This document shows, in pieces, positions 1 through 64,000 of a stretch of DNA of 64,000 nt. Below the pieces are notes generated by a model. The model made no database searches, was not told where the DNA came from, and saw only the letters and a list, made by a program, of their open reading frames with translations. The DNA comes from Denitrovibrio sp. (GTDB lineage: Bacteria > Chrysiogenota > Deferribacteres > Deferribacterales > Geovibrionaceae). The position numbers and the translations under genes were made by a program. Location of the stretch: positions 1 through 64,000 of the forward strand of contig PKTM01000008.1 in assembly GCA_002869145.1 (NCBI GenBank). The letters run 5' to 3'. Positions within the stretch are counted from its first letter, which is position 1. Every line of letters starts with the position of its first letter.

Positions 1-896
1 ATACAGTAGCCAAAAGCTGCCCAGGCTTTAATGCCGCTTAGTTTGATATATTTGTGAGCTATAGTGGCTGTTCCTACCTGAGAAAAACGCATCTTGCTTC
101 TTGTATACTGCTCTGTTAAAAGGATTATTACCGCTATCAAAAGTGTAAAGCTTGATATCTGAAGCCCGGTTTGAAAAGAAAACATAGCAAACCAAGCCTG
201 GTATATTGCTGTTGTTAATGTATTATAGTTTAAAACAGATACTGCACCGAAATCTGCAAGAGATTCCATTATTACAAGTAACGCGCCTGCCGCTATGTAG
301 CTTCTGGACATAGGGATTATTACAGTTACGAAAGTTCTTAGTTTGCTGTAGCCATAGAGCTCTGAGACCTCTAACGCTTTTGGCCCCTGAGATATAAATG
401 CGCTTCTGGTAATGTAGTAAACATATGGATATAAAGACAATGACAGCACAACTATAGCTCCTGGGGCTGACCGAACACCATCAAACCAGAAACCTTTCAT
501 TCCGAATAATCGTAAAAAATCCTGAAATAAACCCGAATAGTCAAAAAAACCTACACCCACAAAAGCGAGTACGTAAGTAGGTAAAGCTATGGGAAGTACA
601 AGAAGCCAAACGAAATATTTTTTGAATGGAAAATCATAAATTGCTGTTAACCATGCAAGAGTTGTGCCTAGGATAACTGATAGTATCCCAGTTCCTAACG
701 CAAGTATAATAGTGTTTTTAGCAACCTCTGGCAGTATCGAAGATGCAATGTGTGTAAAAACATACTTGTCAACCAGCAGAAATGAACTAAAAATGTAAAC
801 AATCGGCACAAAAACAATTGCAGCAATGAGAGCAGGAAAAATTACTGCTTTATACCCGGGAGAGTTGCCCCTCCCGGACTTTTTGGTTTTGAACAT
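1..896 (-). CDS. fbpB: Ferric iron ABC transporter permease (partial, C-terminus beyond window)
   Basis: Inner-membrane permease of a Fe(3+) ABC importer, working with the binding protein encoded just upstream. The first ~298 codons are visible. Translation from the ATG at 896 begins MFKTKKSGRGNSP and shows many hydrophobic helices, including 'VFVPIVYIFSSFLLV' and 'LLVLPIALPTYVLAF'. The permease EAA-like region around 'ALEVSELYGYSKLRTFVTV' is followed by 'IIPMSRSYIAAG', as in FbpB/AfuB/FutB proteins, which are fused-type permeases of about 500-550 residues. The start lies one base after the stop of the binding-protein gene, so the two are co-transcribed. The rest of the gene and any ATPase gene would lie left of the window. 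Confidence 0.85.
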   Translation of the reverse strand, partial: MFKTKKSGRGNSPGYKAVIFPALIAAIVFVPIVYIFSSFLLVDKYVFTHIASSILPEVAKNTIILALGTGILSVILGTTLAWLTAIYDFPFKKYFVWLLVLPIALPTYVLAFVGVGFFDYSGLFQDFLRLFGMKGFWFDGVRSAPGAIVVLSLSLYPYVYYITRSAFISQGPKALEVSELYGYSKLRTFVTVIIPMSRSYIAAGALLVIMESLADFGAVSVLNYNTLTTAIYQAWFAMFSFQTGLQISSFTLLIAVIILLTEQYTRSKMRFSQVGTATIAHKYIKLSGIKAWAAFGYC

Positions 897-897
897 T

Positions 898-1899
898 TTA
901 TTTGTAGTCGTACTTGTTCATAAGAATAATTGCTTCAGTCTGAAGCTCGCCTAGCCAGGCTACATTAATATCATTCCCTTTAAAATCTCCCCACTTTGTA
1001 ATAACACTGCTGTATGGTGTTTCTTTAAGAACAGGGTATTCAAGGTTGTTATCAGCAATATCAGTCTGAGCTTTTTCAGATGTAAGCCACTCAAGAAGCT
1101 TTACTGCATTGTCTTTATTTTTAGCGTATTTTGTAACGCCAGCACCTGAAATATTTACATGTACTCCGTCTTCATCCTGATTTGGCCAGAAAACACTCAC
1201 TGGAAAGTCAGTGTCTTTTTTGAGTATTCTGCCAAGGTAATATGTATTAACTATGCCGACGTCGCAACTTCCAGCACTTATTGCTTCTATCACTTTGGTG
1301 TCACTGGAAAGCGGGGCAACTGCCAGATTATCTACCCAGCCTTTTATAATCTCACCGGTTTTCTCTTTGCCGTTTTGCTTGATAAGCATAGCAACAAGGG
1401 ACTGGTTATAAATTTTCTTTGATGTTCTGAGGCATATTCTATCTTTCCATTTTTCATCGGTAAGTGCTGCATAAGTGCTGAGCTCTGAAGGTTTTACTCT
1501 TTCAGTGCTGTAAACAATAGGTCTGGCCCTTACTGAAAGTCCATACCAGCGACCATCTGCATCTCTGAGGTTAGCAGGTACGTTATCGTTAAGCTTTTGT
1601 GAAGAGACTTCCTGAAATATCCCTTTTTCGGCAGCATTCCATAAGTTTCCAGCATCTACTGTCATAAGAACATCTGCTTTAGTATTTTTACCTTCAGCAG
1701 CGATACGCTGAAAAAGTGCGCCAGCTTTGCCTGTAATATATCTGACTTCGATACCTGTTTCTGATGTAAATTTGTCAAACAAAGGTTTGATCAGGTGTTC
1801 TTGTCTGGCACTGTAAACAGTAACTTCAGAAGCGTTTGCGAATGTGGTATTGGTTATTACAAGTGCAATCAAAATGAATCCATACAAAAGATTTCTCAT
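898..1899 (-). CDS. fbpA: Ferric iron ABC transporter periplasmic binding protein
   Basis: Periplasmic Fe(3+)-binding protein of an ABC importer, 333 aa from the ATG at 1899. That start has AGGAGAG eight bases upstream and opens a clean signal peptide (MRNLLYGFILIALVITNTTFANA); a longer in-frame start at 1974 would place the promoter and Fur box inside the gene. The mature protein begins 'EVTVYSARQEHLIKPLF', the hallmark of the FbpA/FutA/IdiA family, whose usual length is 330-350. 'SGAGVTKYAKNKDNAVKLLEWL' near residue 270 is also typical. It is the promoter-proximal gene, with the permease one base downstream. Iron repression by Fur is likely from the promoter sequence. Confidence 0.92.
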   Translation of the reverse strand: MRNLLYGFILIALVITNTTFANASEVTVYSARQEHLIKPLFDKFTSETGIEVRYITGKAGALFQRIAAEGKNTKADVLMTVDAGNLWNAAEKGIFQEVSSQKLNDNVPANLRDADGRWYGLSVRARPIVYSTERVKPSELSTYAALTDEKWKDRICLRTSKKIYNQSLVAMLIKQNGKEKTGEIIKGWVDNLAVAPLSSDTKVIEAISAGSCDVGIVNTYYLGRILKKDTDFPVSVFWPNQDEDGVHVNISGAGVTKYAKNKDNAVKLLEWLTSEKAQTDIADNNLEYPVLKETPYSSVITKWGDFKGNDINVAWLGELQTEAIILMNKYDYK

Positions 1900-1945
1900 A
1901 TTTTCTCTCCTAAATAAATTAATTGTTTGTTTTGTTAATGCGGGT

Positions 1946-1974
1946 ACATTAGCGATATTGATAATCAATGTCAA
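1946..1974 (-). promoter_or_regulatory. Sigma-70 promoter with embedded Fur box for the iron transporter
   Basis: On the minus strand TTGACA (1974-1969) and TAATGT (1951-1946) are separated by 17 bp. The spacer holds a Fur-box-like sequence at 1954-1972 (GATATTGATAATCAATGTC read on the plus strand), which matches 16 of 19 positions of the classical Fur consensus. Fur bound here would cover both hexamers and block transcription of the fbpA-like gene. Confidence 0.82.
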
Positions 1975-2139
1975 TAAGAAAATAAAATAAAATGGTTCTG
2001 TAGTTAAGTAGCCTTAGAATATTGTGTATTTATTAATCTTTTTATGATAGGTTTACATTACATTAAAAGACACATTATGTGTTATAAAGAAAACTTAAAA
2101 CAATTGTAAAGTAATCTTGTTCTCTTTTAAGAGGTATAT

Positions 2140-2553
2140 ATGGTGAAATTAAAAGATATTGTAATTTTATATGCAGAGGATGAGGTTGTTACAAACAAGA
2201 TTTTCACTAAAAAACTGGAAAGAATAACAAAAAATGTTTACTCTACGTTTAATGGAAATGAAGCTTTCGAGAAATATCTGGAAGTTAAGCCTGATTTAAT
2301 TATTACAGACATAAATATGCCGCTTATGAATGGCGGTGAATTTATAGCAAAGGTCAGGGAGTTAGATAGCACAACCCCTATTATTGTTGTTACCGCTTAC
2401 GCTTACTTTGGCGATCTTGACATTAATTTAATAAAAAAACCTATAAATTTTAGCTTATTTAATAGTATTATTCAAAGTGCCATTTCTAGTGAAAATCTGC
2501 CAAATGTCACAGATGAGTTAAAAATACAAAACATTTACGCTTTAATCCATTAA
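2140..2553 (+). CDS. Receiver-only response regulator
   Basis: Single-domain CheY-like response regulator, 137 aa, with an AGAGG ribosome site before the ATG. Visible receiver residues are the acidic pair in 'YAEDE' (about residues 11-15), the phosphoacceptor Asp in 'IITDINMP' (about residue 57), the Thr in 'VVTAYAY' and the Lys in 'IKKPIN'. There is no output domain; the last ~20 residues are short and charged. It sits 230 bp upstream of a TRAP-type binding protein and a kinase of the 'HQWxQPLN' type, and kinases of that kind are often paired with stand-alone receivers. It may act by phosphotransfer or protein contact; its target is not visible here. Confidence 0.85.
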   Translation: MVKLKDIVILYAEDEVVTNKIFTKKLERITKNVYSTFNGNEAFEKYLEVKPDLIITDINMPLMNGGEFIAKVRELDSTTPIIVVTAYAYFGDLDINLIKKPINFSLFNSIIQSAISSENLPNVTDELKIQNIYALIH

Positions 2554-2678
2554 TAATTTATAGAAAAATCCGTACTGCCATCCACAGTAATAAATATTAT
2601 TGCTTGTAATATTCTTAAAAAGCAGACCGCTGTCTAAAGTTATCATACTAAGTTAAAACAAGCATTAAATCGGCTTTG

Positions 2679-2707
2679 TTGACCTGAAATATTCTTGATG
2701 CTACAAT
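2679..2707 (+). promoter_or_regulatory. Sigma-70-like promoter for the DctP-like/kinase pair
   Basis: TTGACC (2679-2684) and TACAAT (2702-2707) are separated by exactly 17 bp, 78 bp upstream of the GTG start of the binding-protein gene. The remaining 2554-2784 spacer shows no gene. Support is by sequence pattern only. Confidence 0.55.
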
Positions 2708-2784
2708 ATAGTATATAAGTAGGCTAATACAATAATGTCTACTATAAACACAATTTGTCATTATTTAGGTTTTCGGAGTAATAC

Positions 2785-3786
2785 GTGTTTAGTTTATTAA
2801 AATTCAACTTTCTAATATTTTATATAATTCTTTTTACATTCATAGCCACAAGTGCGTTTTGCGCAGTCCCTACTATGCGAATTTCTGTCGAAAACCTTGA
2901 TTCTCATATTCAGTCCAAAGCTGTCAGAATGTTCGCTGAAAAGCTTCAAGAGAGCGCTGATGGCGAGATAAATGTAGAAGTGTATACCTCTGCTAAACTT
3001 TACCAGGGCAAAGATGTTATCGGCGCATTGGTCAGAGGCAACATTGAGATGGCTGTCCCCGGCAGTTGGCATATGAGTAAATATGTGCCAGATGTTAGCC
3101 TTCTCCTGCTTCCTGCATTTTACTGTAGAGATAAATCCTATTCAGAAAAACTTCTGAATGGCGAACTTGGTAAAAAACTTAACAGATCTATTGAAAATAA
3201 ACTTAATGCCTATATTCCTGGCAGCTGGATAGACCTTGGATATGCTCATCTGTTTTTTAATAAGAATAACATTAAAAGTATAAACGGCTTGCAAGGCTTG
3301 AATATCAGAGTTGCAGGGGGATATGCTAATGAGCAAAGGAACAGGCTTATTGGTGCGGAGGCTATCACCATTGCATGGCCGGATTTGAAAACAAAGCTTT
3401 CACAGGGGCAAATAGACGGACTTCTGACATCTTACATGACTATAGATACAGCAGAACTCGACAAACTAGGTGTTAGCTCAGTTATAGAAGATAAACAGTA
3501 TTTCCCTAGATATATACCTATAATAAGAGCAAGCTTCTGGAAAAGACTTGACTCTACTCTTCAGGAGAAAATACGTAAAGCTTGGTCAGAAGTAGCAAAA
3601 TGGCAGCGAGACGAGGCTGAAGCAATGCAGCAGGCTTCCAAAAAAGCACTAATCTCAAGAGGTATAGAAGTTGTTATCCCCAATCAGAAACAAATACAAG
3701 AGACAAGGGAAATGCTTTTAAAACACCAGAGCGAGATTTCGTCAAGGCTTGGCATCAGCTCAGAAATGATTGAAATGGTGCATTAG
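2785..3786 (+). CDS. TRAP-type (DctP family) periplasmic solute-binding protein
   Basis: Secreted DctP/TAXI-type binding protein, 333 aa. It starts at GTG 2785 behind CGGAG and has a signal peptide ending near 'ATSAFCA'. Family landmarks: 'RMFAEKLQESADGEINVEVYTSAKLYQGKDVI' region, 'GSWIDLGYAHLFFNKNNIKS', 'GLNIRVAGG' with the Arg expected to bind the substrate carboxylate, and 'GQIDGLLTSY'. TRAP importers normally have DctQ and DctM genes beside them, but none is present. Instead a histidine kinase follows immediately, so the protein more probably senses a small organic acid for that kinase, as DctP-type sensors do, than feeds a transporter. The ligand cannot be predicted. Confidence 0.87.
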   Translation: MFSLLKFNFLIFYIILFTFIATSAFCAVPTMRISVENLDSHIQSKAVRMFAEKLQESADGEINVEVYTSAKLYQGKDVIGALVRGNIEMAVPGSWHMSKYVPDVSLLLLPAFYCRDKSYSEKLLNGELGKKLNRSIENKLNAYIPGSWIDLGYAHLFFNKNNIKSINGLQGLNIRVAGGYANEQRNRLIGAEAITIAWPDLKTKLSQGQIDGLLTSYMTIDTAELDKLGVSSVIEDKQYFPRYIPIIRASFWKRLDSTLQEKIRKAWSEVAKWQRDEAEAMQQASKKALISRGIEVVIPNQKQIQETREMLLKHQSEISSRLGISSEMIEMVH

Positions 3787-3787
3787 T

Positions 3788-5512
3788 ATGGCAATGAAGT
3801 CATATTCTCATATAACCACAATGGTTGTGCTTTTTGGACTTCTTATTTTTCTCAGTATTTTTTCTTTTATAAGTATTACAGGTTACATAGAAAATAAAAA
3901 AGATTTATTAAGGGTTATAAAGGAAAGGTCACTTTCGCAGGTTGAGCTTATTACAATACAAATGGAGAGGACTATTGAAAGAGCTGATGTGGCTCTTTTG
4001 CAGATAGTAAATTCTGTAAGTAAAGGTGATCCAGTCGAGAATAATAAATCAAATCCGTATAGCATAAATAGTGATCTACATGTTTATTTACGTGAGTCTA
4101 ATTTTGATGAATTTAACGAAAAAAACGAAGATTTTAAAGATTTTATAATTGAACGATATACTGTTCATTTAGAGCATATTTTTGAGCTTACGTTCAGTCA
4201 GTTCACAGAAAAGTCCAGTGGTTTAAACAGTTTTGTTATATCAAGATCACTTTATGACGTTAAAGGTGATTTTACTGGTATAGCTGTTGCAGTTATCAAA
4301 TCTGACAATTTTTTTAAAGAACTTCATGACTATAGGAATATTGAAGCCGATAGCATATATATCTACGATTTTAACCATAACCTCCTTTCAGCATATAACG
4401 CTGGAAATCCTATTAATAATTTTCAGGCTGAGACTTTTCTTGAAAGTGGCGGCTTAGGGTATTACTCAGATGAGCAGAAAATATTAACAACTAGTCAGGC
4501 AGATTTATTTCCATTAAGGGTGGTAACTTACCGAGATATGACGCCTGTTCTTAAAGAATTCAGAGATAATCAGAAAAAGCTTATGAGCATAGTTCTTGTC
4601 CTTGTAACCATAATGGTAGCAATAGTTAATATCTTTTTCGCAAGATATGTAATAGTTGCGCATCAGAAGGAACAGCAAAAAAATATGATACTGGCACATC
4701 AGTCGAGGATGGCTCAGATAGGTGAAATGTTCAGCAATATTACTCATCAATGGATCCAGCCTTTAAACACTATGAAGCTTCTTTTTAGTTCTATTGAGCA
4801 AAACCTCTCTGACCCAAAAAAAGATAAAGAGTCTATAAAGGGGCTGTGCGGTATTGGGATATCTCAGACAATGCAGCTATTTGATACAATAGATACTTTC
4901 AGACGCTTTCTTAAACCGACGAAAAACACTGAACCTTTTAATCTTTGCAATGTTACTACTGATACACTTAAGATTTGCATCCCTCTTTTTGCAGCCTCCA
5001 ACATCAGCATCAAACTTTCATGTGCTTATGGGAAAAAAGACAGCTTTGAAGAGATAAACAACATGCTGTATGTAAACTGTTCGAAGGGTGACAATAATAA
5101 GCTGCTGCACGGCAGTATGATTGTTAAAAACGGATACAAGAACGAGCTTATTCAGGTGCTTTTAAACCTTTTTGCAAATTCAAAAGATGCATATATAGCC
5201 AATGCAGACAATTTGCCTGCTGAACAGAATAAGGATATAGTTGTAACTCTGACCAAACTGGAAGATAGTGCTGAAATTACCGTTACAGACTTTGCTGGCG
5301 GAATGCCTGAGCATATCCGGAAAAGGGTTTTCGAAAAAGATTTCACAACTAAAGGGGATCAAGGAACCGGTATTGGCCTGTATCTATGCAAAACTATTGT
5401 GGAAGATCTTTTTGAAGGTGAGATTAAGTTAGAATCATTTGATGGTAAAACAAAAATAACTCTGACTCTCCCTTTATATGAATCCTCAAGCTCAGATTTT
5501 CAGGAAACTTAA
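3788..5512 (+). CDS. Membrane sensor histidine kinase, partner of the DctP-like protein
   Basis: Sensor kinase of 574 aa from ATG 3788, one base after the preceding stop; an in-frame ATG at 3770 would overlap that gene and is less likely. A transmembrane helix near residues 8-30 and a second near 265-285 ('LMSIVLVLVTIMVAIVNIFF') enclose a ~230-residue periplasmic sensor region. The cytoplasmic part has a dimerisation helix with phosphorylatable His320 in 'ITHQWIQPLNTM'. An ATPase domain follows, with N box 'LLNLFANSKDAY', G1 'DFAGGMPEH' and G2 'GDQGTGIGLYLC'. Coupling to the upstream binding protein implies ligand-controlled phosphorylation; the receiver at 2140 is the obvious candidate partner. 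Confidence 0.88.
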   Translation: MAMKSYSHITTMVVLFGLLIFLSIFSFISITGYIENKKDLLRVIKERSLSQVELITIQMERTIERADVALLQIVNSVSKGDPVENNKSNPYSINSDLHVYLRESNFDEFNEKNEDFKDFIIERYTVHLEHIFELTFSQFTEKSSGLNSFVISRSLYDVKGDFTGIAVAVIKSDNFFKELHDYRNIEADSIYIYDFNHNLLSAYNAGNPINNFQAETFLESGGLGYYSDEQKILTTSQADLFPLRVVTYRDMTPVLKEFRDNQKKLMSIVLVLVTIMVAIVNIFFARYVIVAHQKEQQKNMILAHQSRMAQIGEMFSNITHQWIQPLNTMKLLFSSIEQNLSDPKKDKESIKGLCGIGISQTMQLFDTIDTFRRFLKPTKNTEPFNLCNVTTDTLKICIPLFAASNISIKLSCAYGKKDSFEEINNMLYVNCSKGDNNKLLHGSMIVKNGYKNELIQVLLNLFANSKDAYIANADNLPAEQNKDIVVTLTKLEDSAEITVTDFAGGMPEHIRKRVFEKDFTTKGDQGTGIGLYLCKTIVEDLFEGEIKLESFDGKTKITLTLPLYESSSSDFQET

Positions 5513-5634
5513 TAAACATATATACGCACATTTTTATCAATGCTATCTATAATTTTTCAGGCTTAGTTGCCTAAGATGATTTTATATACTATTTTAATAT
5601 ATACATTACTATTACAATTTATTTGGAGTATAGA

Positions 5635-6474
5635 ATGAAAAAGATATTATTTGCATGCTTACTAATACTTTTTTCAGTAACACTTTATGCGAAACCTTTA
5701 ATTAAATATGGAATATCTTCAATGCTTTCAGCATCTAATACTTTTATCCATTATGAAGAGCTGAACAACTATATAGCTGAAAAGCTAGGTGTTGAATCTG
5801 AAATAATACATAAAGAAAGCTATAGCGATATGAATCAGCTGCTTGAAAATCAGCAGGTGGATTTTGCAAGTATCTGCACAGGTGCCATGTTATATCTGAA
5901 AGATGGAAGCTATTCGATTGTTGTTGTACCAGAGATAGACGGGAAGAGTACCTATAAGTCACTAATTATCACTAATAAGCATTTAGGAGTAAATTACACT
6001 TCACAGCTAAAAAATAAAACATTTGCTCTCACAGACAGGCTTTCAAACACGGGATATCTGTTTCCGAACTATTATTTTTCTAAGAATTTCAGCAAACCTG
6101 AAAGTTTTTTCTCTAAAATATTTTTTACCGGAACACACGACAAATCGATTTATCTTGTGAACAAAGGTGTTGTGGATGCGGCAGCAGTAGATAATCTTGT
6201 TTATGATAATCTTAAAAGTCAGAATATAAAAAATGTTAAAAATATAAATATTATCCACACTTCTCCAGAGTTCGGGATTCCCCCTATAGTTGCCTCTAAC
6301 AAGATGAATAATGAAGACATTCGCAGACTTCAGGAAGTGCTGCTTAACATGCATAAGGATGAGAAGGGGAAGTATATATTGAATGAACTAATGATGGACA
6401 GGTTTATACTGCCATCTATGGAAGCTTACGAAAATGTGTTGATAATGAAAGACTATGTTGAAAATACTAATTAA
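5635..6474 (+). CDS. PhnD-like periplasmic oxyanion/phosphonate-type binding protein (sensory)
   Basis: Secreted binding protein of 279 aa. ATG 5635 with GGAG seven bases upstream is preferred over an in-frame TTG at 5623. The signal peptide is MKKILFACLLILFSVTLYA. The mature part, 'KPLIKYGISSMLSASNTFIHYEEL', then 'DFASICTGAMLYL' and 'FALTDRLSNTGYLFPNYYF', follows the PhnD/phosphonate-binding pattern. No ABC permease or ATPase gene accompanies it. It overlaps a histidine kinase by 20 nt, which is followed by an NtrC-type regulator and arrABD. AioX, the periplasmic arsenite sensor for arsenite oxidase, belongs to the same broad family and is encoded with a kinase (AioS) and a sigma54 regulator (AioR). 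By analogy this protein may sense arsenate or arsenite; that is inference. Confidence 0.8.
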   Translation: MKKILFACLLILFSVTLYAKPLIKYGISSMLSASNTFIHYEELNNYIAEKLGVESEIIHKESYSDMNQLLENQQVDFASICTGAMLYLKDGSYSIVVVPEIDGKSTYKSLIITNKHLGVNYTSQLKNKTFALTDRLSNTGYLFPNYYFSKNFSKPESFFSKIFFTGTHDKSIYLVNKGVVDAAAVDNLVYDNLKSQNIKNVKNINIIHTSPEFGIPPIVASNKMNNEDIRRLQEVLLNMHKDEKGKYILNELMMDRFILPSMEAYENVLIMKDYVENTN

Positions 6475-7816
6475 ATATCTGCCGGATTCCTTTAAAAACA
6501 GGTTTCTGGTTTTATTCATTTTATTTGCTGTGCTTGCAGGATTATCAAGTGTCTTCACGCAATATTATTATGACAGAGGAGTGTTCAGGGAGTATGCAGC
6601 AGAGACTATTTTGAATATCCACAGAAGCAACGAAGACAGACTTAAGGATGCGATTCTTTTTGATGATATATATACTCTTTTCAGCGTAACCGAGAACATT
6701 TCTAAGAGTGTTTCTCTTATTAGTAACGTCTATGTACTAGATAAATCAGGCAAATACATCACAGACGGTCTTGTAACTAAAAAATTGCCAGAACCAAACC
6801 ACTCAGACACGGAAAGATATGCTCTTAGACTGAAAAACGGAAAAGAGATCGGTTTTGTTGTTTATCAGGTAGATACCAATAAGATACATCAAACAGGTTT
6901 AAAGCATAGCTTGACGAATCTTTTGTTTATTATCCCTATAATTATAATATTTATATTCATAAGTATTAAACTGATACTCTTTTTCACAAAACCATTGAAT
7001 ATAATTTCTAAAAACATAAAAGACGCAGATATTGCTAATCTGCCGTTTACATTTAATTTACCTGATTATGCAAGCGCAGAGGTGAAAAACCTTTCAGATG
7101 TATTTTTTTCCCTTTCAATGGAGCTGGAACGCCACATCAAGCATAATATCGAGCAGGAAAAGGCACTTGCAAAAGAAGAGAGGCTGGCTGCGATAGGGTC
7201 GATGTCTGCCGGACTTGCCCATGAGCTGAGGAATCCCGCAATGAGTCTGCAGATGCTGATGCACAGCATAAAAAATGCGGACAACACCATTGGCAAAGAG
7301 GATATCGAAGTTATGGACAGGGAGGTGTCGAGAATAGCCTCCACTGTAAATGAGTTTCTAATGATATCTAAGCCGATAACCATACATAAGGCAGAAACGA
7401 ATACTGCCATACTGAAAAAGCAGGTTTCAGAGCATGTCCAAAGAGTGCTGAAGGGAGCCATAAAACTGACACATTCCGCAGATGATTTTGTGTTTATCTC
7501 TGACCCTCTTATGCTTTTTAACATACTGGAGAATCTTTTAAATAATTCATATGAAGCAGGAAGCAGTAAATGTTTTTTAGAATTTACTAAAGATAATGAA
7601 GACGTTACTATTATTTTCTCTGATAATGGCTCAGGTATTCTTGAAAAACATCGGGACAAGATATTTCACCCGTTTTATACTACTAAAAACTCAGGTACAG
7701 GCCTTGGTATGAACATGTGTGAGAAGATGGCATCTTCTTTGGGCGGGAGCATTGCGCTTGACACAAACGTGGAAAAGGGAGCAAAGTTTATCATTAAGGT
7801 GAAAGATTTAATATGA
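6455..7816 (+). CDS. Sensor histidine kinase paired with the PhnD-like protein
   Basis: Sensor kinase of 453 aa. ATG 6455 lies 20 nt inside the upstream gene and the 3' end overlaps the regulator gene by four bases, so all three are translationally linked. A transmembrane helix near residues 15-35, a periplasmic domain of ~120 residues and a strongly hydrophobic second helix ('LLFIIPIIIIFIFIS') are visible. A linker leads to the dimerisation helix with His256 in 'GLAHELRNPAMSL'. The ATPase domain shows 'ILENLLNNSYEAG', 'DNGSGI' and 'GTGLGMNM'. It is NtrB-like in its cytoplasmic half, consistent with an NtrC-type partner. Its probable role is to phosphorylate the downstream regulator when the PhnD-like protein binds ligand. 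Confidence 0.9.
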   Translation: MLKILIKYLPDSFKNRFLVLFILFAVLAGLSSVFTQYYYDRGVFREYAAETILNIHRSNEDRLKDAILFDDIYTLFSVTENISKSVSLISNVYVLDKSGKYITDGLVTKKLPEPNHSDTERYALRLKNGKEIGFVVYQVDTNKIHQTGLKHSLTNLLFIIPIIIIFIFISIKLILFFTKPLNIISKNIKDADIANLPFTFNLPDYASAEVKNLSDVFFSLSMELERHIKHNIEQEKALAKEERLAAIGSMSAGLAHELRNPAMSLQMLMHSIKNADNTIGKEDIEVMDREVSRIASTVNEFLMISKPITIHKAETNTAILKKQVSEHVQRVLKGAIKLTHSADDFVFISDPLMLFNILENLLNNSYEAGSSKCFLEFTKDNEDVTIIFSDNGSGILEKHRDKIFHPFYTTKNSGTGLGMNMCEKMASSLGGSIALDTNVEKGAKFIIKVKDLI

Positions 7817-9183
7817 AAAAAATACTTATTATAGACGATGACACTTCTCTGACTTACTCACTACAGAGAGCCTTTTCATCGCAATATAACATACTTACAG
7901 CAAATAATGCCGCTGATGGCTTAAAACTTTTGGGAAAAGAATCAGAGATAGGGCTTGTTTTTTTAGATTACAAGCTTGGAGAAGAGAACGGTCTTGATGT
8001 TCTTGAGCGCATAAAAAAAGATTATCCTGAAACTGCTGTTGTTTTTATGACAGCCTATGGAACAAGCGGAACAGTTCTTGAGGCTGTAAGGGTTGGCGCG
8101 GCAGATTTTCTTGTAAAGCCTGTTACACCTGATGAGTTTGTGAAGGCTGTGGAATCATACTATACAGTCCCCGCCATAAACTGTGGAAAAGGTTTTATAA
8201 GCGTACCGCAATACAACAAATCCAATAAGCTTGTGGGCATCTCGAGGGCTATACGTGACGTTTTGAAACTAACAGCTTCAGCATCCATGTCTGATGCACC
8301 AGTGCTTTTGACTGGTGAGAGCGGAACAGGTAAAGACCTGGTGGCAAGCCTGCTTCATGAATACAGCGACAGAAAGAGTAAACCGTTTTTAGCAATAAAC
8401 TGTGCTGCGATACCTCAGGAGCTGCTTGAGAGCGAACTGTTTGGTTATGTGAAAGGAGCATTTAGCGGTGCTGTTAATTCCAAGATGGGGCTTCTGCAGT
8501 CTGCAGAGGGTGGGACAGTTTTTTTAGATGAGATAAGTGAGATGCCTATTGATTTGCAGGCAAAAATGCTGAGGTTTCTTCAAAATGGAACTATACAAAA
8601 ACTGGGCGAGCTGAAAGAGATAAATGTTGATGTACGTATAGTTGCTGCCACTAACAGAGACATTAACATGCTTGTTGACAGCGGCAGGTTCAGACACGAT
8701 CTTTTTTACAGGTTAAGCGTAATTAATATCAATATCCCTCCGCTTCGTGACAGACGTGAGGATATCGAAGAGATAGCTCTTCATTTGATAGGCAAGCACA
8801 GCAGCAAACGCGGCAGAACAATATCCTGTGTGGACAGGAAACTTATAGAAATGCTAAAACAACAGAACTGGGCGGGAAACGTCCGTGAGCTTGAAAATAG
8901 GATCAGGGAAGCGATAATACTTGCGAAGACAAACTACCTTACAGTTGACGATATAAATGTTGAAACCTTGTCTGACGATAGCTCAGAAATAGATCTTTTC
9001 AGTTACTTCGAAGCAAAAAACAGTGATGATATCTATAATAAAAGTATAGAAATGTGCGAGAAAGAGCTGATAAAAGGCGCTCTAAAAAAGCACGACGGCA
9101 AGCTTGCAAAGGCCGCCGAGTGGTTAAATGTGTCCCGTGTGACACTCAACACAAAGATAAAAAAATTCAATATAAAAGCCTAA
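7813..9183 (+). CDS. NtrC-family sigma54-dependent response regulator
   Basis: Enhancer-binding regulator of 456 aa. The receiver (1-~120) has phosphoacceptor Asp52 in 'FLDYKLG'. The AAA+ domain (~140-380) has Walker A 'GESGTGKD' near residue 168, a GAFTGA loop written GAFSGA near 215, 'FLDEIS' as Walker B and an arginine-finger region 'FYRLSVI'. The C-terminal Fis-type helix-turn-helix is 'GKLAKAAEWLNVSRVTLNTKI' (~430-450). The Ser in the GAFTGA loop is a conservative change at the sigma54 contact. Directly after its stop come two palindromes and a -24/-12 promoter in front of arrA, so arrABD is the most likely target. Confidence 0.95.
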   Translation: MKKILIIDDDTSLTYSLQRAFSSQYNILTANNAADGLKLLGKESEIGLVFLDYKLGEENGLDVLERIKKDYPETAVVFMTAYGTSGTVLEAVRVGAADFLVKPVTPDEFVKAVESYYTVPAINCGKGFISVPQYNKSNKLVGISRAIRDVLKLTASASMSDAPVLLTGESGTGKDLVASLLHEYSDRKSKPFLAINCAAIPQELLESELFGYVKGAFSGAVNSKMGLLQSAEGGTVFLDEISEMPIDLQAKMLRFLQNGTIQKLGELKEINVDVRIVAATNRDINMLVDSGRFRHDLFYRLSVININIPPLRDRREDIEEIALHLIGKHSSKRGRTISCVDRKLIEMLKQQNWAGNVRELENRIREAIILAKTNYLTVDDINVETLSDDSSEIDLFSYFEAKNSDDIYNKSIEMCEKELIKGALKKHDGKLAKAAEWLNVSRVTLNTKIKKFNIKA

Positions 9184-9224
9184 AACGTAAAGATAGTTTA
9201 CGTTGATGTAAAGATGTTTTACGT
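9184..9224. promoter_or_regulatory. Two tandem palindromes, probable enhancer sites for the NtrC-type regulator
   Basis: Site 1 (9184-9204) is a perfect inverted repeat AACGTAAA-N5-TTTACGTT. Site 2 (9206-9224) is ATGTAAA-N5-TTTACGT with one mismatch between arms. Their centres are 21 bp apart, two helical turns, so dimers would sit on the same face. They lie about 117 and 96 bp upstream of the start point expected from the -24/-12 element, the normal position for sigma54 enhancers. Confidence 0.82.
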
Positions 9225-9284
9225 ATACCTGACTCTGTATGCCTCCATATTAAATGTTACCAGTCACTTACTCCAAATTTTTTT

Positions 9285-9300
9285 TGGCATGTCTATTGCA
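9285..9300 (+). promoter_or_regulatory. Sigma54 (-24/-12) promoter of arrABD
   Basis: TGGCATGTCTATTGCA has the GG at 9286-9287 and the GC at 9298-9299 exactly 10 bp apart and matches the TGGCAC-N5-TTGCW consensus at all but one defined base. The predicted start of transcription is near 9311, followed by AGGAGG at 9325-9330 and the arrA ATG at 9336. Confidence 0.88.
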
Positions 9301-9335
9301 TATACTCCTTTGACGAAAACTCGTAGGAGGTCTTT

Positions 9336-11870
9336 ATGAAATTAAGAAGACGAGACTTTCTGAAAGCAACTGCCGCAGTAAGTGCTGTTGCTATGGTCGG
9401 ATGCGGAGCACCTAAAAACAACGCTCTTGCACCCATGGACCCAAAGAAAGCTATAGGCGAAGATCCAGGCAAATGGATTTCTACCACTTGCCAGGGATGT
9501 ACAACCTGGGATCCTATCCAGGTGTTTGTTCAGGACGGACGTGCTGTAAAGGTAAGGGGTAACCCAAACAGCAAAGGAAATATGGGAACCTGCTGTCCAA
9601 GAGCCCATATGGGGCTTCAGCAGCTTTACGACCCGGACAGGGTTAAGGTTCCAATGAAGAGAACCAATCCGAAAAAAGGACGTGGTATTGATCCTAAATT
9701 TGTTCCAATCAGCTGGGACGAAGCTCTTAATATTATAGCTGACAAGATGATGGAACTCCGTAACAACGGTGAAGCTCATAAGTATATGCTCAACAGAGGG
9801 CGTTATACATATATGAGAGACATGATCTATGATGCTATGACAAAGATTTACGGTTCACCTAACAATATTTCTCACTCATCCATCTGTGCTGAGGCGGAAA
9901 AATCCGGTGCATTTTACACTCACGGATACTGGGACTACAGAGATTATGACCTGACAAGAACAAAATATCTCCTTATCTGGGGACTTGATCCGCTTGTTTC
10001 AAACAGGCAGGTTCCTTTTGTTATTAAAACTTTCGGAGACGTACTTGACAAGGCTACAGTTACTGTTGTTGACCCGAAGCTGAACGCTTCCGCTGCGAAA
10101 GCACATAACTGGCTCCCTCTACTTCCGGGAACTGACGGTGCACTTGCTGTGGCTATAGCACATGTTCTTCTTACAGAAGACCTCTGGTACAAGCCTTTTG
10201 TAGGTGATTTCAAAGACAGTGTGAACCATTTCAAAGCCGGTGTGACACTTGACGAATCTTCTTTCGAAGAGAAATACACTAACGGTATCATTAAATGGTG
10301 GAATCTCGAACTGAAAGACAAGACACCTGAATGGGCAGAGAAAGAGTGCGGTATATCAGCAGAGGTTATTTATAAAACAGCAAGAGAGATGTCTGTTGCT
10401 GCTCCTTCTGTTTGTGTATGGATGGGGCCTGGTGCTGCAATGCATGTTCGGGGTACATATTCTGCAATGGCTGTTGAGGCTCTCTGCGGTCTTCTCGGCA
10501 ACCTTGACAACATCGGCGGAACAATGATGAAGGGTAAGACCCTCGCTGCAAAAATGCCTAAGCTTGATGACTACAAGGACAAGATAGCTAAGATAAAGCA
10601 TAAGTACAAAATTGATCAGCGTGGATACCTTGAATTTCCTGCTCTTAATAAAGGTAAATCCGGTGGTGGTGTTGTGACAAACAACCTTGCTGACGGTATG
10701 CTCCAGAAAGACCCAATGGAAATCAAGATGGGTATCGGTTACATGAACAACTTCGCATTCTCAGGAACAGGCGCCCAAAGATGGGAAAAAGCCATGAGCG
10801 AGCTTGAATTTTACGTTCATATCACTACAAACGCTTCAGAAATGACACAGTTCGCAGATATCGTTTTGCCTGCTACTATAGCAACTTTCGAGAAGTGGGG
10901 TTACCTTAAGAGTAAAGCAAATCTTCACTCTCAGGTTTCTCTTCTTCAGCCTGTAGTAGAACCTATATGGGACGTAAGGACTGACGAGACAGAGATTCCT
11001 TTCCTTATCGCTGAAAAGCTTGCCGAAAGAGGCTTTGATAACTTGCTTCGCTACTACAAAGAGCAGATCAAAGACCCTGAAACAGGTAAAGGCGCATCCA
11101 ACGCTAGAGAATTCGCTGAGATATCTGTTAAATACTACACCGCTCCTGCATGGGACGGTTCAGGTAAGATAGGCGACAAAATCAACGGTTGGGAAGAGTA
11201 CAAAGCTGTTGGTGTGTGGAACGACGACAGGTATGGCTATAAGAAGAGCTGGGGCAAGTTCAAAACTGAAACCAAAAAGTTTGAATTCTACAGCGAAACA
11301 CTGAAAAAAGCTCTCGGAAAGCATGCGAAAAAGCATAATGTTGATGTAGATAAAGTTCTTGAGGTCTGCAACTATGAGGCAAGAGGCGAGAAAGCGTTTG
11401 TTCCTCACTACGAGGCTCCATTCAGATATGGTTCATTTGAGGAATATCCTTTAACATTCATAGACCATAAATCAAGACTTAACAAAGAGGGCAGAAGTGC
11501 CAATACTCCTTGGTATCAGGAATTTAAAAAAGTAGACCTGGGTGACGAAAGCTGGGATGACGTTCTTAAAATCAACCCTGATGATGCTGCGAAATACGGC
11601 ATTAAAAATGGCGATATGGTGCGCATCACCTCCACAAACGGCAGTTTCACCATTAAAGCAAAACTTTGGGAAGGACTGCGCCCGGGCACAATTACAAAAT
11701 GTTATGGGCAGGGTCACTGGGCATACGGCCGTGTGGCGGCTCTTGACTACAAAAACGCTGAACCGAGAGGCTTCAACAACAATGAACTGATGCCTTGTGA
11801 TTACGACAGACTCTCAGGAAGTACCGCAAGAAACGGCGGCTTCTGCGGCGTTAAAATCGAAAAGGTATAA
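9336..11870 (+). CDS. arrA: Respiratory arsenate reductase catalytic subunit (ArrA-type molybdoenzyme)
   Basis: Molybdopterin oxidoreductase of 844 aa, predicted to reduce arsenate to arsenite in the periplasm as ArrA with ArrB. The Tat signal is 'LRRRDFLKATAAV', followed by VGCG, a possible lipobox. Assignment to ArrA rests on remembered family blocks: 'CQGCTTW', 'KFVPISWDEA', 'YTHGYWDYRDYD', 'SSICAEAEK' with Cys184 as probable Mo ligand, and 'WWNLELKDKT'. The length (844) fits ArrA (~850). The N-terminal cluster motif is odd: Cys52-x2-Cys55-x3-Asp59-x27-Cys87, with Asp replacing the expected third Cys and an extra Cys86. Closely related selenate or other CISM reductases cannot be fully excluded. 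No ArrC/NrfD anchor is encoded nearby. Confidence 0.85.
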   Translation: MKLRRRDFLKATAAVSAVAMVGCGAPKNNALAPMDPKKAIGEDPGKWISTTCQGCTTWDPIQVFVQDGRAVKVRGNPNSKGNMGTCCPRAHMGLQQLYDPDRVKVPMKRTNPKKGRGIDPKFVPISWDEALNIIADKMMELRNNGEAHKYMLNRGRYTYMRDMIYDAMTKIYGSPNNISHSSICAEAEKSGAFYTHGYWDYRDYDLTRTKYLLIWGLDPLVSNRQVPFVIKTFGDVLDKATVTVVDPKLNASAAKAHNWLPLLPGTDGALAVAIAHVLLTEDLWYKPFVGDFKDSVNHFKAGVTLDESSFEEKYTNGIIKWWNLELKDKTPEWAEKECGISAEVIYKTAREMSVAAPSVCVWMGPGAAMHVRGTYSAMAVEALCGLLGNLDNIGGTMMKGKTLAAKMPKLDDYKDKIAKIKHKYKIDQRGYLEFPALNKGKSGGGVVTNNLADGMLQKDPMEIKMGIGYMNNFAFSGTGAQRWEKAMSELEFYVHITTNASEMTQFADIVLPATIATFEKWGYLKSKANLHSQVSLLQPVVEPIWDVRTDETEIPFLIAEKLAERGFDNLLRYYKEQIKDPETGKGASNAREFAEISVKYYTAPAWDGSGKIGDKINGWEEYKAVGVWNDDRYGYKKSWGKFKTETKKFEFYSETLKKALGKHAKKHNVDVDKVLEVCNYEARGEKAFVPHYEAPFRYGSFEEYPLTFIDHKSRLNKEGRSANTPWYQEFKKVDLGDESWDDVLKINPDDAAKYGIKNGDMVRITSTNGSFTIKAKLWEGLRPGTITKCYGQGHWAYGRVAALDYKNAEPRGFNNNELMPCDYDRLSGSTARNGGFCGVKIEKV

Positions 11871-11880
11871 GGAGTAAACT

Positions 11881-12636
11881 ATGGCTAAAATGGCAATGGT
11901 AATCGACCGCCAGAAATGTGTCGGCTGCGGCGCCTGCGGTATTGCCTGCAAGACAGAAAATAATACTCAGGGCAGAAAGGACGGACAGTCATTTAACTGG
12001 GCTGATTTTATGTTAAAAACAGAAGGTAAGTTCCCGAGTGTCAAATTCACTGCTTTGCCTGTTCTTTGCAATCACTGCAGTAATGCAGCTTGCGTGGATG
12101 CATGCCCAGTAACACCAAAGGCTATGTTTAAGACAAAAGACGGTATAACAATGCATAACGATGAAAGATGCATCGGCTGCCGTTCATGCCAGGAAGCATG
12201 TCCTTACAGTGTATGGGATCTTAGAGAAGAGGGTGAATACAGTGTTATCAGCTTTAACTCTGATGACGAAGAGACACATCCAGCTTACAGAGACAAAACT
12301 GAACTGATAGCAGGATGTACAAGCTCTGGCGCTGAGATAGCTGCTAAAACAGGATCTCTGCCCCCTATGGCAACTGCATATAAACACCCTGAGTACGACA
12401 GCGTGAGACGCAAGGGTATTGTTGAAAAGTGTATCCTGTGTTCACACAGATTAGCAAACGGCGAGAATGCATACTGCGCTGATTCCTGCCCTTCGGGAGC
12501 AAGAATAGTAGGTGATATCAACGATCCGAACAGCAAGGTATCAATACTTTTGAAAACATATGATTATGAGGTTCTTAAACCTGAAGCTGGAACAAAACCT
12601 AATGTTTATTACATAAGGAACTACAGCATAAAGTAG
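11881..12636 (+). CDS. arrB: Fe-S electron-transfer subunit of the arsenate reductase
   Basis: Ferredoxin-like subunit of 251 aa passing electrons to the molybdenum subunit, starting 10 nt after arrA behind AAGGAG. It has no signal peptide, as expected for a partner carried across by the Tat signal of ArrA. Four cysteine clusters are visible: 'CVGCGACGIAC' near residue 13, 'CNHCSNAACVDAC' near 63, 'CIGCRSCQEAC' near 97, and a late group 'CILCSHRL' with 'CADSCPSGA' near 180-205. This is the arrangement of the four-cluster PsrB/TtrB/ArrB family. The length is slightly above ArrB (~235) because of an insert around residues 125-165. Confidence 0.88.
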   Translation: MAKMAMVIDRQKCVGCGACGIACKTENNTQGRKDGQSFNWADFMLKTEGKFPSVKFTALPVLCNHCSNAACVDACPVTPKAMFKTKDGITMHNDERCIGCRSCQEACPYSVWDLREEGEYSVISFNSDDEETHPAYRDKTELIAGCTSSGAEIAAKTGSLPPMATAYKHPEYDSVRRKGIVEKCILCSHRLANGENAYCADSCPSGARIVGDINDPNSKVSILLKTYDYEVLKPEAGTKPNVYYIRNYSIK

Positions 12637-12657
12637 CATAAAACCTCCTTGCAACAC

Positions 12658-12695
12658 GAGGCGGCTCCAATACAGTAGGATGCCGCCTCATTTTT
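12658..12695 (+). terminator. Intrinsic terminator between arrB and the chaperone gene
   Basis: GAGGCGGC (12658-12665) pairs with GCCGCCTC (12682-12689) and is followed by A and five Ts. It lies inside the arr operon, so the chaperone is probably made at a lower level by read-through, or from its own promoter. Confidence 0.75.
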
Positions 12696-12716
12696 AAACT
12701 TATAACGGAGAAAACA

Positions 12717-13319
12717 ATGACAACAGAGTCTTTATCAATAAATGCAGAGATATGCAGGCTTTTTTCTATTATGTTTTACAACCCGGAAGAGACATTCCTT
12801 TCAGAGCCGGAAACTGTTAAAGCACTTTCCGGGCTTTTAAAAGAGGCTGATGCCTCTCTTAAAGAAGATGCTGAAACTCTTGTGAATTCTCTTGAGGGAG
12901 TTGACAGGCAGGAGCTTATGCTTGATTATGCCGCACTTTTTGTGGGACCATTTCAGCTTCAGGCACCGCCTTACGGTTCAGTATATCTTGACCTTTCTAA
13001 AACAGTGAACAGCGAATCCACAGCAAAAGTAGTGGATGTTTATAAAAAGTTCGGTCTGAATGTGGATGCGGAAATGAGAGAACCTGCTGACCATATAGCA
13101 ATAGAGCTGGAGTTCATTCATACAGCACTTATCACCATAGGCAATATGAAAAATCAAAACAGAGATGCTTCAGAGCCTGAGCAGGCTTTACGTGATTTTG
13201 TTAATAAATTGTTTATGCCATTAGTATCCCAGATGTGTGAACTTATGCAGAAGAATGCATCTACAGATTTCTACAGAACATTAGGGCGTATACTTTTAAA
13301 ATATTCTGATAACATTTAA
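12717..13319 (+). CDS. arrD: TorD-family molybdoenzyme maturation chaperone
   Basis: Cytoplasmic chaperone of 200 aa with ACGGAG before ATG 12717. The all-helical TorD/DmsD/NarJ family is shown by 'DYAALFVGPFQLQAPPYGSVYL' (about residues 63-85), which fits the E/D-Y-x-x-L-F-x-x-P...P.S.Y pattern, and by 'EPADHIAIELEFIHTAL' (about 121-137), the D-H/EL.F. motif of the second half. Such proteins bind the Tat signal of their apo-enzyme and assist cofactor insertion before export. The neighbour with a Tat signal is arrA, so that is the probable client. A terminator hairpin separates it from arrB and another lies right after it. Confidence 0.85.
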   Translation: MTTESLSINAEICRLFSIMFYNPEETFLSEPETVKALSGLLKEADASLKEDAETLVNSLEGVDRQELMLDYAALFVGPFQLQAPPYGSVYLDLSKTVNSESTAKVVDVYKKFGLNVDAEMREPADHIAIELEFIHTALITIGNMKNQNRDASEPEQALRDFVNKLFMPLVSQMCELMQKNASTDFYRTLGRILLKYSDNI

Positions 13320-13336
13320 TATAATTCATCACTATA

Positions 13337-13367
13337 AAGCCAGTCACATGCAGACTGGCTTTTTTTT
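13337..13367 (+). terminator. Intrinsic terminator ending the arr operon
   Basis: AAGCCAGTC (13337-13345), a seven-base loop, GACTGGCTT (13353-13361) and a run of Ts to 13367. It lies 18 bp after the chaperone stop codon. Confidence 0.88.
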
Positions 13368-13459
13368 ATGACCCTCCCTTTCTGTAATTTTCAAAATAAA
13401 TATACATTTTTTTTTAATACCTAATATATTATTCTGAACTGGAAAATTTTGGGGAATAT

Positions 13460-13849
13460 GTGAGAAAAATTACTTTAAAATATCTATTTATAGTTTTTGG
13501 TTTCCTGTCTCTGGCGGCGGGTGTTATCGGGCTTTTTTTCCCTGTGCTGCCTACAACGCCTTTTTTGCTGCTTGCTTCATACTTTTTTGTAAGAAGTTCT
13601 GAGCGGCTTCATAATTGGCTAATTAATCACAAAGTATTAGGAACTTACATAGTCAACTATTCAAAACACAGAGCAATGAAACGCAGTACAAAAAGAACCG
13701 CAGTAGCAACCCTTTGGCTTTCTATGTGTCTTTCCATGTTTCTGGTGAAAAATATATATGTGACAATATTGCTGGTCATTACAGGTGCTTTTATTACAAA
13801 GCATATATTATCTCTCAGAGATATGGAGAGTGTCGAAGGTTCAGACTGA
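13460..13849 (+). CDS. YbaN/DUF454 family inner-membrane protein
   Basis: Small membrane protein of 129 aa starting at GTG 13460 behind GGGGA; the ATG two bases earlier is immediately followed by a stop. The DUF454/YbaN signature is clear: 'GVIGLFFPVLPTTPFLLLASYFFVRSSERLHNWL' region (about residues 21-55) and 'NYSKHRAMKRSTKRTA' (about 69-84). There are two hydrophobic hairpins, at about 5-45 and 85-120. The biochemical role of the family is not established. It stands alone between the arr terminator and the methyltransferase gene. Confidence 0.85.
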   Translation: MRKITLKYLFIVFGFLSLAAGVIGLFFPVLPTTPFLLLASYFFVRSSERLHNWLINHKVLGTYIVNYSKHRAMKRSTKRTAVATLWLSMCLSMFLVKNIYVTILLVITGAFITKHILSLRDMESVEGSD

Positions 13850-13907
13850 TTTACTGTTTCAATTTCTGGCGGTATGCTATATATTCCAAATCCGGTGGTG
13901 AAAAAAT

Positions 13908-15077
13908 ATGAATTTTAAAGAGAAAAGCGAAATACTGGTAACCTGTCCCAAAGAGATCCCTCAATATCTGGAGCAGGAGCTGAAAGAGCTGGGATACCCA
14001 ATAAAATACACTCGTAAAGCGGCTGTTGCCACTGAGGGCACACTTGAAGACTGTATGTTTCTGAACATGCATCTGCGCACAGGGCACAGGGTGCTTTATC
14101 TGCTTGAAAAAGCCCGCGTCCAAAACGGTGACGTGCTTTACAAAAACGCAAAAAAGATAAAATGGGAAGAGATAATCCCGAAAGACGGATATTTCAGTGT
14201 TTCTGCAGCAGTTTTAAACTCCACCATAAAAGACACCCGTTTCGCCTCATACAAGCTGAAAGACGCCATAGTAGACCGCATGCGTGATAAATTTGGTTCA
14301 CGCCCTGATTCCGGCCCAAACGAAGAGAACACAGTCATATTTCTTTACTGGAAAGAGAGCGACTGTACAATATACATAGACACCTCAGGAGAACCGCTCA
14401 CCAGAAGAGGCTATCGTAAAAACCCTCACAAGGCGCCTATGCAGGAGACACTTGCAGCAGCGGCTCTTATGGCTGCCGGTTTTGACGGCACTATGAACTT
14501 TGCAAACCCTATGTGCGGAAGCGCCACGCTGCTTATAGAGGCTGCAATGATGGCAACAAACACACCATCCGGAGCGTTCAGGACAAATTTCGGCTTTATG
14601 CATCTGGTTGGGTATGACGAGAGAGTGTTCAGCAAAATATCCGAAGAAGCAGTAAAAAAGATAAAACCTTGCGAAATAAAACTATCCGGTTCAGATATAA
14701 GCAGGGACGCTGTTCAGGCATCTTTGGCAAATATTCAAAACGCAGGTTTTTCACATCTGATACACGTGCAGCGTTGTGATTTCAAAGACAGTCACATACC
14801 AAAAGGCGGCAAGTTTATGCTGATGGTAAACCCTGAGTACGGCATGAGGCTTGGAGACGAAAAAAATCTGGAAACAACCTACCGGGATCTGGGCGATTTC
14901 TTTAAAAACAAATGTAAAGGGAGCACATGCTTCATCTTCACAGGGAACCTTGGGCTTGCCAAAAAAGTAGGCCTTAAAGCAGATAAAAGACATATCTTCT
15001 GGAACTCTAATATCGAGTGCAGACTGCTGGAATACGAGATATACGAGGGTTCTAAAAGGTTCGATAACGAAGCCTGA
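13908..15077 (+). CDS. THUMP-domain RNA methyltransferase, RlmL N-terminal/TrmN-like
   Basis: SAM-dependent RNA guanine-N2-type methyltransferase of 389 aa, with GGTG upstream of ATG 13908. An N-terminal ferredoxin-like plus THUMP part (~1-165) leads into a Rossmann methyltransferase. Key stretches are 'LTRRGYRKNPHKAPMQETLAAA', 'NFANPMCGSATLLIEAA' (SAM-binding motif I, normally DPxCGSGT) and 'NPEYGMRL' (the N-P-P-Y catalytic motif carrying Glu for the second Pro). These fit the UPF0020/RlmL group that modifies 23S rRNA G2445, but without the RlmK half found in E. coli. The exact target nucleotide is uncertain. Confidence 0.85.
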   Translation: MNFKEKSEILVTCPKEIPQYLEQELKELGYPIKYTRKAAVATEGTLEDCMFLNMHLRTGHRVLYLLEKARVQNGDVLYKNAKKIKWEEIIPKDGYFSVSAAVLNSTIKDTRFASYKLKDAIVDRMRDKFGSRPDSGPNEENTVIFLYWKESDCTIYIDTSGEPLTRRGYRKNPHKAPMQETLAAAALMAAGFDGTMNFANPMCGSATLLIEAAMMATNTPSGAFRTNFGFMHLVGYDERVFSKISEEAVKKIKPCEIKLSGSDISRDAVQASLANIQNAGFSHLIHVQRCDFKDSHIPKGGKFMLMVNPEYGMRLGDEKNLETTYRDLGDFFKNKCKGSTCFIFTGNLGLAKKVGLKADKRHIFWNSNIECRLLEYEIYEGSKRFDNEA

Positions 15078-15170
15078 TAAATTACTGAAAATTAATTTTC
15101 ACTAAACATTGCAAAAATCTTCACCTGTATTATAATTATATATATAAGAAAGGTTTAAGGAGATTTAACT

Positions 15171-15389
15171 ATGTTAAAGGCTGGATCAATTCTGTTTATC
15201 ATCTCTTTAATTCTCGGTTTTAAGTTTGAGGTTTTCCAATACCTCGCGCTTGGCATCATCGTGTTTTATGTTGTCTATGTCCCATACTTTTTCCTCTATT
15301 TAAAAACATGTCACAACTGCGGAATAAAAAACGCACCGAAACACTCGCTGTGTCCTGTTTGCGGAGAAGAGGACTGGATGAGACGCTGA
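15171..15389 (+). CDS. Small membrane protein with C-terminal zinc ribbon
   Basis: 72-residue protein behind AAGGAG. Two hydrophobic helices (about residues 5-20 and 24-46) precede a compact rubredoxin-like knuckle, 'CHNCGIKNAPKHSLCPVCG' (two CxxC pairs 12 residues apart), which should bind one zinc. No family name is recognised. It follows the methyltransferase by 93 bp and precedes the helicase by 44 bp. The start and ribosome site look real, and the composition is that of a protein rather than a shadow frame. Function unknown. Confidence 0.7.
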   Translation: MLKAGSILFIISLILGFKFEVFQYLALGIIVFYVVYVPYFFLYLKTCHNCGIKNAPKHSLCPVCGEEDWMRR

Positions 15390-15433
15390 AACATATTGAC
15401 CCTTTTGCCGGCACTGACTAAAATCTGAATTAT

Positions 15434-18250
15434 ATGAGTAAAGTCAGTGAAGTTGCAGGTTACATTAAAAACAGCAAGATAGGCTCTTCGGTAGCCTTTG
15501 AGTATGTTTTTCCCGAAAAAGGCGCAGAGACCTGCGGTCTTGATATTATAGAGTCGCAGATAATACGTGATGCGGTCAAAGATAGCGGCATACCAGCACT
15601 TTTTTCACATCAGTCCGAAGCCTATGAAGCTGTAAAAAGAGGTGACGATCTTCTTGTCACCACCCCCACATCATCAGGGAAAACACTCTGTTACAATCTC
15701 CCCATCATAGAAGACATGTACCACAACAGAGAAATTACCGCTTTATACCTTTTCCCCCTGAAAGCTTTAGGGCGTGACCAGATGAGGAATCTGGAAGATT
15801 TTCTTTCTAATATCCCGCTCGGCGAAGGTATTGGGCTTGCTGTGGTGGACGGTGACACAGACAAGAAGGTGCGCAGGAAAATACAGAAAGACAGACCAAA
15901 CATCATATTCAGCAATCCAGACATACTGCACTACGCTATGCTTCCTAAAAGGAGCGAGTGGTCAGATTTTCTTAATAATTTGAAATACATAGTGGTTGAC
16001 GAGCTGCACACCTACAGAGGGATATTCGGCAACCATGTTTATAATCTTTTTGCGAGATTTCTCAGGCTTTACCCTAATGTGCAGGTGATAAGCTGTTCTG
16101 CAACAATAGGCAACCCGAAAGAGTTCGCAGATACTATGTTTAAACGGGATTTTTATCATATATCTGAAAGCGGTGCACAATCCGGCAGAAAGCATTTTCT
16201 GCTTATGAACTCTGATCTTCCTGTGGTGAGCATTGCTAATTATCTTTTGAAGGTAAATCTGGAGTCTGGACTGAAAACTATCTGTTTCACAAAATCCAGA
16301 AAACAGACAGAACGAATATTTGCAAACCTGCTGGCGTCTGACCCGGGTTACGGCAAAAAAGTTTCTTCCTACCGTGCGGGGTTTCTGCCGGAGGAGCGCA
16401 GAGAGATAGAGGCTGACTTAGCCCAAGGACGTTTAGAAGCTGTAATATCCACATCTGCATTTGAACTGGGTATAGACATAGGCGGGGTGGACTGCACCAT
16501 TTTGGCAGGCTATCCGGGCTCGCTCATGAGCCTTTGGCAAAGGGCAGGTCGCAGCGGAAGGCGAGGTTCTGATTCTCTGGTTATAATGATAGCGGGATAC
16601 GACGCTCTGGATCAGTATTATGTAAGGCATCCTGAAAAGCTGTATAAGGCTGAGTTTGAAAATGTAGTGATAGATACAGACAACGAAACAGTTAACACAG
16701 CCCACATCCGCTGTGCCGCTTACGAAGCCCCTATAGAAGAGAGTGAGCCTTATTTTGATGCGAACCGAAAATATATTGAGAAGATGATAGGGGACAGCGT
16801 TATCTTCAGAGATGAGCAGAACGGCAGGTATTTCACTTTGGCAAAATACCCCTATAGCAGTGTAGATTTGCGCATGGCAGGTGAAAATTACAGCATGTAC
16901 TGCGGTGACAGCCTGATAGCCACTACGTCCGGCAGAAGGGCTTATATGGAGAATTTCCCCGGCTCGGTATATATGCATCGCGGAGCAAGCTTTATTATCC
17001 GAAAAGTTGATAAAGCGAAAAAGGAGATAAGAACCGAACCGTTTGAAGGGAATTATTACACAATGCCCGTAACTGATAAAAACACAATGGTCGAGAAAGA
17101 CATATGCGCCAAAAAAGAATCAGGCATGTCGGTCTCTTTCTGCGGTTTGAAAGTTACAGAACTACTTACCGGATACACCCGGATATCTGGGAAGACAGGC
17201 GAGAAGATAGCTGATGTACCGCTGGAGGAAACGCCTATACAGTTTTCTACAAAGGGTTCTTATGTTTTGATACCCGACAGCATAAAGCGAGAATTAACCG
17301 ATGCTGATCTTGATTTCATGGGGAGTATTCACGCCTTTGAGCATGCCATGATATCTGTTGTGCCGACATTTTATCTGGCTAGCCGTGACGATATAGGCGG
17401 CATATCATACCCCTACCACCCACAGCTAGGCTCTTCGGCAGTTTTTATGTATGATGCTTACCCCGGAGGAATAGGAATTAACGAACGAGTCTATGAACGT
17501 TATGCAGAGGTGGTGGAGAGGACACTTGATCTGGTGAAAAACTGTGACTGCGAATCCGGCTGTCCGGCATGCATATACAGTCCAAAATGCGGGAGCGGCA
17601 ACTATCCGCTTAGTAAGGCGGGAGCGGTTAAGCTTATGGAGCTTCTTTTGTCTGGTGAACACCTTCCGGCAAAGCAGGTAAAGATCGAAGAGCAGCCCAG
17701 AACAGATGTGCTTGTTTACGACATAGAAACAAAGAACTCAGCAGCAGATGTAGGCGGGTGGAATAACTCTCACAAGATGGGCATTTCGGCGGCTGTTATA
17801 TATTCCTTTGAAAAGGATGAGTATGAGGTATATACCGAAGATAAGGCGGAAGCTTTCATTAATAGACTTGAGGGAGCAAAATGCATCATCGGGTTTAATA
17901 ATGTCGGTTTTGACAACAAGGTGATTACGGGATACCGCATACCGGATTTTGGCAAGACCATGGTCTTTGACATGCTGGCAGATGTTTTTGCTACCACCGG
18001 CCGCAGGTTTTCTCTGGATAATCTGGCAGGGGCAACCATAGGTGCTGCGAAAACTGCCGACGGACTTCAGGCGCTTGAATGGTATAAAAACGGCGAGATG
18101 GAAAAAATAATCGAATACTGCAAAATGGATGTGGAGGTAACAAAAAACCTCTTCCTGTCTGGTGCAGAAAGAGGTTTTGTGAATGCTTTGCTGAAAGAGG
18201 GTGCTGTTATAAGGATACCAGTGTCTTGGAGCTCCCTAAACGTCTTTTAA
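15434..18250 (+). CDS. MrfA-type DExH helicase fused to an MrfB-like exonuclease domain
   Basis: 938-residue protein, probably for DNA repair. Helicase core: Walker A 'PTSSGKT' (78-84), 'DELH' (189-192), 'SCSATIGN' and a C-terminal helicase lobe with 'STSAFELGIDIGGVDC' and 'QRAGRSGRRG'. The DUF1998-type C-terminal part of MrfA follows, with a zinc cluster 'CDCESGCPACIYSPKC' (Cys704-719). Residues ~755-925 are an RNase-H-like exonuclease of the MrfB/YprB kind: Asp763 and Glu765 in 'VYDIET', 'GFNNVGFDNKVI', and 'YCKMD' as the last acidic motif. In Bacillus subtilis MrfA and MrfB are separate products of one operon acting on mitomycin C lesions. The 3' end overlaps the convergent transporter gene by 15 bp. 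Confidence 0.88.
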   Translation: MSKVSEVAGYIKNSKIGSSVAFEYVFPEKGAETCGLDIIESQIIRDAVKDSGIPALFSHQSEAYEAVKRGDDLLVTTPTSSGKTLCYNLPIIEDMYHNREITALYLFPLKALGRDQMRNLEDFLSNIPLGEGIGLAVVDGDTDKKVRRKIQKDRPNIIFSNPDILHYAMLPKRSEWSDFLNNLKYIVVDELHTYRGIFGNHVYNLFARFLRLYPNVQVISCSATIGNPKEFADTMFKRDFYHISESGAQSGRKHFLLMNSDLPVVSIANYLLKVNLESGLKTICFTKSRKQTERIFANLLASDPGYGKKVSSYRAGFLPEERREIEADLAQGRLEAVISTSAFELGIDIGGVDCTILAGYPGSLMSLWQRAGRSGRRGSDSLVIMIAGYDALDQYYVRHPEKLYKAEFENVVIDTDNETVNTAHIRCAAYEAPIEESEPYFDANRKYIEKMIGDSVIFRDEQNGRYFTLAKYPYSSVDLRMAGENYSMYCGDSLIATTSGRRAYMENFPGSVYMHRGASFIIRKVDKAKKEIRTEPFEGNYYTMPVTDKNTMVEKDICAKKESGMSVSFCGLKVTELLTGYTRISGKTGEKIADVPLEETPIQFSTKGSYVLIPDSIKRELTDADLDFMGSIHAFEHAMISVVPTFYLASRDDIGGISYPYHPQLGSSAVFMYDAYPGGIGINERVYERYAEVVERTLDLVKNCDCESGCPACIYSPKCGSGNYPLSKAGAVKLMELLLSGEHLPAKQVKIEEQPRTDVLVYDIETKNSAADVGGWNNSHKMGISAAVIYSFEKDEYEVYTEDKAEAFINRLEGAKCIIGFNNVGFDNKVITGYRIPDFGKTMVFDMLADVFATTGRRFSLDNLAGATIGAAKTADGLQALEWYKNGEMEKIIEYCKMDVEVTKNLFLSGAERGFVNALLKEGAVIRIPVSWSSLNVF

Positions 18251-19903
18251 ATAAGTTTCTTCGGAATACATCATAACCTGAGCTATGTTGAAGACGTGAT
18301 CGCCAACCTTTTCTAGATTATTTATTATATCTACAAAAACAACCCCAGTATTGATCTCACAAACGCCTTTTGACAGACGTTTCATGTGGTTGTTCTTGTA
18401 CTTCTTACGCATGTTGTCGATAATATCTTCGTCTTCTGTGTTAAGTGCTGACACTGATTCTGGGTTGTTATAAGCGTTTATGATATGCTCAGTGAACCTC
18501 ACAACGACATCTATCATTTCATCAATTTCTTTATCAGCCTCTTTGCTGAACTCTAACCCTTTCTTTCCGGTTTTCTCTTTAAATTTTGCGATGTTTTCTG
18601 CATGGTCGCCTATCTTTTCCAGATTATGCATAACATGCGTCAGGTCGGTTATTATGTGAGATGTGGATTGAGAAATGTTTTGCTGAGTTAGCAGGGTAAG
18701 GAAGTCCGTAAACTCGTGGTTCAAATCGTCCAGTTTGCTTTCAAGTTTTTTTATCTGTTTAAGATTGCTCGTATTTTCTAAAAATGACTGCTGTACAAGC
18801 TTAAGCATCTTAATATGTATGTTGGATATTTGAGCAATTTCTTTTTTAGCCTGACCGACAGCTATAGAAGGTGTTTTCACCATGTTGGGGTCAAGCCGCA
18901 GCCGTCCTTTTCTCTTATATGTGTCGGATTTAATAACCTTCTCGCAAAGTTTCGCAAGCAGGTGTATAAATGGCAGAAATATCACCATATTTATTATGTT
19001 AAAAGTAGTGTGCAGATTTGCCACATGTCGGGCAATATAAGGCTTTGTCCCGTCGGCTGCTACAAAATCAACTGCTCCAGGCGTATATATTTCCACAAAA
19101 TGTATTAACACCTTTAGGAAAATGAGCATATATGCCACACCGATAAAATTAAAAAGGAAGTGCCCGAAAGCTGCCTGTTTAGCAGTTCTGCTTCCGCCTA
19201 TCGCTGCCAGGTTAGCTGTGATAGTTGTTCCTATATTTTCACCAAGTACAAGTGCCGCCGCCGCAGGAAAGTCAAGCAAACCTGTGGATGCCATCGCAAT
19301 GGTTATACCTATGGTTGCAGATGAGCTCTGTACAATAACAGTGAGCAATGCTCCGGCTGCTGCAGCTGCAATGGGGTTTACAGAGAAGAAAACGAAAAGC
19401 TGCTTAAATTCCTCAGCGTTATTCAGAGGGATAAAAGCATGCTTCATTGTGGTTAGTCCAAAGAAAAGCAGACCAAAGCCTAAGACGATTTCTCCGTAAT
19501 ATTTCTTTCTGGGATCTTTTGAAAACAGAGCCATCGCCACGCCAATGCCTATTGCAGGCAGGGCGTATTTTGTGATCTTAAATGCTATAAGCTGAGCTGT
19601 AATGGTTGTTCCTATGTTTGCCCCAAGCACAATACTAAGTGCTTGGAATAGGTTCATAAGGCCAGCATTCACAAAACTGACCACCATAACTGTTGTAGCA
19701 GACGAGCTTTGAATGATAACAGTAACCACTGTCCCCACAAGAACGCCTATAACTCTGTTAGATGTGAATTTTTCGATGATCTTTTTAAGGCTGGAACCAG
19801 CTGTTTTCTGGAGTCCTTCGGACATAAGTTTCATTCCGTAAAGGAACATACCTAGCCCGCCGATAAATCCAAAAATTATTGAGGCCCAATTAAGTTCGTG
19901 CAT
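18236..19903 (-). CDS. Na+/phosphate cotransporter (NptA family) with PhoU-like tail
   Basis: 555-residue sodium-phosphate symporter. Two inverted repeats carry the signature QSSSA: 'VIIQSSSATTVMVVSFVNAG' (~63-82) and 'VIVQSSSATIGITIAMASTG' (~190-210). About eight to ten membrane helices occupy residues 1-320. The soluble C-terminal part (~340-550) is PhoU-like with repeated helices ('ITDLTHVMHNLEKIGDHAENIAKF', 'NNLEKVGDHVFNIAQV'), typical of bacterial NptA/YjbB proteins. It lies downstream of phoU-phoB-phoR with a Pho-box-like direct repeat between phoR and its start. It probably provides phosphate uptake or efflux under PhoB control. No Pst transporter is in the window. Confidence 0.92.
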   Translation of the reverse strand: MHELNWASIIFGFIGGLGMFLYGMKLMSEGLQKTAGSSLKKIIEKFTSNRVIGVLVGTVVTVIIQSSSATTVMVVSFVNAGLMNLFQALSIVLGANIGTTITAQLIAFKITKYALPAIGIGVAMALFSKDPRKKYYGEIVLGFGLLFFGLTTMKHAFIPLNNAEEFKQLFVFFSVNPIAAAAAGALLTVIVQSSSATIGITIAMASTGLLDFPAAAALVLGENIGTTITANLAAIGGSRTAKQAAFGHFLFNFIGVAYMLIFLKVLIHFVEIYTPGAVDFVAADGTKPYIARHVANLHTTFNIINMVIFLPFIHLLAKLCEKVIKSDTYKRKGRLRLDPNMVKTPSIAVGQAKKEIAQISNIHIKMLKLVQQSFLENTSNLKQIKKLESKLDDLNHEFTDFLTLLTQQNISQSTSHIITDLTHVMHNLEKIGDHAENIAKFKEKTGKKGLEFSKEADKEIDEMIDVVVRFTEHIINAYNNPESVSALNTEDEDIIDNMRKKYKNNHMKRLSKGVCEINTGVVFVDIINNLEKVGDHVFNIAQVMMYSEETYLKDV

Positions 19904-19983
19904 AACTACACCACCACATTTTTGTGTCAGAGCTACAATAGCTTGGTGTCAGAAAAATGCAAGAAAAAAGTAAACTTATTGTA

Positions 19984-20001
19984 TGTCAAATATTTGTCAA
20001 A
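19984..20001 (-). promoter_or_regulatory. Pho-box-like direct repeat upstream of the Na/Pi transporter
   Basis: Read on the minus strand, TTTGACA-N4-TTTGACA is an exact direct repeat with an 11-bp period, the spacing of PhoB half-sites. It sits directly after the phoR stop codon and ~80 bp before the transporter ATG. Confidence 0.6.
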
Positions 20002-21723
20002 TCAGGAAATGTCTGATAAGGGGAACTTTTCTCTCAGTTTGATTATAAAAGTATTACCGCCTTTGTCGTTTGAAACAACTCTGGCTTCACCATTATATAG
20101 TGTTGCGATATGTTTTACTATAGACAGCCCAAGACCTGTGCCTGTGTCGTTTTGATTTTTCGCCTTGTCCATGGTGTAGAAACGTTCAAATATTCGATCT
20201 TTTTCGTTTGTTGGTATCACAGGGCCGTGGTCAGCAACATTTATGCTTATCATGTCTTTATCTTTCAAGATATCCAGATGTATATGGTCGCCGGTGGAGT
20301 ATTTCATGGCATTATCCACAAGGTTGGTTAATATGCTCAATATGTGTTCTCGGTTGATATATATTTCGTCTAGCCCTTCCGCTTTGAAAGTAACATCTTT
20401 TGGTCTGTCCACGTAATATGACCTAATCTCTTCGGCAAGTTCGCCCGCAATAGTAGGTTCTTCCACTGCTATGCTGTCTTTTTGCATTTCAAGCTTATGA
20501 AGCTGAAGTATGTCATTTATGAGAATATTCAGTCTGTTTGAGCTGTTGTATATTATGTTGATGAATTTATCATGAAACTTCTTGTCCATATCGGGGTCGT
20601 TTTTTATGGTTTCTGAGTAACCCATTATCATAGAGAGTGGAGTTTTAAGCTCATGGGTGATATTGCCTATCAGCTCTGTTTTAAAATTCTCGTATTCAGC
20701 TCTTTCTGTAATATCGAAGAAGACTATCAGTTTTTCATTGTCAAAAACTCTTATATATATTTCGTAAATTCGCCCTTTATACTCTTTCTGGAGCCTGCGG
20801 TCTTCGAACAAAGGGACTATTTCGGAGAAAAATGACAGAAAATCCATATTATTGGTCTGTTGAAGAATATTTTTATCAGTTTTGAGCTCTGTCTCCAGAT
20901 TTTCAATGGCTGTGTTATTGAAGTGCTTCACGTTGTTTTTTGCATCCAGAAGTATTATCCCTTCATCAAGAATAGAAAAGATGTGGTTCAGCTTCAATTT
21001 CTCTTGTTCAAGCTGTTTTGCCTTCATGTTCATTGAGTTGTAAATTCTATAAATCACGCCTACTAGCTTTGTAATTGTTTTATCCCTGAAAGACGGGAAA
21101 TATATCTTTGATTCTCCTGCTTCTATCTTATCAGCTATTATGGACAGCTGCTGGATGGGTCTGTTGATCCTTCTGGCAAGATATATAGTGAGCAAGGCTA
21201 TCATTATCATGAGGATAAAATAGACGGTGAGGTTCTGCTTCAGCATCCCTGCACGTAGGGACTCTATGTAATCCATAGGGTAGGATACTCTCACAATGAG
21301 GTTTTCGTCATATTTGGAAGCGAAGTAGTACATTCGTTTCTCTGCAGTTGTGCTTCTGCGAATGACGCTCCCAGTGCCTGTGGCAAAAGCCTCTAATACC
21401 TCGGGTCTGTTTGCGTGGTTTTCCATCTCACTCACCTGTTCAGGTGTATAGTAAGAATCGTCAACAACAAAACCGTCTTTCCTTATTATGGTTATTCTTA
21501 GTTTAGATTTTTCTGATATATGAGAGAATTTGTCATGAAGGTTCTGGTCAAAAGTATATTTCAAGTCGTAACCTTTAAGTATTTCAGCTTTGGAGGCCAT
21601 CTCATGTGCAAGCTCTTTTTGCGCAGCTTCCAGTATCAGCTTATCAGTTATGCTCCAAGTAACACTTAGCAGTATTCCGATAGGTACAAAAATTATAAGG
21701 AAGACTTTAATGAAAGATCTCAT
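20002..21723 (-). CDS. phoR: Phosphate regulon sensor histidine kinase PhoR
   Basis: Sensor kinase of 573 aa. Two transmembrane helices (about 7-27 and 165-187) bracket a periplasmic domain of ~135 residues. A HAMP-like segment, a PAS domain (~245-340, 'LNHIFSILDEGIILLDAKN'), the His box 'GNITHELKTPLSMIMGYSE' and a full ATPase domain ('NLVDNAMKYS', 'GTGLGLSIVKHIATLY') follow. The large periplasmic domain plus PAS resembles Gram-positive-type PhoR. It overlaps phoB by four bases and belongs to the phoU-phoB-phoR unit, so it would sense phosphate status and phosphorylate PhoB. Confidence 0.92.
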   Translation of the reverse strand: MRSFIKVFLIIFVPIGILLSVTWSITDKLILEAAQKELAHEMASKAEILKGYDLKYTFDQNLHDKFSHISEKSKLRITIIRKDGFVVDDSYYTPEQVSEMENHANRPEVLEAFATGTGSVIRRSTTAEKRMYYFASKYDENLIVRVSYPMDYIESLRAGMLKQNLTVYFILMIMIALLTIYLARRINRPIQQLSIIADKIEAGESKIYFPSFRDKTITKLVGVIYRIYNSMNMKAKQLEQEKLKLNHIFSILDEGIILLDAKNNVKHFNNTAIENLETELKTDKNILQQTNNMDFLSFFSEIVPLFEDRRLQKEYKGRIYEIYIRVFDNEKLIVFFDITERAEYENFKTELIGNITHELKTPLSMIMGYSETIKNDPDMDKKFHDKFINIIYNSSNRLNILINDILQLHKLEMQKDSIAVEEPTIAGELAEEIRSYYVDRPKDVTFKAEGLDEIYINREHILSILTNLVDNAMKYSTGDHIHLDILKDKDMISINVADHGPVIPTNEKDRIFERFYTMDKAKNQNDTGTGLGLSIVKHIATLYNGEARVVSNDKGGNTFIIKLREKFPLSDIS

Positions 21724-22391
21724 ATGTCTGCTCTGTATCCAATCTTTGGCACAGATTTTATAAATGTGCCCCTTTCACCCAGTTTCTTGCGAAGTGATGA
21801 CACGTGTGTGTCGACTGTTCTGGTATATACGTCTGATTCGTAGCCCCATACAGCGTTCAGTATCTGGTTTCTGGTGAAAACCCTCTTTGGTTGATTCAGC
21901 AGAAGTTGGAGCAGTTCGTACTCTTTATTTGTAAGGTTTACCTCGTTGCCGTCCACTGTAACTTCGTAATTGTTAGTATCTATACTAATACCGTTGATAG
22001 AGATAACTTTTGACTTTATGGCGGGGTTTCTGCGGAGTATAGCGTTAATTTTTGCTATAAGTATTTTAATGGAGAAAGGCTTTGTCATGTAGTCATCGGC
22101 ACCAGCCTCAAGTCCATTTATTATGTCCTGCTCATTATTTTTAGCGGAGATAATTATTATGGGTACGCCTGAGTATTTTTTGTTGTTTCTGACTATCTGA
22201 AGAAACTGCATACCTTTAAGGCCAGGGAGCATCAAGTCCAGAAGAATAATGTCTACATCGTCACTTTCAAGGTGAATGAGCCCTTCGTTTGCATTATCGA
22301 AGCATATGGTCTCGAAATTTTCTTTAGCGAGGTTGTAAGAAATAAGGTCTCTTATCTCTTCATGATCTTCGATAACAAGGACTTTAATCAT
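21720..22391 (-). CDS. phoB: Phosphate regulon response regulator PhoB
   Basis: OmpR-family regulator of 223 aa. The receiver (1-~118) has Asp52 region 'IILLDLMLPGLKGMQ', 'IIISAKNNEQD' and Lys in 'DDYMTKPFS'. The winged helix (~130-222) has 'LTNKEYELLQLLLNQPKRVFTRNQIL' and 'VDTHVSSLRKKLGE', the standard DNA-recognition helix pattern. Its place between phoU and phoR identifies it as PhoB rather than another OmpR-type protein. Probable binding sites are the 11-bp-periodic repeats upstream of phoU and of the Na/Pi transporter. Confidence 0.94.
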   Translation of the reverse strand: MIKVLVIEDHEEIRDLISYNLAKENFETICFDNANEGLIHLESDDVDIILLDLMLPGLKGMQFLQIVRNNKKYSGVPIIIISAKNNEQDIINGLEAGADDYMTKPFSIKILIAKINAILRRNPAIKSKVISINGISIDTNNYEVTVDGNEVNLTNKEYELLQLLLNQPKRVFTRNQILNAVWGYESDVYTRTVDTHVSSLRKKLGERGTFIKSVPKIGYRADI

Positions 22392-22393
22392 AA

Positions 22394-23074
22394 TTAATCT
22401 TCCTCTTCAATTTCATCTATATATGTGTGTCTTATAATCTTTCCTTCGACCATATAGTACACCATTTCAGCTACGTTTGTAGCGTGGTCTGCAATGCGCT
22501 CTAATCTTCTTGAGATATTCATTAGCGAAATTACTATGTGGAAAGTTTTTGCATTTTCCGTAGAGTATGTAAGCAGCTCTCTTGTTACCTGATCGTCAAG
22601 TTCATCTATTTTTGAGTCCCTTTTTATAACATCAAAGGCAAGCTTTGTGTCACCATCAAAGAACGCCTGAAGTGATTCGTTGATCATTTTGATTGCATCA
22701 TGAGCCATTTTGGGCAGATCGATGTATGGCTTAAGCTGAGGCTGTGCGTTTAGCTTTAAAACCTCACGGCAAATGCTTACGCAGTGGTCGCCAACCCTTT
22801 CCAGGTCTATAATAATCCTTGTGGCTGTAATTATGTATCTCAAATCAACAGCTTTAGGTTCATAAAGGGCCAGCATCCTGATGCAGTGCTCATCTATTTC
22901 CACATCCATACTGTCAAGTAACTCGTCTTTCTCTATAACCTTTTCTGCAAGCTCTGTGTCTCTATCTACAAGAGATTTAATAGCATCAGATACCATAGAT
23001 GATGCCAGAGTTGCCATCTCTGCAAGCATTCCTTTAAGCTGCACATATTCTTTTTCGTGTCTGAAAGTTGTCAT
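22394..23074 (-). CDS. phoU: Phosphate signalling protein PhoU
   Basis: 226-residue PhoU with the two three-helix repeats, each showing the metal-binding E/D-xxx-D pattern: 'IIIDLERVGDHCVSICREV' (~88-106) and 'NISRRLERIADHATNVAEMVYY' (~189-210). PhoU represses PhoR signalling when phosphate is plentiful. It is first in a three-gene unit (gap to phoB two bases) and lies just downstream of a strong Pho box. Its adjacency to phoB-phoR without pstSCAB is notable; the only phosphate transporter nearby is the NptA type. Confidence 0.95.
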   Translation of the reverse strand: MTTFRHEKEYVQLKGMLAEMATLASSMVSDAIKSLVDRDTELAEKVIEKDELLDSMDVEIDEHCIRMLALYEPKAVDLRYIITATRIIIDLERVGDHCVSICREVLKLNAQPQLKPYIDLPKMAHDAIKMINESLQAFFDGDTKLAFDVIKRDSKIDELDDQVTRELLTYSTENAKTFHIVISLMNISRRLERIADHATNVAEMVYYMVEGKIIRHTYIDEIEEED

Positions 23075-23147
23075 GTAACGTCACCTCGTAATCATACAGA
23101 AGAAATAAGGGTATCTGCATGTGCTATGGTTTATAAGTTAAAACATG

Positions 23148-23188
23148 CGTGTAAAGACTCTGTGAATATAATGTTAAATAATTGTAAA
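23148..23188 (-). promoter_or_regulatory. Four-repeat Pho box upstream of phoUBR
   Basis: On the plus strand TGT occurs at 23150, 23161, 23172 and 23183, exactly 11 bp apart; on the minus strand this reads as four TT(T/A/C)ACA-type half-sites in a row. A TATAAA (23135-23130, minus strand) lies 14 bp downstream as a candidate -10 box. The arrangement matches head-to-tail PhoB/PhoP dimers. Confidence 0.75.
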
Positions 23189-23202
23189 ATAGTAAAAAGA
23201 GC

Positions 23203-23925
23203 TTATTTACTACACATTTTCTTTAGGTGATTATACCTTATTGTGCTTTTACCTACAATAGATATGAGAAGCTCCGCCTCTCTTGAGGTGAGGTCTTTTG
23301 ATTCGATCGTTTGTTTGATTTCCTGCCAGATAAGGTCAGGATTCTGTTCGTTGAAAAACTCTATCAGCTGCAGATGCTCTTTCAGCTTGTCAGACAGAAT
23401 GTTTTTTGTATCTCTGTCTGCATATGATGTGGTGTCGTTTTTTACAGTTTCCATGGTTCGCAGCTCCCATAGGCTTACCAGAACTGCCTGAGCCAGATTC
23501 ATGCTTACGTATTGACTGCTGGTAGGTAGGCTTACCCTTTTTGTACAGGCTGAAAGCTCTGTGTTGTCTAGTCCGCTTGCCTCGTTGCCAAACAGTAGTC
23601 CTACTGATAGCCCGTCTCTGAGGCATTGCTCTGTATAGTTTCTGAAGTCTTTGAAGTCAAGATTGTCGTTGCTGAAAGGGTCTCTGGGTGAAAAACCTAT
23701 TATGATATCTGATTCATTTATAAGTTTGCTGAAATCTTACACGTGGGTGCTGTTTTGAAGGATATTCTGGGCATGTACGGCATATTTAAGCGCTTCTTCA
23801 TGATCTTTTTCAACATCGCCGGAGTAAGAAAGCTTACTGAAGTTAGTGTTTGCCATTGCTCTTGCTATGAAGCCGAGATTAACAGGCCCTTCCAGTCTGG
23901 AGAGAAGAACTTTTACGTCATCCAA
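23203..23925 (-). pseudogene. TrmJ/SpoU-type RNA methyltransferase interrupted by one in-frame stop
   Basis: A 240-codon reading frame from TTG 23925, immediately after the upstream stop, to 23203 is broken only by TAA at 23739-23737 (codon 63). Before the stop: 'LSRLEGPVNLGFIARAMANTNFS', the SPOUT N-terminal pattern. After it, in the same frame with no further break: 'DIIIGFSPR', 'GLLFGNEASGLDN' and 'MNLAQAVLVSLWEL', the three knotted-fold motifs of TrmJ (tRNA Cm/Um32). The C-terminal ~80 residues are helical. Everything except the stop looks functional, so this is a very recent pseudogene, a sequencing error, or a read-through case. The downstream part could also be made from the ATG at 23502 but would lack the SAM knot. 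Confidence 0.8.
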
Positions 23926-24618
23926 TTATGTGCGTCCTGAGATGCTCATTATGTGCTGATAGTTCTTCATTACTGATCTGTAATATTTTTCAGGCAGGTT
24001 TTCACCGCTTCTTAATTTCCTGATAAGGTTTGTTGGTACCATGTTATATGCGAGGATGGCGTATTTTTGATTCTCGAACTTATTCATAAGATATGAGAGG
24101 TAGTTGATTCCGATTTTTATATTTGTGTCAGGTTCAAATAGCTGCTGAGAACTGCCAAGATCAATATGATCGTGCATGTCAGAGACGTAATGACCTGTGT
24201 TTGGCAGTATCTGCATGAGTCCGATAGCACCTTTGTGAGAAACCACACTCTTTCTGAATGAGCTTTCAGTTTTGATAACAGCAAGCACAAGAAGCGGGTC
24301 AAGATTATTTCTATAAGATTCTTTAGCTATTAAAAGCGCGAACTCCATTGTGTTATATGAGTTGGTTTTATTTTTAAAAGATTCAAGAATATTTTTGATG
24401 TCCAGTACATGTGCCATAAGAGCCATTCTGGTCTTTTCATCTGTAAATTCTTTTCTAAGCTCATAGTATTTATCACTTGCATTAAGTGTTTTTTCGCTCA
24501 GCTCATCAAGGTTATGGCTTACTTTTGCCAAAAAAATTGTATTCAGTACAAAAAATACTGCTACTATGGCACCAAACATTATAAATAGTGTTTTTATGCT
24601 TTGTATTTGTTTTTTCAT
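23926..24618 (-). CDS. Membrane-anchored lytic transglycosylase (SLT domain)
   Basis: 230-residue murein lytic transglycosylase. An N-terminal signal-anchor helix (about residues 10-30, 'TLFIMFGAIVAVFFVLNTIFLA') is followed by a short coiled linker. The goose-lysozyme/SLT fold (~95-225) has catalytic Glu in 'VIKTESSFRKSVVSHKGAIGLMQ', 'ILPNTG', and 'NIKIGINYLSYL' with 'ILAYNMVP'. It cleaves peptidoglycan glycan strands in the periplasm. Its stop codon directly abuts the TTG start of the methyltransferase pseudogene, in the same frame. Confidence 0.9.
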   Translation of the reverse strand: MKKQIQSIKTLFIMFGAIVAVFFVLNTIFLAKVSHNLDELSEKTLNASDKYYELRKEFTDEKTRMALMAHVLDIKNILESFKNKTNSYNTMEFALLIAKESYRNNLDPLLVLAVIKTESSFRKSVVSHKGAIGLMQILPNTGHYVSDMHDHIDLGSSQQLFEPDTNIKIGINYLSYLMNKFENQKYAILAYNMVPTNLIRKLRSGENLPEKYYRSVMKNYQHIMSISGRT

Positions 24619-24737
24619 AATTAATATTTGGTTCTCGTTAATTGATTGGTAGTGTCATATTGTTACTCACGGATGTAAAAATAATAAGAAAAGTAGTGTT
24701 TGTAAAGGGTAAACTTACCCAAAAGGAGTCTTGAAAG

Positions 24738-25430
24738 TTGTATAAATATCCCAAGTTGTTGAAAGCAAAGTTTATTAAAAGATACAAAAGATTTTTTACA
24801 GATGTAGAAATAAATGGAAAGATATTAACTGTTCATAACCCAAACACAGGCTCCATGAAAAAAGTGATCAAAGAGGGCAGAGATGTCCTTATCAGCCTTT
24901 CTGAAAATCCTAAAAGGAAGTTAGCACACACTTTAGAGGCTTTTTTTGTAGATGGAGAGTGGATGCTTACTAATACTATTTTAATGAATAAGGTTGCACA
25001 GGCTGCAGTAATGGATGGCGAGATACCTGAGCTTGGACTAGTGACAGATATTCGAAGAGAATTCACATATATGGACGGCCGGATAGACCTTCTGGTGCAG
25101 TGTGGTCTTGGCAAGTGTCTAATAGAGGTAAAGAATGTAACTCTTTTTGACGAAGAATACTGCATGTTTCCAGATGCTGTCACTGAGCGAGGACGTAAGC
25201 ATCTTAATATGCTTATGCGGTCTCTGGATGAAGGGTATACTCCGTGCATGTTATATATGTGTCAGATATCTAAGCCTTTTTTCAGACCTGCTTATGAGAT
25301 AGACCCAAAATATGCTGTGGCTTTAAAAGAGGCAGTGCAAAAAGGTGTCAAGGTTTTTACAATGAACACTGTGTTTAATGAAGCTGATTTGACAGTTCGT
25401 CTTGAAAAAGGACCGGAGCTAAAGCTTTGA
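24738..25430 (+). CDS. sfsA: SfsA family DNA-binding/nuclease-like protein
   Basis: 230-residue SfsA homologue starting at TTG 24738 with AGGAG ten bases upstream. The OB-like N-terminus 'AKFIKRYKRFFTDVEINGK' and 'VHNPNTGSM', then 'YMDGRIDLLVQ' and 'CLIEVKNVTLF' (a restriction-endonuclease-like D...ExK arrangement), and 'FPDAVTERGRKHLNML' are all standard for SfsA. The family's role is poorly defined: sugar fermentation stimulation in E. coli, with a predicted nuclease fold. It is a single gene that overlaps the convergent holA by 12 bp. Confidence 0.93.
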   Translation: MYKYPKLLKAKFIKRYKRFFTDVEINGKILTVHNPNTGSMKKVIKEGRDVLISLSENPKRKLAHTLEAFFVDGEWMLTNTILMNKVAQAAVMDGEIPELGLVTDIRREFTYMDGRIDLLVQCGLGKCLIEVKNVTLFDEEYCMFPDAVTERGRKHLNMLMRSLDEGYTPCMLYMCQISKPFFRPAYEIDPKYAVALKEAVQKGVKVFTMNTVFNEADLTVRLEKGPELKL

Positions 25431-26324
25431 AATAAGAGCTGTTACATAGTTTTCCACTGATATCTGACCGGTCTTGTTTTTATAGTCCAGCTCAGCAAAA
25501 AAACCATAAAGCATAAAAAGGTCTTCTTTTTGCCATGCTCTTATGCCTGTTTTAAGCTTTTCCAGCATCCATGGACGATTTTCTTTAAGCTGTTCTTTTA
25601 GTGAGGCGAAAAGGTAAACGTCACGCATCCTTTTAAAAAGCAGCGCAACAAGGATGTTTAAATTTTCTCCATTGGAGAGAAATCTGCCCATAAGAGTGTT
25701 GCATGTGTTTCTCTGCCTTGCTGTAAATGCGTCTATGAATGTAAATATATTGTCCTGTTTTCTTGCTGTGACAGCACTCATTATTTCTGAAGTTGACTGT
25801 GGCTTTTTATATGCAAAATATAATGACAGCTTTTCTATTTCGTTTGCAATCTGTGTCAGATCGCCCTGAAATATCTCATTAAGCTCCTCGGCACTAGCGG
25901 AGTCTATTTTAAAACCGGCATTGGTAAACATCTGAAGTATTTTTCCGCGTAAATTATATTTATCTGCCTTTTTCTCTATAAGTATTTCAAAGCCGGCACT
26001 ATTCAAAGCTTTAGATATCTCTTTGCCAATCTTTACCTCTTCGGAAAGTAAGATAAGGTTGGTTTCAAGACATTCGCCGCATTTTGCTATGATCTCAGCG
26101 GCACCTTTTATCTTGTCTGTTTTTTTGACTACTGCGGCCTTGTTTTCCTGAAACAGAGACGGGGAGTTTATAAAGCTGAAAAAGAACTCAGGGTTGAAGT
26201 CTTCAGCTGAGAAAGATTCAATTTCGCAGTCATCTATTGGTTCTAATGTATTTTTGAGCTGTTCCTTCTGAAAAAAAGGACTTCCTGCGAAAAAGCAGAG
26301 TTTATTTTTTTTGCTGGAAGGCAT
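25419..26324 (-). CDS. holA: DNA polymerase III delta subunit
   Basis: 301-residue clamp-loader delta subunit, which opens the sliding clamp. It is a divergent but recognisable HolA: an N-terminal 'LCFFAGSPFFQKEQLKNTLEP', a central three-helix lid with 'IDSASAEELNEIFQGDLTQIANEIEKLSLY' and a C-terminal helical collar with 'DNIFTFIDAFTARQRN' and 'ILVALLFKRMRDVYLFASLKEQL'. The length is a little short of the usual 330-345. The start overlaps lptE by 23 nt. The order leuS-lptE-holA is common in diderm bacteria and supports the call. Confidence 0.88.
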   Translation of the reverse strand: MPSSKKNKLCFFAGSPFFQKEQLKNTLEPIDDCEIESFSAEDFNPEFFFSFINSPSLFQENKAAVVKKTDKIKGAAEIIAKCGECLETNLILLSEEVKIGKEISKALNSAGFEILIEKKADKYNLRGKILQMFTNAGFKIDSASAEELNEIFQGDLTQIANEIEKLSLYFAYKKPQSTSEIMSAVTARKQDNIFTFIDAFTARQRNTCNTLMGRFLSNGENLNILVALLFKRMRDVYLFASLKEQLKENRPWMLEKLKTGIRAWQKEDLFMLYGFFAELDYKNKTGQISVENYVTALISKL

Positions 26325-26784
26325 TTCTGAAGTCCACCATAGTTTTTTCTATCGCTTTGTTCATTGCGAGTTCCTTGTTAGCTCTTGTTTGTGACTGAGA
26401 ATTTGTGTTGTCGTAGCTTTGCACTGCATTGAAGTTTCTGTTGAAAATGACTTTTTCTTTATCAAAAATAGCTACATTAACAGTCAGGTTCATTATAGCT
26501 GTTGTAGAGGCTGAGCTTGCAGATGCGCCGCTGGTTTTCAATTCTTTCAGAACAAACTCTGCTGTGTAGTCAGCTTTATCTTTTGATGCAAGCGTGTTTG
26601 TTACTGCCAGAGAATATTTTATACCATCGATAAATTGTGAAGTTGCAGTTATCTCTTTGGAGAGGTTTTCTATGCGTACCGGGTAAAGGGTAAAGGCTGA
26701 ATCCTTCCCTGAGAGTGTCATTTTATACCCGCATCCGGCAAGTAGAAATGTTCCCAATATAATAAGGAGAGCCTTTTTTAGCAT
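26302..26784 (-). CDS. lptE: LPS-assembly lipoprotein LptE
   Basis: 160-residue outer-membrane lipoprotein with signal 'MLKKALLIILGTFLLAGC' and lipidated Cys18 before 'GYKMT', the usual LptE beginning. 'LYPVRIENLSKEITATSQFIDGIKYSLA' and 'ADYTAEFVLKEL' fit the small alpha/beta fold that plugs LptD. Identification rests partly on gene order (leuS upstream by one base, holA overlapping downstream) because LptE sequences are poorly conserved. Its presence indicates an LPS-bearing outer membrane. Confidence 0.85.
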   Translation of the reverse strand: MLKKALLIILGTFLLAGCGYKMTLSGKDSAFTLYPVRIENLSKEITATSQFIDGIKYSLAVTNTLASKDKADYTAEFVLKELKTSGASASSASTTAIMNLTVNVAIFDKEKVIFNRNFNAVQSYDNTNSQSQTRANKELAMNKAIEKTMVDFRNAFQQKK

Positions 26785-26785
26785 A

Positions 26786-29338
26786 TTATTTCACCACAAA
26801 GTTTACTAGCTTGTTAGGAACATATATCTGCTTGACCATGTTCATACCTTCAGTATGCTTTATTACATTCTCAATCGCAAGTGCAGCTTCAAATACTGCT
26901 TCTTTCTCTAGATTGCGTGGGATGTCTATCTGACCTCTGAGTTTCCCGTTCACCTGAACAGCTATGGTTATCTCATCTTTTTGTGTAAGTTTTTCGTCAA
27001 AATCTGGCCATTCAGATCTGGATATAAGCCCTTCGAATCCTGCCATTTCATATAGCTCTTCAGCCGCGTGAGGAGTGAAAGGAGCAATAAGCTTCATAAG
27101 CGAGAATATTGCATCTTTGAAAAGTGCCTTGTGCCCTTCGCCCATCTTCTGCTCAATAGCATAAAGATTATTTACAAACTCCATCATGGCTGCGACTGCT
27201 GTGTTAAGCTGATATCTCTCTATATCATCTGTGACTTTTTTAACGGTTACGTTTGTGTGGAAAAGAATCTCTTTTGAAATTTCATCATCCACAGGTGCAG
27301 GAAGTTCTTCGCTGAAAAGGTTAATGTTATTCTGTATTAGTCTCCAAACACGGTTCAGGAACCTGAAAGAGCCTTCAACACCGGAGTCGCTCCACTCAAG
27401 CTCACGTTCAGGCGGCGAGGCGAAAAGTATAAAGAGTCTGGCGGTGTCTGCGCCATATTCTTTTATAAGTTTATTCGGGTCCACTACGTTCCTTTTGGAT
27501 TTGGACATCTTTTCCACTCGGCCAATAACAACATCACTGCTGCATTTTGAGCACTTGCCGCCTTCGGCTTCTTCTGGAAAAAGCCAGCCGTGTTCTGGAC
27601 ATTTGTATGTTTCTTTGCATACCATGCCTTGTGTAAGCAGTCTGTTAAAAGGTTCATCTATAGAAACGTATCCCAGATCTCTGAGGACTTTTGTATAAAA
27701 CCTTGAGTAGAGCAGGTGGAGGATAGCGTGTTCGATACCTCCAATATACTGATCTACATTCATCCAGTAGTCAGCTTCAGATTTATCGAAAGGTGCTGTG
27801 TCGCACTTCGGTGATGTATATCTGAGAAAATACCATGATGATTCCATAAATGTGTCCATGGTGTCTGTCTCTCTGTTTGCTGCACCGCCGCATTTAGGGC
27901 AGACGGTATTTTTAAATTCAGGAACCTTGTCCAGTGGGTTTCCGCGCATGTTAGGGTTAAAGTCAACATCCGGAAGCTCAACTGGGAGCTGGTCTGCTGG
28001 AACAGGAACTGAACCGCACTTGGCACATGAAATAAACGGAATAGGTGCGCCCCAGTATCTCTGACGTGATATCTGCCAGTCACGAAGACGATAGTTTATT
28101 GTGCTTTTTCCAAGTTTCTTTTCGTCAAGCCAGTCTACTATGGCTTTCTTTGCAGGCTCGTTATCCATCCCGTTAAACTGACCTGAGTTCACAAGCTTCC
28201 CTGCGCCTGTGTAGGCTTCTTCCATGGAGTCGAGTGTAAGCTCTTCGCCCGGCTGAATGACTATCTTCAGCTCGCAGCCATATTTAGCAGCGAACTCGAA
28301 GTCTCTCTGGTCGTGAGCTGGAACAGCCATAACAGCTCCTGTTCCATAGTCCATAAGAACAAAGTTTGCTATATATACAGGCATATCTTCCCCTGTGACA
28401 GGGTTCACTACATACCTTCCAGTGAAAAATCCTCTTTTTTCCTTCTCATCGTCCATCCGGTTGACTTTGTCTTCCTTCAGTATGCTGTCCACAAATGCTT
28501 GACCCTCTTTTTGGAACTCTGTATTTTCAAGCAGTTTACTTACTATAGGGTGCTCAGGGGCAACTGACATGAATGTGGCTCCGAAAACAGTGTCTGGCCG
28601 TGTGGTAAAAACCTCTATAGAATCGTCAATATCTTTAATTTTAAAACTGATTGATGCTCCATAAGATTTGCCTATCCAGTTTGACTGCATAGTGAGAACT
28701 TTGGTGTGCCAGCCAGTTAGCTTTTCAGTAAAGTCGAGGAGTTCATCAGCGTACTGGGTTATTTTAAGATACCAGCCGTCCAGCTCTTTTATCTGAACCT
28801 CGTGACCACATCTCCAGCATGCGCCTTCCTCAACTTGTTCATTGGCGAGAACAGTGTTGCAGTCGTCACACCAGTTCAAGTGTGATTTCTTTTTATATAT
28901 AAGACCTTTTTCCCACATTTCGATAAAAACTTTCTGTTCCCATCTGTAGTATTCGGGGTCACATGTGGCTATCTCTCTGTCCCAGTCGTAAGACAGACCG
29001 AGCTTTTTAAGCTGCTGTTTCATATAACTTATATTTTGTTTGGTCCAAACAGCCGGATGTGTGGAGTTTTCTATGGCTGCGTTTTCTGCGGGCAGTCCGA
29101 AAGCATCCCAACCCATAGGGTGCAGTACATTAAGCCCCTTCATAAACTTGTATCTGGAGATAACGTCCCCTATGGCATAGTTTCTAACGTGTCCCATGTG
29201 GATTTTTCCAGATGGGTATGGGAACATTTCAAGACAGTAGAACTTCTCTTTAGATTCGTCTTTATCAACTTTGAAAAGTTTTTTATCTTCCCATATCTTT
29301 TGCCATTTGACCTCTATGTCAGCGGGGTTGTATTTCAT
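26786..29338 (-). CDS. leuS: Leucyl-tRNA synthetase
   Basis: Class I synthetase of 850 aa from ATG 29338, chosen because AGGAGGAAGAG precedes it and the protein begins [16 protein letters not shown]; an earlier in-frame start at 29374 would swallow that ribosome site. Visible motifs: HIGH box as '[15 protein letters not shown]', the zinc knuckle '[19 protein letters not shown]', editing domain '[12 protein letters not shown]', '[11 protein letters not shown]', and '[12 protein letters not shown]' (KMSKS). It is a full-length bacterial type with the C-terminal '[14 protein letters not shown]'. It is first in the leuS-lptE-holA unit. Confidence 0.97.
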
Positions 29339-29533
29339 CTCTTCCTCCTGATTATCGAACTCGTAAACTACCATATCTATATTTAATTTATCAAGTATTA
29401 AACATAATACTGTATGAAGGTTATTTTGAGAATAAATCTCATTAATAAAGCTTGAAAATAAAACACGTAGTTGCTAATGTTAAAAAAAACATGGCCGGTT
29501 TATGCTTATATATAGGGCAGTTTAAAAAAAAAC

Positions 29534-29542
29534 TGGTATAAT
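29534..29542 (+). promoter_or_regulatory. Extended -10 promoter for the HD-GYP operon
   Basis: TGGTATAAT at 29534-29542, 29 bp before the ATG at 29571. It is flanked by an A/T tract and a short inverted repeat CAGTTT/AAACTG. No good -35 is visible, as expected for extended -10 promoters. Confidence 0.5.
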
Positions 29543-29570
29543 TCAGTAAATCTTATTATTTGAGTAAAAA

Positions 29571-31034
29571 ATGCTTACAGAAAATGCTTTCATAGAATTA
29601 GCTTATTCTCTGGTGAGGATCAGAGATTTGGACGAGCTTCTTGGCACAATGCTTACTCGTATCCGCAATATGCTGGATGCGGATGCCGGCAGTATATTTA
29701 TATATGACTCAGAAGCAGACGAGCTGATATTTAAATACACCCAGAATGATTCTCTGGATCTCCCTTTTAATGCTTTCAGGATGCCTGCCAACGAAAACAG
29801 CATTGCGGGATTTTGTGCGGTGAGAAACAGCATTATTAACTTAGAAGATGTGTATAACCTTGACCCGAAATTCCCGTTCTCTTTCAACCCCAGTTTTGAC
29901 AAGATGTCAGGATACAAAACTGTATCCATGCTTGTTTTCCCCATTAACGATATAAACGGAAGACTAATAGGTGTTTTACAGCTTATAAATAAAAAGAATT
30001 ATCAAAGCGCACTTATCACTGTTGAAAATGCAGCAGATGTTGTTATACCTTTTGACCAGACAGATGAGACCACAGCCCACTCGCTCAGCGGAATAGTCGG
30101 GATGGCTCTTGAAAACGCACTGCTTTATGATTCCATAGAACAGATGTGGGCCGGGTTTATAGAGGCTTGCATGACTGCAATTGACTCCCGTGACCCAGTA
30201 ACAGGCGGACATTCGCAGAGAGTTACTGATTATACTATGTATACAGCGGAGACTATGAGCGAAGATATGGAAGTTTGGCCGGATTTTAACCTTTCACCGG
30301 AAGATCTGCGTTGTCTGAAATACTCTTGCATGCTTCACGATTTTGGTAAGCTTGTTATCAGTGAAAATGTGCTTCAAAAAGCCAATAAGCTTTATCCCGG
30401 AATGCTTGAGGTTATCGAATTCCGTTTCGGCATAGCCAAGGCAATGGCAAAACTGGCAGGGAAACCCGAAGAAGAAATAGAGGAGCTAGGCAGTCTGCTT
30501 AACATGGTGCGTAAGGCGAACGTCCCTACTGTTTTGGATGATGATACCAGCGGCGGGCTTGACAAGTGCCTCACATACGAATTTAAGGATTATGACGGGA
30601 ACACTCATACACTCCTTACAAAAGACGAGTATGACTATCTAAGTATAAAAAGAGGCTCTCTCACAAATGAGGAGCGTTCGATAATACAAAGCCATGCGAA
30701 CCATACTTTCGACTTCCTCATAAAGATTCCGTGGACAAATGAGCTGAAGCTAGTGCCTATAGTTGCTGCACTTCACCACGAGAGGATAGACGGTAAGGGT
30801 TATCCGTTCGGACTTGCCGGGGACCAGATACATATGCAGGGCCGCATAATGGCAGTTGCAGATATATTTGATGCCCTCACAGCGGCAGACAGGCCATATA
30901 AAAAGGCCATGCCTGTGGAAAAAGCATGTGCTATACTGAAAGAAGAGGCGGAGAGATTCGCACTTGATAAAAAGGTTGTTGACTATTTTGTTGACAACGC
31001 TCTTTACGAAGTTGTAATGAGGAGGGAAGATTGA
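29571..31034 (+). CDS. GAF and HD-GYP domain protein, probable cyclic-di-GMP phosphodiesterase
   Basis: 487-residue signalling enzyme. An N-terminal GAF sensor domain (~20-190, 'MLDADAGSIFIYDSEADEL', 'VSMLVFPINDINGRLIGVLQLINK') is followed by HD-GYP (~200-475). Metal and substrate motifs are present: 'DPVTGGHSQRV', 'LHDFGK', 'HANHTFDFL', 'HHERIDGKGYP' and 'ADIFDALTAADRPYK'. An insert of ~60 residues separates HDxGK from the later His motifs. It should hydrolyse c-di-GMP. Its stop overlaps the TTG start of a receiver gene by three bases, so the two probably act together, the receiver supplying phosphorylation input. Confidence 0.92.
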   Translation: MLTENAFIELAYSLVRIRDLDELLGTMLTRIRNMLDADAGSIFIYDSEADELIFKYTQNDSLDLPFNAFRMPANENSIAGFCAVRNSIINLEDVYNLDPKFPFSFNPSFDKMSGYKTVSMLVFPINDINGRLIGVLQLINKKNYQSALITVENAADVVIPFDQTDETTAHSLSGIVGMALENALLYDSIEQMWAGFIEACMTAIDSRDPVTGGHSQRVTDYTMYTAETMSEDMEVWPDFNLSPEDLRCLKYSCMLHDFGKLVISENVLQKANKLYPGMLEVIEFRFGIAKAMAKLAGKPEEEIEELGSLLNMVRKANVPTVLDDDTSGGLDKCLTYEFKDYDGNTHTLLTKDEYDYLSIKRGSLTNEERSIIQSHANHTFDFLIKIPWTNELKLVPIVAALHHERIDGKGYPFGLAGDQIHMQGRIMAVADIFDALTAADRPYKKAMPVEKACAILKEEAERFALDKKVVDYFVDNALYEVVMRRED

Positions 31035-31384
31035 AAACTTTACTTGTAGTCGATGATGACGAAAGTATAAGATTATTGCTGAGAGACGAGTTTTGCGACA
31101 ACGGTTACAACGTTGTTACTGCTATAGATGGTGAAGAAGGGCTTGTTGCTTTTGACGAGCAGAACATAGATGTTGTTGTGCTTGACCTTAACATGCCTAA
31201 GCTCACAGGAGAAGAGGTCGCAGTGAGACTTAAAGGTTTAGCACCGAACGTTCCTGTTGTTATATACACTGCAAACCCTGAGCGGATCGAAAAGAATAAT
31301 GGCGCAAACTATGATTCACTCATCTATAAATCAAGCGATCTCGAAGAACTGGTAGCAAAGGTAGTTCAGCTTACCAATGATTGA
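31031..31384 (+). CDS. Receiver-only response regulator
   Basis: 117-residue CheY-like protein starting at TTG 31031 behind GGAGGG. Receiver residues: 'VVDDDESIRLLL' (acidic pair), phosphoacceptor Asp in 'VVVLDLNMPKLTGEE' (~residue 52), Thr in 'VVIYTANPERI' and Lys in 'LIYKSSDLEEL'. No output domain. It overlaps the HD-GYP gene upstream and birA downstream by eight bases, the tightest coupling being with the HD-GYP gene. Confidence 0.9.
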   Translation: MKTLLVVDDDESIRLLLRDEFCDNGYNVVTAIDGEEGLVAFDEQNIDVVVLDLNMPKLTGEEVAVRLKGLAPNVPVVIYTANPERIEKNNGANYDSLIYKSSDLEELVAKVVQLTND

Positions 31385-32132
31385 TGTTTCAGCATATTCA
31401 AAATACTATGGCAAAAATGGTAATCTGGTTTATCTCGAAGAGATAGATTCCACTAATGCATATGCAGTGGCAAATGATCTTGAGCAGTTTACATGTGTAG
31501 TAGCCGACATACAGACAGCGGGAAGAGGGCGAAGCGGCCGTGTCTGGCACTCAGAAACAGATGCTAATCTGTATTTTTCCATAGTTATAGATGGTCTGGA
31601 TTCGTCGCAATTGTTACCTATGAATATCTTTGCAGGGTACCTTCTTTCTGACACTTTAAAACATATGACAGAAGCAAAGATTAAATGGCCTAACGATATG
31701 ACAGTAAACGGTAAAAAACTTGCCGGCATACTTATGGAGACTTCTTTTTCCGGTGGAGTATTGGAGAAGGTTGTGCTTGGCATAGGCTTAAATGTGAACT
31801 GCACCAGCTTCCCTGATGAGATAAACGATATAGCGACATCTCTTTTTTTGGAAACAGGTGTTAAGTATGAAAGAGAGCAGATACTTGCCTCTTTTATGAC
31901 GAACCTGAAGAGCTCTTTTGAAGCTTTTCGCACAGGCGGGGTGGACATAGTAAAACTTTGGCCTTATTATTCAGCGCTCCTTGACAAAAAAATAACTATA
32001 CATAAAGATGGTGTTAAGACTGAATATACTGAAAAAGGTATAGATGGAACAGGCTGTCTGCTGGCGCTGGATAAATCCGGAAGCCTAAAGACCATCATCA
32101 CCGGGGATATTGGATATGATTTTTGCCGTTGA
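31377..32132 (+). CDS. birA: Biotin--[acetyl-CoA-carboxylase] ligase
   Basis: 251-residue group I biotin protein ligase without the DNA-binding domain of E. coli BirA. Catalytic landmarks: 'EIDSTNAYA', 'TAGRGRSGRVWHS' (biotinyl-AMP loop GRGRxG), 'LYFSIVI', 'KIKWPNDMTVNGKKLAGILMET' (KWPND and KxxGIL) and 'GIGLNVNC'. It ends with the small C-terminal SH3-like domain. It attaches biotin to carboxylase carrier proteins in the cytoplasm. The next gene, coaX, starts inside its 3' end, a common birA-coaX arrangement. Confidence 0.95.
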   Translation: MIDVSAYSKYYGKNGNLVYLEEIDSTNAYAVANDLEQFTCVVADIQTAGRGRSGRVWHSETDANLYFSIVIDGLDSSQLLPMNIFAGYLLSDTLKHMTEAKIKWPNDMTVNGKKLAGILMETSFSGGVLEKVVLGIGLNVNCTSFPDEINDIATSLFLETGVKYEREQILASFMTNLKSSFEAFRTGGVDIVKLWPYYSALLDKKITIHKDGVKTEYTEKGIDGTGCLLALDKSGSLKTIITGDIGYDFCR

Positions 32133-32889
32133 TATTGGCAATTCGAATATAGTGATAGGCATTTTCGAAGACGGAAAGATAAGAAGCAATTTTCGTGTTC
32201 AGTCAAATACACTAAGAACAACAGACGAATATGCATCCACCATCATGAGACTGATGGAGACAGAAAAGATAAAAATCGAAGACATTACTGGAGTTATCAT
32301 AGCCAGTGTTGTGCCTCGTCTTATATACACATTCACAAAGCTTTCCAGAAAATATCTTGATGTTGAGCCGTTAGTGATTGCTCCCGGCGTAAAAACAGGC
32401 ATCTCTATAAAGATGGAAAACCCTAAAGAGGTTGGAGCAGACAGGATAGTAAACGCTGTTGCTGCCAAACACATAACTGGCTTTCCAGCTGTGGTTGTGG
32501 ATTTTGGCACTGCGACCACGTTTGATGTAATAAATAAAGATGGCGATTATATAGGCGGAGTTATCTGCCCCGGCATAAAACTTTCATCTCAGATATTACA
32601 TTCCAATACCGCTAAACTCCCTGAGGTAGAAATAGAAAAAGTTGATACAGTTATTGGGAAAAACACTATACATTCTATACAGTCAGGAATATATTATGGA
32701 TATCTGGCAATGCTTGACGGCATTCTGGAGCGTATCATAAAAGAGGAGTTCGAAGGTCAGATGGTGAATGTTATCTCCACTGGCGGACTCGGAAGTGTTT
32801 TCACAGGTGAATCTGAATACATACAAAGTTATGAACCAAACTTGACACTTGAAGGTCTTAGACTGATATATGAAAAAAATGAATTATAA
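32116..32889 (+). CDS. coaX: Type III pantothenate kinase
   Basis: 257 residues from ATG 32116, preferred to an in-frame TTG six bases earlier. It phosphorylates pantothenate in the first step of CoA synthesis. ASKHA-fold motifs: 'FAVDIGNSNIVIGIF' (phosphate loop), 'TDEYASTI', 'PKEVGADRIVNAVAA', 'VVDFGTATTFDVI', 'GGVICPGI' and 'VISTGGLG'. Full length for CoaX. It is embedded in the birA-coaX pair. Confidence 0.95.
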   Translation: MIFAVDIGNSNIVIGIFEDGKIRSNFRVQSNTLRTTDEYASTIMRLMETEKIKIEDITGVIIASVVPRLIYTFTKLSRKYLDVEPLVIAPGVKTGISIKMENPKEVGADRIVNAVAAKHITGFPAVVVDFGTATTFDVINKDGDYIGGVICPGIKLSSQILHSNTAKLPEVEIEKVDTVIGKNTIHSIQSGIYYGYLAMLDGILERIIKEEFEGQMVNVISTGGLGSVFTGESEYIQSYEPNLTLEGLRLIYEKNEL

Positions 32890-32901
32890 AAGGTAAAATT
32901 G

Positions 32902-33828
32902 ATGAGCAAACTCGGAGCGACCCTTAAAAATAAAAGAGAAACACTCGGTCTTGATATGGATAAAGTTACAGAAGAGACCAGAATCAGTGCTGATATTATA
33001 GAAGTACTTGAGAAGGGCGAATACAAATCTATGCCCTCTTATAACCATGCAAAAAATTTCGTAAAAAACTACGCATCATATCTTAAACTTGATCTGGATA
33101 AAGTTAAGGAGCTTTTTGACCAGGAGTGCGTTAAAGAGGACTTTTACAGAGAGGTTAAATACGTGACAGCACCGGTGACAAAAGAGAAAACCGTTGCACC
33201 GTCAGGAATCAGATTCCTTATTCCTATCATAATATTAGCTGTTGTCATCTTCACAGGGTATAAAGTTTATACTGCTATGCAGAAAGGGAAAGAGATGGGA
33301 AGCGTGGATTCTGCCGTAGTTAAAGAAGAAACCAAAAGTGCAATAGACAAAGAACTAGACACCCCTGTAGACGAGCAGGAAGTGAAAGAAGTCATAGAAA
33401 CTATTAAAAAAGAAGCCGTCAGTCCGGAACCTGAGAAAGTACAGAAGAAAGAAGCCGTAAAAGTTCCAGAGAAATCGCCAGAAACAGTTGAGGTTACCGA
33501 CGAAGAGGCGCTTTCAGCTTTTTTACCTGACGTGAAAGAGGAGCCTAAAGCTGCTGCTAAAACAGCCGTTGTAAATTTCTCTGATGTCTGCTGGGTACAT
33601 ATAGTTATAGATGGAAAAAAAGAGATGGACTTTATCGCTGAAAAGGGCAACCAACGTGATGTGGTTTTCCATTATAATTTTATAATGGACATAGGCAACG
33701 CCGCTGTTGTATCTGTTTCATATGGGAATAGAACTATTGCAGGACTCGGTGCCTACAAGGAACCTGTGAAAGGGTTGAAATTCACTGTGAACGATAATGA
33801 CAGGCTCTCATACACATCAGTAAAATAA
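32902..33828 (+). CDS. rodZ: RodZ-like helix-turn-helix membrane protein
   Basis: 308 residues from ATG 32902. The N-terminal Xre-type HTH (~1-80, 'LGATLKNKRETLGLDMDKVTEET', 'ADIIEVLEKGEYKSMPSYNHAKNFVKNYASYL') is the RodZ HTH_25 type. A single transmembrane helix lies near residues 104-121 ('FLIPIIILAVVIFTGYKV'). A long Glu/Lys/Val-rich low-complexity linker (~130-215) follows, then a beta-rich DUF4115 domain (~220-305). RodZ links MreB to the membrane. The mre/rod operon lies far away at 57.6 kb, so here it sits among unrelated genes. Confidence 0.85.
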   Translation: MSKLGATLKNKRETLGLDMDKVTEETRISADIIEVLEKGEYKSMPSYNHAKNFVKNYASYLKLDLDKVKELFDQECVKEDFYREVKYVTAPVTKEKTVAPSGIRFLIPIIILAVVIFTGYKVYTAMQKGKEMGSVDSAVVKEETKSAIDKELDTPVDEQEVKEVIETIKKEAVSPEPEKVQKKEAVKVPEKSPETVEVTDEEALSAFLPDVKEEPKAAAKTAVVNFSDVCWVHIVIDGKKEMDFIAEKGNQRDVVFHYNFIMDIGNAAVVSVSYGNRTIAGLGAYKEPVKGLKFTVNDNDRLSYTSVK

Positions 33829-33883
33829 TGCTTGCACAATATCTGATCACTTATTATCATAACAAGACAACAAAGGTGTTTTT

Positions 33884-34702
33884 ATGCGTCAATATTCTGC
33901 GGCTATATATGCCAACGAAAATCTGTTATTAGCAGAGTTACTTGAAAGATTAGAGGGCGATATGCCCATGCTGGGGATTTCTGTTTATGGAAGCTCCCTT
34001 GCAGGAACAACTATAGCTACAGGCACAGATGAATACGAAATAAAGCCTGTAGGTAAACTAGATGAAGAGATACTTGTTATTCTTTCAGATCCACAGGCAG
34101 AGATAGAGGTTCTGAAAGAGTTTGATGGTTCCGTAATAGATTTTACCGGAACTTTTGCAGATATTCTGGATGAGGTATACATAATAGAAGAGCCTGTGGC
34201 ACATATTATAAATTCTCTTCAGTCTGACAAAAACGACATGGAAGCTGTTGTTGTACTCCCTGCTGCGGTTTTTGGGAAAAGCGGCATAGACGATTTGCTT
34301 AACCAGACCAGAGAACTTTTTGCATTTACAAATGCTGAAACAAAGTTATTTGAGAACAGATTAGCATTTAATATGTTTTTTTCTGATCTAGATCAAGGAA
34401 TTCTTGCTGGATATAGACAAAAATTAAAACAGGACACAGAAGTAGATGTAGATGTCAGAATGATTCCTGTCTCGACAGGATTTGTTCTTGACGTATATTT
34501 TAAAAAAGATGTAAATAGTAATCTTACGTTTTCCTACACTTCCGATAGGAATTGTGAAACACTGTCCGATATAACGGGGCAGACTGGGATAATGCTTGTT
34601 TCAAAAACGCAGAACAGGCTTACTTTCTCAGGGGATTACATTCATACGATAGTCAGACAGATTACTGACGCACTGAAAGATATTACCGGAGATGATGAAT
34701 GA
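33884..34702 (+). CDS. Unrecognised protein, possibly Usg/aspartate-semialdehyde-dehydrogenase-like
   Basis: 272 residues, ribosome site AAGGTG. No clear family. The order of segments recalls the Usg-1/ASADH fold: N-terminal 'LLERLEGDMPMLGISVYGSS', then 'ILVILSDPQAEIEVLKEFDGSVIDFTGTF' where ASADH relatives end a strand in 'VIDxSxxF', 'VVVLPAAVFGKSGIDDLLNQTREL', and a C-terminal dimer-like half. The P-loop-like GATG and the catalytic Cys of real dehydrogenases are missing. It overlaps the NifS-like gene by four bases, so it is probably translated with the NifS-IscU-Nfu set. Function unknown. Confidence 0.55.
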   Translation: MRQYSAAIYANENLLLAELLERLEGDMPMLGISVYGSSLAGTTIATGTDEYEIKPVGKLDEEILVILSDPQAEIEVLKEFDGSVIDFTGTFADILDEVYIIEEPVAHIINSLQSDKNDMEAVVVLPAAVFGKSGIDDLLNQTRELFAFTNAETKLFENRLAFNMFFSDLDQGILAGYRQKLKQDTEVDVDVRMIPVSTGFVLDVYFKKDVNSNLTFSYTSDRNCETLSDITGQTGIMLVSKTQNRLTFSGDYIHTIVRQITDALKDITGDDE

Positions 34703-35883
34703 TCTATCTTGACAATGTGGCAGGAACAAAGCCGGATCAACGTGTAATAGACAAGATGATGCCGTATTTCACAGAGCACTACGGAAACCCAAGTGCTCAT
34801 TTTTATCCGATAGGCCGTGAAGCTTTTGAAGCTATGGAAGCAGCAAGAGCAGAGGTTGCAGATTTTATAGGCGCAAAGCCAGATAACATAGTCTTTACAG
34901 CCAGCGGCACAGAGTCAAACAATATTGCTCTTAAAGGCTTTCTTAACCATTCTGCCAATAAAGGCAAACATATTATAATCAGTGAAATAGAACATTTCTC
35001 TGTAGATACTTTAGTAACAAAGCTGATAAGCGAAGGTTATGAAGTTACAAAATTAAAAGTGGATAACGGCGGACTTGTGAATCCGTCTGATCTGGAAAAT
35101 GCTATCAGGAAAGATACTGTGCTGGTTTCAATACAGTATGTAAACCCTGAAATTGGAACAATACAATATACTGAAAAACTCGGCGGGATATGCAAAAGCA
35201 AAGGTGTTACATTTCATGTGGATGCCATAGCTGCTGCGGGTTACGTTGAGATAGATGTGGAAAAGCTTAATTGCGACATGCTTTCTATCGCTGCACAAAA
35301 TTTCTACGGCCCAAAAGGAGCAGCCGCTCTTTACATTAGAGAGGGTGTTAAGCTGATGGGACTTATGGACGGCGGTTTTCAAGAGAAGGGATACAGGAGC
35401 GGTACAGAAAATGTACCGGCCATAGTGGGCATGGGCGAGGCTTGTGCCATTGCAAAAGCAGAGATGGCCGAATATGTGCCTAGACTTGAAAAGCTTCAGA
35501 AAAAACTGTGGGAAGGGCTTGGCGGAATGTTTGATTTCCTCAACTTCACAGGTCACGAAACACGCAGAAGACCCGGTCATGTTAGCTTTTGGATAGAGTA
35601 CATAGAGGGAGAATCACTCCTTATGTGGCTATCATTGAAAGGTTTTGCATGTGCTAGTGGCTCTGCATGTTCTTCGAACATACTGGCAGAGGACGAGGAT
35701 GACCTTGTGGCTTCATCCGTTCTGACAGCGGTTGGTGTGCCCACTGATATTTGTGCAGGCTCACTGGGCGTTAGTATGTCCAGATACAATACTGAAGAGG
35801 ATATTGACAAACTGCTTGAGGTTTTACCTGAAACAGTGCAGAAACTCTGCGAAATGTCCCCAATGTATAATAGAGATAAATAA
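34699..35883 (+). CDS. nifS: NifS/IscS-type cysteine desulfurase homologue lacking the PLP lysine
   Basis: 394-residue class V aminotransferase-fold protein. It keeps 'NIVFTASGTESNNIALKG', His99 in 'SEIEHFSVDT', 'HVDAIAA', 'GYRSGTENVPAIVGMG' and the mobile Cys loop 'GFACASGSACSS' (probable catalytic Cys324). At the site of the Schiff-base lysine the usual S-x-H-K-x-Y-G-P-K-G reads 'AAQNFYGPKG': Gln200 replaces His and Asn201 replaces Lys. It cannot form the normal internal aldimine. Archaeoglobus fulgidus IscS, which has Asp at this site, is a known precedent. Genes for IscU and Nfu follow, so a scaffold or cluster-ligand role is plausible. Confidence 0.88.
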   Translation: MIYLDNVAGTKPDQRVIDKMMPYFTEHYGNPSAHFYPIGREAFEAMEAARAEVADFIGAKPDNIVFTASGTESNNIALKGFLNHSANKGKHIIISEIEHFSVDTLVTKLISEGYEVTKLKVDNGGLVNPSDLENAIRKDTVLVSIQYVNPEIGTIQYTEKLGGICKSKGVTFHVDAIAAAGYVEIDVEKLNCDMLSIAAQNFYGPKGAAALYIREGVKLMGLMDGGFQEKGYRSGTENVPAIVGMGEACAIAKAEMAEYVPRLEKLQKKLWEGLGGMFDFLNFTGHETRRRPGHVSFWIEYIEGESLLMWLSLKGFACASGSACSSNILAEDEDDLVASSVLTAVGVPTDICAGSLGVSMSRYNTEEDIDKLLEVLPETVQKLCEMSPMYNRDK

Positions 35884-35906
35884 AGGTAAAGTTTCAGGAG
35901 GATATA

Positions 35907-36341
35907 ATGGCTAAAGGACCATATAGCGAAAAGGTTATGGATCATTTCATGAACCCAAGAAATATGGGAGAGATAGATGATGCTAATGGTGTCGGCGAAG
36001 TAGGAAACCCTGCTTGTGGCGATGTCATGAAGATATTTCTCAAAATTTCTGACAACAACATCGTAGAAGATGTTAAGTTTAAAACTTTTGGATGTGGTGC
36101 AGCCATTGCATCTAGCTCCATGGCTACAGAGCTTATGATAGGTAAAAACATTGATGAGCTGCTTCAGCTTACTAATGATGCAATAGTAGACGCTCTTGGC
36201 GGTCTTCCGCCGGCAAAAATCCATTGCTCAGTAATGGCAGAAGAGGCTATCGAAGAAGCTCTGAAAGACTATTTTAAAAGTAAAGGGGAAGACCCTGCCA
36301 TCGTTGATGAGATGAAAGCTAAAATAAAGAAAGATAATTAA
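35907..36341 (+). CDS. iscU: Fe-S cluster scaffold IscU/NifU N-terminal type
   Basis: 144-residue scaffold on which [2Fe-2S] or [4Fe-4S] clusters are assembled, behind AGGAGG. The three ligand cysteines are present in '[10 protein letters not shown]' (with the adjacent Asp), '[17 protein letters not shown]' and '[14 protein letters not shown]'. Start motif '[18 protein letters not shown]' is standard. It ends with a ~20-residue charged extension. It lies 23 bp after the NifS-like gene and 14 bp before Nfu. Confidence 0.95.
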
Positions 36342-36355
36342 TCGGAGGATACATT

Positions 36356-36583
36356 ATGAGCCTTAGAGAAAGAGTAGAAGAGGTTCTCGAGCAGGTTAGA
36401 CCTACACTTCAGGCTGATGGAGGGGACATTGACCTTCTTGACGTTTCAGAAGACGGCATTGTAAAAGTACAGCTTACAGGTGCTTGCGGTTCATGTCCTT
36501 TCAGCACAATGACACTTAAGCATGGTGTTGAGGCTAGACTCAAGGATATGATTCCTGAAGTAAAAGAAGTACTTTCAATATAA
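36356..36583 (+). CDS. nfu: NifU C-terminal/Nfu-type Fe-S carrier
   Basis: 75-residue stand-alone Nfu domain with CGGAGG upstream. '[21 protein letters not shown]' and the CxxC in '[21 protein letters not shown]' are diagnostic; the two cysteines bridge a [4Fe-4S] cluster between two monomers for delivery to client proteins. It is last in the NifS-IscU-Nfu set and is followed by a strong terminator. Confidence 0.95.
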
Positions 36584-36604
36584 CTTTAAATGAGAATCAG
36601 AAAA

Positions 36605-36634
36605 AATTAAGGGAGCCAATCGGCTCCCTTTTTT
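36605..36634. terminator. Bidirectional intrinsic terminator
   Basis: GGGAGCC (36611-36617), loop AATC, GGCTCCC (36622-36628) and six Ts, with a matching A tract on the other side. It separates nfu from the convergent CBS gene and can serve both. Confidence 0.9.
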
Positions 36635-36642
36635 AGTGTATG

Positions 36643-37056
36643 TTATTCGTTAAGCAGTGCTTTTAATATGTCGCCTAGGGTCACAATACCTATCAAATGT
36701 CCAGAATTATCAACAACAGGCAATCTATGCCTGAATTGTTCCAGAACTATCTTTGCAGCTTCCTTTACGTCTGTTTCAGCTTTTATAGTTATTGCAGGAA
36801 TGTGCATCACTCTTTTAATAGGTTCACTGGTAAGCTCTCGTATGTCTACAAGTGGTATATACTGAGCTTCATTCAGGATGTCAGGCAGCGCCTTCGCCAC
36901 ATCTGTTTCGCTGAACGTTGCAATCACTTTGCTGTATTTGTCAACAACCGGAAGACCGGAGACATTCTTTTTGCGCATCTTTAATATGACTTCTTTTATG
37001 GTCTCTTCTGGTCCAGCTGTAAGAACATTAGTCTTCATTATCTCAGAAACTTTCAT
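36643..37056 (-). CDS. Two-CBS-domain regulatory protein
   Basis: 137-residue tandem CBS protein, ribosome site GGAG. Repeat 1 (~1-60): 'VSEIMKTNVLTAGPEETIKEVILKMRKKNVSGLPVVD'. Repeat 2 (~80-137): 'IKRVMHIPAITIKAETDVKEAAKIVLEQFRHRLPVVD' and 'LIGIVTLGDILKAL'. Such pairs bind adenine nucleotides. It starts 14 bp after the Acs-like gene, so the two are probably co-transcribed, and it may confer nucleotide-responsive control on that protein. The partner is inferred from position only. Confidence 0.9.
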   Translation of the reverse strand: MKVSEIMKTNVLTAGPEETIKEVILKMRKKNVSGLPVVDKYSKVIATFSETDVAKALPDILNEAQYIPLVDIRELTSEPIKRVMHIPAITIKAETDVKEAAKIVLEQFRHRLPVVDNSGHLIGIVTLGDILKALLNE

Positions 37057-37070
37057 TAACAGGTCTCCTT

Positions 37071-38957
37071 TTACATCTGTACTGCAATCTCTTTCAGAAG
37101 ATCACGCAGAATGCCCCCATCGGGTGATTTAGGGATGGTTCTTGAGAAGCGAATCTCGCTTGGGAGGGCAACTTCGCCGATCTCTTCCAGAATAGTCTCT
37201 CTGATATCCCTTACAGTTTGGTCGTGATAACTTTCGTCCAGTTGTTTTTTCAGCACACAAAAAGCTATCAGTTTTTCACCGCGTTTTTCATCGTTCACAT
37301 TGATAACAGCGCATTCTTTTATATTTTCATATTTTTTTATTGCTTCTTCTATCTCGACTAGACTAAGACGTTTTCCGCCGATGTGCAGGACATCGTCAAG
37401 TCGCCCTGTAAGTATCATGTTTCCATTTTCATTATACTTACCACCATCACCAGTGCTAAAGTATGGCTTTCCCGCTGCGTCTTTCCAATAAGTTTTTTCA
37501 AACAGTCCTGGTTGATTATATATACATTTTGCTAGAGAAGGGAAAGGAGATTTTAAAACAATTTCTCCTTGCTTGTCAAAATCAGTTATTATTTTTTTGG
37601 TAGTGGTATCCATTAAAACAGCAGGGACGGTTGGGAGAGCTTTGGATACTGTGCCGTATTCAAGATCACCAAACCCAGGAACAGAGGCATATATGGCGCC
37701 TCCAGCTTCCGTAAGGGAGTATACGTCAATGAACGCAGCTTTATTTTTACACAGTTTTTGAGAACTCCATTCAAGAATATCTTCTTTCATTTTTTCTCCG
37801 CCTGTTGCAACCAGTTCAAGATTTTTCAGATCACGGAATATCTTTTTCTTTTGTGCGGCATTCATAAGTGTCTTCAGCAGCGAAGGGGTTGTGTATAGTT
37901 TGTTTACGCTGAATTTGTCACAAATATCAAAGAATTTGCCTGCATTTTCAAGGTCTATGGCATCTTCGTAAAGCAGCACTGTCTGTCCTGCCATAAGAGG
38001 TCCATAAACAAGATATGAGTGTCCTGTTATCCATGAAACATCTGCAGTACACCAGTATGTGTCTGTGGGCTTAATGTCAAAAAGAAGCATATAAGAGACA
38101 TATGCCCAGAGTAAATATCCGCCATAGCTGAATGTAAGTGCTTTTGGCTCAGCTACGTTAGTAGATGTGTACAGCATAAACATTATATCTTCAGCATTGT
38201 GCGGTTCATAGGGGAGAGTACTGGCGAAGAAGTGTTTCTCGTCAGACATTATGTCGTGATACCAAAGGTCACGAAGCGGCTTCATGTGAACCCTTTTGCC
38301 TGTTCTTTCGACTACTATGCAGTATTTGGGTTCCTGTTCAACTTTGGTAAATGCAAGGTCTACTTTATCCTTCATCTTTGAGTAGCCACCAGTGATTGAT
38401 TCATCAGTAGTCACCACAAGTGTTGGTTTGCAGTCATTAATCCTCTCTGCGAGTGATTCAGAGGAGTAGCTAGCGTGGTATACAACATGAATGGCGCCAA
38501 TTTTAGTACACGCAAGCATAAATATTATAAGTTCAGGTATGTTTGGCATATGCAACATAACCCTATCGCCTCTTTTAACGCCAAGTTTTAAAATGGCTGA
38601 TGCCGCCTTTATGACGTCTGAATAAAGTGACTGATAAGTATATACTTTTTGAAGCCCATCAGCTCCTATCCATACGATTGCTGCTTTATTTTTTGTGTAT
38701 GTTGTAAGGTGTTTAGTGAGTATATTTTTCAGCGGGCATATCCTGCCGCCTTTGAAGAACGAATATCCGCCTCTGATGTCGCCCAATATTTCATGAGAGA
38801 ATGGTTTTTCCCATATAAGGTATTTGTTTGCAAGATAGCTGAAAACTGTTTCGTTGTCGTCGAAAGAGTTAATCTTATCCAGAGTTTCTTTGGTCATACC
38901 TACGCGTTCAAAATCTTCAAAATTCTTTATCAGTGACCTTATATATAGACTGCTCAT
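37071..38957 (-). CDS. Acetyl-CoA synthetase-like protein with degenerate catalytic motifs
   Basis: 628-residue ANL-superfamily protein of Acs architecture. It has an N-terminal ACAS_N-like part, then 'GVKRGDRVMLHMPNIPELI', 'TDTYWCTADVSWITGHSYLVYGPL' region and 'STGDGGKYNENGNMILTGRLDDVLHIGGKRLSLVEIEEA'. Two essential motifs are lost. The nucleotide P-loop (YTSGSTGKPKG in active enzymes) reads 'YTSTNVAEPKA'. The adenylation lysine in PK(T/S)xSGKI is Gly615 ('PKSPDGGILRD'). A normal acyl-adenylate reaction is therefore unlikely; it may be a regulator or bind acetyl-AMP/CoA. A CBS gene follows, and the acetate-type symporter operon lies 2.2 kb away. Confidence 0.85.
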   Translation of the reverse strand: MSSLYIRSLIKNFEDFERVGMTKETLDKINSFDDNETVFSYLANKYLIWEKPFSHEILGDIRGGYSFFKGGRICPLKNILTKHLTTYTKNKAAIVWIGADGLQKVYTYQSLYSDVIKAASAILKLGVKRGDRVMLHMPNIPELIIFMLACTKIGAIHVVYHASYSSESLAERINDCKPTLVVTTDESITGGYSKMKDKVDLAFTKVEQEPKYCIVVERTGKRVHMKPLRDLWYHDIMSDEKHFFASTLPYEPHNAEDIMFMLYTSTNVAEPKALTFSYGGYLLWAYVSYMLLFDIKPTDTYWCTADVSWITGHSYLVYGPLMAGQTVLLYEDAIDLENAGKFFDICDKFSVNKLYTTPSLLKTLMNAAQKKKIFRDLKNLELVATGGEKMKEDILEWSSQKLCKNKAAFIDVYSLTEAGGAIYASVPGFGDLEYGTVSKALPTVPAVLMDTTTKKIITDFDKQGEIVLKSPFPSLAKCIYNQPGLFEKTYWKDAAGKPYFSTGDGGKYNENGNMILTGRLDDVLHIGGKRLSLVEIEEAIKKYENIKECAVINVNDEKRGEKLIAFCVLKKQLDESYHDQTVRDIRETILEEIGEVALPSEIRFSRTIPKSPDGGILRDLLKEIAVQM

Positions 38958-39131
38958 TTCTGGCTCCGGTTTAAATAATTGTGTTCAAATATAACATTAT
39001 TTTAAATGTTTTTCACTTACTAAATATCAAATGTTACGTAAAATTTCTGATAGAAACAAAAAGAGCAAAAATTAAATCATGTTTATTTCAAAGATATATT
39101 TGATTGCAAGCAAACATCTAAAGTCCAATAT

Positions 39132-41051
39132 TTATCTGCCTACAATCTTAGAAAAATATCTCTTAGTAGAGTCCTGAAGTTTATTTGCAACCTTAAATGC
39201 TTCTTTCAGAATGTCCGCTTCCTCGTCTGATAAATTGTCTGGATCTATAAAATGACTAGGGAATTCACCTTGATCGATAAGTTTTATCTCATTTTGGAGC
39301 CGCAGATATGTGAAGGTTTCAAAAGCAGCCTTAATGTGCTCTACGGTTGCCCTGTTGAAAAGTTTTAGTTCAAAGAGCCTGTCCAGTCTTTCCAGTGTGG
39401 TTGTGGCATGTATGCCTTGCTCCAGAATAAACATACGGACACAATCTACAATAAAAATACTTCCATTTTCTTTAAGTGAAAGCTGGCCTTTATGTTCTTT
39501 GCCTCTGTGTGTAACAAACCTTCCCAGGAGGTTTAGCGGTACTTTGTGTTTAAAATCCAGTTCCATCATCTGAAACAGGAAAAGGGGCTGAGATTTGATC
39601 TCTTTATGAACGATATCACGAAGCTCTTTGCAGAGGGACTCTTCGCCTGATATTGACATAAAATCAAAGAATATTGATGAATACCTAACTCTTTGTGGTT
39701 CAGGGACTTGTATCCACTTGGTGACCCTCTGTTTCCACTCTTTCAGCCTGCCTCGCCAAAGCGGATTGTTCGCCATAACATAGCCCTTACAAAGCGGATA
39801 GCCTATCTCTGCCAATGCTTCTACTAGCTTTTCTGCAAAAGGTATGAAAAACGCATCCACCTCTTCGACCATACTGTCAGGGAAATCTTCGTATAAAAAC
39901 CCGTTGTCTTGATCAGGTCCAAGCAGCATCTCTTTGCGTCCGCCGCTGCCCATTATGAGGAAACTGAACTTTATATCAGGTTTTTTATAACCACTATTTA
40001 CCATATCTTCCATAACCATCTCAAAGCATCTGCGTATTATGCTGTGGTGTATGTATGAAAGTATCTCCATTGTCTCAACGTGAGAGCGGTTTTCTATTAA
40101 CAGAACTCTTGCGACGTTCACAATCTCGCTTCTAATGTCTTTCAGTTCTGCAATGCTTGTAGCTTCGTTTGCGCTTCCAACCAGAAGCATTGATTTCTGG
40201 CTGCGAAACTTCATCAGATCCTGTTGAGAGACAATACCGACTATGTTGCCGCCATCCAAAACTGGAAGATGTCTGATGTTGTGACCGAGCATAAAAGTAG
40301 CCGCTTCATACATGTATGTATCTGGAGACATATAAAATGGCTCAGCGGTCATTATATCGGATGCTGTGGAGTGTTTTAAGCACTCTAAAGCGTCTTTAGC
40401 GAGCACTTTTCGTACCAAATCGCGTTCGGTTACTATGCCTAGCATTTGTTTATTTTCATCGCAAATAACTATTGCAGCTACGCCAAGCTCTGTCATTCTG
40501 TATGCAATATCTTTAACAGTCGCATCAGGCGGACATGTCTCTACAGGGGATGACATTATTTCGTTAAGTTTTTTCTGAAAAGGGTAGGCTTCAATTTGAG
40601 CCATTGGATCCATGGAGCGGCGTTCCACCATGTTCATGTATAGTTTTCTAATCTGAGAGTATATTGCTTTGTTGAAGTATTTGGTGATATTAGGATACTG
40701 TTGCGCAGCGTCCAGTATGACATCTTCCGGAATGAGCAAACATGCTGAATCTTCAGCTGCTCTGGCTCCTGCAGTGTACTTTTCTTTGGTAAAAATAGGG
40801 GTCCAGCCAAAAAAACCGCCAGGTTTACGGTAGTCTACGATCATTTCGACACTTTCTGAGGTTTCAGCTATAATTTCTATTTCGCCCTGCTGAATAAAAT
40901 AAAGATAACCAGTCGGTTCATCGGCTTGTGTGAAAATAATATCGTCTGCTTTGTAAGACACACTTTTGGAAGCTGCCTGAATCTTATCGGTTACATTATC
41001 TGGTAACTGGTTAAATGGTTCATAATCAAAAAGCTTCCTGGTTATCGGCAT
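39132..41051 (-). CDS. Cyclic-nucleotide-binding, CBS and DUF294 nucleotidyltransferase-like protein
   Basis: 639-residue cytoplasmic protein. Order: cNMP-binding/Crp-like domain (~15-135, 'YFIQQGEIEIIAETSESVEMIVDYRKPGGFFGW'), two CBS repeats (~165-285, 'MSSPVETCPPDATVKDIAY', 'ASDIMTAEPFYMSPDTYMYEAA'), a DUF294 nucleotidyltransferase-like domain (~315-450, 'FLIMGSGGRKEMLLGPDQDNGFLYED' with GS and DxD-like metal residues) and a C-terminal substrate-binding helical domain (~490-635). Proteins of this layout commonly accompany acetate/sodium symporters and Acs, as here, and are thought to regulate acetate metabolism. Its ligand is not established. Confidence 0.88.
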   Translation of the reverse strand: MPITRKLFDYEPFNQLPDNVTDKIQAASKSVSYKADDIIFTQADEPTGYLYFIQQGEIEIIAETSESVEMIVDYRKPGGFFGWTPIFTKEKYTAGARAAEDSACLLIPEDVILDAAQQYPNITKYFNKAIYSQIRKLYMNMVERRSMDPMAQIEAYPFQKKLNEIMSSPVETCPPDATVKDIAYRMTELGVAAIVICDENKQMLGIVTERDLVRKVLAKDALECLKHSTASDIMTAEPFYMSPDTYMYEAATFMLGHNIRHLPVLDGGNIVGIVSQQDLMKFRSQKSMLLVGSANEATSIAELKDIRSEIVNVARVLLIENRSHVETMEILSYIHHSIIRRCFEMVMEDMVNSGYKKPDIKFSFLIMGSGGRKEMLLGPDQDNGFLYEDFPDSMVEEVDAFFIPFAEKLVEALAEIGYPLCKGYVMANNPLWRGRLKEWKQRVTKWIQVPEPQRVRYSSIFFDFMSISGEESLCKELRDIVHKEIKSQPLFLFQMMELDFKHKVPLNLLGRFVTHRGKEHKGQLSLKENGSIFIVDCVRMFILEQGIHATTTLERLDRLFELKLFNRATVEHIKAAFETFTYLRLQNEIKLIDQGEFPSHFIDPDNLSDEEADILKEAFKVANKLQDSTKRYFSKIVGR

Positions 41052-41090
41052 AGCGTCAGCCCCGTATTAAGTTATTTAAGTAATTATAAC

Positions 41091-41119
41091 AAAAAAAGTC
41101 TCCCGAAGGAGACTTTTTT
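41091..41119. terminator. Bidirectional intrinsic terminator
   Basis: AAAAAAAGTCTCC (41091-41103), loop CGAA, GGAGACTTTTTT (41108-41119). On the minus strand it ends the symporter operon, 42 bp after the last gene and upstream of the DUF294 gene. Confidence 0.88.
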
Positions 41120-41160
41120 ATATAAATATGATTGTAAAATAACTTATTTTTTTGAATCGT

Positions 41161-41532
41161 TCAGCTTGCCACGGCTTCCTTCTTTTTTTTACCCCACTTT
41201 ATAGGGTGAGCCTGCATACGTATGATCCAGTCAGCAAATATTTTCATCCAGATAACAGTTCCCGCCATAGCTGACCATTTTTCATACGGGTAGCCAAGCA
41301 CAACAACACCAATTATTGTCCAGCCAGCTACAACAGCACCGAGAAGATTTATTATACCTGTGAAAGGTGCCCATTTTTTAGCGTTTACTGGTGGTTCACC
41401 ACGTTTTAATGCAACTTCGGAGTAGTCTTTTTTTACAAATATGCGCCATGTGCGGCGTGTCCAAAAGAAAAACATAGGGAACAGTGCCAAAAATAATACC
41501 CAAGTAAGCACTAAACCTGCGTCAAAACCCAT
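41161..41532 (-). CDS. Small membrane protein of the symporter locus
   Basis: 123-residue protein with AAGGAG before the ATG. Three hydrophobic stretches: about 7-25 ('LVLTWVLFLALFPMFFFW'), 57-79 ('IINLLGAVVAGWTIIGVVVLGY') and ~88-105. A basic, Lys-rich tail follows ('KWGKKKKEAVAS'). No family is recognised. It is encoded 97 bp after the symporter, beyond a terminator hairpin and before a second terminator, so it belongs to that operon at a reduced level. A role as symporter accessory protein is a guess from position. Confidence 0.75.
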   Translation of the reverse strand: MGFDAGLVLTWVLFLALFPMFFFWTRRTWRIFVKKDYSEVALKRGEPPVNAKKWAPFTGIINLLGAVVAGWTIIGVVVLGYPYEKWSAMAGTVIWMKIFADWIIRMQAHPIKWGKKKKEAVAS

Positions 41533-41554
41533 AGAAAACTCCTTAATAAGACTT

Positions 41555-41588
41555 TTAAAAAGCTCCGCCAGCCGAAGCCAGCGGAGCT
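41555..41588 (-). terminator. Intra-operon terminator/attenuator after the symporter gene
   Basis: On the minus strand a 12-bp stem (two G-T wobbles) closed by a TTCG tetraloop, AGCTCCGC...GCGGAGCT, is followed by five Ts. It lies between the symporter and the small membrane protein gene. Confidence 0.8.
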
Positions 41589-41629
41589 CATGTTTAGTTT
41601 GTTAAAGTGATACTTAAAGTATCAGTCTT

Positions 41630-43435
41630 TTAGTGGTCAGCAACAGCGTCGCCGGAACCTCTAGGTACACGAACATCTTCAACCATCTGAGCGATGTGAT
41701 CTGGCACTGGCTCTGTGAAACTTCTAACTGCTAAAGCAACTATAAAGTTAACAAGAGCACCAATAGCACCAAATGCGTTCGGGTGAATGCCGAAGAAGAA
41801 ATCTTTACCGCCGAAGAGGTGGTAGTATTCTGTACCTTTGATGTAAAGGATACCTGTGTGTGCGAAAACGTAGAACATTGTGATACCAAGACCAGCAAGC
41901 ATACCTGCGATAGCGCCTTGTCTGTTCATTGTTTTGCTGAAAATACCCATCATAAGAGCTGGGAATATAGATGATGCTGCAAGACCGAATGCGATCGCAA
42001 CTGTACCAGCAGCGAAATCCGGTGGGTTAAGACCGAGATAACCTGCACCAACGATAGCAGCAGCCATTGCAATACGTCCAGCCATAAGCTCGCCTTTCTC
42101 ACTCATGTCTTTCATAAACATGTTTCGAAGAAGGTCGTGAGAAACAGCAGATGAGATCGCCAGAAGGAGACCAGCAGCTGTTGAAAGAGCAGCAGCAAGA
42201 CCACCAGCAGCAACAAGTGCGATTACCCAGTTGGGGAGCCTAGCGATTTCAGGGTTAGCAAGAACCATGATATCTCTGTTAACTGTAAGCTCGTTTCCTT
42301 TCCAGCCAGCAGCTTCAGCTTTAGCAAGGAAGTCTTTGTTTGCTGATTTGTCGTTGTAGTACTGGATACGTCCGTCGCCGTTTTTATCGTTGAACTTCAG
42401 AAGACCAGTAACTTCCCAACGCTCCATCCATGCAGGACGGGTTGAGTATTTAATTGAAGCTTCTTCAGCAAATACGTTACCATCAGACTTAACAGCAGTG
42501 TTGATTGTAGCGTGAAGGTTAAGACGAGCCATAGCAGCAACAGAAGGTGCTGTTGTGTAAAGTATAGCGATAAACACAAGTGCCCAGCCAGCTGACATAC
42601 GAGCATCTTTAACCTTAGGAACTGTGAAGAAACGTATAATAACGTGGGGCAGACCTGCTGTACCGAGCATGAGTGATACTGTGTATACAAACATGTTCAG
42701 TTTTGTTCCAGGGATTTGAGTAGTATATTTCGCAAATCCGAGGTCCATTACAACTTGGTCAAGCTTAGCAAGCATGCTCATGTCTGAACCGACAAAGCTG
42801 GAGCCAAGGCCAAGCTGTGGGATTGGGTTGCCTGTAAGGTGTAGGGAGATGAAGATCGCTGGAATGGTGTAAGCAAGGATAAGAACACAGTATTGTGCAA
42901 CCTGTGTGTAAGTAATTCCTTTCATACCACCGAAAACTGCATACATAAAAACTATCGCCATTCCAATGAAAACTCCCATAGTGTTAGAAACACCAAGGAA
43001 ACGTGAGAAAGCAACACCAACACCAGTCATCTGACCAATAATATATGTGGTAGATGCGGCGAGTAGACAGATAACAGCAACGATTGTAGCTGTGTCTGAG
43101 TAGTAGCGTGCTTTAAAGAAATCCGGCACTGTATATTTTCCAAATTTTCTGAGATAAGGAGCCAGAAGCATAGCCAAAAGAACATAGCCACCTGTCCATC
43201 CCATAAGGAAAAGAGCACCACCGTATCCCATGAAACCGATCAAACCGGCCATAGAGATGAAAGATGCAGCAGACATCCAGTCCGCTCCTGTTGCCATACC
43301 GTTGAGCACTGGGTGTACTCCACCGCCGGCAACATAAAATTCTTTAGTACTGCCCGCACGGGACCATATAGCGATTCCGATATATAGGGCAAAAGATAAT
43401 CCAACTACTAAATACGTTATAGCTTGTAAACTCAT
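41630..43435 (-). CDS. Sodium/solute symporter, large subunit (acetate permease-like, DUF4212-associated)
   Basis: 601-residue SSS-family carrier with ~13 membrane helices and AGGAGG before the ATG. 'GSTKEFYVAGGGVHPVLNGMATGADWMSAASFISM' and 'GWTGGYVLLAMLLAPYLRKFGKYTVPDFF' are as in ActP and the VC_2705-type symporters. Between helices, about residues 320-390, lies a hydrophilic insert with an EF-hand-like loop 'DKNGDGRIQYYND' (from Asp350). The gene follows a DUF4212 gene by 12 bp, the standard two-gene system. The probable substrate is acetate or another short monocarboxylate with Na+; an Acs-like protein and a DUF294 protein nearby support this. Confidence 0.92.
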   Translation of the reverse strand: MSLQAITYLVVGLSFALYIGIAIWSRAGSTKEFYVAGGGVHPVLNGMATGADWMSAASFISMAGLIGFMGYGGALFLMGWTGGYVLLAMLLAPYLRKFGKYTVPDFFKARYYSDTATIVAVICLLAASTTYIIGQMTGVGVAFSRFLGVSNTMGVFIGMAIVFMYAVFGGMKGITYTQVAQYCVLILAYTIPAIFISLHLTGNPIPQLGLGSSFVGSDMSMLAKLDQVVMDLGFAKYTTQIPGTKLNMFVYTVSLMLGTAGLPHVIIRFFTVPKVKDARMSAGWALVFIAILYTTAPSVAAMARLNLHATINTAVKSDGNVFAEEASIKYSTRPAWMERWEVTGLLKFNDKNGDGRIQYYNDKSANKDFLAKAEAAGWKGNELTVNRDIMVLANPEIARLPNWVIALVAAGGLAAALSTAAGLLLAISSAVSHDLLRNMFMKDMSEKGELMAGRIAMAAAIVGAGYLGLNPPDFAAGTVAIAFGLAASSIFPALMMGIFSKTMNRQGAIAGMLAGLGITMFYVFAHTGILYIKGTEYYHLFGGKDFFFGIHPNAFGAIGALVNFIVALAVRSFTEPVPDHIAQMVEDVRVPRGSGDAVADH

Positions 43436-43447
43436 ATCATATCCTCC

Positions 43448-43702
43448 TTACTGCTCATCAACGTCGAATTCTCTATCTATCTTTTCCATTGTTTTAGCAT
43501 AGTAAAAGATAAGAGCTACGAAGATGTAAATTGCGCCCTGCTGGGCAAACCAGAAACCAAGAGGATATCCGCCGATCTTGATAGAGTCTAGCGCACCTGC
43601 AAAAATAATACCTGCTCCGTATGATACTAAAAACCATACGATCAATACGTTACGAATTAAGCCTAATGTTCTTTTCCAATATTGTTCTGCTGTCTTGTCC
43701 AT
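43448..43702 (-). CDS. DUF4212 small subunit of sodium/solute symporter
   Basis: 84 residues from ATG 43702 behind TGAGGT; an in-frame ATG at 43717 overlaps that ribosome site and is unlikely. 'YWKRTLGLIRNVLIVWFLVSYGAGIIFAGALDSIKIGGYPLGFWFAQQGAIYIFVALIFYYA' covers two helices with the family's GFWFAQQG turn. DUF4212 proteins are always encoded next to the large symporter and are presumed to be its small subunit. First gene of the operon. Confidence 0.93.
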   Translation of the reverse strand: MDKTAEQYWKRTLGLIRNVLIVWFLVSYGAGIIFAGALDSIKIGGYPLGFWFAQQGAIYIFVALIFYYAKTMEKIDREFDVDEQ

Positions 43703-44505
43703 AAAATAACACCTCATGAGGTTTTTATTACTGCTGATCTGGCCCTGTTAAATTTAACCCTCCATTTATTTGACCTTTTGTCAGCATGCATTTGTTAAGG
43801 CTAGCCTGCCCTGTATGTTTAACATTTTGAGCATTATTGTGGCATGCCTCTTAATACTTACAGTGAATAATAGTACACTGTTTGAATGGTGTCAACTAAA
43901 TTATTTACTTTAATTACATCAGCTTAGCCAATCTGTATCTTGTATATTGTATACAATATACAGGTTATTCCCGTCTTGATATATCATTTTTTGATTTTCA
44001 AGTATGAATAATTTTAATCTCTTCAAAACTTTAACCTCTTTAGGAAAATATGTTATCTATTGTATACAATGCATTAACTCATTATAAAAAGAACAAGTAA
44101 TTTCATTCATACTTAATTATTGTACCATTTTTTGATTTATTTTTTATGAAATTAGTAAAAAAAAGTATCAGGGTAATGATTTTGTAAAAAAAATTTGAGT
44201 ATAGTCATTGCTTTATAGATTATTATTTATCAAAAGACAGCTGTCAGTATTGCTGGAGTTCTCATTTATAAATAATATATAAATTGTATAAAGCGTTAAT
44301 ATGCTTGATTATAATTTAAAGTATTTTTGCATGTGTGAAATGCGATAGTTAGAAAAAGTTCGTAATATATTAAATTTTAACGAAGGTTAGTGACATGTTA
44401 TTAATGAGGCAGCTTCGTTTTTGTATAAACGAGAAATTTTATAGATAACTTAACATCGTTTTATAATGTCATATATTTAAGATTTATGTTTTGCTGACAT
44501 AATCA
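43703..44505. other. 800-bp non-coding AT-rich region upstream of the symporter operon
   Basis: No reading frame with a ribosome site or recognisable product was seen on either strand, and no tRNA or hairpin terminator. The stretch contains the leader and promoter region of the DUF4212/symporter operon and, facing it, only the 3' end of the lipoprotein gene. Its one clear structure is a pair of identical palindromes (listed separately). Confidence 0.7.
43941..44070. promoter_or_regulatory. Two ATTGTATACAAT palindromes, probable GntR/FadR-type operator
   Basis: The 12-bp palindrome ATTGTATACAAT occurs at 43946-43957 and 44059-44070, centres 113 bp apart. The first is the core of a perfect 22-bp palindrome (43941-43962). 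TTGT-N2-ACAA is the form of GntR-family (FadR-subfamily) operators. Position suggests control of the symporter operon by looping or by two dimers; the regulator gene is not in view. Confidence 0.55.
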
Positions 44506-44988
44506 CTAATTACCTATGTATAAAGTTATAAAGCCATCTACTGCTTCCTGAGTTTCAACAGGGGTATACGTACTGTTGTTATTGAGGAAGTTGTCTTCCT
44601 TAACAGGAGTGTAACTATATCCAAGCTTAATGGTTCCTCTGGTTTCTTTCGCCAGATTAAGAGTCATAGTTTTGTAGCTTCTGTTTTTCAGGTTGCCAAG
44701 ATTGTTAAAATTATACTTACCGGCGCCTTTGCTGTAGGTCTGAAAACAGTTGTCATAGTTTACAGTGAGATTTTTCATGTAAACACTTGCAGTGTTATGT
44801 ATAGCCATTTGCAGAACTTTAGAGTTAGCAGTAGTTTTTACAGTATAATAGACTGCAACATCTCTGGTCTTTGAAGAGCTGTCATACTGTTCTTTAAGTT
44901 CAGCTGTTGGCTGAAACTTCATGTTAAAAGGGGCACACCCTGAAAACATAATGATGAGCAACAGTGGCATCAGTATGTATTTTTTCAT
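44506..44988 (-). CDS. Hypothetical lipoprotein
   Basis: 160-residue exported lipoprotein, GGGAG before the ATG. Signal 'MKKYILMPLLLIIMFSGC' has lipidation Cys18. The rest is beta-rich and polar ('VAVYYTVKTTANSKVLQMAIHNTASVYMKNLTVNYDN'), resembling an Ig-like or adaptin-like small domain, but no family is recognised. It starts 11 bp after a gene for an acidic protein of unknown role and is probably co-transcribed with it. Confidence 0.75.
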   Translation of the reverse strand: MKKYILMPLLLIIMFSGCAPFNMKFQPTAELKEQYDSSSKTRDVAVYYTVKTTANSKVLQMAIHNTASVYMKNLTVNYDNCFQTYSKGAGKYNFNNLGNLKNRSYKTMTLNLAKETRGTIKLGYSYTPVKEDNFLNNNSTYTPVETQEAVDGFITLYIGN

Positions 44989-44999
44989 TTCAGCTCCCG

Positions 45000-45419
45000 T
45001 TAGATCGTATAGTCTTTGTTTTCTTCTTTATTCTTATCCTGCTCTTTTTCTACAGACTCTTCCATAGGGATAGAATTTGCTGTAAGAACTTTTTGGTATT
45101 CGATTTTTACAATATCTTTATTGTTATTTTGTTCTGCAGAGTCTTCATCTTCTTTTTCAGATTCTATGACTATCTGCTCCTCTTTCTCTTCTATCTCGGT
45201 ATCAATGTTGCGTATATAGCTGTAATCAGGTTCGAACAGAGCCTCATCCAGCTCGCCTTTTTCTATAAGCTCAATGACTTTATTTCCCAAAAGCTTTATT
45301 CTCTCTTCTTTCTTTTTATTAAGAGATGTTATATCAAGCTTTAATTTACTAGTTCTTGCAAATTTGAGTACTTCCAGTTTACCTTTATCAAAGCTTTCTT
45401 TTACCCATTTAGTGTCCAT
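45000..45419 (-). CDS. Hypothetical acidic, coiled-coil-like protein
   Basis: 139 residues with a strong GGAGGA site. The N-terminal half is basic and helical ('MDTKWVKESFDKGKLEVLKFARTSKLKLDITSLNKKKEERIKLLG'). It runs into 'GELDEALFEPDYSYIRNID' and then a highly charged Glu/Lys/Asp-rich tail without hydrophobic core. No signal peptide or family seen. The tail is probably disordered or coiled. It shares a transcript with the downstream lipoprotein gene. Confidence 0.7.
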   Translation of the reverse strand: MDTKWVKESFDKGKLEVLKFARTSKLKLDITSLNKKKEERIKLLGNKVIELIEKGELDEALFEPDYSYIRNIDTEIEEKEEQIVIESEKEDEDSAEQNNNKDIVKIEYQKVLTANSIPMEESVEKEQDKNKEENKDYTI

Positions 45420-45502
45420 GATTCCTCCAGTTAGTTTATTAGTAATTCAATACGTGTCTTTTGCCAAAAAAGCAGAAAAAGCATTACAATGTTTAATATA
45501 AA

Positions 45503-45724
45503 CTATAATACAAATAGTGCCATCCATCCATTGGTTTTGTGGTGATTCTTTTTTACGAAATTAGTTTCTTTGAGATGTATCCAATCGCCGTCATTAGTCC
45601 ATAAAAAATCAGATGGTAGAAATTTACCACTTTGCAGACCATCTATTAGCTGTTTTTCGCTCAGGTCTTTCACAACAAGTCCGTTGAGAAGTTTGACCTG
45701 ATAGTTTTCAGATATATTTGCCAA
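45503..45724 (-). CDS. Small GYF_2/DUF4339-like domain protein
   Basis: 73 residues starting at TTG 45724 behind AAGG. 'YQVKLLNGLVVKDLSEKQLIDGLQSGKFLPSDFLWTNDGDWIHLKE' is the compact GYF_2-like fold, in which a sensor-like loop ends in a W-x-x-L/I motif. A short Lys/His segment and a hydrophobic end ('GWMALFVL') follow. Such domains are usually peptide-binding modules at the start of larger membrane proteins, so this one may be a remnant or a stand-alone adaptor. The non-ATG start lowers certainty. Confidence 0.6.
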   Translation of the reverse strand: MANISENYQVKLLNGLVVKDLSEKQLIDGLQSGKFLPSDFLWTNDGDWIHLKETNFVKKNHHKTNGWMALFVL

Positions 45725-45754
45725 GATGCACCTTAAACTTATTATTGTTTAGCT

Positions 45755-46327
45755 TCAGCCTTCCCACCTTTTATAAAGTGAGTGCTCTACATCTATTATA
45801 TCAAATATTTTCCCAACAACAAAAGAGATTAGATCGTCGATAGATTCTGGATTATGATAAAAACCGGGCGATGCAGGCATACAGACTGCTCCGGCTTGGG
45901 TAAGTTTTGTAAGATTTTCCAGATGGATAAGACTCAGCGGCATTTCGCGAAAAAGTATCAGAAGTTTTCTCCGCTCTTTCATAGCAACATCCGCACATCT
46001 TTCTATAAGGTTTGAGCTGATACCTCCGGCGGCTCTGCCTACAAAACCCATAGAGGCAGGTGCTATTATATATGAATCCACCATGAATGATCCGCTGGAA
46101 ACAGGTGCTGCGAAATTTTTGTAGTCGTATATTAAAACCTGTTTACTGAGGGATTCTACAAAGTCTGATGGATTACTGAAGTTTGAATTCATCTCCAAAT
46201 TAATATTTGTAAGTCCATCTGGGGTTATGCACAGGTGAAGTTCGCAGACATTTGCAAGCTCTTCAATCAGTTTTTTCCCATATAGCGCTCCGCTTGCGCC
46301 TGTTATTCCCAGAAAAATTCTTTTCAT
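45755..46327 (-). CDS. ubiX: Flavin prenyltransferase UbiX
   Basis: 190-residue flavoprotein making prenylated FMN for UbiD-type decarboxylases. 'LGITGASGALYGKKLIEEL' (FMN-binding N-terminus), 'APVSSGSFMVDSYIIAPASMGFVGRAAGGISSNLIERCADV' and 'RKLLILFREMPLSLIHLENLTKLTQAGAVCMPASPGFY' are strongly conserved in the family. It starts immediately after the UbiA-like gene's stop (no gap). Together they suit menaquinone biosynthesis, probably by the futalosine branch in an anaerobe, where UbiX and a UbiA-type enzyme (MqnP) are neighbours. Confidence 0.95.
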   Translation of the reverse strand: MKRIFLGITGASGALYGKKLIEELANVCELHLCITPDGLTNINLEMNSNFSNPSDFVESLSKQVLIYDYKNFAAPVSSGSFMVDSYIIAPASMGFVGRAAGGISSNLIERCADVAMKERRKLLILFREMPLSLIHLENLTKLTQAGAVCMPASPGFYHNPESIDDLISFVVGKIFDIIDVEHSLYKRWEG

Positions 46328-47176
46328 TTATATCACCAGGTCAAAGAAAGTAAAAAAACATATACTCAAGCTAATATAAGCGTTCAGGTTAAAAAACGCC
46401 ATATCAAGGCGGGAGAGGTCTTCAGGCTTGATTATCGAGTGCTGATAAATCATAAACCCGCCTGTAATAAGTATGCCTGTTAAATATATGAAGCCTAAGT
46501 CAAAGTATGACCATGTATAAAGAAATATAAGGAATGAAACCACATGGAAAGCTCTTGCTAGATATAGTGAATTTCTTAATCCCAAATATCTGGGTATAGA
46601 AAACAGACCTTCTTCGCAGTCGAAATCAATATCCTGACAAGCGTAAACGATATCAAAACCTGAAACCCAAAAAAGAACAGCAAGCCCGAGCAGGAATATG
46701 CCGAAGTTCAGCGACCCTGTTACAGCTACCCATGCGCCAATTGGGGCTATGCCTAGTGCAGCGCCGAGCACTATGTGACAAAGGGCTGTGAATCTTTTTG
46801 TATAAGAGTAAAGAATGAATATAACAAAAGGTATAGGGGACAGATAAAGACAGAGCGGGTTGAGCATCCACGCTGCAAAAAAATATACTGCAAATGAGAT
46901 AATTACATATAATGAAGCCTCATTTACGGATATTTTTCCAGCAGGAATGTCTCTTTTTGCTGTGCGCGGGTTTCGGGCGTCTATCTTGGCGTCTGCCACA
47001 CGGTTAAAGCCCATAGCACCGCTTCTTGCTCCAAGAACTGCAACTATTATCCAGAATATCGTTCCAAATGACGGTACACCTCTGGCTGCCAGAAACATCC
47101 CTGTAAAAGCGAAGGGGAGGGCAAAGAGTGTGTGCTCAACTTTTATCATACTTAAAAATGTCTTAAATTTTTCCAC
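46328..47176 (-). CDS. ubiA: UbiA-type aromatic prenyltransferase (quinone biosynthesis)
   Basis: 282-residue membrane prenyltransferase with eight to nine helices. The two Asp-rich motifs are 'GFNRVADAKIDARNPRTAKRDIP' (NRxxDxxxD, ~57-79) and 'DIVYACQDIDFDCEEGLFSIP' (~175-195). It attaches a polyprenyl chain to 4-hydroxybenzoate in UbiA or to a naphthoate derivative in MqnP; the family match does not separate these. Its coupling to ubiX and the anaerobic setting favour menaquinone. Divided from hemH by 64 bp. Confidence 0.92.
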   Translation of the reverse strand: MEKFKTFLSMIKVEHTLFALPFAFTGMFLAARGVPSFGTIFWIIVAVLGARSGAMGFNRVADAKIDARNPRTAKRDIPAGKISVNEASLYVIISFAVYFFAAWMLNPLCLYLSPIPFVIFILYSYTKRFTALCHIVLGAALGIAPIGAWVAVTGSLNFGIFLLGLAVLFWVSGFDIVYACQDIDFDCEEGLFSIPRYLGLRNSLYLARAFHVVSFLIFLYTWSYFDLGFIYLTGILITGGFMIYQHSIIKPEDLSRLDMAFFNLNAYISLSICFFTFFDLVI

Positions 47177-47240
47177 GTTACTACCTTATAAATGTTGTTG
47201 AAACAATTAGAAAATTAACATAAGGATTGATGCTTGCAAA

Positions 47241-48191
47241 CTATGAAATACCGATAATATCCAGAAGGGCCTCTGCAAAATCGTCGGAATCGTTCAGGCT
47301 ATCGATACGCACAATATTCAGTCCGGCTTTAGTTACCTGCGGCATATACTGCTCGTCAAGCTCTATGAGTGTCTCTATGTGGTCTGAAACAAATGATATA
47401 GGCACAACTATTATATTGTCCTGCTTCTCTTGTGTGAGCCTCTCAAGCTCTTTGTCGGTGTACGGACCCACCCATTTAACAGGCCCAGTTCGGCTTTGGT
47501 AAGCCAGTGAATGTTTTCCGGGTTTTGTTATTGATACCAGATAATCCACTTGCTCATTAATTTGCTGAGTATACCTGTCGCCTTTTTTAACGGTGTACTC
47601 AGGCAGTGAATGTGCGGAGAAGAGCAGATAGCAGTCTTTAATATTTTTATTTAATCTGTCTGCTGCCTGAAGTATACGGTCAGCTATGCATTTATTATAG
47701 GCTTTGTTCATATACCATTCTTTTATAATGACAAGGTCGTTAGAAAATTCCTGTACTTTTTCAAATCTGTCGAAGCAGACTCCGGTGGTTGTGTAAGAAT
47801 ACTGAGGATACATTGTGGTTATATAAATATTTTCGTAATCAACACCCTTATGTGTTTTTACAGAATCTTCAATATATGGATGGTAGTAGCACATGCCGAT
47901 ATCTGTGATAAGCTCTCTGCCGGTTTTTTCCTGATAGATCGGAGTAATCTTTTGAAGAAGTGACTTAAGGTAAGGGAGCTGCGGTGAACAGCCCCCGATT
48001 TTCTGATATTCCGGTGCAACTTTAACTGCACGTTTTTTAGCTATCTTTTTAGCGACAAAAGTTTGAAGAAACCCGCCTATATGAAAATCTATGATTGTGC
48101 GGTCTGAGAAGAGGTTAAAGAGGAACTCCTCAATACCATCAATGCTGTCAGGGCCGCCCATATACATAACATAAAGCAGGTCTTTTTTCAT
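47241..48191 (-). CDS. hemH: Ferrochelatase
   Basis: 316-residue ferrochelatase inserting Fe2+ into the porphyrin macrocycle. Recognisable parts: 'LLYVMYMGGPDSIDGIEEFLFNLFSDRTII', 'GGCSPQLPYLKSLLQKI', 'PQYSYTTTG', the catalytic His in 'YLLFSAHSLPEYTVKKGDRY' and Glu in 'VVPISFVSDHIETLIELDEQY'. The sequence is somewhat divergent ('YMGGPDS' for the usual 'NLGGP'). It overlaps hemE by four bases. Confidence 0.93.
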   Translation of the reverse strand: MKKDLLYVMYMGGPDSIDGIEEFLFNLFSDRTIIDFHIGGFLQTFVAKKIAKKRAVKVAPEYQKIGGCSPQLPYLKSLLQKITPIYQEKTGRELITDIGMCYYHPYIEDSVKTHKGVDYENIYITTMYPQYSYTTTGVCFDRFEKVQEFSNDLVIIKEWYMNKAYNKCIADRILQAADRLNKNIKDCYLLFSAHSLPEYTVKKGDRYTQQINEQVDYLVSITKPGKHSLAYQSRTGPVKWVGPYTDKELERLTQEKQDNIIVVPISFVSDHIETLIELDEQYMPQVTKAGLNIVRIDSLNDSDDFAEALLDIIGIS

Positions 48192-49201
48192 GCTTCGCCT
48201 TTGACTATTTTAACAAGGTAGTCTACGTTCTCTCTAGGAGTAGGGGGCAGAATACCGTGTCCGAGGTTGAAGATATGACCTTTTAGGTCTTTACCTTCAT
48301 CGAGTATTTTAAGCGCTGTTTCTTTTATGGACTCTTTACTTCCGAAAAGCTGAACAGGGTCAAAGTTCCCCTGAAGGACATATTTCCCTTTGCCTAGCCT
48401 TTCATCGGCATCTGTGAGTCTTGTTTTCCAGTCAACGCCCATACCTGCACAGTTAAGTTTCCCTATAATGTCAAAGAATGAAAAACTGTCTTTTGCGAAG
48501 TATATCAGCGGAGCGCCTTTAATATTATCAACTATGTGTTTTACGTATGGGAAGATAAATTTTTCGTAGTCGTATGGTGATACAACACCTGCCCATGTAT
48601 CGAACATCTGTACAACGTGAGCTCCGTTATCTATCTGTGCCTGAAGGTATTTCAGAGTGGAGTTTGCAAGTTTTTCCATCATTACTCTGTATGCATCAGG
48701 ATTAGTATGTATCATTGTTTTGATGTGTTCATAGTTTTTAGAGCCGGAACCCTCAACCATGTAGCATGCCAGTGTGAAAGGAGCACCGGAAAATCCGATC
48801 AGCGGAACATCAAGAGCTTTTACAAGTCTGCGAACTGTCTCCAGCACGTATGGAACATCTTTCTCAGGATCCATTTCACGGAGCTTGTCAGCATCTGCGA
48901 GTGTTCTGACAGGGTTAGCTATAACAGGCGCAGGGTTGAAATCAAGCTCCACACCCATAGGCTCTATGGGAACGAGTATGTCAGAAAAGAGTATTGCGTT
49001 GTCAAAGCCGAAAGCTCTGATAGGCTGCAGTGTCACTTCTGTACACAGTTCTGGTGATTTGCAAAGTTCAAGGAAAGAGACTTTGCTTCTTATAGCTCTG
49101 TACTCGTCCATGTATCTGCCAGCTTGGCGCATAAACCATACCGGTGGTCTTTCTACTTTTTCACCGTTCATTGTTCTTAGTAAAATGTCATTAAAAGCCA
49201 T
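48188..49201 (-). CDS. hemE: Uroporphyrinogen decarboxylase
   Basis: 337 residues from ATG 49201 (AGGAGA seven bases upstream), preferred to an in-frame ATG at 49243. It converts uroporphyrinogen III to coproporphyrinogen III. The active-site signature 'PPVWFMRQAGRYMDEYRAIR' carries the two Arg residues. 'GFDNAILFSDILVPIEPMGVELDF' holds the essential Asp, and 'GFSGAPFTLACYMVEG', 'FDTWAG' and 'NLGHGILPPTPRENVDYLV' follow. Standard full length. First in hemE-hemH. Confidence 0.96.
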   Translation of the reverse strand: MAFNDILLRTMNGEKVERPPVWFMRQAGRYMDEYRAIRSKVSFLELCKSPELCTEVTLQPIRAFGFDNAILFSDILVPIEPMGVELDFNPAPVIANPVRTLADADKLREMDPEKDVPYVLETVRRLVKALDVPLIGFSGAPFTLACYMVEGSGSKNYEHIKTMIHTNPDAYRVMMEKLANSTLKYLQAQIDNGAHVVQMFDTWAGVVSPYDYEKFIFPYVKHIVDNIKGAPLIYFAKDSFSFFDIIGKLNCAGMGVDWKTRLTDADERLGKGKYVLQGNFDPVQLFGSKESIKETALKILDEGKDLKGHIFNLGHGILPPTPRENVDYLVKIVKGEA

Positions 49202-49343
49202 ATATTGGTCTCCTGAATAAATTTTTTTGTCTGAATTACCCATTATTTAACAGAGAAAAACGATAGCTGTCAAGCTGTTTTACAAAATTAACGAATAGAT
49301 ATGAACTTTGTTCCAAATTCCCATAAAAACAGTATGTTTTACC

Positions 49344-49372
49344 TTGTCAAAAACCACTCCCTTTGTTATTAT
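49344..49372 (+). promoter_or_regulatory. Sigma-70-like promoter of serA
   Basis: TTGTCA (49344-49349) and TATTAT (49367-49372) are separated by 17 bp, 38 bp upstream of the serA ATG at 49410. Confidence 0.6.
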
Positions 49373-49409
49373 CTTATCTCTTTAATACATATATACATAG
49401 AGGTTATTA

Positions 49410-51044
49410 ATGCCAAAATATAAAGTACTTATAACTGACCACATCTCTCAGGACGGCGTGGATATTCTTAAATCCGACAAAGATATAGAAGTAGATATAA
49501 AAGCAGGCATTAAAAATGCTGATCTTAAAAAGATAATTTCTGGATATGATGCCATCATCACCAGAAGCGGCACAACAGTCACTCCTGAACTTATCGAAAA
49601 GCCGGGTAAGCTAAAAATAATTGGCCGGGCAGGTGTTGGGCTGGACAACGTGGACATCGAAGCCGCAAGTATGAAAGGCATTATAGTAATGAACGCTCCG
49701 ACAGGGAATACACTGGCAGCTTGTGAGCTTACAATGGCAATGATGCTTTCAGTCGTTCGCAAGGTTCCCGCAGCAAACCAATCCACTAAATCCGGCGCAT
49801 GGGACAGAAAGAAGTTCATGGGAATTCAGCTTTACCGCAAAACATTAGCTGTTATTGGTCTTGGACGTATAGGAGGCAATGTAGCAAAAAGATGCAAAGC
49901 CTTTGACATGAAAGTAGTTGCTTATGATCCTTATATCAAAAGATCCAGAGCAGAAGCTCTTGGTGTCGAGCTTTGCAATACACTTGAAGATGCTTTAGCT
50001 CAGGCTGATGTGGTTACTTTTCATACCCCGCTTACCGATGAAACAAAAAACATGATAACTAAGAAACATATAGATAAGATGAAAGACGGTGTTGTTATAA
50101 TCAACTGTGCCAGAGGCGGGATAATTAATGAGCTTGATTTGGTTGATGCGTGCAAATCAGGTAAAGTGTGGGGCGCAGGCCTTGACGTTTTCGAAGAAGA
50201 GCCTCCTGTCAACCATCCGTTCTTTGACGTGGAAAACATTTATCTTACTCCTCACATAGGTGCAAACACAGCTGAAGGGCAGTATGGTGTTGCTGTAATT
50301 ATAGCAGAACAGGTTGTAAACGCCCTGCACGGAAGATCTTACAAGAACGCAGTTAACATCCCATTTATGAAGACTCAGCTGCCAGAGGAGATGCAGAAAT
50401 ATTTCGAACTGCTGGAGAGAATGGGTCACCTTGCAGCACAGCTTACCAAAGGACGTCCGGAACATATTGAAGTTCAGATGGTGGGAAGCAAGTTCGAAGA
50501 GGATTTTGGTGAGCGCACTTTTGATACTCCGTTTAACTATCAGCCATTTACTATTGCTGGCTTGAAAGGTTTTATGGAGGTTGCTGTTGCAGAAAATGTC
50601 TCCTTCATAAATGCACCATATATTGCAAAAGAGAGAAACATAGACGTTATTGAGACCAAATCTGCAAACTACAGCAAGTTTAACGATCTGGTTATGATAA
50701 AGGTGAGGACAGACGTTGAAGAAAAAACATACGCTGGAACAGTTTTTGCCGACAACACAGGCAGACTGCTCATTTACGATAAATACTATACAGACCTTAT
50801 CTGTGACGGAACATTCCTTTACTTTAACAACCTAGACAAGCCTGGAATAATTGGTAAAGTGGGAACGATACTCGGCAACCATAATATAAATATTGCTGAC
50901 TTTGAACTCTCCAGAAATGTCAAGGACGGCGTAGCTATAGATGCCGTGGCATTTGTGCGTGTGGATGGTAAAATAGCCACCGCAGTTCTCGACGAAATCC
51001 GCTCTCTTGACGGCATGCTTGAAGCTAAAGTTATCTATCTTTAA
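49410..51044 (+). CDS. serA: D-3-phosphoglycerate dehydrogenase
   Basis: 544-residue SerA of the long type, first enzyme of serine synthesis. The D-2-hydroxyacid dehydrogenase core has 'GRAGVGLDNVDIEAA', NAD motif 'AVIGLGRIGGNVAKRCKAFDMKVVAYDPY', 'NCARGGIINELDLVDA' (Arg), Glu in 'GLDVFEEEPP' and His in 'TPHIGANTAEGQ'. An intervening domain (~320-450) and a C-terminal ACT domain (~470-544, 'FLYFNNLDKPGIIGKVGTILGNHNINIADFEL') suggest serine feedback control. Single-gene unit with its own promoter and terminator. Confidence 0.96.
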   Translation: MPKYKVLITDHISQDGVDILKSDKDIEVDIKAGIKNADLKKIISGYDAIITRSGTTVTPELIEKPGKLKIIGRAGVGLDNVDIEAASMKGIIVMNAPTGNTLAACELTMAMMLSVVRKVPAANQSTKSGAWDRKKFMGIQLYRKTLAVIGLGRIGGNVAKRCKAFDMKVVAYDPYIKRSRAEALGVELCNTLEDALAQADVVTFHTPLTDETKNMITKKHIDKMKDGVVIINCARGGIINELDLVDACKSGKVWGAGLDVFEEEPPVNHPFFDVENIYLTPHIGANTAEGQYGVAVIIAEQVVNALHGRSYKNAVNIPFMKTQLPEEMQKYFELLERMGHLAAQLTKGRPEHIEVQMVGSKFEEDFGERTFDTPFNYQPFTIAGLKGFMEVAVAENVSFINAPYIAKERNIDVIETKSANYSKFNDLVMIKVRTDVEEKTYAGTVFADNTGRLLIYDKYYTDLICDGTFLYFNNLDKPGIIGKVGTILGNHNINIADFELSRNVKDGVAIDAVAFVRVDGKIATAVLDEIRSLDGMLEAKVIYL

Positions 51045-51068
51045 TAATTAAATAAATCAATTACGCTG

Positions 51069-51095
51069 AGGGGGCTTTATGCCCCCTTATTTTTT
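51069..51095 (+). terminator. Intrinsic terminator after serA
   Basis: AGGGGGC (51069-51075), loop TTTAT, GCCCCCT (51081-51087), then an A and T-rich run to 51095. Confidence 0.9.
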
Positions 51096-51167
51096 GTTAA
51101 AAATCACTTTAAATAATTTAATTTGTCAATTAAACTAGCAGTATATATTAAGAACTGGGGTTTAATT

Positions 51168-54100
51168 ATGAGATTTTTCTACCTTGTATTTTTAACTGTC
51201 TTTTTGTTTTTAAATATTTCCTGCGGAGGCGGTACAAGCACGCCTGTATCAGGCGGTGGGGGCGGAACATCAGATACTGTAGATAATACAGACAATTCCA
51301 GTACTGACGCTGATGCAGATATCTCCCGTTCAGCTGTCTCAATATCATCTACTCCTTTAGTCGGCTCAACATTCACAATATCCTTAAATGAAATGAAGGA
51401 TGCCGGAACTATCTCCTGGTCTTTGGTCTCTGCACCTATAAACTCGACGGCATCTCTTATGGAGGGAGATACATCTTTTTCTGTATCTTTTACTCCTGAC
51501 GAAGAAGGGAGCTATACTATTGTCGCCTCTTCTTCAGAAAACAGCAGTCAGAAAAGGGTAACATTTACTGTTCAGGATATTATTGCATATGAACAGGCTA
51601 AGATAAGCGGCTATGACGGAATTTCTGACATAAAAGATGTTCAGGGAGAAATTGTTAATCAGAAATGGGTCTTTTCATCAACTTTGTCCAGTGCAGAAAT
51701 TATAAATATCATAGATGATTATACAGAATTCACTGTCGCAGGGACAGATGAGTATCAGGGTGTGCTGATAGAGTATGACGAAACTGATATATCAGCTATT
51801 GAAGCAGTTGAAAGTTTAAAGCTTGAAAAAGGGATAGATAGTGTTTATCCGAGAACATATACCGGAAGAAATATAGACAGGACATTTACAGTGACACCTT
51901 CTGATTTCTATGAAGACCCCTATGATGACGGCGCGGGCATGAACTGGTATGTGGAACCTTTGAACGGTGCCGGTATCATTAATGCGTGGGACTATACAAC
52001 TGGAACTGATGATTTTTTTATAGGTGTGGTAGATGTAGGGATTAACGAAGGTCATGAGGATCTTAATGAGAGACTAGAGGCTGTTCTTACTGATGATAAC
52101 GATAAACATGGAACAGCAGTATCCGGCATTATAGGAGCCATTGCAGACAACGAAATCGGTGTAGCAGGAATAAACTGGCTAAACAAGATTGTTATGTCTT
52201 CTATATATATGGAGAATGATCACCCGGGCTCTGCTGCAATAAACTATGCCCGTGTCGTTGCATATAATGATGACGGCAAAATAGTAAAACTTATCAATAA
52301 TTCATGGGGGCCTATGGGCAATGATTCCCCTTCTATAAGGTTCGGTATCAGCAAAACCAGAGGATTCAGAGCTATGGCGTCTGTCGTGTCGGACAGACTG
52401 CACATATGGGCTGCTGGAAATGACGGGGATGACTCCAGAAAGCAAAACGGTGCACTGCACCTGAACAATGACTCGGAAATAGACAGACTTGATAACGTGA
52501 TTGTAGTAGGGGCATACCTTATAGACGGCACCCTTGCTACATACAGTGACTTCGGTGAGACAGTTGACATTGCAGCTCCTACTGAGTTTTTAGGGCTTTG
52601 GGGAGTTAATAACGAAGGAGTAAGCACATATTATGTGGCCGATGCGGGGAAACAGTACGGCACAAACTGGAGCGGAGGCTTTAACGGAACTTCTGCCGCA
52701 GCTCCTGTTGTAACAGGTGTAGCATCACTTATTTACGCTATGAATCCTTCATTTACTCCGGCAGAAGTGAAGAAGATATTAATAGAATCCGCCACTGAAA
52801 ACATCACAAGAAGATACTGGTACTTGGGCTTGGATGAGAATTCTCAGGAGATAGATGTATATCAGGATCTCGAGCACGAAATACCAAAACTAGATGCAGA
52901 TGCTGCGCTTGCAATGGCTCGTCAGTGGATAGACGAGAGGGTGACGGTCAGACACCAGCTCAGAGACAGATTCTCTGGAATAGTTGATGTTTATGTAGAG
53001 CCTCTGCTTGATAAATATGATCCGGGTTTTATCTCTTTCACAGCTTATGCTTCAGAAGATGGTGAAACATGGGAAGAGCTTACATCAGGTACTCAGTTAA
53101 TATATGACTATGTGTTTTTAGATCTGGACTCTGCCAGACCTTACTACAGAGTTGATATAGAAGTACCTGTTACAGATACTGAGACCAATCAGGTATCCAC
53201 TATAACCAAATCTTATGACTTTTTTGTTAGATATGTACAGATACAGGCGCAGGATAACCTTTCCCTGAACGGGCTTAATGATGTTGCTATTGAGATAGAC
53301 AAGGTGGGCGAAGCCGACCTTCAGGGAGCGGGAGCTACAGCAGATAACGGTGTTCTTGGGATTTATCTGGAGCCCGGTACATACAAACTTCACGGAGATA
53401 AAACAGGATATCTTAACGGTCTTTTGAACCTGCATATTTCTGAGCCGGAAGACGATGGTGCGCAAGAGGATGATGATTCGCAGGATGTTGTGCATAAATT
53501 TCCTATAACATCATCAGATAAGCAGAATGTGAGTGCTGTTGAAGGAACCGTTTACGGCCCTTACGGAGCTAAGATCGCAGGAGTATCAGTGCGAATATCA
53601 GGCGGAAACTTTACAAACGGATATTTAGCTTCCGCTGTTACGGATGAGCGAGGCAGATATACCATAACAAACATAAGCAAGACAGATACTGGTGGTCAGC
53701 GGATACCATCTTTTGATATGACAGCAAGCAAGGACGGATATGAGATGGAGATTGCGGAGGATATCATTCTGTTGGCTGGAAAGACAAAAAGACAGAATTT
53801 TTTCATGACAGAGGCAGAGGTTGAAGAGAATGAACCGGAGCCGACAGTATATTTTTCTGACGATTTCGAGTCAGATAAAGGCTGGAAATCCACATATTAC
53901 TGGCACAGACAGGAACTTCAGGAGAAAACCATAGCCAATACATTTTATGATAGTGGTGTAGAGGTTGCTATGGCACCTGATGAGAAAACAGATGTGCCAT
54001 ACCTGCCAGCGGCATACAGCGGTTCCTATGCTTACTGGTTCGGAGAAGAGGCTACAGGTTCGTTCCAGAATATTACCTCGCTGTTCGATTATTCTAATGT

Positions 54101-54635
54101 TGACTACTCAACGATAGAATCGCCATACATAGACCCAGAAGCAGAGTTTGATTATAACTATGAATACTCTTTTTACGGCGGCAGGCTGACATCCCCTGCT
54201 ATAGATCTAACTGATGCAACGTCACCTGTGTTGGAGTTCCAGACATGGTGGGAGATAGAGTCAGTTAATCCAAACAGTCAGGGTTATGATATTATGGCGG
54301 TAGAGGTTTCCACCAACGGCACTGACTTTGTAAACATCTCTAAGCTTAACCCATACATTGACCATAATGATGACGATAGAATGGCGAAACCTTTCACGTC
54401 TGGTGGTTTCAACAGAGCACCTGTATGGGCTGCTGAGACAATAGACCTTTCTGCCTATGCCGGAGAAACTGTATATATCCAATTTGTGTTTAACACTGTA
54501 GATATGAGCTATAATAAGTTCAGAGGGTGGATGATAGATGATTTTTCTGTTACAGAAAGCGAAGAAGAAGCGAGGATAGCCAGCAGGGTGAAGCCGAGGG
54601 TTATCAAGCCTAAGATTAAGCCAAGAAGGAGATAG
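51168..54635 (+). CDS. Large subtilisin-like (S8) protease lipoprotein
   Basis: 1155 residues from ATG 51168 (GGGG upstream; an in-frame start at 51123 precedes the signal peptide and is unlikely). Lipoprotein signal 'FLTVFLFLNISC' is followed by a Gly/Ser/Asp linker. A PKD/Ig-like domain (~60-135) and a propeptide-like region precede the S8 domain. The triad is Asp289 ('GVVDVGI'), His314 ('DKHGTAVSGI') and Ser509 ('NGTSAAAPVV'), with oxyanion Asn in 'AAGNDGDD'. Downstream are a beta-sandwich region, a carboxypeptidase-regulatory-like domain ('VEGTVYGPYGAKIAGVSVRI'), a C-terminal MAM-like domain and a basic Lys/Arg/Pro tail. Probably a surface-anchored protease; its targets are unknown. Confidence 0.9.
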   Translation: MRFFYLVFLTVFLFLNISCGGGTSTPVSGGGGGTSDTVDNTDNSSTDADADISRSAVSISSTPLVGSTFTISLNEMKDAGTISWSLVSAPINSTASLMEGDTSFSVSFTPDEEGSYTIVASSSENSSQKRVTFTVQDIIAYEQAKISGYDGISDIKDVQGEIVNQKWVFSSTLSSAEIINIIDDYTEFTVAGTDEYQGVLIEYDETDISAIEAVESLKLEKGIDSVYPRTYTGRNIDRTFTVTPSDFYEDPYDDGAGMNWYVEPLNGAGIINAWDYTTGTDDFFIGVVDVGINEGHEDLNERLEAVLTDDNDKHGTAVSGIIGAIADNEIGVAGINWLNKIVMSSIYMENDHPGSAAINYARVVAYNDDGKIVKLINNSWGPMGNDSPSIRFGISKTRGFRAMASVVSDRLHIWAAGNDGDDSRKQNGALHLNNDSEIDRLDNVIVVGAYLIDGTLATYSDFGETVDIAAPTEFLGLWGVNNEGVSTYYVADAGKQYGTNWSGGFNGTSAAAPVVTGVASLIYAMNPSFTPAEVKKILIESATENITRRYWYLGLDENSQEIDVYQDLEHEIPKLDADAALAMARQWIDERVTVRHQLRDRFSGIVDVYVEPLLDKYDPGFISFTAYASEDGETWEELTSGTQLIYDYVFLDLDSARPYYRVDIEVPVTDTETNQVSTITKSYDFFVRYVQIQAQDNLSLNGLNDVAIEIDKVGEADLQGAGATADNGVLGIYLEPGTYKLHGDKTGYLNGLLNLHISEPEDDGAQEDDDSQDVVHKFPITSSDKQNVSAVEGTVYGPYGAKIAGVSVRISGGNFTNGYLASAVTDERGRYTITNISKTDTGGQRIPSFDMTASKDGYEMEIAEDIILLAGKTKRQNFFMTEAEVEENEPEPTVYFSDDFESDKGWKSTYYWHRQELQEKTIANTFYDSGVEVAMAPDEKTDVPYLPAAYSGSYAYWFGEEATGSFQNITSLFDYSNVDYSTIESPYIDPEAEFDYNYEYSFYGGRLTSPAIDLTDATSPVLEFQTWWEIESVNPNSQGYDIMAVEVSTNGTDFVNISKLNPYIDHNDDDRMAKPFTSGGFNRAPVWAAETIDLSAYAGETVYIQFVFNTVDMSYNKFRGWMIDDFSVTESEEEARIASRVKPRVIKPKIKPRRR

Positions 54636-54636
54636 T

Positions 54637-55032
54637 TTGGAGACGATATCAGTAAGGACTAATACTAGGAATTCATTTATAGACATAACTGGCAAAGTTG
54701 TGTCTTTAGTGAGCAGTAAAGGTTGGGGTGATGGTATTCTTGTTGTTTATACGCCCCACACAACATCTGCGGTTACGATAAATGAGAATGCTGACCCTGA
54801 CGTACAGGCGGATATGAACTCATTTTTGTCGAAACTGATACCTGACCTGCCAGACTTTTCCCATGCAGAGGGTAATTCGGACAGTCATATAAAATCTTCT
54901 TTGGTTTGGTGCAGCGAAACAGTAATAATAGAAAATGGACAGCTTGTACTCGGCACTTGGCAGGGAATATATTTCTGTGAATTCGACGGGCCTAGAAATA
55001 GGAAAGTCCATGTGAAATTTATAGGGTATTAA
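54637..55032 (+). CDS. yjbQ: YjbQ/UPF0047 family protein
   Basis: 131 residues from TTG 54637, behind AAGGAG inside the preceding gene's end. 'GDGILVVYTPHTTSAVTINENADPDVQADM', 'HAEGNSDSHIKSSLVW' and 'LVLGTWQGIYFCEFDGPRNRKVHVKF' are the hallmark conserved blocks. Members show secondary thiamine-phosphate synthase activity in vitro; the main role is unclear. Overlaps the convergent diguanylate cyclase gene by four bases. Confidence 0.94.
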   Translation: METISVRTNTRNSFIDITGKVVSLVSSKGWGDGILVVYTPHTTSAVTINENADPDVQADMNSFLSKLIPDLPDFSHAEGNSDSHIKSSLVWCSETVIIENGQLVLGTWQGIYFCEFDGPRNRKVHVKFIGY

Positions 55033-55973
55033 TGAAGGTCTTCGGCCGTCAGGATTGTTGTGCGGTTTCTCCCATCAGACTTGCTCATGTATAATGCTTT
55101 GTATGCAATATTTACCATATACTCAGCATCTTTGTAACGTTTGTTATATGGTGTAACTCCAGCAGAGAAGGTGATTTTGAAACATTCGGTTTCGCTTGAA
55201 AAGACAGTATTGTCCAGCTTTTCCCTTAACCTGTCTATTACGTTAACGGAGTCGCTCAGATCGGTTTCTGTGAAGAGGATTGCAAATTCTTCACCGCCAT
55301 ACCTGGCTGCTATATCAGTGTTTCTAACTGTTTCTTTAATAAGGTTAGCAAAGGTTTTTAAGACTTCATCACCTTTGACATGACCATACATGTCATTCAC
55401 TTTTTTGAAGAAATCAAGATCCAAAATACCTACTGTAAAAGTGTTGTTGTATCTTTCTGAACGTTCAATCTCGTCTTTCAGTTTATCTTTGAAATAAGAG
55501 TGATTGTATAGCATGGTAAGCCCGTCTTTCTTTGCCATCTGCTCAAGGAATTCATTCTGCTCCAGAACATTTGTGGATGCAAATGCAAGTTCAAAGATGG
55601 TTGATTCCATCTCATCAGACTTTTTTTCAAGAGCAAGCTTAAGCTCTCTATGTTTTAACAAAGTGTTGAAGCGTATATGAATTTCGTTCAAAGGGTCAGC
55701 TTTCAGCATGAAAATAAAAAAGAATTCTTTAGACAAATTCAACAACAGCTCATCGTGCTCAGCGTCTGATATCAGCAGAAAGAAATTATCGGTGGAGAGG
55801 TTTTGTCTAAGATAGCTCATGTCAGAGTCATCTATTACCTCATAAATAATTATCTCTTTCTTTTTAGTGTGAATATCTACGGAGCTTATAAACTCTACAT
55901 TTTTAAATAAAGAGTTTATATACGCAATTGTATCTTTGTTTTTTGCCCTTGCCAGGACTTTTTCGTTAATCAA
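55029..55973 (-). CDS. Diguanylate cyclase (GGDEF) with receiver-like N-terminus
   Basis: 314-residue c-di-GMP synthase. Residues ~1-120 form a degenerate receiver-like domain without the conserved Asp/Lys pattern, followed by a coiled segment (~115-150). The GGDEF domain (~150-310) shows 'DGLTMLYNHSYF', 'GILDLDFFKKVNDMYGHVKGDEVL', an inhibitory I-site 'RNTD' five residues before active-site 'GGEEF', and 'ITFSAGVTPY'. All catalytic features are intact. It overlaps lysS by eight bases. Confidence 0.92.
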   Translation of the reverse strand: MINEKVLARAKNKDTIAYINSLFKNVEFISSVDIHTKKKEIIIYEVIDDSDMSYLRQNLSTDNFFLLISDAEHDELLLNLSKEFFFIFMLKADPLNEIHIRFNTLLKHRELKLALEKKSDEMESTIFELAFASTNVLEQNEFLEQMAKKDGLTMLYNHSYFKDKLKDEIERSERYNNTFTVGILDLDFFKKVNDMYGHVKGDEVLKTFANLIKETVRNTDIAARYGGEEFAILFTETDLSDSVNVIDRLREKLDNTVFSSETECFKITFSAGVTPYNKRYKDAEYMVNIAYKALYMSKSDGRNRTTILTAEDLH

Positions 55974-57435
55974 TATCCTCCGGCCTCATATGAGGAAATA
56001 GTATCACATCTCTGATCGACTGGCTTCCGGTAAACAGCATTACAAGTCTGTCTATCCCTAGCCCAGCCCCAGCAGTCGGCGGAAGTCCGTATTCGAGTGC
56101 TCTGATGTAGTCGGTGTCCATCATAGAAGCTTCTTCGTCTCCGGCATCTTTCGCTGCTGCCTGTTTTTCAAACCTTTCCTTCTGGTCAAACGGGTCATTA
56201 AGCTCGTTGAATCCGTTGGCAAGTTCGAAACCGCCAATAAAAAGCTCAAACCGCTCAGTTGTCTCCGGGTCATCTGCTTTAGATTTCGCCAGAGGTGATA
56301 CCTCTTTAGGATAATCTATAATAAATGTAGGGTCGAAGAGTGTTGGTTCTACAAGCTCTTCAAATATCTCAAGAACTATTTTACCCTTTCCCCATTTTTT
56401 ATCAACATAAATACCAATTTTTTCTGCACATGCTTTTGCTGACTCTACATCTTTAAGCATTTCAGCAGTGATGTCAGTGTTTTTTGTGATTGCATCCTTA
56501 ATAGTTATTCTTTTCCATGGGCGGGTCAGGTTTACAGTTTTTTCTTTATATTCCAGTTCATTTTTACCATACAGTTCAGACGCTATACCGCATATCATCT
56601 CTTCTATCATATCCATGAGTCCGTGATAGTCGTTGTAGGCATTGTACCATTCTATCATTGTGAATTCAGGATTGTGTCTTGTTGAGAGACCTTCGTTGCG
56701 AAAGTTTCTGTTAACCTCGAAAACACGCTCAAACCCGCCAACTACAAGTCTTTTAAGGTAAAGCTCTGGGGCTATACGAAGGAAAAGCGGCATGTTAAGA
56801 GCATTATGATGAGTTTCAAAAGGTTTAGCTGTTGCTCCGCCAACGATAGGGTGCATCATAGGTGTTTCCACCTCAAGGAAGTCCCTCCCAATGAAAAATT
56901 CGCGGACTTTCTGAATAATCATGCTTCTGTAGCGGAAAGTCTCTTTAACCTTATCGTTTACCATAAGGTCTACATATCTCTGGCGGTATCTTGTCTCCAC
57001 ATCTTTCAGTCCGTGCCATTTTTCAGGGAGATCACGTAGTGCTTTTGTGAGTAATCTGTGTTCAGTGGCACATATAGTCAGTTCATTGGTCTTCGTTTTA
57101 AAGAGAAAACCTTTAATGCCTACAATGTCACCAATATCAGTAGATTTAAATATTTCGTAGTCTTCATCAGAAATTTCGCCTTTTTTTACATATACCTGAA
57201 TGCTTTCTGTACGATCCTTTATGGTCATAAAGGCTGCCTTTCCAAATTCGCGCATTGCCATGATGCGGCCGGCAACATCAAAAATTACAGAGCGCTCCGG
57301 AAGCTGGTCTTTTTCTGTCTCTTTGTATTTATCAACAATATCAATGATATCGTGGTCTACTTTATGATAATTTACATAAGGCTGCTTGTTTTGTTTTTTG
57401 ATTTTTTCTAGCTTGTCCAGACGATGTTGTTCCAT
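55966..57435 (-). CDS. lysS: Lysyl-tRNA synthetase, class II
   Basis: 489-residue class II enzyme. N-terminal OB-fold anticodon-binding domain ('VIFDVAGRIMAMREFGKAAFMTIKDR'), motif 1 region 'RYRSMIIQKVREFFIGRDFLEVETPMM', motif 2 'FEVNRNFRNEGLSTRHNPEFTMIEWYNAY' and motif 3 'GLPPTAGAGLGIDRLVMLFT' are all present. Normal bacterial length. Followed by, and overlapping, the diguanylate cyclase gene. Confidence 0.97.
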   Translation of the reverse strand: MEQHRLDKLEKIKKQNKQPYVNYHKVDHDIIDIVDKYKETEKDQLPERSVIFDVAGRIMAMREFGKAAFMTIKDRTESIQVYVKKGEISDEDYEIFKSTDIGDIVGIKGFLFKTKTNELTICATEHRLLTKALRDLPEKWHGLKDVETRYRQRYVDLMVNDKVKETFRYRSMIIQKVREFFIGRDFLEVETPMMHPIVGGATAKPFETHHNALNMPLFLRIAPELYLKRLVVGGFERVFEVNRNFRNEGLSTRHNPEFTMIEWYNAYNDYHGLMDMIEEMICGIASELYGKNELEYKEKTVNLTRPWKRITIKDAITKNTDITAEMLKDVESAKACAEKIGIYVDKKWGKGKIVLEIFEELVEPTLFDPTFIIDYPKEVSPLAKSKADDPETTERFELFIGGFELANGFNELNDPFDQKERFEKQAAAKDAGDEEASMMDTDYIRALEYGLPPTAGAGLGIDRLVMLFTGSQSIRDVILFPHMRPEDID

Positions 57436-57549
57436 TTAATATATTGCTCCAGTTTTTGTTATATTTGTTTGACTTGTTATACAAAAAACTTTACTCTATT
57501 ACAATAAATAAATTCCTTCCCGTACAGTGCGTTAGTTTCTCTTGCATAA

Positions 57550-58635
<1,086 letters not shown>

Positions 58636-58651
58636 TAGGCAGCCAGGGTCT

Positions 58652-59443
58652 ATGAAAACCTGGAAAAAAACAGCAATCATTTTTGTGTTTCTGCTGGTTA
58701 TAATCATCCTGCAGGCCCGAAATCCTAACATAAAAGGACCGTTTCAGGGGATTCTTGGCAATATCGTCAACCCTTTTGTGTACTATACCGATAAGACCAT
58801 AGGTTTTTTTGGCGGTGTGTGGAACGGATACATTAATCTTGTTAATGTGCATGAAGAAAATGATGAACTCCGACTTGAAAACGGAAAGCTTAAGCTGGAC
58901 AACTCACTGCTAACAGAGAAGGTTTCAGAGTACGAAAGGCTAAAAAAACTTCTTCGTTTCCGAGAATTTTCCAAGCTTGATTCCATCGCCTGCAACGTCA
59001 TTGGCCGAAACATCACAGGTTATCTGAAATATGTCATTATCGACAGGGGCGCCGAAGACGGTGTTAAACGTAAAGATCCTGTTATCTCATACAGCGGACT
59101 GGTTGGTATGGTGAGTGAAGTTTATGCCGATACTGCAAAAATCGAAGTTGTGCTGAACCCTGGAAGCAACGTCTCCGTTATGAACAGCCGTACCAGAACA
59201 GTTGGTATTGTACGTGGTGACGGCAGGGGAAAGATGGCTGTGGATTTTTACGACAGACTGGACGATGTAACTGAAGGTGACATACTTATCACATCCGGCC
59301 TTGGCGGTGTTTATCCTAAAGGTATCATTGTGGGACAAGTGGATAATGTCGAGGCTGCAGAAACCGGTCTTTTCAAAAATCTGACACTCACTTCAAATGT
59401 TGACTTTTACAAACTGGAAAATGTTCTGGTTATGGGAAAATGA
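58652..59443 (+). CDS. mreC: Rod shape-determining protein MreC
   Basis: 263-residue bitopic protein. Short cytoplasmic start, one transmembrane helix (~7-21, 'AIIFVFLLVIIILQA'), a coiled coil (~65-105, 'EENDELRLENGKLKLDNSLLTEKVSEYERLKKLL') and the MreC beta domains ('VIIDRGAEDGVKRKDPVI', 'LVGMVSEVYADTAKIEVVLNPGSNVSV', 'DILITSGLGGVYPKGIIVGQV'). Couples MreB to the periplasmic peptidoglycan synthases. Overlaps mreD by four bases. Confidence 0.95.
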   Translation: MKTWKKTAIIFVFLLVIIILQARNPNIKGPFQGILGNIVNPFVYYTDKTIGFFGGVWNGYINLVNVHEENDELRLENGKLKLDNSLLTEKVSEYERLKKLLRFREFSKLDSIACNVIGRNITGYLKYVIIDRGAEDGVKRKDPVISYSGLVGMVSEVYADTAKIEVVLNPGSNVSVMNSRTRTVGIVRGDGRGKMAVDFYDRLDDVTEGDILITSGLGGVYPKGIIVGQVDNVEAAETGLFKNLTLTSNVDFYKLENVLVMGK

Positions 59444-59916
59444 TAGAGCGTTTATTCAACAGATATACATACTTGCTGTTACTGATGATATTTCTGCACA
59501 TCATAACAATATCAGTGAACGGTATCCTTTCATATTTCGATTTTCTAATAATCCTTTTCATTCTGACCATGGACAGTGCTGATGAGGAAAACTATATCTG
59601 GATGGCTCTGCTGTTTGGTTTTTTCTCTGATTTTATCAGAGATGGGTTTTACGGGCCTGGAGTTGCGCTTTTTATGTTTTTTTATATAACGAGATTCAGG
59701 ACAGAAGTAATTATGGATATGTCGAAAATGCATTATAAAATGCTTCTTTATGGCGGAATGTCATACACATACTGCTTTTACAACCTGATTTTAACGAAAT
59801 ATCCTTTGAGTAGTGCTTTATATATATCTACTGTAAGGACAATAGTTAATTTGTTAATAGTTTTCGCTATACTGACATTTTTTAAGGGGTTCAAACGTGC
59901 TGTTAAAAACTCTTAA
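59440..59916 (+). CDS. mreD: Rod shape-determining protein MreD
   Basis: 158-residue integral membrane protein of about five helices. MreD is poorly conserved; the call rests on size, the 'ILTMDSADEENYIWMALLFGFFSDFIRDGFYGPGVALFMFFYI' core (family G-F-x-D...GxG pattern) and the position between mreC and the penicillin-binding protein. Overlaps both neighbours. Confidence 0.88.
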   Translation: MIERLFNRYTYLLLLMIFLHIITISVNGILSYFDFLIILFILTMDSADEENYIWMALLFGFFSDFIRDGFYGPGVALFMFFYITRFRTEVIMDMSKMHYKMLLYGGMSYTYCFYNLILTKYPLSSALYISTVRTIVNLLIVFAILTFFKGFKRAVKNS

Positions 59917-61726
59917 AGAAGACGTTCTTGAATATTTTAAGAAACGGACTGTCGTTTTTTATACATTCCTTATGATATTTATGATGATCCTCGGTGCACG
60001 CATGGCGTACATGCAGGTTGTTGGTTATGAGAATTATAAACGTCTTTCAGAAAATAACCGAATCCGTCTTATGCGCATTAAAGCGGATAGAGGGTTTATC
60101 AAAGATGCTAAAGGGCGGCTTGTTGTTAAAAACACACCTAGTTATGAGCTGAACGTAGTTAAGGAAGACGTGGATAACATTGATGCACTCCTTGAAAGAC
60201 TGAACACAATAGTTCCAATAGATAAAAAATACGCTTTAAAGCAGATAAAAAAATCTTACCTATACGAACCGGCTGTAATCCAGCGTGGTCTTAATTTTGA
60301 GCAGGTTGCAAAAGTTCTTGAAAATTCAGCAGATTTTCTTGGGGTTGAAATAGGCTTGGAATCTGTTCGGAGTTATATGGACAGCAAGGCATTCAGTCAT
60401 GTGCTTGGCTACCTTTCTGAAGTAAATGACAGAGATATTCAGCGCAGCTCTGTTTACAAGAGCGGCGATATGATTGGCAAGACCGGTATAGAGAAGATAC
60501 ACGAGAATATTCTCCGTGGCGAAGATGGTGCAAGACAGGTAGAGGTGGATTCATACGGACGCATTCTTGAAGTGTTGTCAGAAAAGCAATCTGTATCAGG
60601 GCAGAACATAGCCCTTACACTCGATTACGACCTTCAGACTTTTACACATAAACTTATGAAAAATAAGATGGGTGCTGTAGTTGTTATGGATATTGAGAAC
60701 TTCGATCTGCTTACCATGTACTCTGCTCCGTCTTACGATCTTACGGCATTTACCCCTTTTGCCAGCTCTAAAGAGAGGCTTGCAATAATAAAAAATGAGA
60801 AAAAACCTCTTTTGAACAGGTCGATAGAGGGGAGTTATCCACCGGGTTCGGTCTATAAAATACTTATGTCAGTCATCGCTATTATGGAGGGGAAGATAAC
60901 GCCGGAAACCACATATAACTGTCCCGGCGAGCTTCAGTATGGTAATTTCACTTACCGCTGCTGGAAAAAGGGGGGGCACGGCAAGCTTGACCTTGTCCAC
61001 GCAATAGAGCAGTCCTGTGATGTATATTTTTACAATGTGGGTCTTGTGACAGGGATAGACCCAATATCAAAATTTTCAAAACTTTTTTCTTTAGGCAGAA
61101 AAACGGAGATAAATCTTCCAAATGAAAAGTTCGGCTTCTTCCCAAGCCGTGAGTGGAAGAAAGAGGCCAGAAACGAACCATGGTATCCCGGGGAAACAAT
61201 AATCACTTCTATAGGGCAGGGTTACATATCCACAACTCCTATGCAGATAGCTGTTATGCTGTCAGGTCTTTTTAATGGCGGAAAAGTTTTTGCGCCTAAT
61301 CTTATAAAATACATAGAAGACGCTGAGAACGGCGTTAAAATTATGCAGGAGTCACAGCTTCTGCGGCAGGTGTCTCTTGACCCGGAAGCTGTAAAAGTAG
61401 CTCTGGAAGGGATGCGAGAGGTTGTTCACGGAGACCGTGCCACAGGCTACAGGGCAAAGGTTGAAGGGATAACTATCGGTGGAAAAACAGGTACTGCTCA
61501 GGTGGTAAGCCTTAAGCATACCGAAGAGTTGGAAGACGAGGAGATACCTGAAGATTTCCGTGATCACTCCTGGTTTGGCTCGGTATTCCCTGTTTCCAAC
61601 CCGAAATATGTTGCAGTTGCTTTAATAGAGCACGGCGGCGCAGGTAGCAAAGGAGCTGCACCCATTGTGGGAGCAGTAATAAATAAAATGGCGGATCTTG
61701 GATATGTTTGGCGTCAACCTAGATAG
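59897..61726 (+). CDS. mrdA: Penicillin-binding protein 2 (elongasome transpeptidase)
   Basis: 609 residues from GTG 59897, which lies 20 nt inside mreD. Transmembrane anchor near residues 20-38, pedestal domain with 'ADRGFIKDAKGRLVVKNTPSYEL' and 'HVLGYLSEVNDRDIQ', and a transpeptidase domain. Active-site Ser is in 'GSYPPGSVYKI' (SxxK), followed by 'SCD' in 'IEQSCDVYFYNVG' (SxN-equivalent) and 'GGKTGTAQV' (KTG). Cross-links peptidoglycan with RodA, encoded next. Confidence 0.96.
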   Translation: MLLKTLKEDVLEYFKKRTVVFYTFLMIFMMILGARMAYMQVVGYENYKRLSENNRIRLMRIKADRGFIKDAKGRLVVKNTPSYELNVVKEDVDNIDALLERLNTIVPIDKKYALKQIKKSYLYEPAVIQRGLNFEQVAKVLENSADFLGVEIGLESVRSYMDSKAFSHVLGYLSEVNDRDIQRSSVYKSGDMIGKTGIEKIHENILRGEDGARQVEVDSYGRILEVLSEKQSVSGQNIALTLDYDLQTFTHKLMKNKMGAVVVMDIENFDLLTMYSAPSYDLTAFTPFASSKERLAIIKNEKKPLLNRSIEGSYPPGSVYKILMSVIAIMEGKITPETTYNCPGELQYGNFTYRCWKKGGHGKLDLVHAIEQSCDVYFYNVGLVTGIDPISKFSKLFSLGRKTEINLPNEKFGFFPSREWKKEARNEPWYPGETIITSIGQGYISTTPMQIAVMLSGLFNGGKVFAPNLIKYIEDAENGVKIMQESQLLRQVSLDPEAVKVALEGMREVVHGDRATGYRAKVEGITIGGKTGTAQVVSLKHTEELEDEEIPEDFRDHSWFGSVFPVSNPKYVAVALIEHGGAGSKGAAPIVGAVINKMADLGYVWRQPR

Positions 61727-62825
61727 GAAACATCTGGAAAATTTTGATATTACTTTGTTTCTGGCAATGCTGTGTATTACGGTCATTGGAGTTGTGGCCA
61801 TATACAGTGCCGGGTATGACCCTGTAACATCCACAGTGAAAAAGTACTATGTAAGACAGATTTACTGGCTTGCTATCGGCTACTTCATGTTCTTCAGTTT
61901 CAGTGCATTAGGACATAAGAAGCTTGTTAAGTATTCTTATCTATTTTACATTCTCGGCATATTAGTGCTTTTGGCTGTTCTTGTAATGGGGCATGTTGGG
62001 ATGGGCGCAAGAAGATGGATCGCAATAGGCAGTATGCGTATTCAGCCGTCTGAGGTTTTTAAGTTTATTTGGGTGATCTTTTTAGCAAGGCTATATCTGG
62101 ATTTCGGCCGTGAAAAGCTTGGCATGGTAGGCATTGCCAGAAAGCTCATATGGGTAATCCCCCCTTTCACACTAGTTTTCCTTCAGCCCGACCTGGGTAC
62201 AGCAGGAACTTTTCTTGCAATATGGGGCATGCTTCTGCTTGTAATAGGCATTAAGAGGATGACTTTCCTAATTATAATTATAACGATGGTGTTTGCCGCT
62301 CCAGTGCTTTGGTCGCAAATGAAACCTTATCAGCAAAAAAGGGTAGTTACATTTCTAAACCCAGAGAAAGACCCTTTCGGTTCAGGATATCATGTTATTC
62401 AGTCAAAGATTGCTATAGGCTCCGGAGGACTCACTGGGAAGGGCTTTCTTAAAGGCACACAGTCTCACCTGAAATTTATCCCAGAGAGACATACTGACTT
62501 TATCTTTTCTGTTATAGCAGAGGAAGCGGGACTTGTCGGAGCATTGATTATAATATCTCTATTCATGATAATGCTTTTGCGCATAATGATGATCTCTTTG
62601 AATGCCAAAGAGCCCGCCGGGAAGCTGATATGTATAGGTGTTAGTGGTTTTATATTTTTCCAGTTTTATGTAAATGTTGCCATGACAGCGGGGATGATGC
62701 CTGTTGTAGGTATCCCCATGCCTTTAGTTAGTTATGGGGGATCTTCACTTTTGACATTTATGTCTATGCTGGGTTTGGTGAATGGTGTTGCAATGAGGAG
62801 ATTTGATGATCCGGGTGATGATTAA
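61704..62825 (+). CDS. rodA: Peptidoglycan glycosyltransferase RodA
   Basis: About 373 residues. ATG 61704 is chosen over a TTG two codons earlier; either way the start overlaps mrdA. SEDS-family protein with ten helices: 'ALGHKKLVKYSYLFY', 'GARRWIAIGSMRIQPSEVFKF' (with the conserved RW and QPSE), 'LQPDLGTAGTFLAIWGMLL' (catalytic Asp), 'GKGFLKGTQSHLKFIPERHTDFIFSVIAEEAG' and 'GIPMPLVSYGGSSLL'. Polymerises glycan strands with PBP2. Its stop shares one base with the next start. Confidence 0.95.
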   Translation: MFGVNLDRKHLENFDITLFLAMLCITVIGVVAIYSAGYDPVTSTVKKYYVRQIYWLAIGYFMFFSFSALGHKKLVKYSYLFYILGILVLLAVLVMGHVGMGARRWIAIGSMRIQPSEVFKFIWVIFLARLYLDFGREKLGMVGIARKLIWVIPPFTLVFLQPDLGTAGTFLAIWGMLLLVIGIKRMTFLIIIITMVFAAPVLWSQMKPYQQKRVVTFLNPEKDPFGSGYHVIQSKIAIGSGGLTGKGFLKGTQSHLKFIPERHTDFIFSVIAEEAGLVGALIIISLFMIMLLRIMMISLNAKEPAGKLICIGVSGFIFFQFYVNVAMTAGMMPVVGIPMPLVSYGGSSLLTFMSMLGLVNGVAMRRFDDPGDD

Positions 62826-64000
62826 TGAAAGATTATAAAAGACTTCTGGAGGTTAATAAGCCTGCCAGATACATTAATGGAGAGATAAACTCTTTCCACA
62901 AAAGCCATACAGGCAGAACTACTTACTGCCTTATTTTTCCTGATGTTTATGAGGTCGGAATAAGCCATATAGGGTATAAAATGCTTTATGAAAGGCTTAA
63001 CCGACTGGAAGATGTAGCATGTGAACGTTTTTTTATGCCGTGGGTAGATGCCATTGAGAAATTTGGCTCTGAGATGTTTACAAGTTTAGAGTCGAATACA
63101 TGTCTTAAGGATTTTGATTTGCTGGGTTTCAGTGTTCAGTATGAACTTTCCTACACTAACATTCTTCATACACTAAAATATGCTGAGATACCACTTCGCT
63201 CTGTTAACAGAGGTGATGATGACCCTATAGTTATGGCTGGCGGCCCATGTGCGGTTAATCCCATGCCGTTAGCGCCGTTCATAGATGTTTTTTTTATAGG
63301 CGAATCAGAAAGTGTTCTGCCGGAGGCTGTCAAAGAGTTTCATAAGCTGAAAAACAATGGCTGCAAAAGATCGGAACTGCTTGAATATTTTAATACATTA
63401 TCATACTGCTACGTGCCATCTGTAGACCCTGATAAGCATGTCCGCAGGTCGATATATTCGGATTTCACAAAAGACCACACTATAGAGAAGCTGATAGTGC
63501 CGACTATTCCTGCTGTTCAGGACAGGGTTTCTGTGGAGATATCCAGAGGCTGTACCAGAGGGTGCAGGTTTTGTCAGGCGGGGATAATCTATCGTCCGAA
63601 CAGAGAACGCAGTATTGACGATATTGCTCGTGATGCACTTACTCAGCTTTCCAATACAGGCTATCTTGAAACATCGCTATTGTCTCTTTCCGCATCAGAT
63701 TACAGCAGACTTGAAGAGCTTCTTGTTACCATGGTTCAGCTCACAAGCAGCCGGAAGGTTTCTCTGTCATTGCCCTCTATACGGGCTGACAGGATTAAGG
63801 AATATATGTTCCGTGAGCTGTCAAAGGTTCGTAAAAGCGGGTTTACAATAGCTCCTGAGGCTGGCTCGCAGCGGATGCGTGATGCTATAAATAAAGGCTT
63901 AACCGAAGAAGATATCCTCGCAGCTGTAGAGAAAGCTTCTGATGCTGGTTGGAACGGGGCAAAACTCTATTTTATGATAGGGCTTCCGGGGGAAACTATA
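62825..64000 (+). CDS. Radical SAM protein, TIGR03960-type (partial, runs off the window)
   Basis: First ~392 codons from ATG 62825 (TAATG overlap with rodA). An N-terminal B12-binding-like domain ('CLIFPDVYEVGISHIGYKMLYERL', 'GFSVQYELSYTNILHTL', 'VMAGGPCAVNPMPLAPFID') is followed by a radical SAM core with cluster Cys in 'ISRGCTRGCRFCQAGIIYRP' (CxxxCxxC) and 'GFTIAPEAGSQRMRDAINKG'. This is the uncharacterised family often fused to, or beside, a DUF2344 (TIGR03936) protein and found near rng/rplU in many diderms. The substrate is unknown. The C-terminus lies beyond 64000. Confidence 0.88.
   Translation, partial: MKDYKRLLEVNKPARYINGEINSFHKSHTGRTTYCLIFPDVYEVGISHIGYKMLYERLNRLEDVACERFFMPWVDAIEKFGSEMFTSLESNTCLKDFDLLGFSVQYELSYTNILHTLKYAEIPLRSVNRGDDDPIVMAGGPCAVNPMPLAPFIDVFFIGESESVLPEAVKEFHKLKNNGCKRSELLEYFNTLSYCYVPSVDPDKHVRRSIYSDFTKDHTIEKLIVPTIPAVQDRVSVEISRGCTRGCRFCQAGIIYRPNRERSIDDIARDALTQLSNTGYLETSLLSLSASDYSRLEELLVTMVQLTSSRKVSLSLPSIRADRIKEYMFRELSKVRKSGFTIAPEAGSQRMRDAINKGLTEEDILAAVEKASDAGWNGAKLYFMIGLPGETI

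Follow-up and report, generated by a model that had tools for sequence, protein, structure and literature searches.

A predicted sigma-54 control region with tandem palindromes before the arsenate-respiration operon of Denitrovibrio sp. and its counterpart before TtrBA-like operons of related Deferribacteres

The arrXSR-arrABD locus

The stretch of DNA analysed here, referred to as the window, comprises 64,000 nucleotides of a Denitrovibrio sp. contig. It carries genes for an ArrX-like sensor, a histidine kinase and an NtrC-type regulator, followed after a short gap by arrA, arrB and a gene for a TorD-type chaperone, and was therefore recognised as an arrXSR-arrABD locus. The features of the locus and of the gap are as follows.

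arrX, 5623..6474, + strand: periplasmic arsenic-oxyanion sensor of the AioX/ArrX subfamily; ATG start probably at 5635; Pfam Phosphonate-bd, 9.8e-55
arrS, 6455..7816, + strand: membrane sensor histidine kinase with HisKA and HATPase_c domains; overlaps arrX and arrR
arrR, 7813..9183, + strand: NtrC/AtoC-type response regulator; Pfam Response_reg, Sigma54_activat (1.6e-67) and HTH_8
UAS1, 9184..9204, no strand assigned: perfect palindrome AACGTAAA-GATAG-TTTACGTT, centre 9194; predicted ArrR dimer site at -117
UAS2, 9206..9224, no strand assigned: palindrome ATGTAAA-GATGT-TTTACGT with one imperfect pair, centre 9215; predicted ArrR dimer site at -96
-24/-12 sigma-54 promoter element, 9285..9300, + strand: TGGCATGTCTATTGCA; kept at all nine Deferribacteres arrA operons
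Predicted +1, 9311, + strand: 12 bases past C9299, placed from position
arrA ribosome-binding site, 9325..9330, + strand: AGGAGG, read from the sequence
arrA, 9336..11870, + strand: catalytic subunit of respiratory arsenate reductase; Tat signal; RGRY motif; 6cz7, E 0
arrB, 11881..12636, + strand: iron-sulphur subunit; NF041715, 258 bits (cut-off 450)
arrD, 12717..13319, + strand: TorD-type chaperone; PF02613, 2.4e-28

The best solved match of the window ArrX is ArrX 6x6b (E 2.8e-43), followed by AioX 6esk (1.4e-27). On comparison with the AioX pocket, six of the seven residues were found to be identical (Y88, C106, Y131, S161, H192 and D210), with S163 replaced by Thr; the protein is thus a PhnD-like periplasmic protein with an AioX pocket that includes Cys106. 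The X, S and R genes adjoin an arsenic molybdoenzyme operon in the window as well as in relatives, where arrS is kept beside X and R. The regulator at 7813 is the last member of this three-gene sensor system, and comprises a receiver, a sigma-54 AAA+ domain and a Fis-type helix-turn-helix. In an alignment of seven orthologues, its sigma-54 contact loop reads GAFSGA in the window and in several relatives and GAFTGA in others, the AAA+ domain being present; the change from Thr to Ser is conservative and common to several relatives.

ArrA scores 1182 bits against NF041714, below the cut-off of 1600, the match being full length and to what is by far the best family. Since the scores fall under the NCBIfam equivalog cut-offs, the assignment of ArrA leans on full-length similarity, on the solved ArrA structure 6cz7 as its best solved relative and on the RGRY motif, all of which bear out the identity that had been proposed from the sequence.

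Directly upstream of arrX lie two overlapping genes (2785-5512), one for a binding protein of the DctP type (TRAP family) and one for a histidine kinase, in which Pfam detects the ATPase domain alone and no HisKA. No such DctP-kinase pair was seen at the arr loci of those class members that were examined; it may provide a second sensor input to ArrR or to a different regulator. A lone receiver-domain protein (2140-2553), encoded between this pair and an oppositely oriented gene for an ABC-type binding protein, is a candidate partner of the kinase at 3770.

The control region between arrR and arrA

The gap between the end of arrR (9183) and the start of arrA (9336) measures 152 bp and, as described in the sequence-only reading, houses both palindromes as well as the promoter element. 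The sequences of the palindromes and their centre-to-centre spacing of 21 bp were correct to the base, and the promoter element, TGGCA-N6-TTGCA, has its GG at 9286-9287 and its GC at 9298-9299 with 10 bases between them. Taking C9299 as -12 sets the predicted start point at 9311 and the palindrome centres at -117 and -96, and the distances of about 117 and 96 bp given earlier hold on this convention.

The paired-position score of the window (13/14) was not equalled by any of 500 dinucleotide shuffles. Allowing up to three mismatches, the tandem arrangement GTAAA-N5-TTTAC-N6-GTAAA-N5-TTTAC occurs a single time in the 2.88-Mb genome, with no mismatch at this site and no match for the reversed control. 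The lone palindrome at up to two mismatches is uninformative, giving 17 genome matches as against 36 for its control. The search for single palindromes near other -24/-12 promoters, proposed as a way to the rest of the regulon, thus led nowhere in this genome, no other examined site being suitably placed; the tandem search likewise yielded no second target, and the regulon in this genome thus seems to consist of this single operon. In other genomes the motif proved useful, leading to a different enzyme (see below). The palindromes do not conform to the AioR-type site GTTN10AAC, with which GTAAA-N5-TTTAC has only the outer GT...AC in common.

For the promoter pattern TGGCAN6TTGCW, 27 matches were found genome-wide as against one for the reversed control, indicating that sigma-54-type promoters form a real class in this genome, in which rpoN was also found. 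These 27 strict matches can be used for mapping the RpoN regulon of the host.

Conservation at arrA across the phylum

It was found that 12 of the 51 genomes of the phylum contain arrA, nine belonging to the class Deferribacteres and three to Chrysiogenaceae. All nine Deferribacteres arrA operons are preceded by a -24/-12 element at a distance of 50-68 nt from the start codon and by two tandem palindromes 21-23 bp apart of the form GTAAA-N5-TTTAC or GTATA-N5-TATAC, whether arrXSR lies upstream or downstream, which lends strong support to the original suggestion of an enhancer-promoter pair. In the two genomes of genus g2, GTATA-N5-TATAC stands in both sites, and hence the halves of both palindromes have changed together. 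In genus g1 the sites, the promoter and the ribosome-binding site are kept while much of the spacer has diverged. When eight relatives were searched for a pair with the window motif, none of 2000 shuffles was as good in six, and 8-18 of 2000 were as good in the two GTATA-type genomes. The genome of the window and G018, discussed below, belong to the same genus.

The Chrysiogenaceae arrA operons (n=3), which served as negative control, showed neither tandem palindromes nor the -24/-12 element. One of them (L119) carries TCAGGTTTTTCCCTGA, the FixJ-like site that PMC5908839 describes for Chrysiogenes, where ArrR is of the CitB type and not an AAA+ protein.

UAS1 starts immediately after the stop codon of arrR, a position that might fit a transcription terminator or another 3' element of that gene. 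The site is, however, AT-rich, lacks a following T-run and is one of a matched pair. In three genomes (G012, G014 and G017; L112, L113 and L116) arrA has no regulator genes in front of it but keeps the tandem sites, and UAS1 is likewise kept where the upstream gene is not arrR in L182, L183 and L184. As the sites persist beside different upstream genes, a terminator was ruled out and a 3' role for UAS1 is considered extremely improbable.

The distance between UAS2 and the promoter (71-100 bp) was also examined for helical phasing, which was suggestive at 10.5 bp; the fit was best, however, for a period of 12, at the limit of the range scanned, and therefore phasing is not claimed.

The same arrangement before a TtrBA-like operon

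Searching the tandem motif in the 51 genomes gave six perfect matches. Five of them lie before arrA and the sixth, found in G013, precedes another operon, so that all the zero-mismatch matches sit at arr or TtrBA-like promoters. Weak matches elsewhere in the phylum were, at two mismatches, about as frequent as those of the reversed control and are attributed to chance; weak tandem matches were accepted only with the promoter and XSR genes also present. Pursuit of the match in G013 and of weaker ones, together with a survey of X, brought out nine genomes without arrA (G006, G009, G010, G011, G013, G024, G025, G027 and G028) in which XSR homologues are accompanied by tandem sites and a -24/-12-like element, the -12 dinucleotide of this element being GA, not GC, in six of the nine. 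The operon behind these sites codes for a TtrB-like protein and a TtrA-like molybdoenzyme of approximately 1030-1140 residues. Because the same sensor and sites precede a TtrBA-like operon in relatives lacking arrA, the switch is tied to a respiratory process and not to one enzyme family.

Of the 48 class genomes, 18 contain arrA or the TtrA-like enzyme and all 18 have X; 28 contain none of the three (Fisher p 2.6e-11 for the association of enzyme and X, a value that ignores shared ancestry). X occurs without a visible enzyme in G008, where the contig ends, and in G015, where X has only 195 residues. The shortened homologue of G015 (G015:C1:143954-144499) has no S, R or molybdoenzyme visible beside it. 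Similarly, G024 has a second X (L215) in which the pocket His and one Ser are missing and which is seen without S, R or molybdoenzyme beside it. Both homologues are possible remnants or may have other functions.

Another observation concerns G018 (L221), in which arrA and a TtrBA-like system occur together in one genome. Its second XSR system has a -24/-12 element, lacks the GTAAA sites and has a regulator loop reading GSFTGA, an arrangement that looks as though the two relays were held separate.

Exchange of enzyme genes within a genus

In genus g7, two genomes (G012 and G014) have the arrangement arrABD-XSR and the third (G013) ttrBA-119aa-rhodanese-XSR, the identity between G012 and G013 being 89% for X, 91% for S and 96% for R. 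DNA similarity between L182 (3-11080) and L187, L112 and L113 runs on both sides of the enzyme genes and ends inside them, and when the promoter regions are aligned, both palindromes and the -24/-12 element stay in register. On the regulator tree, no fewer than three changes between arr-type and TtrBA-like enzymes are needed, and the pairing of regulator and enzyme has therefore changed more than once. The swap under a near-identical regulator in this genus provides a natural experiment in the rewiring of respiratory pathways.

Possible nature of the TtrBA-like enzyme

There is about an even chance that the ArrXSR/tandem-site switch points to a second enzyme for arsenate respiration, namely that the TtrBA-like enzyme serves as arsenate reductase in Deferribacteres lacking arrA, among them Deferribacter desulfuricans, and that whole operons of two families have been exchanged under a fixed sensor and enhancer. 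An alternative arsenate reductase is the likeliest single reading of this enzyme, at roughly even odds. Enzymes of the TtrA clade comprise tetrathionate and selenate reductases as well as an alternative arsenate reductase (PMC7331816, PMC10100899), and the Ttr enzyme of D. autotrophicus has been described as uncertain in function, its authors having doubted a Ttr function because no NrfD-type membrane subunit or TtrC was found (PMC6896113).

The operons of the relatives could instead encode tetrathionate, polysulphide or selenate reductases, with X sensing another oxyanion and the shared sites reflecting only the ancestry of the regulator. TtrA and TtrB are the best NCBIfam matches of the enzyme, tetrathionate and selenate reductases fall within the same clade (PMC7331816) and a periplasmic rhodanese encoded after the enzyme in G013 and G011 speaks for sulphur. 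However, the TtrA-like enzymes score 459, 499 and 426 bits against NCBIfam TtrA, far from the cut-off of 1750, and the TtrBA-like operons showed no membrane subunit of the NrfD type. Genes for arsenic resistance (ars) adjoin the locus in four of the nine genomes (G010, G011, G024 and G025), and the X proteins of these loci keep the arsenic pocket. Moreover, arrA is absent from G011, which is D. desulfuricans, a species described as arsenate-reducing (in the title of Takai et al. 2003, cited in PMC6896113), and the Ttr locus beside ArrTSR in Melioribacter responds to arsenate (PMC5492636). On this evidence a sulphur or selenium substrate is regarded as a serious though only tentative reading, with roughly one chance in three.

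In L183/L222 (G011, D. desulfuricans) and L219 (G010), the TtrBA-like operon is separated from the XSR genes by arsR, arsC and acr3. The TtrBA-like operon of G011 is located at about 1,455,900-1,459,800 of G011:C1.

Proposed mechanism

Very probably, the region before arrA is the control region of an arsenate-respiration operon, at which an arsenate-sensing XSR relay acts via sigma-54 on arrABD. ArrR is the predicted binding protein, arsenate the presumed signal and 9311 the putative start site, and the steps of binding and phosphotransfer are inferred by analogy with AioXSR (PMC7533571, PMC3834237). Periplasmic ArrX would bind arsenate and signal to the kinase ArrS, which would phosphorylate ArrR; ArrR dimers would then bind the two palindromes, two helical turns apart, and assemble an AAA+ ring, whose ATP hydrolysis would open sigma-54 polymerase at the -24/-12 element and turn on arrABD. 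Several observations weigh against this reading: the GAFSGA loop of ArrR, the scores of ArrA and ArrB under the NCBIfam cut-offs, the GA at -12 in six of the nine TtrBA-like promoters, and the DctP-kinase pair upstream of arrX, which could also act on ArrR.

ArrR has been matched to the palindromes by linkage and conservation only, and they might bind another regulator, for example of the ArsR, FNR or PhoB type, with the sigma-54 activator serving the -24/-12 element alone. Nevertheless, for 17 of the 18 tandem-site operons an NtrC-type homologue of ArrR is encoded within or close to the locus (that of G014 lying partly beyond the stretch examined), the exception being G028, where no R gene was seen on a 17-kb contig. 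In addition, the tandem sites are missing where ArrR is of the CitB type, and the pairing of the sites and their distance from the promoter are those expected of enhancer sites. A separate regulator is thus thought improbable, and ArrR stays the predicted ligand of both sites.

Novelty and significance

The layout of two palindromes and a -24/-12 element is already known at aioBA with aioXSR (PMC3834237). As far as the literature searched shows, its presence at Deferribacteres arrA, the distinct 15-bp motif and its sharing by ArrAB and a TtrBA-like enzyme are new; no paper describing these three points was found in a search outside which most subscription papers lay. The results fill a gap in the literature, in which arrXSR had been described in 2018 as missing from Deferribacteres and no RpoN promoter had been detected upstream of Chrysiogenes arrAB. 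The binding motif picks out candidate arsenate-respiration operons independently of homology to arrA. With a named candidate gene, the results also suggest a possible route of arsenate respiration in arsenate reducers that lack arrA, D. desulfuricans being an example.

Comparison with known systems

The closest parallel in layout is AioXSR-aioBA of Rhizobium NT-26 and Agrobacterium, which shares the PhnD-like sensor, the kinase and the NtrC-type regulator, as well as a tandem pair of palindromes located 100-200 nt ahead of the enzyme gene together with a -24/-12 element (PMC3834237), given as TGGCACAACGATTGCA in NT-26 (PMC6011840). The target of that system, however, oxidises arsenite, whereas here arsenate is reduced, and the AioR site is GTTN10AAC, 16 bp in length and footprinted as GTTCGGATTTCCGAAC (PMC5335332), in contrast to the 15-bp GTAAA-N5-TTTAC described here.

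ArrXSR of Chrysiogenes arsenatis includes the closest solved relative of the window ArrX (6x6b), which, according to PMC5908839, binds arsenate with a Kd of 1 uM, ArrXSR being proposed there to control arrAB. Unlike that of the window, its ArrR is described in the same paper as CitB-like and without AAA+, and no RpoN promoter was found before arrAB, a result reproduced here. The epsilonproteobacterial arrXSR has an AtoC-type ArrR, as in the window, although its promoter architecture is not described in the passages of PMC5908839 that were consulted. Melioribacter roseus ArrTSR-Ttr resembles the TtrBA-like loci in that genes of the ArrXSR kind, along with ars genes, adjoin a Ttr-type molybdoenzyme with a transcript that increases on arsenate (PMC5492636); it belongs, however, to another phylum, its sites and promoter are undescribed, and the authors preferred a Psr-type enzyme as the principal reductase (PMC5492636).

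Lastly, Rhodoferax-like arr operons (L047, L055, L065, L092 and L098) are similar in having X, and R too except in L055, beside arrA, with a -24/-12 element 51-54 nt before arrA, but differ in that XSR is divergent and the palindrome is single and of the AioR type, GTTACC-N4-GGTAAC. Across the betaproteobacterial arrA upstream regions of this kind (L066 and L087 in addition to these five), divergent XSR (R unseen in L055) and a -24/-12 element accompany the AioR-type GTTAC-N6-GTAAC.
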